The translations under genes were made by a program, and so were the position numbers. The notes below the pieces were generated by a model that was not told where the DNA came from, searched no databases, and worked only from the letters and a program-made list of their open reading frames with translations. A stretch of DNA of 24,755 nucleotides from positions 1 to 24,755 of IMG/VR virus record IMGVR_UViG_3300009618_000128; one strand, written 5' to 3'. Positions 1 through 24,755 of this stretch are shown one piece after another; position 1 is the stretch's first letter; each line of letters opens with the position of its first letter. The DNA comes from a virus.

Positions 1-50
1 TTAGGAGACTCGCACCGCAGACGATTTCTTTCAGAAAACTGCTTGTTCAT
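1..50 (-). CDS. 5' fragment of leftward gene, possibly a MazG-like dATP/dGTP pyrophosphohydrolase
   Basis: The gene reads leftward off the window edge, so only 16 complete codons are visible (MNKQFSERNRLRCESP). The ATG is supported by an excellent Shine-Dalgarno AGGAGG six bases upstream on the minus strand. From memory of the family, the stretch NRLRCESP resembles the start of phage dATP/dGTP diphosphohydrolase (MazG-fold) proteins, where it is followed by GF-N/R-H. That continuation lies outside the window, so the assignment is a weak inference from very few residues. If right, the enzyme would hydrolyse purine dNTPs in the infected cell. It heads away from the virion genes, consistent with an early nucleotide-metabolism region. 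Confidence 0.45.
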   Translation of the reverse strand, partial: MNKQFSERNRLRCESP

Positions 51-97
51 TGTTCCCCTCCTTCAAGGGAGTTAAAGGGATAATTCCCCTTCCATCG

Positions 98-112
98 GCG
101 GCCCTAGGCCGC
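98..112 (-). repeat. Short GC-rich hairpin with the stop codon in its loop
   Basis: GCGGCC and GGCCGC form a perfect 6-bp stem around a 3-nt loop. On the minus strand the loop is TAG, the stop codon of the 75-residue gene. No T-run follows, so it is not a canonical intrinsic terminator. It may protect the mRNA 3' end or slow read-through into the next leftward gene, whose start lies about 50 nt on. Confidence 0.4.
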
Positions 113-331
113 AATTTCCCCGTCACATGGACCGCCAATGAATTTAATCACTGCCGCTTGAAATTCTGGCGTATCGACAGGTTTATTGCTCGTATTTGTG
201 GGATCATCATCCCACCACTGCACCCCATCGCTGTACCATGTGATGGGATGCGCGATGTAGACTTCTTGGTTCCCGTCCCACTCTGCCGCTATTACGGGAC
301 CCGCTCCGATCTGCTCCATGAGTGTCGTCAT
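104..331 (-). CDS. Small phage protein of unknown function, 75 residues
   Basis: No family is recognised with confidence. The protein begins MTTLMEQIGAGPVIAAEWDG and is acidic, with five Trp/Tyr residues in its middle (YIAHPITWYSDGVQWWDDD) and a GGPCDGE motif near the C-terminus. The start is fixed by AGGAG six bases before ATG at 331. An in-frame ATG ten codons further upstream has no such site. It is the second gene of a leftward set: the gene before it ends 33 nt upstream and the next starts about 54 nt downstream. Its composition and position suit a small accessory protein of the early or middle region. The sense of reading is chosen because this strand has the ribosome site and protein-like composition, whereas the overlapping rightward frame has neither. 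Confidence 0.6.
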   Translation of the reverse strand: MTTLMEQIGAGPVIAAEWDGNQEVYIAHPITWYSDGVQWWDDDPTNTSNKPVDTPEFQAAVIKFIGGPCDGEIAA

Positions 332-364
332 TTTGCTCTCCTGAGGCTGGTTGCCTCTCAATTA

Positions 365-622
365 CTACCACTCGCCAAAAGTACAAATCACGCCACATCC
401 ACCACTCAGATGCTTGTGGCTGCTGAAATGCGCTCTGATCTCTTCACACTGGCGGGCATCACGCTGCGCTCTGGTCTCACGTCCGCCAAATCTGGCGCGA
501 GGCTTTGCTCCGCCCATAAGCTCAACGCAACGTGGGCAGTTAGCATCCTTGCGCCCGAAGCTCATCTGGCATTCATCAGAGTGCATCGAATCGCCATTTT
601 TTGCGTGCTTCGCTGTATACAT
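365..622 (-). CDS. Small Cys/His-rich protein, probable zinc-binding, 85 residues
   Basis: The protein has six Cys (18, 29, 32, 59, 76, 80) and several His (14, 65, 69, 71). These include a CPRC knuckle at 29-32 and a C-terminal segment HLSGGCGVICTFGEW. I recall similar C-termini (GGCG..CTFG-D/E-W) in many small environmental phage proteins of unknown function. The spacing suggests one or two metal sites, for example C29/C32 with a distal Cys pair. The start at 622 is chosen because GAGAGG lies nine bases upstream. A TTG eight codons earlier would place that site inside the coding region. It is the promoter-proximal gene of the leftward set and is transcribed away from the terminase operon. 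DNA or RNA binding is possible but unproven. Confidence 0.6.
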   Translation of the reverse strand: MYTAKHAKNGDSMHSDECQMSFGRKDANCPRCVELMGGAKPRARFGGRETRAQRDARQCEEIRAHFSSHKHLSGGCGVICTFGEW

Positions 623-721
623 GGTGTTTGTCCTCTCAATTGCCAACGTTTCAATAGTGACATATAGCGGAAGTATGCGTCAAGAGAAAAATGAATCAAT
701 AAAATCATCTACCTACAGAGA

Positions 722-744
722 TTTTCACATTTATTTCCACATTT
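722..744. repeat. Tandem near-direct repeat, period 12, possible protein-binding sites
   Basis: TTTTCACATTT (722-732) is followed one base later by TTTCCACATTT (734-744). The two copies differ at one position and are in register at 12 bp, just over one helical turn. They lie immediately upstream of the inverted repeat and -10 box of the terminase promoter, a suitable place for an activator or repressor. No known operator is recognised. Confidence 0.35.
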
Positions 745-748
745 TGCG

Positions 749-775
749 CTTAGCGAGGCGCGCTAAGGCTATAAT
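749..775 (+). promoter_or_regulatory. Terminase-operon promoter: inverted repeat and perfect -10 box
   Basis: TATAAT at 770-775 matches the sigma-70 -10 consensus exactly. A 7-bp inverted repeat, CTTAGCG (749-755) and CGCTAAG (761-767), fills the spacer and ends two bases before the box. No good -35 hexamer exists at 16-18 bp; the nearest is TTGCGC (744-749) at 20 bp. A perfect -10, a poor -35 and a spacer dyad together suggest control by a protein bound at the dyad. The predicted start of transcription (about 782) abuts the ATG at 783, so the transcript would have little or no leader. Confidence 0.5.
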
Positions 776-782
776 CAGCAGC

Positions 783-1202
783 ATGGGTGCGACGCTTCTT
801 ACGGCTGAAATGGAACAGCAAATCGTTCTCCACGTATCACTAGGGGAGAGGTCTTTGCGGGCGATTTGTCGCGAAATAGGGGTTTCGCATACTACATTTC
901 TTGATCATGTCCGCGATAATCAACAACTTGTCGACCAATACACGCGCGCGAAAGAGATTGGCGACGACCTAGCATTTGATCATCTGCGAGAGCTGCAAAC
1001 GATGGAGCCTGAGCGTACCAGGTTTGGGGTTGATCCTGGCTGGGTTGCGTGGAAAAGGCAGCAAATAGATACACTTAAATGGGAATTGTCCAAGCGCAAT
1101 CCCAAGAAGTACGGGGAACGCATGGCGGTAGAGCATTCAGGCGAGATCGACCTGGCTGGCCGGCTGGCTGCGGCGGAAAAGCGGATCAGCTCGAAAGAAT
1201 AG
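783..1202 (+). CDS. terS: Terminase small subunit (TerS), Sf6-like
   Basis: TerS recognises the packaging site on phage DNA and hands it to TerL. The 139-residue product has an N-terminal helix-turn-helix (about residues 24-45, SLRAICREIGVSHTTFLDHV) followed by a helical oligomerisation region. A WELSKRNPKKYGERM segment near residue 100 is typical of Sf6/phage-type small terminases. The start at 783 gives the usual length. It has no Shine-Dalgarno, but it sits one base from the predicted transcription start, fitting a leaderless message. The frame stays open further upstream, but that stretch is AT-rich control DNA and lies opposite the leftward genes. It is followed 16 nt later by a zinc-ribbon gene and then TerL, the standard packaging order. 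Confidence 0.85.
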   Translation: MGATLLTAEMEQQIVLHVSLGERSLRAICREIGVSHTTFLDHVRDNQQLVDQYTRAKEIGDDLAFDHLRELQTMEPERTRFGVDPGWVAWKRQQIDTLKWELSKRNPKKYGERMAVEHSGEIDLAGRLAAAEKRISSKE

Positions 1203-1204
1203 CT

Positions 1205-1217
1205 GGTACAATGTACC
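1205..1217 (+). repeat. Inverted repeat just before the zinc-ribbon start codon
   Basis: GGTAC-aat-GTACC is a perfect 5-bp dyad that ends one base before the ATG at 1219, where a ribosome-binding site would normally lie. No Shine-Dalgarno is present. Translation of the next gene probably relies on ribosomes finishing TerS 16 nt upstream. A further GTACC occurs at 1233-1237. Confidence 0.35.
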
Positions 1218-1218
1218 T

Positions 1219-1518
1219 ATGGTTCGGCACGATGTACCAGTTTGCGAGTGTGATCAATGCGGGCACCGATGGTTGCAAGAGGGCGACAAGCTGCCAGACC
1301 GTTGCCCTAGCCGTTGCCCTAGCCGTAAATGCAGGTCGCTGCGCTGGAATCTGACTCTTATGGGCCAAGTGGTAGAGAAGGCGCGTAAGGTTGGCGCGGT
1401 GGCTGTCCAGATCAACGAGACGGTGATTCCAACCTCTCGATGCGAGAATCCCAAGCACGAGGGCTTCCAGCGCAAAGATGGTTATTGGTGCATGACGTGC
1501 GTTAGGCTTTACCCATGA
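1219..1518 (+). CDS. Zinc-ribbon protein between the terminase subunits
   Basis: The 99-residue protein starts with a probable zinc ribbon: Cys 9, 11 and 14 (CECDQCGHRW), then Cys 29, 33 and 38 ahead of a Trp at 43. The pattern C-x-C-x2-CGH-x-W ... P-x2-C ... W is one I recall from small phage proteins near terminases. A second Cys cluster (75, 91, 94, with His 80) closes the protein. Residues 28-35 read RCPSRCPS, encoded by an exact 12-base tandem duplication, so one Cys of the knuckle is doubled. The gene overlaps the TerL start by four bases (ATGA), implying translational coupling. Nucleic-acid binding during packaging is a reasonable inference, not shown. An HNH nuclease, common at this place, is excluded because no HNH motif is present. 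Confidence 0.7.
   Translation: MVRHDVPVCECDQCGHRWLQEGDKLPDRCPSRCPSRKCRSLRWNLTLMGQVVEKARKVGAVAVQINETVIPTSRCENPKHEGFQRKDGYWCMTCVRLYP
1299..1322 (+). repeat. Exact 12-bp tandem duplication inside the zinc-ribbon gene
   Basis: CCGTTGCCCTAG occurs twice head-to-tail (1299-1310, 1311-1322), followed by a partial third copy CCGT. It keeps the reading frame and adds the residues RCPS in the middle of the Cys knuckle. It looks like a recent slippage duplication. Confidence 0.85.
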
Positions 1519-3095
1519 GCACAGCCGAGCGGATACTTGATCGAATCGCCTCGTTTCGGCGCGATCCTATCGGCTTTGTTAAGTTCGCGTATCCCTGGGG
1601 CGAGCCGGGACCGCTCGAAAATGAGAGCCTGCGCGACTGGCAGGCCGACATATTCATCACCATCGGCAAGCATCTGCGCTCACCGTTTTGCTTTCAACCG
1701 CTCAAAATCGCAGTAGCGTCCGGTCACGGCATCGGCAAGACTGCTGCAATCGCCATGATCTCAGACTGGGCGATGAGCACGTGTGATGACTGCCGGGTGC
1801 TCGTGACGGCCAACACGGAGGATCAGCTCGCAACAAAGACTTGGCCTGAGATGATCAAGTGGTTTGGGTTGAGTATCAACCGCAATTGGTGGCAAATCTC
1901 GGCGACCAGGATTAGCTCCAAGCAGCCGGGGCATGAGAGTACGTGGCGGGTAGACCGGGAGACGTGGAGCGAGAACAATACTGAGGCGTTCCAGGGCCTC
2001 CACAACCGGCGCAAGCGGATTGTGCTGATCTTCGACGAGGGTTCGGCTATCCCCAAGACAGTCTGGGATGTGGCCGAGGGAGCATTGACTGACGAGGACA
2101 CAGAGATTATCTTCCTCGTCTTTGGCAATCCAACGCAAAACGATACGCCGTTCGCTGGCTGCTTCGGAGCGCAAAAGCACCGATGGGTGACCAGGCACAT
2201 TGATTCGCGGACTGTTCCCGGCACCAACAAAGAGCAGATTGATCGCTGGATCATGGACTTCGGCGAGGATTCAGACTTTGTACGTGTCAGGGTTCGCGGC
2301 GAGTTCCCGCGCGCTGGAGGATTGCAGTTCATCCCTCAAGACTTGATTGCGGCTGCCCGTAAGCGGCAATGCGAGCCGTCGGGCTACAAGATCATGAGCG
2401 TCGATGTGGCGCGGTCCGGATTCAATCAGACGGTTGTCGGCTGGCGTCAGGGTCCGGTTGCGCGGATCACGGACAAGTGGCGCGGGCTGCCTATACCGGA
2501 TCAATCCGGCAAAATCGCGCTGCGGATCATGGAGGAGGAGCCGCGCTGCATCATCATCGACGGGGATGGGATCGGCGGGGCGGTAGCGGATCACTTGCGC
2601 ATGATGCTCCCCAAGATCAACCAGCCGCGTCGAGAGTGGCCGGATAACGCTCTGTCGCGCTGGTTCGCATCGCATCCGTGGTTTACAGTGCAGGAGTTCC
2701 ACGGCGGTCAGCCACCGGGCGACAAGTTCATGTATTTCAACAAGCGAGCGGAGGTCTGGGGCAAAGTCAAGAAGTGGCTGGAGACCGGCTCGATTGACGA
2801 TGACCCAGAACTGGAGCGTGATCTGACCGGGCCGCGCTTCGACACCGATAACCCCAAGAGCGTGATTCAGTTAGAGCGCAAAGAGGATATGCGGGATCGG
2901 GGCGTGGACTCACCTGATTGCGGTGATATGCTGGCCATGACTTTCGCGGCTAACCCGATGGCTGAGACGCGGGAGGAAAAGACGCGGCGCGAACAGGCCC
3001 AGATCATAGACCCGATGGAGCTGCACTTCGCTAAACTGAGGGAGACGGAACGGCGGAAAGCGGAGCGCGCGCCACGGCAGTATTGGGACGATTGA
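1515..3095 (+). CDS. terL: Terminase large subunit (TerL): packaging ATPase and nuclease
   Basis: TerL is the motor that pumps DNA into the prohead and cuts it. The 526 residues carry both domains. The ATPase has Walker A ASGHGIGKT (68-76), Walker B VLIFDE (170-175, with D174 and E175) and a coupling motif VFGNPT (202-207). The RNase H-like nuclease has acidic residues at SVDVAR (D297), IIIDGDG (D349, D351) and DCGD (D468, D471). Length and motif order are normal for phage large terminases, closest in style to headful-type Sf6-like enzymes. The ATG overlaps the preceding stop (ATGA), so the start is well supported. No frameshift or inserted element is seen. The last 45 residues are highly charged and may contact the portal. 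Confidence 0.97.
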   Translation: MSTAERILDRIASFRRDPIGFVKFAYPWGEPGPLENESLRDWQADIFITIGKHLRSPFCFQPLKIAVASGHGIGKTAAIAMISDWAMSTCDDCRVLVTANTEDQLATKTWPEMIKWFGLSINRNWWQISATRISSKQPGHESTWRVDRETWSENNTEAFQGLHNRRKRIVLIFDEGSAIPKTVWDVAEGALTDEDTEIIFLVFGNPTQNDTPFAGCFGAQKHRWVTRHIDSRTVPGTNKEQIDRWIMDFGEDSDFVRVRVRGEFPRAGGLQFIPQDLIAAARKRQCEPSGYKIMSVDVARSGFNQTVVGWRQGPVARITDKWRGLPIPDQSGKIALRIMEEEPRCIIIDGDGIGGAVADHLRMMLPKINQPRREWPDNALSRWFASHPWFTVQEFHGGQPPGDKFMYFNKRAEVWGKVKKWLETGSIDDDPELERDLTGPRFDTDNPKSVIQLERKEDMRDRGVDSPDCGDMLAMTFAANPMAETREEKTRREQAQIIDPMELHFAKLRETERRKAERAPRQYWDD

Positions 3096-3099
3096 CAGA

Positions 3100-3393
3100 A
3101 TGGTGTATGCTATGAGCATGATTCGCAGGTGGCTACGTGCGCTGATCGGCTGGGATGAGGTCGAGGAGCATGACAGCGCCCAAGATGATACGCTGGCCGT
3201 TCTTGCAAGCGAGGCTCTTGAGCAAAAGAATCTGATCAAGTCCGCGTTTGATCGCATCGAAGGCCACGAATCGCGCATCTCCCGACTCCAGCGGCAGCGT
3301 GATACCGCGCCGCCCCGTATATCTGAACTTGACTGGGAGGCGCAGCAGATCGCGTTCCTCTGCAACCCTGAGAACTTCAAGGAGCAAAACTGA
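3100..3393 (+). CDS. Small charged helical protein after TerL, unknown function
   Basis: The product is up to 97 residues with no recognised domain. It begins with a basic amphipathic stretch (MIRRWLRALIGWDEVEEH, from the third Met). A charged helical middle rich in Glu, Lys and Arg follows (about 40-68, EALEQKNLIKSAFDRIEGHE), consistent with a short coiled coil. It ends FKEQN. Three in-frame starts are possible, at 3100, 3112 and 3118. None has a good Shine-Dalgarno, and coupling to the TerL stop at 3095 favours one of them. The first is given. Its stop overlaps the next start (TGATG). A TTGACA at 3092-3097 overlaps the TerL stop but lacks a -10 at the right distance. Small proteins here in related phages are of unknown role. 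Confidence 0.7.
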   Translation: MVYAMSMIRRWLRALIGWDEVEEHDSAQDDTLAVLASEALEQKNLIKSAFDRIEGHESRISRLQRQRDTAPPRISELDWEAQQIAFLCNPENFKEQN

Positions 3394-3395
3394 TG
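3379..3395 (+). repeat. 17-nt gene-junction repeat, copy 1
   Basis: AAGGAGCAAAACTGATG occurs here and again at 3558-3574. In both places it encodes the last residues KEQN, supplies the Shine-Dalgarno, the stop codon and the overlapping start of the next gene. The identity extends over the whole junction, beyond what a ribosome site alone needs. Confidence 0.85.
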
Positions 3396-3572
3396 AAATA
3401 TATGCAGGTCGAGAGCACCGATTATCCCGGTCTTGAGCGCCACGAGACTAAAGTGGAGACCTGTCCACGCTGCCTGTCGAACTACAATCCGAAGAACCGA
3501 GTTCGCGCTCGGCGTCACGAAACCCAGCAATGCAAACCGGGCAAAGTGGCCCGGTCAAAGGAGCAAAACTGA
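3393..3572 (+). CDS. 59-residue C2HC-type zinc-finger-like protein
   Basis: This gene is short enough to be missed by length filters. Its ATG overlaps the preceding stop (TGATG) and is preceded by AAGGAG. Its own stop overlaps the next start in the same manner. The protein has CPRC (C24, C27), then H42 and C47 in a very basic stretch (PKNRVRARRHETQQC). This gives a plausible C-x2-C ... H-x4-C metal site with DNA-binding character. No family name is assigned. It ends KEQN, exactly like the product of the gene before it, because the two junctions share a 17-nt repeat. Confidence 0.7.
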   Translation: MKYMQVESTDYPGLERHETKVETCPRCLSNYNPKNRVRARRHETQQCKPGKVARSKEQN

Positions 3573-3574
3573 TG
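3558..3574 (+). repeat. 17-nt gene-junction repeat, copy 2
   Basis: Second copy of AAGGAGCAAAACTGATG, at the junction of the zinc-finger-like gene and the His-rich gene. The identical junctions flank the zinc-finger-like gene on both sides, as would be left by duplication or insertion of a gene cassette. Confidence 0.85.
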
Positions 3575-3850
3575 GCAAACTTCAGCAAGGGATACTTGGG
3601 CGGATCGATGGAAGAGAAGCCCAAAGCGCAGCCGATGGGCGGCGAGCACGAGGAACCGGACGGCGATGAAGGCGTCGACGGCAAGATCGAGAGCCACCTA
3701 AAAGCGATGCACGCGGCCACCGGGCACGGTCATTCACACATCCAGCACAAGCCGGAAGGCCATATCGCGCATCACATCGACCATGAGGGCAACGTGTCCG
3801 GGCCGGAAGAGCATTCCGACTGCCCAGGCGGAATGTGCGGGGGCGTGTAA
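3572..3850 (+). CDS. Histidine-rich 92-residue protein with C-terminal Cys pair
   Basis: The product contains 12 His, most between residues 41 and 82 (for example HAATGHGHSHIQHKPEGH), and ends CPGGMCGGV with a Cys pair. The first third is acidic and Gly-rich. Metal binding, perhaps of Ni, Zn or Cu, is suggested by composition alone. I recall short His-rich proteins at this place in other environmental phages, without known function. The start is fixed by the TGATG overlap and AAGGAG nine bases upstream. An upstream in-frame ATG at 3530 lies inside the preceding gene and is rejected. The stop overlaps the next start (TAATG). Confidence 0.7.
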   Translation: MANFSKGYLGGSMEEKPKAQPMGGEHEEPDGDEGVDGKIESHLKAMHAATGHGHSHIQHKPEGHIAHHIDHEGNVSGPEEHSDCPGGMCGGV

Positions 3851-4056
3851 TGGCGCTCGTTACTAATTCATTCGGTGGCGTTGATTTGTTGGCGACGGCG
3901 ACAGACCTCGACAAGCGGGTAACCGCGCTCGAAGGCGGCGGAACGGCTATCGCTCCCTCTGACAATGCGCTGGCCACCCGCGTCGAAGCGTTAGCGGCGG
4001 AATTGACTGCGTTGCGGAATGCTCTTGAGCCGACAGGACTGCCTGTCAAGGAGTAG
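3850..4056 (+). CDS. 68-residue coiled-coil-like protein, unknown function
   Basis: No family is recognised. The protein starts MALVTNSFGGVDLLATATDL. It has two heptad-like segments, DLDKRVTALEGG (about 19-30) and LATRVEALAAELTALRNAL (about 41-59), separated by a Gly/Ala/Pro linker, so a short oligomerising coiled coil is likely. The start overlaps the previous stop (TAATG). The in-frame ATG at 3835 lies inside the previous gene and is rejected. It could be a minor head or assembly factor, judging only from its place between TerL and portal. Confidence 0.65.
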   Translation: MALVTNSFGGVDLLATATDLDKRVTALEGGGTAIAPSDNALATRVEALAAELTALRNALEPTGLPVKE

Positions 4057-4061
4057 ATTTT

Positions 4062-4265
4062 ATGGCAGGAACCAAAGAAGTTAACCTGGGACGCAAAGGC
4101 TCGTTCTCGATCAAAGAGGGGAGCCTTCATCGGATGCTGCACGTTCCCGAAGGCGAGAAGATCGGTGAGGAGCGCATGAAGGCTGCATCGCACTCGTCCA
4201 ACCCGACATTGCGGCGCAAGGCAATCAGCGGCCTTGGATTATCCGCGATGCACCACGGGGGATAG
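4062..4265 (+). CDS. 67-residue basic phage protein, unknown function
   Basis: The small basic protein contains GSFSIKEGSLHRMLHVPEGE followed by an Asn-Pro-Thr-Arg-Arg helix (SSNPTLRRKAISGLGL). I recall the pattern 'G-x-LH-x-L-x-VPEG ... NPxLRRKA' from many small phage proteins of unknown function. AGGAG lies about nine bases before the ATG, and the preceding gene ends six bases upstream. The stop abuts the next start with no gap. Lys/Arg content would allow DNA binding, but there is no direct sign of it. Confidence 0.65.
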   Translation: MAGTKEVNLGRKGSFSIKEGSLHRMLHVPEGEKIGEERMKAASHSSNPTLRRKAISGLGLSAMHHGG

Positions 4266-4478
4266 ATGGACATTGAGCGCCAGAAGCCGGTTACGGATCA
4301 GTACCGCGACGGATGGGAGCGCATCTTTCGCCCAAAGACGAGATGCACTGTGCGCGAGGCTTTAGAGTCGATAGGTATTCCCGTAGTGATCGACGATTCA
4401 ATCCCTCCGGGAGAGATTCATCTTCGCCACCCCAACGGGCGCGTTGACAAGATAGTGGGGATAGGCCCCAATGCCTGA
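4266..4478 (+). CDS. 70-residue protein just before the portal, unknown function
   Basis: The protein starts MDIERQKPVTDQYRDGWERI and contains one Cys (28) and an acidic/hydrophobic second half (IPVVIDDSIPPGEIHLRHPN). No domain is recognised. It begins directly after the previous stop, with GGGGGA just upstream, and runs 8 nt into the portal gene, so the two are probably translated together. Its small size and its coupling to the portal suggest a head-assembly accessory role, by position only. Confidence 0.6.
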   Translation: MDIERQKPVTDQYRDGWERIFRPKTRCTVREALESIGIPVVIDDSIPPGEIHLRHPNGRVDKIVGIGPNA

Positions 4479-6984
4479 ACTCCTAGCACCATCCTCAGCC
4501 CGCGTCGATACTGTCCAGTCCGAAGGCGACTCCGAAGGCGCGGCCCCCCATCTCACTCCAATCGACTTTGACGCATACGGTTTCGTCCCTGGCGCGAAAG
4601 CCTCCTGGCGCTGCTCGCCGAAGCCCTGCTATGGCCCGGACGAACTTGGGAGTCTACGCGGGGCGATCGAGGACTTGGTTAAAGGTACAGAGCGATCCGA
4701 TTCTGCGGCGCGCATCTGGGAAGTTCTGCAAGCGTGGGAGCAGAGGCTATTCCGGCGTAACAACCAATTCCTGAATGGCGGCGTGAGGGGTTGGAGCCTG
4801 GGTGCCGGATCGGCTGGCACATCTCCCGCCGCCCTGCTACAGCACCAAAACGGAAGCAGGCTATTCTCCTGCAACGTATTCGGATCACGCTGCAAGAAAA
4901 TAGTAGCGCTGTTGAGCCGGGAGGTTCCACCTTGCGAGGTAGTGGCCGAGGACGATCAGGATACGGACGACAAAGAGGCCGCGCAAGAGGGAGTTCCCTA
5001 TCTCAAGGCTTTCCGCGAGCAGGCCAAAGTGCGGCGCCGCATGGCCGAGGTGGCCAACTATCTCTATACCGATGGCACCGCAGTATCGCTCACCTACACC
5101 GTGGCAGATCGCAGATACGGTCAAGAGGTTGATGAGGATGGAGACCCTGTTCCGGCGCGGCGCGAAGAAGTCGAGATATATGGAAAGCTGGAGCGCAAGG
5201 TTCCGCTCATGGCCGACTCGCTGGAGGATATGGGCTGGATTCGCCTGAGCGAAGAGGCGAACCGGAACGAACTGAGAGGACGTTACCCATGGATCAAGGA
5301 CAAGATCGCAGGCGGTGCCAGCAAGGACGCGATGGGGCAGTTGGATCGGATAGCCCGTGCGAATGTTCGGCTGATCGTTCAGTCATCGAGCACGGACGGC
5401 GAGGCGTATCAGCAGGATACTACCGAGAGCGTCTACTTCTTCCGCCCGTATCAGTACGAGGGCATCGGCGACGAGCAGATGCGGGAGATGATGTACGACG
5501 AGTTCCCGTCCGGGCTTGAGGTTTGGATTGCCGGTGGCGAGATTGGTTTGGTTCGCGAAGGTTCGATGGATGAGCATATTGCCATCAGTCACGCGACACC
5601 TGGAGACGGCCAGAATAGAGAAAGCATCGGGACGAACTATCTTCCCATGCAAAAGCAGCTAAATTCATGCGTATCTCTGCTTTATCGGTATCACGTGGCA
5701 GCAGTGGCGCGGCGCTGGGCCGGTGAGCCGGTCATCGATGTGGAAGCTATCAATAGGCAGTCGAACGACCCGGCCAAAGTGAGTCCGTTCGATCTTCAAT
5801 GGTGCATCGATCACGCGTTGGACCCATCAAAGATTACGTTTGTGGAGAATGTTCCACAAGCCAACGATGCGCTATTCCAATATATTCAATACCTTATGAC
5901 CACGATGCCGGAAACGCTTGATGGAGGTTCCCCGGCAGTCTTTGGTATCGAAGCCGACGCGGCCAGTAAAGGAACGTTTGGCGAGGCTCGCCTCGACCGT
6001 GACCAGGCATTGCAGGTATTCTCTCTCCCGTGGGGCGATATGGCAACACAGGTTGCCGCATTCTCTCATCAGGCAATCAAATCGGCGGCGGCGAATCGTA
6101 TCTCCGATTTCTCGGTTGGGCTTCCAGGTGAACGTGTGCGAGTTCAAGTCGGCAAGCTCAAGGGCAACGTGCTGGTGTGGAGCACATCGACAGAGATTCC
6201 GCCGACGCTTGCCGAGCAGCAGGCAGAGATCGGACAAATGTTGTCCGCTGTCGGAACAGTTCCGTTCTACGCGCAGATTTTGAGCGATCCGCGCAACCTT
6301 GAGATTCTGCGCAAGTTGCCATCGTTTACCGGCATGAAGATTCCCGGACTCGATGATGTAGAGCGCCAGATCGAAGACAATCAAAAGTTGCTCGCGGCGA
6401 CCCCACTCCCGAATCCACAACTTGAGGAGCTTAAAGAGCAGTTGCAGATGCTCGACCAGCAGGCTCAGATGTCCGCACAGCAGAATCCAGCAATGGCGCA
6501 GCAGATCGTTCAGCAGGCGCAACAGCAGGCCGCGCAGTTGCAACAGCAGATTCAGGCTATACCGCCTCTGATTCCGAGTATCCAGCCTGCGCAAGACGCC
6601 TCTCAGGACCATCTAATCAGAGCCGCAATTGCGCTGTCCGAGATGAAGTCGGCGCGCGGCAAAGCAGCGCAGAATGGAAGCGATGAGCAGAAGCAAGGTT
6701 TCCTGAACTTGGCTCTGAACTGGCAGGCTCATGCAACTATCGCGCAAAAGATGCAGCCACCGCCTCCGGTCGAGATGCGGGCCAGCGTGACGATTGATCC
6801 GACGAAGTTGCCGCCAGCGGCTCAGGCTATCGCGTTCGAGCGTCTCGGATTCCAGATGCCACCTGTGGCATTGCAGACGCAGGATCAGGACCACGAGATT
6901 ACGGAAGAGACAGAGGGCGTTAACCCGGAGACAGGGGTTCCTACAAAACGCAAGGTATCGGTGGTCGGAAAGCCGCTATCATGA
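4471..6984 (+). CDS. Portal protein (P22-like size class)
   Basis: The portal forms the dodecameric ring at the unique head vertex, through which DNA enters and leaves and to which TerL and the tail bind. The identification rests on size (837 residues, within the range of large podovirus portals), place between TerL and the scaffold-like gene, and a mixed alpha/beta body ending in a long helical region. Residues 647-710 are extremely Gln-rich (QQNPAMAQQIVQQAQQQAAQ) and predicted to be coiled coil, as in the barrel of P22-type portals. A 10-base repeat TCCGAAGGCG near the start encodes SEGDSEGA in a disordered N-terminus. The start overlaps the previous gene by 8 nt. The stop overlaps the 40-residue gene (ATGA). 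No sharp signature motif exists, so the call is partly contextual. Confidence 0.8.
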   Translation: MPELLAPSSARVDTVQSEGDSEGAAPHLTPIDFDAYGFVPGAKASWRCSPKPCYGPDELGSLRGAIEDLVKGTERSDSAARIWEVLQAWEQRLFRRNNQFLNGGVRGWSLGAGSAGTSPAALLQHQNGSRLFSCNVFGSRCKKIVALLSREVPPCEVVAEDDQDTDDKEAAQEGVPYLKAFREQAKVRRRMAEVANYLYTDGTAVSLTYTVADRRYGQEVDEDGDPVPARREEVEIYGKLERKVPLMADSLEDMGWIRLSEEANRNELRGRYPWIKDKIAGGASKDAMGQLDRIARANVRLIVQSSSTDGEAYQQDTTESVYFFRPYQYEGIGDEQMREMMYDEFPSGLEVWIAGGEIGLVREGSMDEHIAISHATPGDGQNRESIGTNYLPMQKQLNSCVSLLYRYHVAAVARRWAGEPVIDVEAINRQSNDPAKVSPFDLQWCIDHALDPSKITFVENVPQANDALFQYIQYLMTTMPETLDGGSPAVFGIEADAASKGTFGEARLDRDQALQVFSLPWGDMATQVAAFSHQAIKSAAANRISDFSVGLPGERVRVQVGKLKGNVLVWSTSTEIPPTLAEQQAEIGQMLSAVGTVPFYAQILSDPRNLEILRKLPSFTGMKIPGLDDVERQIEDNQKLLAATPLPNPQLEELKEQLQMLDQQAQMSAQQNPAMAQQIVQQAQQQAAQLQQQIQAIPPLIPSIQPAQDASQDHLIRAAIALSEMKSARGKAAQNGSDEQKQGFLNLALNWQAHATIAQKMQPPPPVEMRASVTIDPTKLPPAAQAIAFERLGFQMPPVALQTQDQDHEITEETEGVNPETGVPTKRKVSVVGKPLS

Positions 6985-7103
6985 TGCGATTATTTTGGAA
7001 GTGGGTTACAAAAAAACTCGACGATGCACGATGCACGGCCAATTACCACGAGGAAAAAGTAACAACTCCAGACGGTTGTCCGTGGTGCGGAATTAAACGG
7101 TAA
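6981..7103 (+). CDS. 40-residue basic protein with CPWC motif
   Basis: This very small gene is easily missed. Its ATG overlaps the portal stop (ATGA), and its stop TAA runs into the Shine-Dalgarno of the scaffold gene. The protein is MMRLFWKWVTKKLDDARC followed by a linker and CPWCGIKR at the end (C18, C33, C36). This looks like a minimal zinc knuckle or redox-type CxxC, with an amphipathic basic N-terminus. The exact fit between two overlapping junctions supports translation. The function is unknown. A second start three bases later (7 nt past the overlap begin) is also possible. Confidence 0.6.
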   Translation: MMRLFWKWVTKKLDDARCTANYHEEKVTTPDGCPWCGIKR

Positions 7104-7113
7104 GGAGACAGAC

Positions 7114-8382
7114 ATGGAAGCAGTTCTTGAGCAGGGACTTGAGCAGGTAGAGCAATCTTCTGGAGGCGACGGCGGGCAGCTACAGCAACCCGACCCAAAG
7201 CAGGCAGACCGCGAGTATTCTCAGTGGCTCAAAACCTTGAAAGAGGATGGGGATTTCGGCAAGCATTATCGCCGTATCAAAGACGACTTTGGGCGGCTGG
7301 AAAGCCTCAAGCGTTTGGAGCCGAAGGGTATCGACGGCGTTCGTGAGCGGTACGCGGCGCTTGATGGCGTGGCCTATGGCGACAAAAAGGGTATTGAAGC
7401 CATTTCCACGATGCAATCGACGCTGGCTGAATCTCAGGCTGCGCTAGACGCGATTGCGCAAGGGGATTTGCGCTCACTTAGCGAGGACCAGCGCGCCGGA
7501 ATCATGCAGTCTGCTCCGCAACTGCTTGATATGCTGGCTGAGAGCGATGCGGCCGGCTATGTGAAGGCCGTGCTGCCGCATTTCGTGGATGCGCTGCGGG
7601 GGTCACAGCTTTATTCTGCATACGGGCAGCTTGTCGATGCGCTTTCCCAGGAACCTCCGAAGTGGATGAAGCCGGAGCAAAAGGCAGATTGGACGAATGA
7701 CCGGCTGCAATCTGTCATCGCGCACGCATCGACGATGGGCCAGTGGTTCAAGGCTCAAGAGGACCGCCTGAAAGAGATCGACACCGGCCGGCAGAAACCG
7801 AACGAGGAAGAAGTTGCGCAGCCGAAGGCGGAAACGCAAACCGGCACCGCCAATCCGCAATTCTGGAAGGATAACGTCTACCCTGACACGAATGCTATTG
7901 CGGAAAAAACATTCAATGAGGAACTGAAGCCCTGGGCTGAAAGACTATCCAAGGCCGGTTTTCGTCTTTCGGACGCGAAGAAGCAGGCGTTGGTTGGCGA
8001 ACTCGTTCAGGGCGTGATTTCCGAAGCGAACAAAAATGCAGACTACAAGGTGCAGATGGCCCGCTACAACAGACAGCGGACTCCAGATAAGGCTTCTATC
8101 GTCTCTCTCTTCCGGTCCGAGTTCACCAAACACGCTCCGAATGTGATGAAGGCGCTTATCTCACGCGATTACGGCCAGATTATTGATAAGCGGACGGCGC
8201 CAAAGCCAAACGGGAACGGGAATGGAAGTAAACCCGCTCCGATTGTTCCGCAGAAGGGCGTCAAGATCGTGACCGTGAAGCCGAGCCGGGCCGACATTGA
8301 CTTTCCACGCACCCCGGCAGAGTGGCTGTATCAGAACAAGTGGAAGATGAAGGACGGCTCGGTGCAACAGTACCGCCCATAG
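7114..8382 (+). CDS. Probable scaffolding / prohead assembly protein
   Basis: The 422-residue product is highly charged, helical and low in Cys, with an acidic Gln-rich N-terminus (EQGLEQVEQSSGGDGGQLQQ) and a basic disordered C-terminal third (RTAPKPNGNGNGSKPAPIVP). Those are general scaffold features: an acidic helical body and a basic tail that binds coat protein. Its place between portal and major capsid is the usual one for scaffolds. Sequence similarity to a named scaffold family is not claimed. It is somewhat longer than P22-type scaffolds (about 300). No protease motif is seen. The start is well supported by AAGGAGACAG seven to ten bases upstream, the same ribosome site used at 10397 and 11519. 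Confidence 0.6.
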   Translation: MEAVLEQGLEQVEQSSGGDGGQLQQPDPKQADREYSQWLKTLKEDGDFGKHYRRIKDDFGRLESLKRLEPKGIDGVRERYAALDGVAYGDKKGIEAISTMQSTLAESQAALDAIAQGDLRSLSEDQRAGIMQSAPQLLDMLAESDAAGYVKAVLPHFVDALRGSQLYSAYGQLVDALSQEPPKWMKPEQKADWTNDRLQSVIAHASTMGQWFKAQEDRLKEIDTGRQKPNEEEVAQPKAETQTGTANPQFWKDNVYPDTNAIAEKTFNEELKPWAERLSKAGFRLSDAKKQALVGELVQGVISEANKNADYKVQMARYNRQRTPDKASIVSLFRSEFTKHAPNVMKALISRDYGQIIDKRTAPKPNGNGNGSKPAPIVPQKGVKIVTVKPSRADIDFPRTPAEWLYQNKWKMKDGSVQQYRP

Positions 8383-8431
8383 TGGATACGTTCATATCGG
8401 CTTCATCAATCCAAATCAGGAGAAACGCACC

Positions 8432-8731
8432 ATGTATCCACAACCGCAACTGGGAATGGAAACCAGCATCTCCAACTACGGAGCCGTAGCAACTCAGGCT
8501 CCTCAACCTTCCGGTATCGCCTCTCGCGTAACCGATCTTCAAAAGGCGGTGTCGGAACTTCAATCACTCACCTATCAGGTCAAGGCCTCGCTCGGAATCG
8601 CGAACCAGGATGTAGAGGCGAAAACTCCTGGGCAACCGGCTTCGCTTGCGGAGGTCTTGACCGACGCGCGGTGTCGGATCACGCGATCCAGCGCGGATTT
8701 GCAGGATGTAATTTCGCACCTAAACTCATAG
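8432..8731 (+). CDS. 99-residue protein between scaffold and capsid, unknown function
   Basis: No family is recognised. The N-terminus is Pro/Gln-rich and disordered (MYPQPQLGMETSISNYGAVA), followed by a helical heptad-like stretch (SRVTDLQKAVSELQSLTYQV, about 31-50) and a C-terminal helix. An AGGAG lies about 12 bases upstream of the ATG. It follows the scaffold-like gene by 50 nt and is the last gene before the non-coding capsid leader. Its location suggests a head accessory or decoration protein, but composition gives no proof. Confidence 0.6.
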   Translation: MYPQPQLGMETSISNYGAVATQAPQPSGIASRVTDLQKAVSELQSLTYQVKASLGIANQDVEAKTPGQPASLAEVLTDARCRITRSSADLQDVISHLNS

Positions 8732-8735
8732 CAAT

Positions 8736-8766
8736 TTGACAGGTGTGCTATGATTTTGCATAGGAT
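8736..8766 (+). promoter_or_regulatory. Candidate capsid-leader promoter
   Basis: A perfect -35 TTGACA (8736-8741) follows the upstream stop by five bases. Candidate -10 boxes are CATAGG (8759-8764, 17-bp spacer, 3/6) and TAGGAT (8761-8766, 19-bp spacer, 4/6). Transcription would start near 8771, exactly at the first helix of the structured leader. The -10 match is modest, so the promoter may be weak or phage-factor dependent. Confidence 0.45.
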
Positions 8767-8769
8767 CAA

Positions 8770-8982
8770 CCGGGCGTCAAAGTGGGACGAATGCCATATT
8801 GCAGCCCCGCCCGTGTAGGTGACTGATTAAAGGTGGCTGACAGCCGGGAAAGACCGGCAATAGCAAGGGTCTGTAGCCCGGAATTCCGAGACCGGTCTAA
8901 ATAGCGGATAGCCTGCCGACCCAAACGAGAGGCACACGCGGGGATACGCTGAGACAGAGCGAATCGCCTAGCTCACGTTTGG
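8770..8982 (+). ncRNA. Structured 5' leader RNA of the major capsid gene
   Basis: The 261 bases between stop 8731 and ATG 8993 have no coding frame worth keeping but many complementary segments. Helices seen are CGGGCG 8771-8776 with CGCCCG 8808-8813; GCCGG 8843-8847 with CCGGC 8854-8858 (loop GAAAGA); GGTCT 8868-8872 with AGACC 8889-8893, enclosing CGG-AATT-CCG; and CCAAACG 8921-8927 with CGTTTGG 8976-8982, enclosing GCG/CGC and AGGC/GCCT. The 5' CCGGGC (8770-8775) can instead pair with GCCCGG (8876-8881), which would exclude the first helix: a possible switch or long-range closing helix. The last helix ends ten bases before the ATG, and the capsid start has only GGATGG instead of a good Shine-Dalgarno. 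A regulatory leader or processed small RNA fits; it matches no family I can name. Confidence 0.55.
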
Positions 8983-8992
8983 ATGGATTGTC

Positions 8993-10348
8993 ATGGCACT
9001 CGGAACCGAACTTGCAGTACAGAATATCGAACTTGAAACCTTCGTAACGAAGATCGCCGATCTTCAGCAGCACTTCAACAAGCTACAAACCCGGCTCGAC
9101 CGAGACGGCAACAAAAAGAAGGTCTCCAATCAGACCGCTCGCGGTGGCCAGCAGCGCGCACCTTTCTGGGTGCCCACCCGCGTACAGGGCGGCGCTGGAA
9201 TCCAGCAATTCGCAGCCGACACGTCTACAACCGTGGCCTCCTGGCCGCGCGGCACCGCATCGCAGTTTGTTTCGTTTGCGGCTTCTCCGGTCCGTCTTAT
9301 CAACGTGTGCGAAATCTCCAACCTTGCCGTCGAGGCGACTTCCGACAAGGAAACCGGCCTGGTGAAATACGACCGCGAGGAGATGGAAAAGACTTTGCTT
9401 TCCTTCGAGAATGGCCGCGAATCCCTTCTGAACTCAGATGGCACAGGAACGATTGATGTGATTCCCTCAACAGCTACAATCTCCAGCGGATCGGGGGGAG
9501 GGGGAAATGGTTCGGCCACCTACAGTTACATTTCCGGTTTACCCAACGCTGCAAGATTTGTCGATCAGCAAACAATCCAAGTCATTCAGGCTAATGGAAC
9601 GCCCCGCGTAGGGACGCCCACAATCAGCTATATCGATCCGGTTGCACTCACATTGTGGTTTTCTACCGTGCTTCCTCCAAGCACGCAGGCTACCGACCTT
9701 CTTGTTGTATTGGGCGCTGCCGGAACTGCTGGCTCTTCGATCTACGGCAAGAACTACTGGATTAACAACTCGGCCACCGGAACCCGCGCCGGCGTGATCA
9801 TCTCAAACTATCCGGGCCGCTTCCAGACGCCGATCATCAACTTTGGCGGATCGGGAAGCCTGGTTAACTCGACTGCTCAGCGTGTGGAATCCATTCGCAT
9901 GAGGGCGCTGGGCGACGAATACGACGCCAACGAGAAATCGTTCTGGTACACCAATCCCGTGCAGGGCGTGGCGCTGGCAGACGAGTTCTACAACGCCGGA
10001 CATACCCGTCTGGACGAGGGCGGCAACAAGGAAGTGCCGGACGTGGCGCGGCGCAATATGCAGCCGACATGGGCAGGCCGCGAGGTGGTCTACTCCTCGA
10101 CCGCCGACAACAGCCGCATGGACCTATTCGTGCCGGAGGATTGGTGGAAGGGCGAACTCTTCGAGACTCGGCTTCACAACTGGACGCCGGGCGTAACCGT
10201 GGCTCCCGTACCAACAAACGACGGAACCGGGACGACCACGTACTTTGACTCGACCATGTTCGCTTATGAGTGCGGAGAGAACTACATTTGTGCTAACAGT
10301 AAGAAACAGTTCAGCCTACAGGGTTTGCCTGTACCGGCGAACAGCTAA
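8993..10348 (+). CDS. Major capsid protein
   Basis: The product has 451 residues, is rich in Gly/Ser/Thr/Asn and contains a helical charged N-terminal arm (about 10-50, ETFVTKIADLQQHFNKLQTR). A flexible Gly-rich segment (SSGSGGGGNGSATYSY, about 164-179) lies before the middle. The core has segments I associate with HK97-fold coats of podo-like environmental phages: IYGKNYWINNSATG, then a phrase on a peptide-like YPGRFQTPIINF, then RVESIRMRALGDEYDANEKS. Place directly after the scaffold region, and before a co-chaperonin, supports the call. No protease cleavage signal is evident. Its own leader and promoter candidate suggest separately tuned, high expression. The ATG is chosen by frame and position; its ribosome site is poor. 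Confidence 0.8.
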   Translation: MALGTELAVQNIELETFVTKIADLQQHFNKLQTRLDRDGNKKKVSNQTARGGQQRAPFWVPTRVQGGAGIQQFAADTSTTVASWPRGTASQFVSFAASPVRLINVCEISNLAVEATSDKETGLVKYDREEMEKTLLSFENGRESLLNSDGTGTIDVIPSTATISSGSGGGGNGSATYSYISGLPNAARFVDQQTIQVIQANGTPRVGTPTISYIDPVALTLWFSTVLPPSTQATDLLVVLGAAGTAGSSIYGKNYWINNSATGTRAGVIISNYPGRFQTPIINFGGSGSLVNSTAQRVESIRMRALGDEYDANEKSFWYTNPVQGVALADEFYNAGHTRLDEGGNKEVPDVARRNMQPTWAGREVVYSSTADNSRMDLFVPEDWWKGELFETRLHNWTPGVTVAPVPTNDGTGTTTYFDSTMFAYECGENYICANSKKQFSLQGLPVPANS

Positions 10349-10355
10349 CCTAACC

Positions 10356-10377
10356 GGGGCGGCGGAGACACCGCCCC
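10356..10377 (+). repeat. GC-rich hairpin between capsid and co-chaperonin genes
   Basis: GGGGCGG (10356-10362) and CCGCCCC (10371-10377) form a perfect 7-bp stem with loop CGGAGACA, eight bases after the capsid stop. No T-run follows, so it is not a standard terminator. It could attenuate read-through or protect the capsid message. It contains GAGACACCGCCCCATA (10365-10380), which reappears with a 10-base insertion at 18968-18993. Confidence 0.65.
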
Positions 10378-10396
10378 ATAACCAAAGGAGACAGAT

Positions 10397-10810
10397 ATGC
10401 AATTTCAGCGCAAGCCATTTCTCGACCGCGTGATCGTGCAGGTTACGCCGATCAAGGAAATCTTTCAGCAGTCCTCCAGCATCGAAATCCCGCTCGACGA
10501 TGAGCGCGTGAAATATCGCTCTGACCGTGGCATTGTCAAAGCCGTGGGCGACGGTGTGGCCATGGCGGGCGTCTTTATCGAGATGCCGGTCCAAGTTGGC
10601 GACGAGGTATTCTTCGATCCTGATACAGCCTATGCTGGGCGTATCTACCTGCTTCCTAGCGATCAGAATCGTTCCGACCTGCCAGAGTATCTGGAGTTGT
10701 ATGTCGGCGATCTGCTGGGGCGCTCTCTGCGCTCTTATGAAAAAAACCCAGCAATCTCAAATGCGCTGGCAGCAGAAGAACTTCGCACTGAACTGGAGAA
10801 AGAGCAGTGA
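10397..10810 (+). CDS. Phage GroES-like co-chaperonin
   Basis: GroES-type proteins form the heptameric lid of GroEL. Phage versions (T4 gp31, RB49 CocO) replace host GroES so that large capsid proteins fold. The 137-residue product aligns by eye with GroES: PFLDRVIVQV (7-16) matches the PLHDRVIVKR start; residues 23-43 are a mobile-loop-like insert with a hydrophobic IEIP where GroES has IVL; DRGIVKAVGDGV (43-54) matches the TRGEVLAVGNG strand; and VQVGDEVFFDP (65-75) matches VKVGDIVIF. About 40 residues extend past the usual C-terminus (charged helix ending LEKEQ). The start is supported by AAAGGAGACAG. It lies 48 nt after the capsid stop, which makes the capsid its obvious client. It overlaps the next gene by four bases (GTGA). 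Confidence 0.85.
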   Translation: MQFQRKPFLDRVIVQVTPIKEIFQQSSSIEIPLDDERVKYRSDRGIVKAVGDGVAMAGVFIEMPVQVGDEVFFDPDTAYAGRIYLLPSDQNRSDLPEYLELYVGDLLGRSLRSYEKNPAISNALAAEELRTELEKEQ

Positions 10811-11508
10811 GACGCGCCCCTGCCTGGTTCAACAGCGCCCTTGAGCGCATCGGCGGCATGAACCGCTTCGGCGAGCCGATCTTCAAGCTCGTCTGGTCAA
10901 CTGAGCCGCGCATGATCGTTGGCGGCAGGTTCTCAGACGGCTTTGTGGGCTACCGCAAGCGTCCGGCAGTACCTGGGCCTCCTTGCTGGGCACTGATGAT
11001 CTGGGAGTCTCCAGAATCGCATGGTGACCCACTCGAATGGGAGTACCAATACCGTCAACTTGACACAGGTTTGCTCGACGTGGGCAGTTTTCCGCAGCGG
11101 GGTCGGTATCGGCTTCTCAAGCCATTTATGTATCAGGAAACGGTCAAAGAAGAACAGATTGAATACTTCTTCAACCACAAGACAAAGGTGATGGTGCCGG
11201 TGCGGGTTCTGAAAGCCAAGTATATCACGCACAGGATGGAACCATGCGGACTGATTCTCGATCTTTTAGTCCCGATGCTGAAAGCGTGGCGCTCACTTAC
11301 AATCTCCGAAAAACTTGAGGCGGTTGCGCAGCGCAAAGAGCGGGAAGAAAAAGAGGAGGCGAGAGTCCGCAAGGATTTGATGCACGATTGCCGAGTCAAG
11401 CGTAGTTGGCAGCTCGTACAGAAGCGGGCTGAAATCATCGAAAAACAAATGGAACAGGCTATGAGAATAGCGTCTCAGTATGGGCGCGGCATGGCCTCTA
11501 TCGCGTAA
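10807..11508 (+). CDS. Conserved phage protein of unknown function, 233 residues
   Basis: The GTG start overlaps the co-chaperonin stop (GTGA). The protein opens RRAPAWFNSALERIGGMNRF and GEPIFKLVWS, a pattern I recall from many environmental phage proteins with no assigned role. It continues with Trp/Tyr-rich beta segments (WALMIWESPESHGDPLEWEY) and ends in a long charged coiled coil (about 165-225, KEREEKEEARVRKDL). No catalytic motif is visible. Location in the block between capsid and connector, and coupling to the chaperonin, suggests a head-maturation or structural accessory. The alternative is a morphogenesis-linked regulator. Confidence 0.7.
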   Translation: MRRAPAWFNSALERIGGMNRFGEPIFKLVWSTEPRMIVGGRFSDGFVGYRKRPAVPGPPCWALMIWESPESHGDPLEWEYQYRQLDTGLLDVGSFPQRGRYRLLKPFMYQETVKEEQIEYFFNHKTKVMVPVRVLKAKYITHRMEPCGLILDLLVPMLKAWRSLTISEKLEAVAQRKEREEKEEARVRKDLMHDCRVKRSWQLVQKRAEIIEKQMEQAMRIASQYGRGMASIA

Positions 11509-11518
11509 AGGAGACAGC

Positions 11519-12322
11519 ATGGCAAAGGATAAGACGATTTTCGAGAAAGGCCCATCGGCGGGCGAGATGCGGGCCAAGAACTCAGAGGAGTTTGGGACAA
11601 ACTTTGGCGGACCAGTGCGTTATCACATCGACGGGAAGATTTTCATCTTCTCCTGCGCGCGCCGCACGAAGATGGTCAACCAGACGCTTTTCCCTTCAAC
11701 CGAGCTCCTCGGATGTTTGAACGGCGAGAGGTACGTGCTGGCAACGACCGTTCCCGACCCGGTTCCGCAGGCTTCTCCGGACCTGGAGCGTGGGGGCAAG
11801 CGAATCGATTATGAGGATGGTTGGCGGGCCGCGATTGGACTTCTCCATCCCGAACATCCGCTCGGCGGCAATGGCGACTGGTTTACAGGGGCAGACCAGG
11901 CCACTATGTCGGAAGGTGTGAATCTTCTCGCGCAAGGACTTTGGCCGAGCCGGACGAATCCGCCGACCGAGCAGGATATTCGCCGAGCCGAGTCGCTGAG
12001 GGATAAGCGGTATCGCCGGCTGACCGATCTGGCCTTCCGAGCCGCAGCGCGCGGATCGAAGTATCTGGCCGACTTTCTGCGAGAGCATGAAGATGTGGCC
12101 GACGCGATGGACGCGCTCGGTCTAACGGCAGACTGGCATCGTGGCAACCGCAAGGTGCTGGCCACCTGCCCGAACTGCGGTGACTCGGTTGCGCAAGGTC
12201 TGGCTTTCCACAAGTCGAGCGTGACGGACAAGCTGTGTGTGATTGATGCACTTCGTGCGTATCAGGCAAAGGCTATCACGAAGGAAGAGATGGAAGAACT
12301 TTTGACCGCTCCGGTGGTCTAA
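11519..12322 (+). CDS. Conserved phage protein with C-terminal zinc ribbon
   Basis: The 267-residue product has an N-terminal beta-rich half (IDGKIFIFSCARRT, about 37-50), an Arg-rich helical middle (about 150-205) and a CPNCG knuckle (C217, C220). H231 and C240 lie in the following helix and could complete a zinc site. The middle segment RDKRYRRLTDLAFRAAARGS is strongly basic. AAGGAGACAG precedes the ATG, the same ribosome site as for the scaffold-like and co-chaperonin genes. It is separated from the next gene by a 90-nt spacer holding a 16-bp stem. No enzyme motif is seen; nucleic-acid or protein binding is inferred from the zinc knuckle. Confidence 0.7.
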   Translation: MAKDKTIFEKGPSAGEMRAKNSEEFGTNFGGPVRYHIDGKIFIFSCARRTKMVNQTLFPSTELLGCLNGERYVLATTVPDPVPQASPDLERGGKRIDYEDGWRAAIGLLHPEHPLGGNGDWFTGADQATMSEGVNLLAQGLWPSRTNPPTEQDIRRAESLRDKRYRRLTDLAFRAAARGSKYLADFLREHEDVADAMDALGLTADWHRGNRKVLATCPNCGDSVAQGLAFHKSSVTDKLCVIDALRAYQAKAITKEEMEELLTAPVV

Positions 12323-12326
12323 CGGT

Positions 12327-12399
12327 CTTCATTCGGGGTGGGAGCCGTGCTCTCAGGACTGTCTCCCTTGGCTGTCGCCGCCGCCCATCCCGAATGGAG
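12327..12399 (+). ncRNA. Long intergenic RNA stem-loop before the connector gene
   Basis: Positions 12327-12342 (CTTCATTCGGGGTGGG) pair with 12384-12399 (CCCATCCCGAATGGAG) over 16 consecutive base pairs, two of them G-U. AGCC (12343-12346) and GGCT (12370-12373) extend the helix past a 10-nt bulge. No T-run follows, so termination is unlikely. A long imperfect stem between phage late genes resembles an RNase III processing site as in T7; this is inference. The next start lies 14 bases beyond the stem. Confidence 0.65.
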
Positions 12400-12412
12400 T
12401 TGAAAGGGTGCG

Positions 12413-13252
12413 ATGAGTCAGGCGATTATTGGCGGCAACCAGCGCTATCCTTCGTTGCAGGGAATCTGCGACCTCTTTCGCGCTCAAATCAACGATACCT
12501 TCTCAAACAGCATGGGAAGCGGCACTGGACAGGGCGGCGGCGGCGGTCTGGTGATGAACGATACCAATCCAGACATTTTGGTATTGCTCAATGCTGCCTG
12601 CCTGGATACCTTTGCTGAACTTCGTAATGTCGGATCGCCAGAGTTGATTCTCGACAACTGGATTGTGAGCGGCCTTCCGGCTCTAACGCAGCCTGATGCT
12701 TCCGTACAGGTGGCGCTTGGATATGCCGGATACTTTGACGGGTATCAGTGGCACCCGCAATGGACACTGCCTATCGGCCTCTCGCGGATACTAGCAGTTA
12801 ATCAGCGCGTGACGAATAGCGGGTTTGCGTTTGGAGAATGTCATCACTACCCGGCCGGAATCCCAGGAGCGTTGCAAGGCTTACTCATGAGCGGCTGGGA
12901 GATGCGTCAAGGGGCGCTATGGCTTTCAGGTTGCTTGTCAGAGATTGACTTGCGCATCCGCTGTAGAATCACGTTTCCGCCATTCCTGAGCACAGCCGCC
13001 AGCGTCATTGACTTCTCGACGGCCTACGTTCCGATTCTCGAGAGTCTGAACGCTATCGCGGACAAGATGCTAGTGCGGTATGCGCGGCGGTTCGCACCGG
13101 AATTGTTGCCAGTGGCGAAGGATGCTGAGCAGGAATCGATGGGAAAATTGAGGCTTGAATCCGTGCGCGAACGGCAAAGCGCGGAAAATGAGCGCGGGGA
13201 ATTTGGAGCGGCTGCCACTACCGATTTTCTGATCCCCTGGGCATGGTTTTAA
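12413..13252 (+). CDS. Probable head-completion / connector (adaptor) protein
   Basis: The 279-residue protein starts with a helical segment containing an Asn-Asp-Thr (INDTF). A Gly-rich linker (GSGTGQGGGGGLVM, about 36-49) and NDTNPDILVLLNAACLDTFA follow. The middle has LPALTQPDASVQVALGYAGY and FDGYQWHPQWTLPIGLSRIL, and the C-terminal helix is charged. I recall this arrangement (DTNPD..LLNAA ... Trp/Tyr 'GYYDG' ... LP-x-DL) from environmental phage proteins after the capsid gene that are thought to attach below the portal. The exact family is not asserted. AAGGG stands a few bases before the ATG. The upstream RNA stem isolates it from the capsid block, so it probably starts the neck/tail module. 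Confidence 0.55.
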   Translation: MSQAIIGGNQRYPSLQGICDLFRAQINDTFSNSMGSGTGQGGGGGLVMNDTNPDILVLLNAACLDTFAELRNVGSPELILDNWIVSGLPALTQPDASVQVALGYAGYFDGYQWHPQWTLPIGLSRILAVNQRVTNSGFAFGECHHYPAGIPGALQGLLMSGWEMRQGALWLSGCLSEIDLRIRCRITFPPFLSTAASVIDFSTAYVPILESLNAIADKMLVRYARRFAPELLPVAKDAEQESMGKLRLESVRERQSAENERGEFGAAATTDFLIPWAWF

Positions 13253-13286
13253 CTGGCGCGAGGAGCGTCCACAACCCGTAATTTGT

Positions 13287-13303
13287 TGCGCTGAGGAGGC
13301 GCA
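13287..13303 (+). promoter_or_regulatory. Shine-Dalgarno displayed in a hairpin loop
   Basis: TGCGC (13287-13291) and GCGCA (13299-13303) form a 5-bp stem whose loop TGAGGAG carries most of the AGGAGG ribosome site for the gene at 13310. Presentation in a loop keeps the site accessible; partial pairing of its last G could modulate it. Confidence 0.4.
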
Positions 13304-13309
13304 CTCAAC

Positions 13310-14188
13310 ATGGCAAACCAGGCACAATTCATACTTCAGGTCAGCAACTTCACGCTCGCCGGTATCGACAAAACTAACCGTACACTGCGCGTTAAGGGCA
13401 ACGCAATTCCCATCATCGCCCCCGGCAGCATCAACACTGGAACGGTCGTAGCAGGCGGTTCTGGATGGGTCGTGGGTGATCTGCTCACCGTCGCCAACGC
13501 GCCTGGAGCCATCCTCAATGTTGCAACGGTGTCGTCGGGGGCTATCGCCACCGTTACGGTAGTCAACCCAGGCTCCGGCGGGACAGCGACAACCGCAGCG
13601 GTTGCTACGGCCATCGCGCCCTCGGCGGGCATCAGCGCCACGATCACCACGACCGTCAACACTGGTGCGGGTGGTCTACTCATCATCACCGGGTTTTCTA
13701 TCACTTCCAGCGTGGTCACGTTCAATGTCGTAAACTCGTTGACTACGGGCGGGGGGCAGGCGGTTGTGGTGCAGGGATTCACCGGTGCATATACGTACCT
13801 GAACGGCCTTTACACCACTGCGTCCGCGACGGCAAGCACGGTAACGGCCTCGATCACCGCGCCAAACGTTGGCCAGACCAACCTCTATGCCACGATGACT
13901 GTCCAGCCTACCTACGTGACGGGCGGTGTGATTATCCGTCCCGGCTTTGTGAATCAGTTGGGCCTTCCTCGTCCCATTGCTGGAATCGGGCCTCTGGCTG
14001 GGCCTAATTTACTGGATTTGTATACGCTCAGCGGATCGCTTCTTTCCTACAGCACCAATATCGTGCAAACGAATATCGGGTTGCAGGTGAGGGCGTTTAC
14101 GATGGGAACGCCGGGCGAAGTGGCGGCAGGAGCTATGCCTGCCGATGTAATTGGTTTCTATGCCGAGTATCCGTTTGGAGCGTTCTAA
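13310..14188 (+). CDS. Beta-rich virion structural protein, 292 residues
   Basis: The protein is almost free of charge and rich in Val, Thr, Ser, Ala and Gly. Residues 49-92 form a module of the type GSGWVVGDLLTV ... VVNPGSGGT, recurrent in phage tail and head-fibre proteins. Residues about 112-198 resemble a second beta module (VTFNVVNSLTTGGGQAVVVQ ... YLNGLYTTAS), also seen in the proteins at 14188 and 22403. The C-terminal 90 residues are different and may be the part that binds the virion. A strong AGGAGG supports the start. The stop overlaps the next start (TAATG), linking it with the large tail protein. Decoration or neck-fibre protein is likely; a tail component is the alternative. Confidence 0.6.
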   Translation: MANQAQFILQVSNFTLAGIDKTNRTLRVKGNAIPIIAPGSINTGTVVAGGSGWVVGDLLTVANAPGAILNVATVSSGAIATVTVVNPGSGGTATTAAVATAIAPSAGISATITTTVNTGAGGLLIITGFSITSSVVTFNVVNSLTTGGGQAVVVQGFTGAYTYLNGLYTTASATASTVTASITAPNVGQTNLYATMTVQPTYVTGGVIIRPGFVNQLGLPRPIAGIGPLAGPNLLDLYTLSGSLLSYSTNIVQTNIGLQVRAFTMGTPGEVAAGAMPADVIGFYAEYPFGAF

Positions 14189-17100
14189 TGCACGGTGTCA
14201 GTCCAGGTGAAGCAACAGTTCCGGTAACCTCTCTGGGCGGTTTGGTAACTCTTGCCGTACCAGAGAGTTTGCCGGAAGGCGCATCACCACGCACCTACAA
14301 CACGGATTACAATGTCGGGCAATCAAAAACCCGCGACGGTCTGACACGTGTTTACAATCCATCAACAGGATCGGCGGGACCGAACAATGGAGCGGTAGCA
14401 ACAAGTTCCACGTGGAGCAACGTCAATGCTCTGTTATCTTCTGCATCAGGGTTTGCGAGTTTTGCTCCAGTCTCATCCGCAAATAGTGTAGATATTACCG
14501 AATTCAGTTTTGCCCTGCCGACTTCCGATTCTATTGCTGGAATTCAGGTGCAGACAGAGGCGTATGCGAATACCCCTGCAACACTCCAGGCACAATTAAT
14601 TTCTGGCGGAGTAGTGTTGGCCACTAAAACGAGTCCTATTTCTTTGTTGGATGGTTTACATGATTCATTAACCATAACTTTTGGAGATTTAACCGATCTT
14701 TGGAATGTATTTTTGAGCGTTCCGGCAATCAACGCTGTCACGTTTGGAGTGCGCTTTACACTTCTAGCAAGTGAAGGGTACACGGGGGCAGCAGGGTTCG
14801 CTAAAAATGTTCAGGTGACGATCGGCGTAAATACGGGTTTGCAGACGATGCAGCCACTTGAAACGTTTACGAATCAAGACGGCTTGCGCTACAACCGTGT
14901 CATGGATCAGGGAGGAAATCTTTGGGTTGAGTCGCTCGACACGGCTCCAAACGCCATTACGCTTTCTCGCAGCGGCATCGCGCCGGGGTCGATGGCGGTT
15001 GCGATTGAAGGAGAAGGCGTCGAGTACATGGCATTCGTGAATCCGCTGATTCCCGGCGGCTCGGACATGCCGCTTCAATGGACGCCGACTTATGCGGACA
15101 GAATTACGCAGGTGGGGCCGGGCGCGGCTCCCTCTTTTACTCCCGTGCAGGCGTCCAGCAATACGTTTGCGATTGCGACGATCACGCAGAATCCGGCCAA
15201 CTCAGATATTACCGATCCTGGGCACCTGAGCGTTTTGCAGCAATCGTCCGGGCCTGACTCCACGGCTCCCGGCGTCGTGCTGACGGTGTTTTACTCGCCT
15301 TCGTTCTATAGCGGCGCACCACAGCCCGAAGCGCAGGATTTAGTTCTGGTCAATGCCTTCAATTCAGGGCAGGCGGTCTACGCATATATCAGCGGCGCGC
15401 CATTCGGGAACGGGACGTTTCTTGTCACTGGGGTTGGAAACATCCTGCCTCCGGGAGTCGACCACTTCCGCTACTACTTTACCGTCAACCTGCCCACGTC
15501 GAACTACCAGCAGGCCATCGAAGCCGCCGGGCAGTATCAGCTTTCCGTCGCAACCATGACGATGCAGGTTCCCGTTCCCGGCCTGGCGGTGGGGAATCAG
15601 GTTACCATCTCTGGGGCGACTCCGAGCGCATGGGATTCCACCTGGACTATCTCTCAGGCGCTCAACTCCGGCGTTCTCGAAATCACATCTGCGTCCGTAA
15701 CCGGAGGGGTCGCTACCTACAGCTTTACCGTCGTGAGCGGAGCGCCGCCGGTCGCCGGGCAACGGGTGACGATTACCAATGTCATCAACGACAACAATCT
15801 CCTTAACGGTACCAACCTGGCTATCGCTTCGTCGTCCGCTTATGGCGGGACGGTGAGCACTTCGGGAACTGCGGTAACGTGGCTGAGCGGTAATCAATTC
15901 TCGACGTTGGTTTCGGGCGAAACTATCGAAATCGGCGGCGTCGATTATGTGATCTTCACCGTCAACTCGGCGACCAGCATCACGCTGACCACCAGCGCGG
16001 GAACGCAGACGGGCGTCCTCTACTTCTCCGGTACTCTGTTGAGCGGAACTTTCACGATTGCCACTTCAGCACCAAACACGACAGGGACGCCGCCGCCGGA
16101 AGAGGGCACGGCTACAACTTCCGGAACGATCTTCGCGTTCGATCCCGGCATCACCACGGTGGGGACTCTGACCAGCCCGATTTACGGCAACACGACGGTG
16201 GGTGGGACGCTTACTTACGTTGCCGCAAATTCACAACTGATCGGCTCAGGGACGAAGCAGGGCAGCGTCTTTTTTATTCTCAGAGACGGCTCCTACACCG
16301 CGCCCGCCCCGCCGGTTACTTTTGCGGTCCCGGAAAACACAACTGGAATCGCGGTAACCGGACTGCCAATAGGTCCGCCAAACGTGCGAGGGCGGGGAAT
16401 CATTCTGACGGAATCTGGACAGGACGGAGTGCCGGGAGCGAACTTCTTCACGCTGCCAAACCCCGTCGAGTATTTTAACGAAAATGTCAGTTACACCGCG
16501 ACGGCATTTTTCGTCAACGATAACACGAGCACATCTACCACGCTGAGTTTCCCCGAAGATGTCCTCACCGCTGGCCTGGCGGTCGATGTGTACGGCTACA
16601 ACCTTTTCAACCTGATCGAGATTGGCGATCCGACTTACGTTTCAGCCTACGATTCCCGCAACTGCTACGGCCAGCCCCTCAACAAGATTCAAAACCTCGT
16701 CAACATGAGCTTTGACGGCGGATACCTGCAAGCGACCGCGCCGGTCCCGCTCGGCTGGTCTCAGCCCGATATTTACGGGCGATTGAATGTAAGCCTGATT
16801 TTCGGGAATTCTTACTATATCTCGAATACCAGCGGAGGCCCTCTGGCTCAAGCCGGACTGATTCAGCAGACTGCGTATCTCGATGCGTACCTGGAGCCGA
16901 TTTTCGAGCCAAACACGGGATACTCCGTGCGCGTGACGGCTCGGTGCCCTTCAGGAATTACGACTGAGGGAGGATCGCTGGTTTATGCTCTGATGTCCGG
17001 GACGAAGGTGCTCGGCAGTTATTCCCTGCCGCTCTCGGACCTGACCACATCTTTTGCCAGATTCAGCGGCGTTCTGCTCCCGGACCCCGCCCTCACTTCG

Positions 17101-18354
17101 ATCCCATCGAATGCGGTAATCCAAATCTATGCGGCGAACCTGCCTAACGGGGCCGACGTCGAGATTGACCGTGGCGACCCCTTCGATACAGATATTCCAG
17201 TGCTGCTCACCACTGAGTATTGGTCCTACGCGGGCTTGCCGACGATGGTAGACGGAGTGAGCGGCAACGTTCTTTATACCAGTGAAAACCAACATCCAGT
17301 GCAGGCGGCAACCGTCCTTTACGACACGCATTATGTCGCAAAGGGTTGGGGCGGAAAATCGCCAGGAAGTAGCCTTTACTCGCTCCAGGCGTCGCCGTCG
17401 CTTGAGCCTGCCGATTGGGATGAGCCGGAGGTGTCGCAGCGATCTGGAGGGGCGCTAGGGCCGTTTGCGTGGGCCGGTGGAGAGCAGTGGTTTGTTGCCG
17501 CATCGCGCGCCGGACTCTATCTCTTTACTGGAGGTCAACCGGGAAAGATCACGCAAGAAGTACAGCAGGTGTGGGATGCGATCAACTGGAATGCCGCGAG
17601 TTCGATCTGGGTAGATGTCAACCTGAAGGCACGGCGGCTCATGGTCGGTATCCCGTTGCCGACACCGAATTTCTGGTTGCCGAATGCGCCAACCAATGCC
17701 GCGCCGACTTCACCCAATGTGGTTCTGATGCTCAATTTCCAAGGAATTGATTCTGGCGAAGAACTGAAGGCCATGCCTCAGATGCACACAACCATGTTCG
17801 GGATGCTTGCGGCCATTGATATGCGGCGCAAGTGGTCTCTGTGGTACGGTGGAGTCCAATCGCCCTACGCTACGACCGTGCAGGGCGTGAATGGCGAACA
17901 AACGCGCTTTGGCAACGGACAGGGAAATTCTCTGGTTTACTTCCTTGACCCGACACAGAATGCAACTGACGACGGGACACCTCTTGACTCGCTCTATACT
18001 GGATCGGATTTACCGAATCTTGCCAAGCGTGCAGAAATGCCGCAATTGGGTCAGGATCGAGTCTGCTGGAGCTATATCTCGCAAGGATTGACTTCAGGTG
18101 GCAGTGTGAATCTTCGGTTGCTAGGGGAATATCTCTACTTCCCTGAGCCTGCCGGATATAACACGCTGTCTGTGCCGGGTGGATTCGCGCCGGGGTTGCA
18201 ACCTCTCCGAAACGCTTATGCTTCACTGAATTTCATCGCTACACGCACATTTTTTGAGTGGCGACAGAACGACGGCAATCCAGGCTGGACACTCTCGAAT
18301 ATCATGCTGCGCGCGCGGAAAGCTCCGTGGAGCGCCGTACTGGGGATAAAATGA
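14188..18354 (+). CDS. Large tail protein (tail hub / tail body candidate), 1388 residues
   Basis: This is the longest gene of the window. The N-terminus TSLGGLVTLAVPESLPEGAS followed by PRTYNTDYNVGQSKTRDGL resembles the opening of large virion proteins in environmental podo-like phages. The body is a string of beta modules: about 30-230, a 451-510 module (VGNQVTISGATPSAWDSTWT), a repeat at about 510-555 (TYSFTVVSG), and at about 560-600 VTWLSGNQFSTLVSGETIEI. The C-terminus FEWRQNDGNPGWTLSNIMLR is conserved in style. No lysozyme or hydrolase motif is apparent. Position after the connector and before the ejection genes suits a tail tube or hub of a short-tailed phage. It starts by TAATG overlap and ends in an ATGA overlap. 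Confidence 0.65.
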   Translation: MHGVSPGEATVPVTSLGGLVTLAVPESLPEGASPRTYNTDYNVGQSKTRDGLTRVYNPSTGSAGPNNGAVATSSTWSNVNALLSSASGFASFAPVSSANSVDITEFSFALPTSDSIAGIQVQTEAYANTPATLQAQLISGGVVLATKTSPISLLDGLHDSLTITFGDLTDLWNVFLSVPAINAVTFGVRFTLLASEGYTGAAGFAKNVQVTIGVNTGLQTMQPLETFTNQDGLRYNRVMDQGGNLWVESLDTAPNAITLSRSGIAPGSMAVAIEGEGVEYMAFVNPLIPGGSDMPLQWTPTYADRITQVGPGAAPSFTPVQASSNTFAIATITQNPANSDITDPGHLSVLQQSSGPDSTAPGVVLTVFYSPSFYSGAPQPEAQDLVLVNAFNSGQAVYAYISGAPFGNGTFLVTGVGNILPPGVDHFRYYFTVNLPTSNYQQAIEAAGQYQLSVATMTMQVPVPGLAVGNQVTISGATPSAWDSTWTISQALNSGVLEITSASVTGGVATYSFTVVSGAPPVAGQRVTITNVINDNNLLNGTNLAIASSSAYGGTVSTSGTAVTWLSGNQFSTLVSGETIEIGGVDYVIFTVNSATSITLTTSAGTQTGVLYFSGTLLSGTFTIATSAPNTTGTPPPEEGTATTSGTIFAFDPGITTVGTLTSPIYGNTTVGGTLTYVAANSQLIGSGTKQGSVFFILRDGSYTAPAPPVTFAVPENTTGIAVTGLPIGPPNVRGRGIILTESGQDGVPGANFFTLPNPVEYFNENVSYTATAFFVNDNTSTSTTLSFPEDVLTAGLAVDVYGYNLFNLIEIGDPTYVSAYDSRNCYGQPLNKIQNLVNMSFDGGYLQATAPVPLGWSQPDIYGRLNVSLIFGNSYYISNTSGGPLAQAGLIQQTAYLDAYLEPIFEPNTGYSVRVTARCPSGITTEGGSLVYALMSGTKVLGSYSLPLSDLTTSFARFSGVLLPDPALTSIPSNAVIQIYAANLPNGADVEIDRGDPFDTDIPVLLTTEYWSYAGLPTMVDGVSGNVLYTSENQHPVQAATVLYDTHYVAKGWGGKSPGSSLYSLQASPSLEPADWDEPEVSQRSGGALGPFAWAGGEQWFVAASRAGLYLFTGGQPGKITQEVQQVWDAINWNAASSIWVDVNLKARRLMVGIPLPTPNFWLPNAPTNAAPTSPNVVLMLNFQGIDSGEELKAMPQMHTTMFGMLAAIDMRRKWSLWYGGVQSPYATTVQGVNGEQTRFGNGQGNSLVYFLDPTQNATDDGTPLDSLYTGSDLPNLAKRAEMPQLGQDRVCWSYISQGLTSGGSVNLRLLGEYLYFPEPAGYNTLSVPGGFAPGLQPLRNAYASLNFIATRTFFEWRQNDGNPGWTLSNIMLRARKAPWSAVLGIK

Positions 18355-18905
18355 CGATACCCGGCAACGCATTGCTCCAAGAGTTCGAGAATCAGGGCGG
18401 CGCGGCCACGAAGCTCGGCGTGTTTTTGAGGCGCTATGTGCTGCCCACTATTCAGAACGTTGCTCAGGGGGCTGCGGTAGGCACGTCGAAGTCCGTCAAG
18501 CCACCCGCGCCCCCACAATCGCTTACGGTGACTCCGGTAGGCCCAGAGCACGTGAAACTGGATATTACCCATACCGCGCCGATCATTCGGGGGGCGCGAT
18601 ATTTCACAGAAATCTCCGCGAACGATTCCACCTTCAACGGTGCAATGATTCACGATCATGGAGCTTCCAGATCGTCCGCGCCTGTATTTTTGCCTACGAA
18701 CGGAAGCGATTCAACTCCGCACACATACTACGCGGCCTCCTACGTGCAATATCCGGGCGGACCACCTTCAAAGCCTACGTCGACAGTAAAATTCACGATG
18801 AGCGGGACAACGAACGCCGATATTCCCAAGGGAACGGGGTCCGGCACGGCAACCAATGGCGGCCAAGCGTTTCAAGGGCTTGGCAAGGCAGCAATCAGGA
18901 ATTGA
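18351..18905 (+). CDS. Virion protein with fibronectin-III-like domain, 184 residues
   Basis: The start overlaps the stop of the large tail gene (ATGA); further upstream in-frame Met codons lie inside that gene and are rejected. After a helical N-terminus (LLQEFENQGGAATKLGVFLR), a Pro-rich hinge (KPPAPPQSL) leads into a single Ig/FnIII-like beta domain (about 48-145). It has the motifs YFTEISANDS, GASRSSAPVFLPTN and YYAASYVQYPGGPPSKP. The tail end is Gly/Thr-rich (GTGSGTATNGG). FnIII-like modules on phage virions usually serve weak surface binding. Its coupling to the tail gene suggests attachment to the tail or neck. Confidence 0.65.
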   Translation: MTIPGNALLQEFENQGGAATKLGVFLRRYVLPTIQNVAQGAAVGTSKSVKPPAPPQSLTVTPVGPEHVKLDITHTAPIIRGARYFTEISANDSTFNGAMIHDHGASRSSAPVFLPTNGSDSTPHTYYAASYVQYPGGPPSKPTSTVKFTMSGTTNADIPKGTGSGTATNGGQAFQGLGKAAIRN

Positions 18906-18928
18906 TTTTACAGGGAATACGGTATAAT
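18902..18928 (+). promoter_or_regulatory. Promoter candidate for the ejection-protein block
   Basis: TATAAT (18923-18928) is a perfect -10 box. The -35 candidate TTGATT (18902-18907) overlaps the upstream stop codon and sits at a short 15-bp spacing. Transcription would begin near 18935, at the base of the following hairpin. This is the second place in the late region where a promoter-like element and a structured leader occur together. Confidence 0.55.
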
Positions 18929-18941
18929 CTTTCCAAGAACG

Positions 18942-19006
18942 GGTGAGCGGCGCTTTTTAGCCCTGCCGAGACACCGCACCGCAGCGGCCCATAGCGGACG
19001 AGGTGC
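18942..19006 (+). ncRNA. Structured leader of the ejection-protein block
   Basis: GGTG (18942-18945) pairs with CACC (18972-18975) and CGGC (18948-18951) with GCCG (18965-18968), giving one stem with a small internal loop. GCACC (18976-18980) pairs with GGTGC (19002-19006), partly covering the GAGG ribosome site for the GTG at 19010. Blocks TAGCCC, CCGAGAC and ATAGCGGA appear here in the same order as in the capsid leader, and GAGACACCGC with CCCATA recurs at 10365-10380. A shared regulatory RNA element is suspected. Confidence 0.5.
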
Positions 19007-19009
19007 CAA

Positions 19010-19606
19010 GTGGGCTTGTTCACGAATCCAGGAGTTGGCCAAGCAAACGCAGCCTACGGCCAGGCGTTCAATACCGCCGGTATGCTCGGCGGCGAAGCGC
19101 AGGGCATCAACGCTAACCTGACACCTTTCCTCACACAAGAAATGCTTCACCCCCAAGGCTATGGCCAGCAGGGAATTTCTGCTATGAACGCAGCGGCTTC
19201 CGGGGGAGCAGGCGGGGCATTGTCGGCCTTTGAGGGCGGCGCAGCCCAACGTGCTGGTGCCATGCACAACGCCGGAGCGTTCGGTGCGTCTATGGACGAC
19301 GCCAGCCGTAACGCCATGAAAGCCCGCGCAGGGGCAAGCGAGAACATCGCAGCCAACAATGCCAACCTTCAACAGGAACAAACACAGCAGGGCGCGTCCG
19401 GCCTCGGCGGGATGTACAAGACCGATACGAGCGGGATGCTGGATGCGATGGGGCAGGAGAAGGGCGACATTGAGGCTGGAGTTCAAGCGGGGCAAGCAGG
19501 ACCGGCTTGGATGGGCACGCTCGGCAAGGGACTTGGCATCGCGGGATCGGCAGCCGGTCTCGCCGGAGGTTTTGGTATTCCCGGCTTCGGAGGTTTTGCA
19601 AAATAA
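19010..19606 (+). CDS. Small Ala/Gly-rich internal (ejection) protein candidate
   Basis: The 198-residue product starts at GTG, with GAGG six bases upstream and no nearby ATG alternative that keeps the N-terminus. It is dominated by Ala, Gly, Gln, Asn and Met. Low-complexity helices such as GISAMNAAASGGAGGALSAF are followed by an Asn/Gln-rich segment (ENIAANNANLQQEQTQQGAS, about 103-122). A hydrophobic glycine-zipper-like C-terminus (LGIAGSAAGLAGGFGIPGFG) could insert into membranes. Proteins of this make-up, just before two larger Ala/Gly-rich genes, behave like ejected pilot proteins in podoviruses (compare P22 gp7, gp20, gp16). That parallel is based on composition and position, not on alignment. 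Confidence 0.6.
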   Translation: MGLFTNPGVGQANAAYGQAFNTAGMLGGEAQGINANLTPFLTQEMLHPQGYGQQGISAMNAAASGGAGGALSAFEGGAAQRAGAMHNAGAFGASMDDASRNAMKARAGASENIAANNANLQQEQTQQGASGLGGMYKTDTSGMLDAMGQEKGDIEAGVQAGQAGPAWMGTLGKGLGIAGSAAGLAGGFGIPGFGGFAK

Positions 19607-20988
19607 TGGCCGTCGTGAATCCATTCCGGCAGATCAACGCGAGCCTGCCACCGCTTGCGCCCGCACCGCCGCCGGCGCTTGGCTTCGATCCTGACGATAT
19701 GGGTGCTGGAACAGTGCCCCAGTTGCCACAGGGAAAGCGTCCGCAAGTATTCGGACCGACCGCGCAGGATCGGCAGGAAACGATGCTTGGGGGGCGTTTA
19801 GAGGGAGATTACCAGAAGGATTTGCACCCCTGGGGAACGCCAGAGAATCATCCCGGCGTTTGGGGAAAGATCGGTCACGCGTTAAGCGTGGCAACAGGAG
19901 GCCCAAACCGTCGCTTAATGGAGGAATCAGGACTCGAAGGACGGCTGAACAAACTAGCTGGACTACAATCGCAACTCGGCGAGCAGGGAGCGCAGACTTC
20001 GCATCTGAAAGAAGAGACTGCCGAAATGCCGGGAAAGGCGGAGAGCGAAGAGGGGTTACAGGGTGCGGAGACGCGCCACGCGAACGATGAGGCGGCGAAT
20101 CTGGAGAATCCCAATGCGGTGATGGTAGAAACCGATCAAGGCATCTTCATGCGCAACCCTAAGACCAACGAACTGACGCCGCTTACCTATCAGGGAAATC
20201 CCCTAAATCCATTCAACAAAGTTCCTCCGAAGGGCATGGAGAAAGGTTCTATTGTCGGACCGAACGGCAAACCAATAGAAGCGAATTACCATTCAGATAC
20301 AGGCAAATGGACAGACACGAGCGGAAAAGAGATTGTGAACCCTGTACCCTACGAGAGGCCGAACCAAGCGGGCATGGTCACACTGATTGCGCCGGACCCA
20401 AACAATCCGGGTGGCGGTGTGGTAGAGCGCGTTGGCGCGGGCGCTCACATTGTTCCCGGCTCGCAGACAACGGCTGGATTCAGCAGCATGAATACACCCA
20501 CTACGACCGTTAGAACCGCTGCGGAGCGCGCAAAGATTGTCAATGAGTCGATCCCCGGCGTTCTGGCGGATATTGAGAAGAACAAGACGCAGATGGGTCC
20601 GTTGATGGGCCGCTGGAACGACTTCATGCAGGGGAAAGTCGGTATGGATAACCCAGACTTTGCGGCGTTGCGCATGGATTTTACTTTGATAGCAACGGCG
20701 GTCGCTCTAGCTCATGCACAGGGACGCCTGCCTGAGAATTTGCGCGAGGAATTCGACCGCGCCATCAATGCGCCACAGCAGACACCTGAGAACCTCGTAG
20801 CGGCGATTAAAGCAGTTCAGCCGTGGATGGCGAGAATGGAGCAGGCTGGCGAGCGACCGGGAGCGACACAGGAAAACGGACCATCAGGCGCATCAAAAGG
20901 TGGCATGATCCGCGCACTAGACCCGAATGGCGTATTACATGAGGCCCCCGCAGGTACGCCGCTACCGGCAGGATGGAAGGCTCAGTAA
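19606..20988 (+). CDS. Internal virion / ejection protein candidate, 460 residues
   Basis: The start overlaps the previous stop (TAATG); an upstream in-frame Met lies inside the previous gene. The N-terminus is Pro-rich (LPPLAPAPPPALGFDPDD). A charged helical part follows (about 108-165, LNKLAGLQSQLGEQ and KAESEEGLQGAETRHANDEA). The C-terminal third carries NPDFAALRMDFTLIATAVAL, AHAQGRLPENLREEFDR and a segment around AAIKAVQPWMARM, which I recall from internal proteins of environmental phages. No peptidoglycan hydrolase motif is recognised. Function is inferred from position between two similar genes. Confidence 0.55.
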   Translation: MAVVNPFRQINASLPPLAPAPPPALGFDPDDMGAGTVPQLPQGKRPQVFGPTAQDRQETMLGGRLEGDYQKDLHPWGTPENHPGVWGKIGHALSVATGGPNRRLMEESGLEGRLNKLAGLQSQLGEQGAQTSHLKEETAEMPGKAESEEGLQGAETRHANDEAANLENPNAVMVETDQGIFMRNPKTNELTPLTYQGNPLNPFNKVPPKGMEKGSIVGPNGKPIEANYHSDTGKWTDTSGKEIVNPVPYERPNQAGMVTLIAPDPNNPGGGVVERVGAGAHIVPGSQTTAGFSSMNTPTTTVRTAAERAKIVNESIPGVLADIEKNKTQMGPLMGRWNDFMQGKVGMDNPDFAALRMDFTLIATAVALAHAQGRLPENLREEFDRAINAPQQTPENLVAAIKAVQPWMARMEQAGERPGATQENGPSGASKGGMIRALDPNGVLHEAPAGTPLPAGWKAQ

Positions 20989-22394
20989 TGGCAGGCTGGA
21001 CTGTAGTTCCGAATGGCAACACGTCGGCATGGAAGCCGGTAGCTAAAACCACCGCGCCTGTCGATCAGCCGGGATTCCTTGAAAACCTTGGCCACTCGTT
21101 CGGAATCGGGAAGAAGGATGTTGAGGACGCGCAGAAGGAAAGGGATACGCATCCGATTCGGTCGCTGGCAGAAGCCGCGCTGGGTCCAGCCTACCAAACT
21201 GGAAAGGGACTCTATGGCCAGTTCATGCAGTCCACCGATGAAGCAGGAAAGGCGATTGATGCGCTTCGCGGGAGCAACCCGGATGAGGCTGGAGTTCATG
21301 CTGTTCGGGCTGTGCCAATTGTAGGCCCTGCGCTCGACAGAATGGCAGAGGAAGCGCCTCCAGATCGACCGGGCCAGTCATACATGAGCCGCGTTTGGGC
21401 CGATGCGACTCCGGGCAACGTAGGCACGGCGTTGGGCACCGCAGCGCAGGTCGCGCCTATGGTCCTTGGCGGCTTGGACACCGCCGCGCCAGAACGTCCA
21501 CTTGTCGGGCAGCTTCCGAGCGCATCGCGGGCTGGAAAGGTGTTTGCGGATATTGAGCAGAAGGCCAAAGATTTACCAGTCTATACAGATAAGACCAGCC
21601 CGGCGGTCGAGCGATTTAGAAACTTTGTGAATACTGGCGGAAGAAACTCGCGCGTGATGACAAAACTGTCTAAGCGTATCGACAATCTTCCCCCGCGCCC
21701 CAGCCCGGAGCCTATCCCGATAGATAACCCTTCCCGTATGTTAGGGGCTGGCACGGAAGATATTCCATTGGAACCATCGCCCGCGCCACGCAACCCAAAG
21801 ATGCGCCCGATGGCCTTTGATGCCAAAGTGAATCCAGAGGAACCTTGGGAGCCGCGCTCAGGTAACGGCTTTGCTCCTATCTCCGAATATCCCGGCATCA
21901 ATCCTCATTATCTGAGTGGTTCGGAGCATCCTGAGTTGAGTGGACGTGTCACGCCGTTGCAGAATCCCGAGCAAGTCACGACACGGATGGGAGTTTTACG
22001 TCGTCCAAAGGTTTTCGATGCCTCCCCTCAAGCTGAAGTCGGGCCGCAACCCGATTATGCCTCCCCGCTTAAGTTCCCGGAAGCTCGGAAGTTTTATAGC
22101 AATTTGACGGAGGCAAGTAGGCGTCCCGGATTTCTTCGGAGGGCTATTGAATCGCCCAGTGCTCCAAAACAGCGTTATCAACTCGGAGGCGTCCGTGATG
22201 CAATGAATTCAGATTTGACGAACGCTTTGCCGTCTGATTTGAGCGATCAATACACAAACGCGCTGCGGGAATACGCCCGCGCCAAAACGTTGGGCAAAAT
22301 CACCAAAGGTGCCGCTCTATTGGGCGCTGGTGAACTTGCGCGGCGTACTGGATTGATCGGGAAGATTGTTCATCAAGGTACACTAGGCCAATAG
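20988..22394 (+). CDS. Internal virion / ejection protein candidate, 468 residues
   Basis: TAATG overlap fixes the start at 20988; five upstream codons belong to the end of the previous gene. The protein opens MAGWTVVPNGNTSAWKPV, then has GFLENLGHSFGIGKKDVEDA. Ala/Gly/Pro-rich helices follow (GNVGTALGTAAQVAPMVLGG, about 142-161). A long Pro-rich, presumably extended middle (about 215-380, PRPSPEPIPIDNPSRM) leads to a hydrophobic C-terminal helix (GAALLGAGELARRTGLIGKI). Flexible, membrane-prone ends suit a protein that unfolds through the portal. It is the last of three such genes. A structural tail role cannot be excluded. Confidence 0.55.
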   Translation: MAGWTVVPNGNTSAWKPVAKTTAPVDQPGFLENLGHSFGIGKKDVEDAQKERDTHPIRSLAEAALGPAYQTGKGLYGQFMQSTDEAGKAIDALRGSNPDEAGVHAVRAVPIVGPALDRMAEEAPPDRPGQSYMSRVWADATPGNVGTALGTAAQVAPMVLGGLDTAAPERPLVGQLPSASRAGKVFADIEQKAKDLPVYTDKTSPAVERFRNFVNTGGRNSRVMTKLSKRIDNLPPRPSPEPIPIDNPSRMLGAGTEDIPLEPSPAPRNPKMRPMAFDAKVNPEEPWEPRSGNGFAPISEYPGINPHYLSGSEHPELSGRVTPLQNPEQVTTRMGVLRRPKVFDASPQAEVGPQPDYASPLKFPEARKFYSNLTEASRRPGFLRRAIESPSAPKQRYQLGGVRDAMNSDLTNALPSDLSDQYTNALREYARAKTLGKITKGAALLGAGELARRTGLIGKIVHQGTLGQ

Positions 22395-22402
22395 GAGGCA
22401 CC

Positions 22403-23077
22403 ATGCTTTACAACAGCCCATTCGTACCGCCGCAGTTGCTCCAAAAGGGAGTCCCTGCCTATCTGTTCGGCGGCCTCAACATGCTGCGCGGCAACGCCAA
22501 GGGCACCGTGTCACAAACGGCGCTGGCCTCGAATGTCGCCACGATCAGCGTACAACTCCAGGAGGGCGCTACGCCGGTTGTGGGCGACTACATCACAGTC
22601 TGGGGAACGGCCTTGCAGTCGGGTCTGTTCAACGTGACGCGCTCGCTGATTACGGCCGTGTCGATCACTCCAGCAACAGGTGCGGGCACGATCAGCTACG
22701 CGCTGGTCGGCACGAACCAATCGGCAACTGCTGACGCTGGGTGCTGGCAGATGGAGATTGGCGAAACCGCAGAATCGATAACAAACAACTCGTTTTCTGT
22801 TCCGGTTTGCGTACAGGCTCCGCAGGAGGACAGTCAATTTACCCTTCCGCTATCCGTTACCTTTCCAACGCTTCCGACAGCGGTCACAGTGTCGATTCAG
22901 GGAGCAATCAGGGATATTGCTTCGGAATACACCACAATCGGAATCGTGGCAACGGTTGTCACTGGCGGTCAAACAGTTGGTCCATTCGGTCAACTCAGTT
23001 TGCAGCGCGGATACTTCTATCGCTTTGCTGTGACAGGATTAACAGGAACCGGCACCATCTGTGCCAAGATTGGATAA
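22403..23077 (+). CDS. Virion protein with tail-type beta module, 224 residues
   Basis: A strong AGGAGG six bases before the ATG supports the start. The N-terminus MLYNSPFVPPQLLQKGVPAY is followed by a beta module (about 34-105). Its V-GD-x-I-V-W-G ... G-x-F-N-V ... T-I-S-Y pattern matches modules in the proteins at 13310 and 14188. The second half (about 105-224) looks like another beta sandwich (VPVCVQAPQEDSQFTLPLSV, YFYRFAVTGLTGTGTICAKI). No enzyme motif is seen. It begins the tail-fibre end of the cluster and stops four bases before the next ATG, so translation is probably coupled. Confidence 0.6.
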   Translation: MLYNSPFVPPQLLQKGVPAYLFGGLNMLRGNAKGTVSQTALASNVATISVQLQEGATPVVGDYITVWGTALQSGLFNVTRSLITAVSITPATGAGTISYALVGTNQSATADAGCWQMEIGETAESITNNSFSVPVCVQAPQEDSQFTLPLSVTFPTLPTAVTVSIQGAIRDIASEYTTIGIVATVVTGGQTVGPFGQLSLQRGYFYRFAVTGLTGTGTICAKIG

Positions 23078-23081
23078 GATC

Positions 23082-24215
23082 ATGAAAAAGTTGATTGCGA
23101 ATTTGTTGTTTTCCGTTCTCCCACTCGCTCAACAGTCGCCCATTATCGGTTCGGGGAATGTCACTGTTTATGGCGGCGTGGTGAGTGTTTCAAGCGCTCC
23201 GTCTGGATCATGCTCGCAGGGCGCAGCAAACCAGCAGGTGACGACTACCGGGGTCCAGTACTCATGCCAGAACATCGTCTCCGGCACGGGAACGTGGGGT
23301 ACGTTTACCGCCTCTTCGGGGGGCAGCATGGCGGTGCTGAATCTCACAGGGACACCACCTTCAACCGCGACAACGGTCGGCCTCATAAACCTAGGAACGC
23401 AAAACTATTCTGACTATGGAATGATCGAATCGTTTCAGTACAGCGTGAACGGGTACATCTACAACCTGATCGAGAACACGAGCACTGGAGCATCTGCAAG
23501 CGCCTGTTATGTCGTGGGAAACTCTGCTACTATCCAGGCCGCGAACTATGGAGAATTGTGTTTGAATGGAACCGGATACGCAGGATCGGGAGAATACAAA
23601 GCAGCTTCCGCAACGCTTCTAGAATCCATCGGCGGGGATGTTGGAATCGGGACTGTCTCAGCAAACGATATTCACTTCTTCGTGAACGCTGGGGCGACTG
23701 ATACGGCGCGCGTGAACGGCACAAGCGGAACTTGGATGTTTAATAATCCGGCGTATCTGGCGAATGGCGCACAACTGCTCGGCACAACTGCAACATCGAT
23801 CACTGGGACCACGTTTACGACAACCGGCATTGTGTTCCCTGTCACAGGTGTTTCCTATGCTACCACGTATCGCGGAAGATGCCATGTTGTCTGGCAGCAA
23901 TCGACGGCAGTTTCGACTGTTCGATTCGGGATTGGAACTTCGGTCGCGCCAACGCACATGAGCTTGAGCGCGGTATCATTCCCTGGGACCACGGCGGTTC
24001 CCTATGGTACAGGCGTAACGGACATTACGACGGCTACCACCACAGCAGCTACGGCGGCGATCACTCCAGGTGCTACGGCTACGAACTACATCACAGACAT
24101 TGACGTGACCGCGAGTTTCACTGCGGTTGCGAATACGGTAACGCTCTATGGCTTGACAGGCAGCGCATCGGATGCGTTATTGATTGAGCCTGGAACTACT
24201 TGCAGTTGGTTGTGA
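23082..24215 (+). CDS. Tail-fibre-like protein with N-terminal signal-like segment, 377 residues
   Basis: The preferred ATG lies four bases after the upstream stop. An in-frame ATG at 23061 would lie inside the previous gene. The N-terminus MKKLIANLLFSVLPLAQQ has a basic n-region and hydrophobic core, like a Sec signal, with a possible cleavage near Ala16-Gln17. The remainder is Gly/Thr/Ser-rich fibre sequence. It includes GGDVGIGTVSANDIHFF, a phrase typical of trimeric tail fibres (GNVGIGT), and a C-terminal beta domain (about 225-377, TTTGIVFPVTGVSYATTYRG, TTATTTAATAAITPG, CSWL). Such C-terminal domains bind receptors. Signal sequences are unexpected on cytoplasmically assembled fibres. It could also be an exported lysogeny or surface protein. 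Confidence 0.65.
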   Translation: MKKLIANLLFSVLPLAQQSPIIGSGNVTVYGGVVSVSSAPSGSCSQGAANQQVTTTGVQYSCQNIVSGTGTWGTFTASSGGSMAVLNLTGTPPSTATTVGLINLGTQNYSDYGMIESFQYSVNGYIYNLIENTSTGASASACYVVGNSATIQAANYGELCLNGTGYAGSGEYKAASATLLESIGGDVGIGTVSANDIHFFVNAGATDTARVNGTSGTWMFNNPAYLANGAQLLGTTATSITGTTFTTTGIVFPVTGVSYATTYRGRCHVVWQQSTAVSTVRFGIGTSVAPTHMSLSAVSFPGTTAVPYGTGVTDITTATTTAATAAITPGATATNYITDIDVTASFTAVANTVTLYGLTGSASDALLIEPGTTCSWL

Positions 24216-24225
24216 GGAAACAAAA

Positions 24226-24573
24226 ATGTCTCTTGCCCGCGATGATCGTTACGTCACAGATGCCCAAGGGAGAGCTTTGGCTGGAGCGCTGGTATATTGG
24301 TGTCTTCAGCCCGCGACAGTAGAAAGTACGCCTCCGCCAAGCCCCCTAGCCGGCATTTTCACCGATCTGACCGGCGACACGCCGCTGGCTCAACCTGTGG
24401 TCACCGATGGATTCGGTCACGCTTACGTCTATATGAATCCAGGCGTACTGTACACCATTGCGATCTATCATCCTCTGTTTGGCGTAAATCCCATCGTTCT
24501 TCCCGATCAGGCCATCGCAATCCTGACCAACACGGAAATCGAGTTCGAAGGCGAACCCGTTATAGGGGGATAA
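24226..24573 (+). CDS. Small tail-associated beta-fold protein, 115 residues
   Basis: The start at 24226 has GAGG nine bases upstream; the in-frame ATG at 24184 falls inside the fibre gene. The sequence VTDAQGRALAGALVYWCLQP, then SPLAGIFTDLTGDTPLAQPV, TDGFGHAYVYMNPGVLYTIA and IVLPDQ is a pattern I recall from tail proteins of environmental phages. The fold is probably a carboxypeptidase-regulatory-like or Ig-like sandwich (D-x-x-G-x-P-L/A ... T-DG-x-G-x-A). It lies between two fibre-type genes and is probably a fibre adaptor or baseplate-like connector. No membrane segment is visible. Confidence 0.65.
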   Translation: MSLARDDRYVTDAQGRALAGALVYWCLQPATVESTPPPSPLAGIFTDLTGDTPLAQPVVTDGFGHAYVYMNPGVLYTIAIYHPLFGVNPIVLPDQAIAILTNTEIEFEGEPVIGG

Positions 24574-24594
24574 TTGGACAGGAGACGTGCTACC

Positions 24595-24755
24595 ATGAAA
24601 TCGCTCCTTATATTCGCGTTGGCGAGTTGGGCGGCAGGGACGGCAGCCAACGCCCAACTCGCGTCAGGCATCAATTACAACGTGGAAACCCCCGCGCCGC
24701 CTGCCGGCGCGCTCAACGTCCACTGGCAACACGACAGCAGCTCACCCATCGTGAA
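24595..24755 (+). CDS. 5' fragment of a secreted or fibre-type protein with signal peptide
   Basis: The gene runs off the right edge after 53 codons. AGGAG stands about ten bases upstream of the ATG. The N-terminus MKSLLIFALASWAAGTAANA-Q is a textbook Sec signal: one Lys, a hydrophobic core and an ANA|Q type-I cleavage site after residue 20. The mature part starts LASGINYNVETPAPPAGALN and includes HWQHDSS. The family is not recognisable from this fragment. As the second gene with a signal-like N-terminus at this end, it suggests the tail-fibre end contains exported or host-derived modules. Confidence 0.7.
   Translation, partial: MKSLLIFALASWAAGTAANAQLASGINYNVETPAPPAGALNVHWQHDSSSPIV

Follow-up and report, generated by a model that had tools for sequence, protein, structure and literature searches.

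Coat protein of MS2-type phages acts at an operator hairpin adjoining a start codon. Among phage products the major capsid protein is, as a rule, the most abundant, and in tailed phages its control has mostly been attributed to late promoters. In phage T4, inhibitory leader structures are known for gene e, soc, gene 49 and I-TevI; the review that describes them notes that a riboswitch had yet to be characterised in this phage (PMC3014915). Here we analysed a 24,755-base virus record (the window, in full) and found that the leader of its putative capsid mRNA appears, with good confidence from sequence comparison and energy modelling, to be a two-state translational switch. One strand (b) would pair either with an upstream decoy (strand a, forming helix P0) or with a strand at the ribosome-binding site (a', forming helix P1). 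The openly accessible literature that we searched held no description of such a capsid-leader element.

The proposed switch may resemble the MS2 operator in that a coat protein would act at a hairpin by the start codon; MS2, however, is an RNA phage, and its operator is a single small hairpin before the replicase gene, with no bistable partner. The T4 leaders of e, soc, 49 and I-TevI share with this leader a phage mRNA helix that closes the Shine-Dalgarno (SD) region and times a late protein, but in T4 the 5' strand is lost through the use of a late promoter, whereas in the window's family a conserved decoy competes for the same strand within one RNA (PMC3014915). The T4 gene 32 operator is likewise structured and precedes a gene whose protein product is abundant, with self-repression as a possible common feature; it differs in its leader pseudoknot, its single-strand binding protein and its lack of an a/b/a' exchange (PMC3014915). 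Translational riboswitches with anti-sequestor and sequestor likewise open or close the SD by an exchange among three strands, whereas the present leader has no recognised known aptamer and belongs to one gene in one phage family.

In the window, the genes run from terminase through portal- and scaffold-like genes to the 99-aa gene, after which come the leader and the capsid gene (Table 1). The putative capsid gene was named from its place after these genes and from the call made in the original prediction; searches of its protein against Pfam and PHROG matched no family, and no homologues were found among named phage records. The Cpn10 gene that stands 3' of it recalls T4 gp31 and was present in five of eight related phage records. 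The leader transcript likely starts near 8761, as judged from the consensus match to TGCTATGAT. A TTGACA box had been noted just upstream and is indeed present (8736-8741), but its reading as a promoter element is doubtful, as it lies 7 nt, not 17, from the best -10.

Table 1. Features of the capsid locus in the window
Feature	Position	Strand	Description or basis
Terminase large subunit gene	1515-3095		PHROG 2
99-aa gene	8432-8731		
Extended -10-like TGCTATGAT	8746-8754	+	Consensus match only
Optional hairpin E0, GCCGG-GAAAGA-CCGGC	8843-8858	+	In 7 of 29 leaders, just 5' of strand a
Strand a (decoy), GGGTC	8867-8871	+	5' arm of P0; covaries with b in 24 leaders
Hairpin H1 (CCGG 8878-8881 / CCGG 8892-8895), then TCTAAAT	8877-8895	+	Inside P0
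Strand b, GACCCAAACG	8918-8927	+	Covariation and energy tests
Core between b and a'	8928-8975	+	Sole R1 match in the window; P2 covariation
A-A mismatch of core	8928/8975		
GAG/CTC of core	8929-8931/8972-8974		
GCACACGC of core	8932-8939		Conserved
Helix P2	8940-8945/8963-8969 and 8947-8950/8958-8961		Bulged G8966
AG of core	8970-8971		
Strand a', CGTTTGG	8976-8982	+	3' arm of P1; adjoins weak SD GGATGGAT; covaries with b
Putative capsid gene, 451 aa	8993-10348	+	Homologues; proposed to be controlled by the leader
Cpn10 (GroES-like co-chaperonin) gene	10397-10810		3' of the capsid gene

We assessed the leader from the window alone. The plus strand of 8732-8992 contained no convincing gene, the longest ORFs being 22-23 aa, which agrees with its description as non-coding. 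Its predicted strong structure was near chance here (z -1.67 against dinucleotide shuffles, with 12 of 200 shuffles equally stable) and was borne out only through the homologues. The original prediction counted at least five helices; those that it named were present except for one pairing at 8808-8813, and the number of exact helices was at chance level. The frequency of 5-mers with two partners was also that of chance (384 of 1000 shuffles), and no 6-mer in the leader had two perfect partners. The switch had been placed at CCGGGC (8770-8775), with 8808-8813 and 8876-8881 as competing partners. GCCCGG at 8876-8881 is its exact complement, while the letters at 8808-8813 are CGCCCG, which leaves only a 5-bp CGGGC/GCCCG (8771-8775/8809-8813). 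We rejected this candidate as chance level; the conserved exchange uses a, b and a' instead, so that the general idea of a mutually exclusive fold controlling capsid synthesis gained support but not the switch that had been named. The only relatives with the stretch 8770-8775, L001 and L002, are near-identical and hence uninformative for it, and 8762-8840 as a whole has no informative relatives. The predicted 7-bp CCAAACG (8921-8927) does pair with a' and the helix ends ten bases 5' of the capsid ATG, and the capsid start, said to lack a good SD, carries only a weak one (GGAUGGAU). Since the window alone is unremarkable, any claim must rest on its relatives.

We collected capsid homologues from viral contigs and from one Acidobacteriaceae MAG contig (L114), and removal of duplicates left 29 leaders. 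All 29 had a structured stretch directly 5' of the capsid ATG. Most leaders shared one order, which runs in the 5' half through strand a, a CCGG..CCGG (or CCCG..CGGG) hairpin, a stretch resembling (U)AUAAAU, another hairpin and strand b, and in the 3' half through a GACAY..GC core, P2 (in which a G is bulged on the 3' side), AG/GA-CUYA, a', the SD and the ATG. The sequences of a, b and a', assigned by eye, were GGGUC, GACCCAAACG and CGUUUGG in the window, AUUCAGG, CCUGAAUGAAGC and GCUUUAUUCAGG in L050, GAUUCGU, ACGAAUCC and GGAUUC in L019, and GGGAUUC, GAAUCCCAAGCG and CGUUUGGG in L013. A clear P0 was absent from L022 and L051, and P1 was weak in L016, L051 and L055. In the window, strand b pairs with a through GACCC (8918-8922) and with a' through CCAAACG, so P0 and P1 overlap at two bases only (8921-8922). 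H1 and TCTAAAT of the window are the counterpart of the conserved CCGG..CCGG and (U)AUAAAU of the homologues; by eye, H1 also occurred as CCG/CGG, CCGA/UCGG and CCCG/CGGG, and it was invariant in a 13-sequence covariance-model (CM) alignment (A12). About half of the leaders had the motif TGNTATGAT, or one close to it, upstream of strand a, and none of this type was found there in L003, L017 or L053. These are soil phages that probably infect Acidobacteriota, as suggested by the one MAG contig and by the occurrence of remote relatives of the capsid in genomes of its class.

The covariation of both helices was assessed by permutation tests on 24 leaders less than 75% identical, which control relatedness only in part. 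For P1, the cognate b/a' duplex was at -14.7 kcal/mol versus -10.0 kcal/mol for non-cognate duplexes (z -8.0, 0 of 20000 permutations), and the contiguous-helix test gave z 5.5, compared with -0.7 and -1.7 in downstream control windows. The duplex test of P0 (a/b) was weak in wide windows (z -1.8, p 0.04), because long windows admit unrelated helices. A contiguous-helix test in narrower windows, chosen after the wide-window outcome was known, gave z 6.2 (p<=5e-5, the permutation floor); z ranged from -0.8 to 0 in control windows displaced by 20-40 nt and was 3.8-4.3 after 10-nt shifts, which still overlap a. In A12, 16 of 25 pairs showed two-sided changes, P2 pairs among those that covaried, with 39 such cells versus 8.8 after shuffling; 96.7% of cells paired, and none of 500 shuffles reached the observed values. 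The covariation score was 0.40 versus at most 0.05 for slid partners, whose versions were 28-46% paired. A12 was fitted to the proposed structure, so that its counts lean that way, while the b/a' and a/b permutation tests are independent of it; MAFFT alignments A4, A5 and A8 misregistered the helix strands and were excluded from the counts. Covariation over homologues had been set beforehand as the test that the prediction could fail, and strong covariation was found. As P0 and P1 share a strand and each covaries, these results argue strongly that each helix forms at one time or another.

We modelled the energies of the two states by forcing each in 18 leaders, with strands a, b and a' annotated by eye. 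The P1 state was lower in all 18 full-length leaders, by about 1-13 kcal/mol (window, P1 -55.4 versus P0 -48.3). When the transcript was cut after b, P0 dominated in 17 of 18 leaders with a probability of 0.65-1.00 (window, 1.00), the exception being L050 (0.00). The GGs of the SD were paired in every leader in the P1 state (unpaired 0.00-0.03) and were free at 0.03-0.77 in the P0 state, where those of the window, at 0.04, were still paired. The shared part of b was 2-7 bases across leaders, with the window at the low end. The switch is therefore least convincing in the window itself, given its two shared bases and SD GGs that stay paired even with P0 forced. Comparison and energy model together gave a pair of helices that exclude each other, with P1 closing the SD, as is expected of a translational riboswitch.

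Based on these data, P0 would form first during transcription and leave the SD region freer (ON); once a' emerges, the more stable P1 would close the SD region and halt capsid translation (OFF). Translational control is a plain consequence of P1 occupying bases beside or inside the SD, and transcription attenuation is not suggested, as by eye no U-run follows P1. An RNA that simply times itself, with translation of new mRNA in P0 shut off by refolding to P1 so as to limit the capsids made per transcript with no ligand, would account for the behaviour of nearly all leaders in the energy model, where P0 forms first and P1 is the ground state; we consider it unlikely, since it leaves unexplained the bulged G and the conservation of unpaired core bases (GACAY..GC, AG/GA-CUYA). 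It is improbable that P0 and P1 coexist in a static folded leader, or serve mRNA stability, without switching: the overlap of only 2-3 bases in window-type leaders would allow this, but in most leaders 4-7 bases overlap, which amounts to full exclusion and includes bases facing the SD.

The covariance models addressed where the element occurs. R1, a model of the E2 core from which the window, L003, L008, L017, L053 and group B had been left out, matched the window only at 8925-8978 (21.5 bits, E 0.002). Its held-out matches were the window, L003, L008, L017, L053 and L023, and those of the full-length model R3, which include group B, were L050, L052, L056, L003, L026 and L029; all lay directly 5' of a capsid ATG. 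R3 missed the window, whose E1 part is divergent. All seven records with a match below E 0.01 had a single such copy, at the capsid gene, and an eighth phage record (L047) reached only E 0.7. Under strict filters, a scan of 299 genomes from the same bacterial class with R3 picked out the phage-bearing contig alone. Remote relatives of the window's capsid were present in 32 of these 299 genomes (two being close relatives), mostly without the leader. Among the 31 other genomes of the class with such relatives, R1 was run on 19 loci and had no significant match: the distant relatives L126-L143 gave none below E 0.6, and the closer relative L125, also without a match, showed by eye CCTTTCGG/CCGGAAGG at its SD. 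Matches to a CACGCRCGRA..TCGCGTAGCTCA pattern in L010 and L011 were set aside as, by eye, unrelated coding sequence with no capsid-leader context.

In Rfam 15, neither the window nor 15 homologue loci had a match at the gathering threshold, and the leaders of the window and L021 gave only noise up to E 10. These searches bear on the reading of E1 or E2 as an aptamer for a small molecule or ion that signals host state. The layout is that of the expression platform typical of translational riboswitches, and two core domains are conserved, with the unpaired core in E2 and UAUAAAU/H2 in E1 as candidate aptamer cores. Known riboswitch classes recur before many genes, whereas this element was found only before the phage capsid gene and nowhere else in the 299 genomes; together with the lack of a significant Rfam match, this makes a metabolite or ion ligand rather doubtful.

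A choice of promoters, as at T4 e and soc, is very unlikely. Under this reading, an RNA that begins at the TATAAAT-like stretch between a and b would have no decoy and be locked off, and one that begins further upstream would carry it; T4 late promoters (TATAAATA) are sited within such structures (PMC3014915), and (U)AUAAAU occurs at this place in most leaders of group A. However, the window has TCTAAAT and group B leaders have UUUCUAAAG or UUUCUAUC, no -35 stands at a spacing of 17, and the same bases may be part of an RNA core. An RNA thermometer (fourU) was rejected, as the SD-facing strand contains CC (CCAAACG, GAAUCC, CCUGAAU) and encloses a large core, with no simple UUUU hairpin.

For the two-state switch, the balance is probably set by a binder of the conserved core that P1 encloses (GACAY..GC, AG/GA-CUYA, and P2 including the bulged G). 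Because this core lies inside the P1 state and a single copy stands before one gene, we favour as ligand a phage protein, in the first place that of the capsid. The likeliest effector would be a phage product, whether capsid protein or an assembly intermediate, and autogenous feedback on the capsid through the leader seems quite possible. More tentatively, these leaders may form a new class of RNA switch in tailed phages, in which the state of the capsid or of head assembly is sensed and, by strand exchange between decoy and ribosome-site helix, acts back on the gene for the major capsid protein. The leader switch probably sets the timing or amount of capsid made. With a conserved RNA switch dedicated to this one gene, the control of capsid dosage could be tested directly on about 120-230 nt of leader RNA, in phages whose hosts likely belong to one of the commonest phyla in soil, and the leader is a defined RNA family absent from Rfam that can be used for structural work.

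Several leaders carried additional elements. E0, found with a 5' GACA/GGCA flank in its 7 of 29 leaders, has a constant GARAGA hexaloop, and its stems (GCCGG/CCGGC, GCCG/CGGC, GGCCG/CGGCC, CUCG/CGAG) show compensatory changes. A B12-box-like AGCCGGAGAGACGGC in L021 raised the idea that E0 resembles a cobalamin riboswitch, which was dropped as Rfam gave no support up to E 10. In L019, a tRNA-like sequence (2804-2872) lies within the capsid leader, between the promoter and strand a; it scored 41.6 bits with the Rfam tRNA model (gathering 29), as the only part of L019 to exceed gathering, and has a shortened anticodon arm with a 4-nt loop. It was called neither by ARAGORN nor by a gathering-mode scan of the whole locus. 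In E1 of L023, L047, L050 and L051, about 70-115 nt before the ATG, a CCCG..CGGG hairpin has a loop of CGAG or CUC that could pair, by eye, with CUCG or GAG just 3' of it, a possible pseudoknot with partners swapped between leaders.
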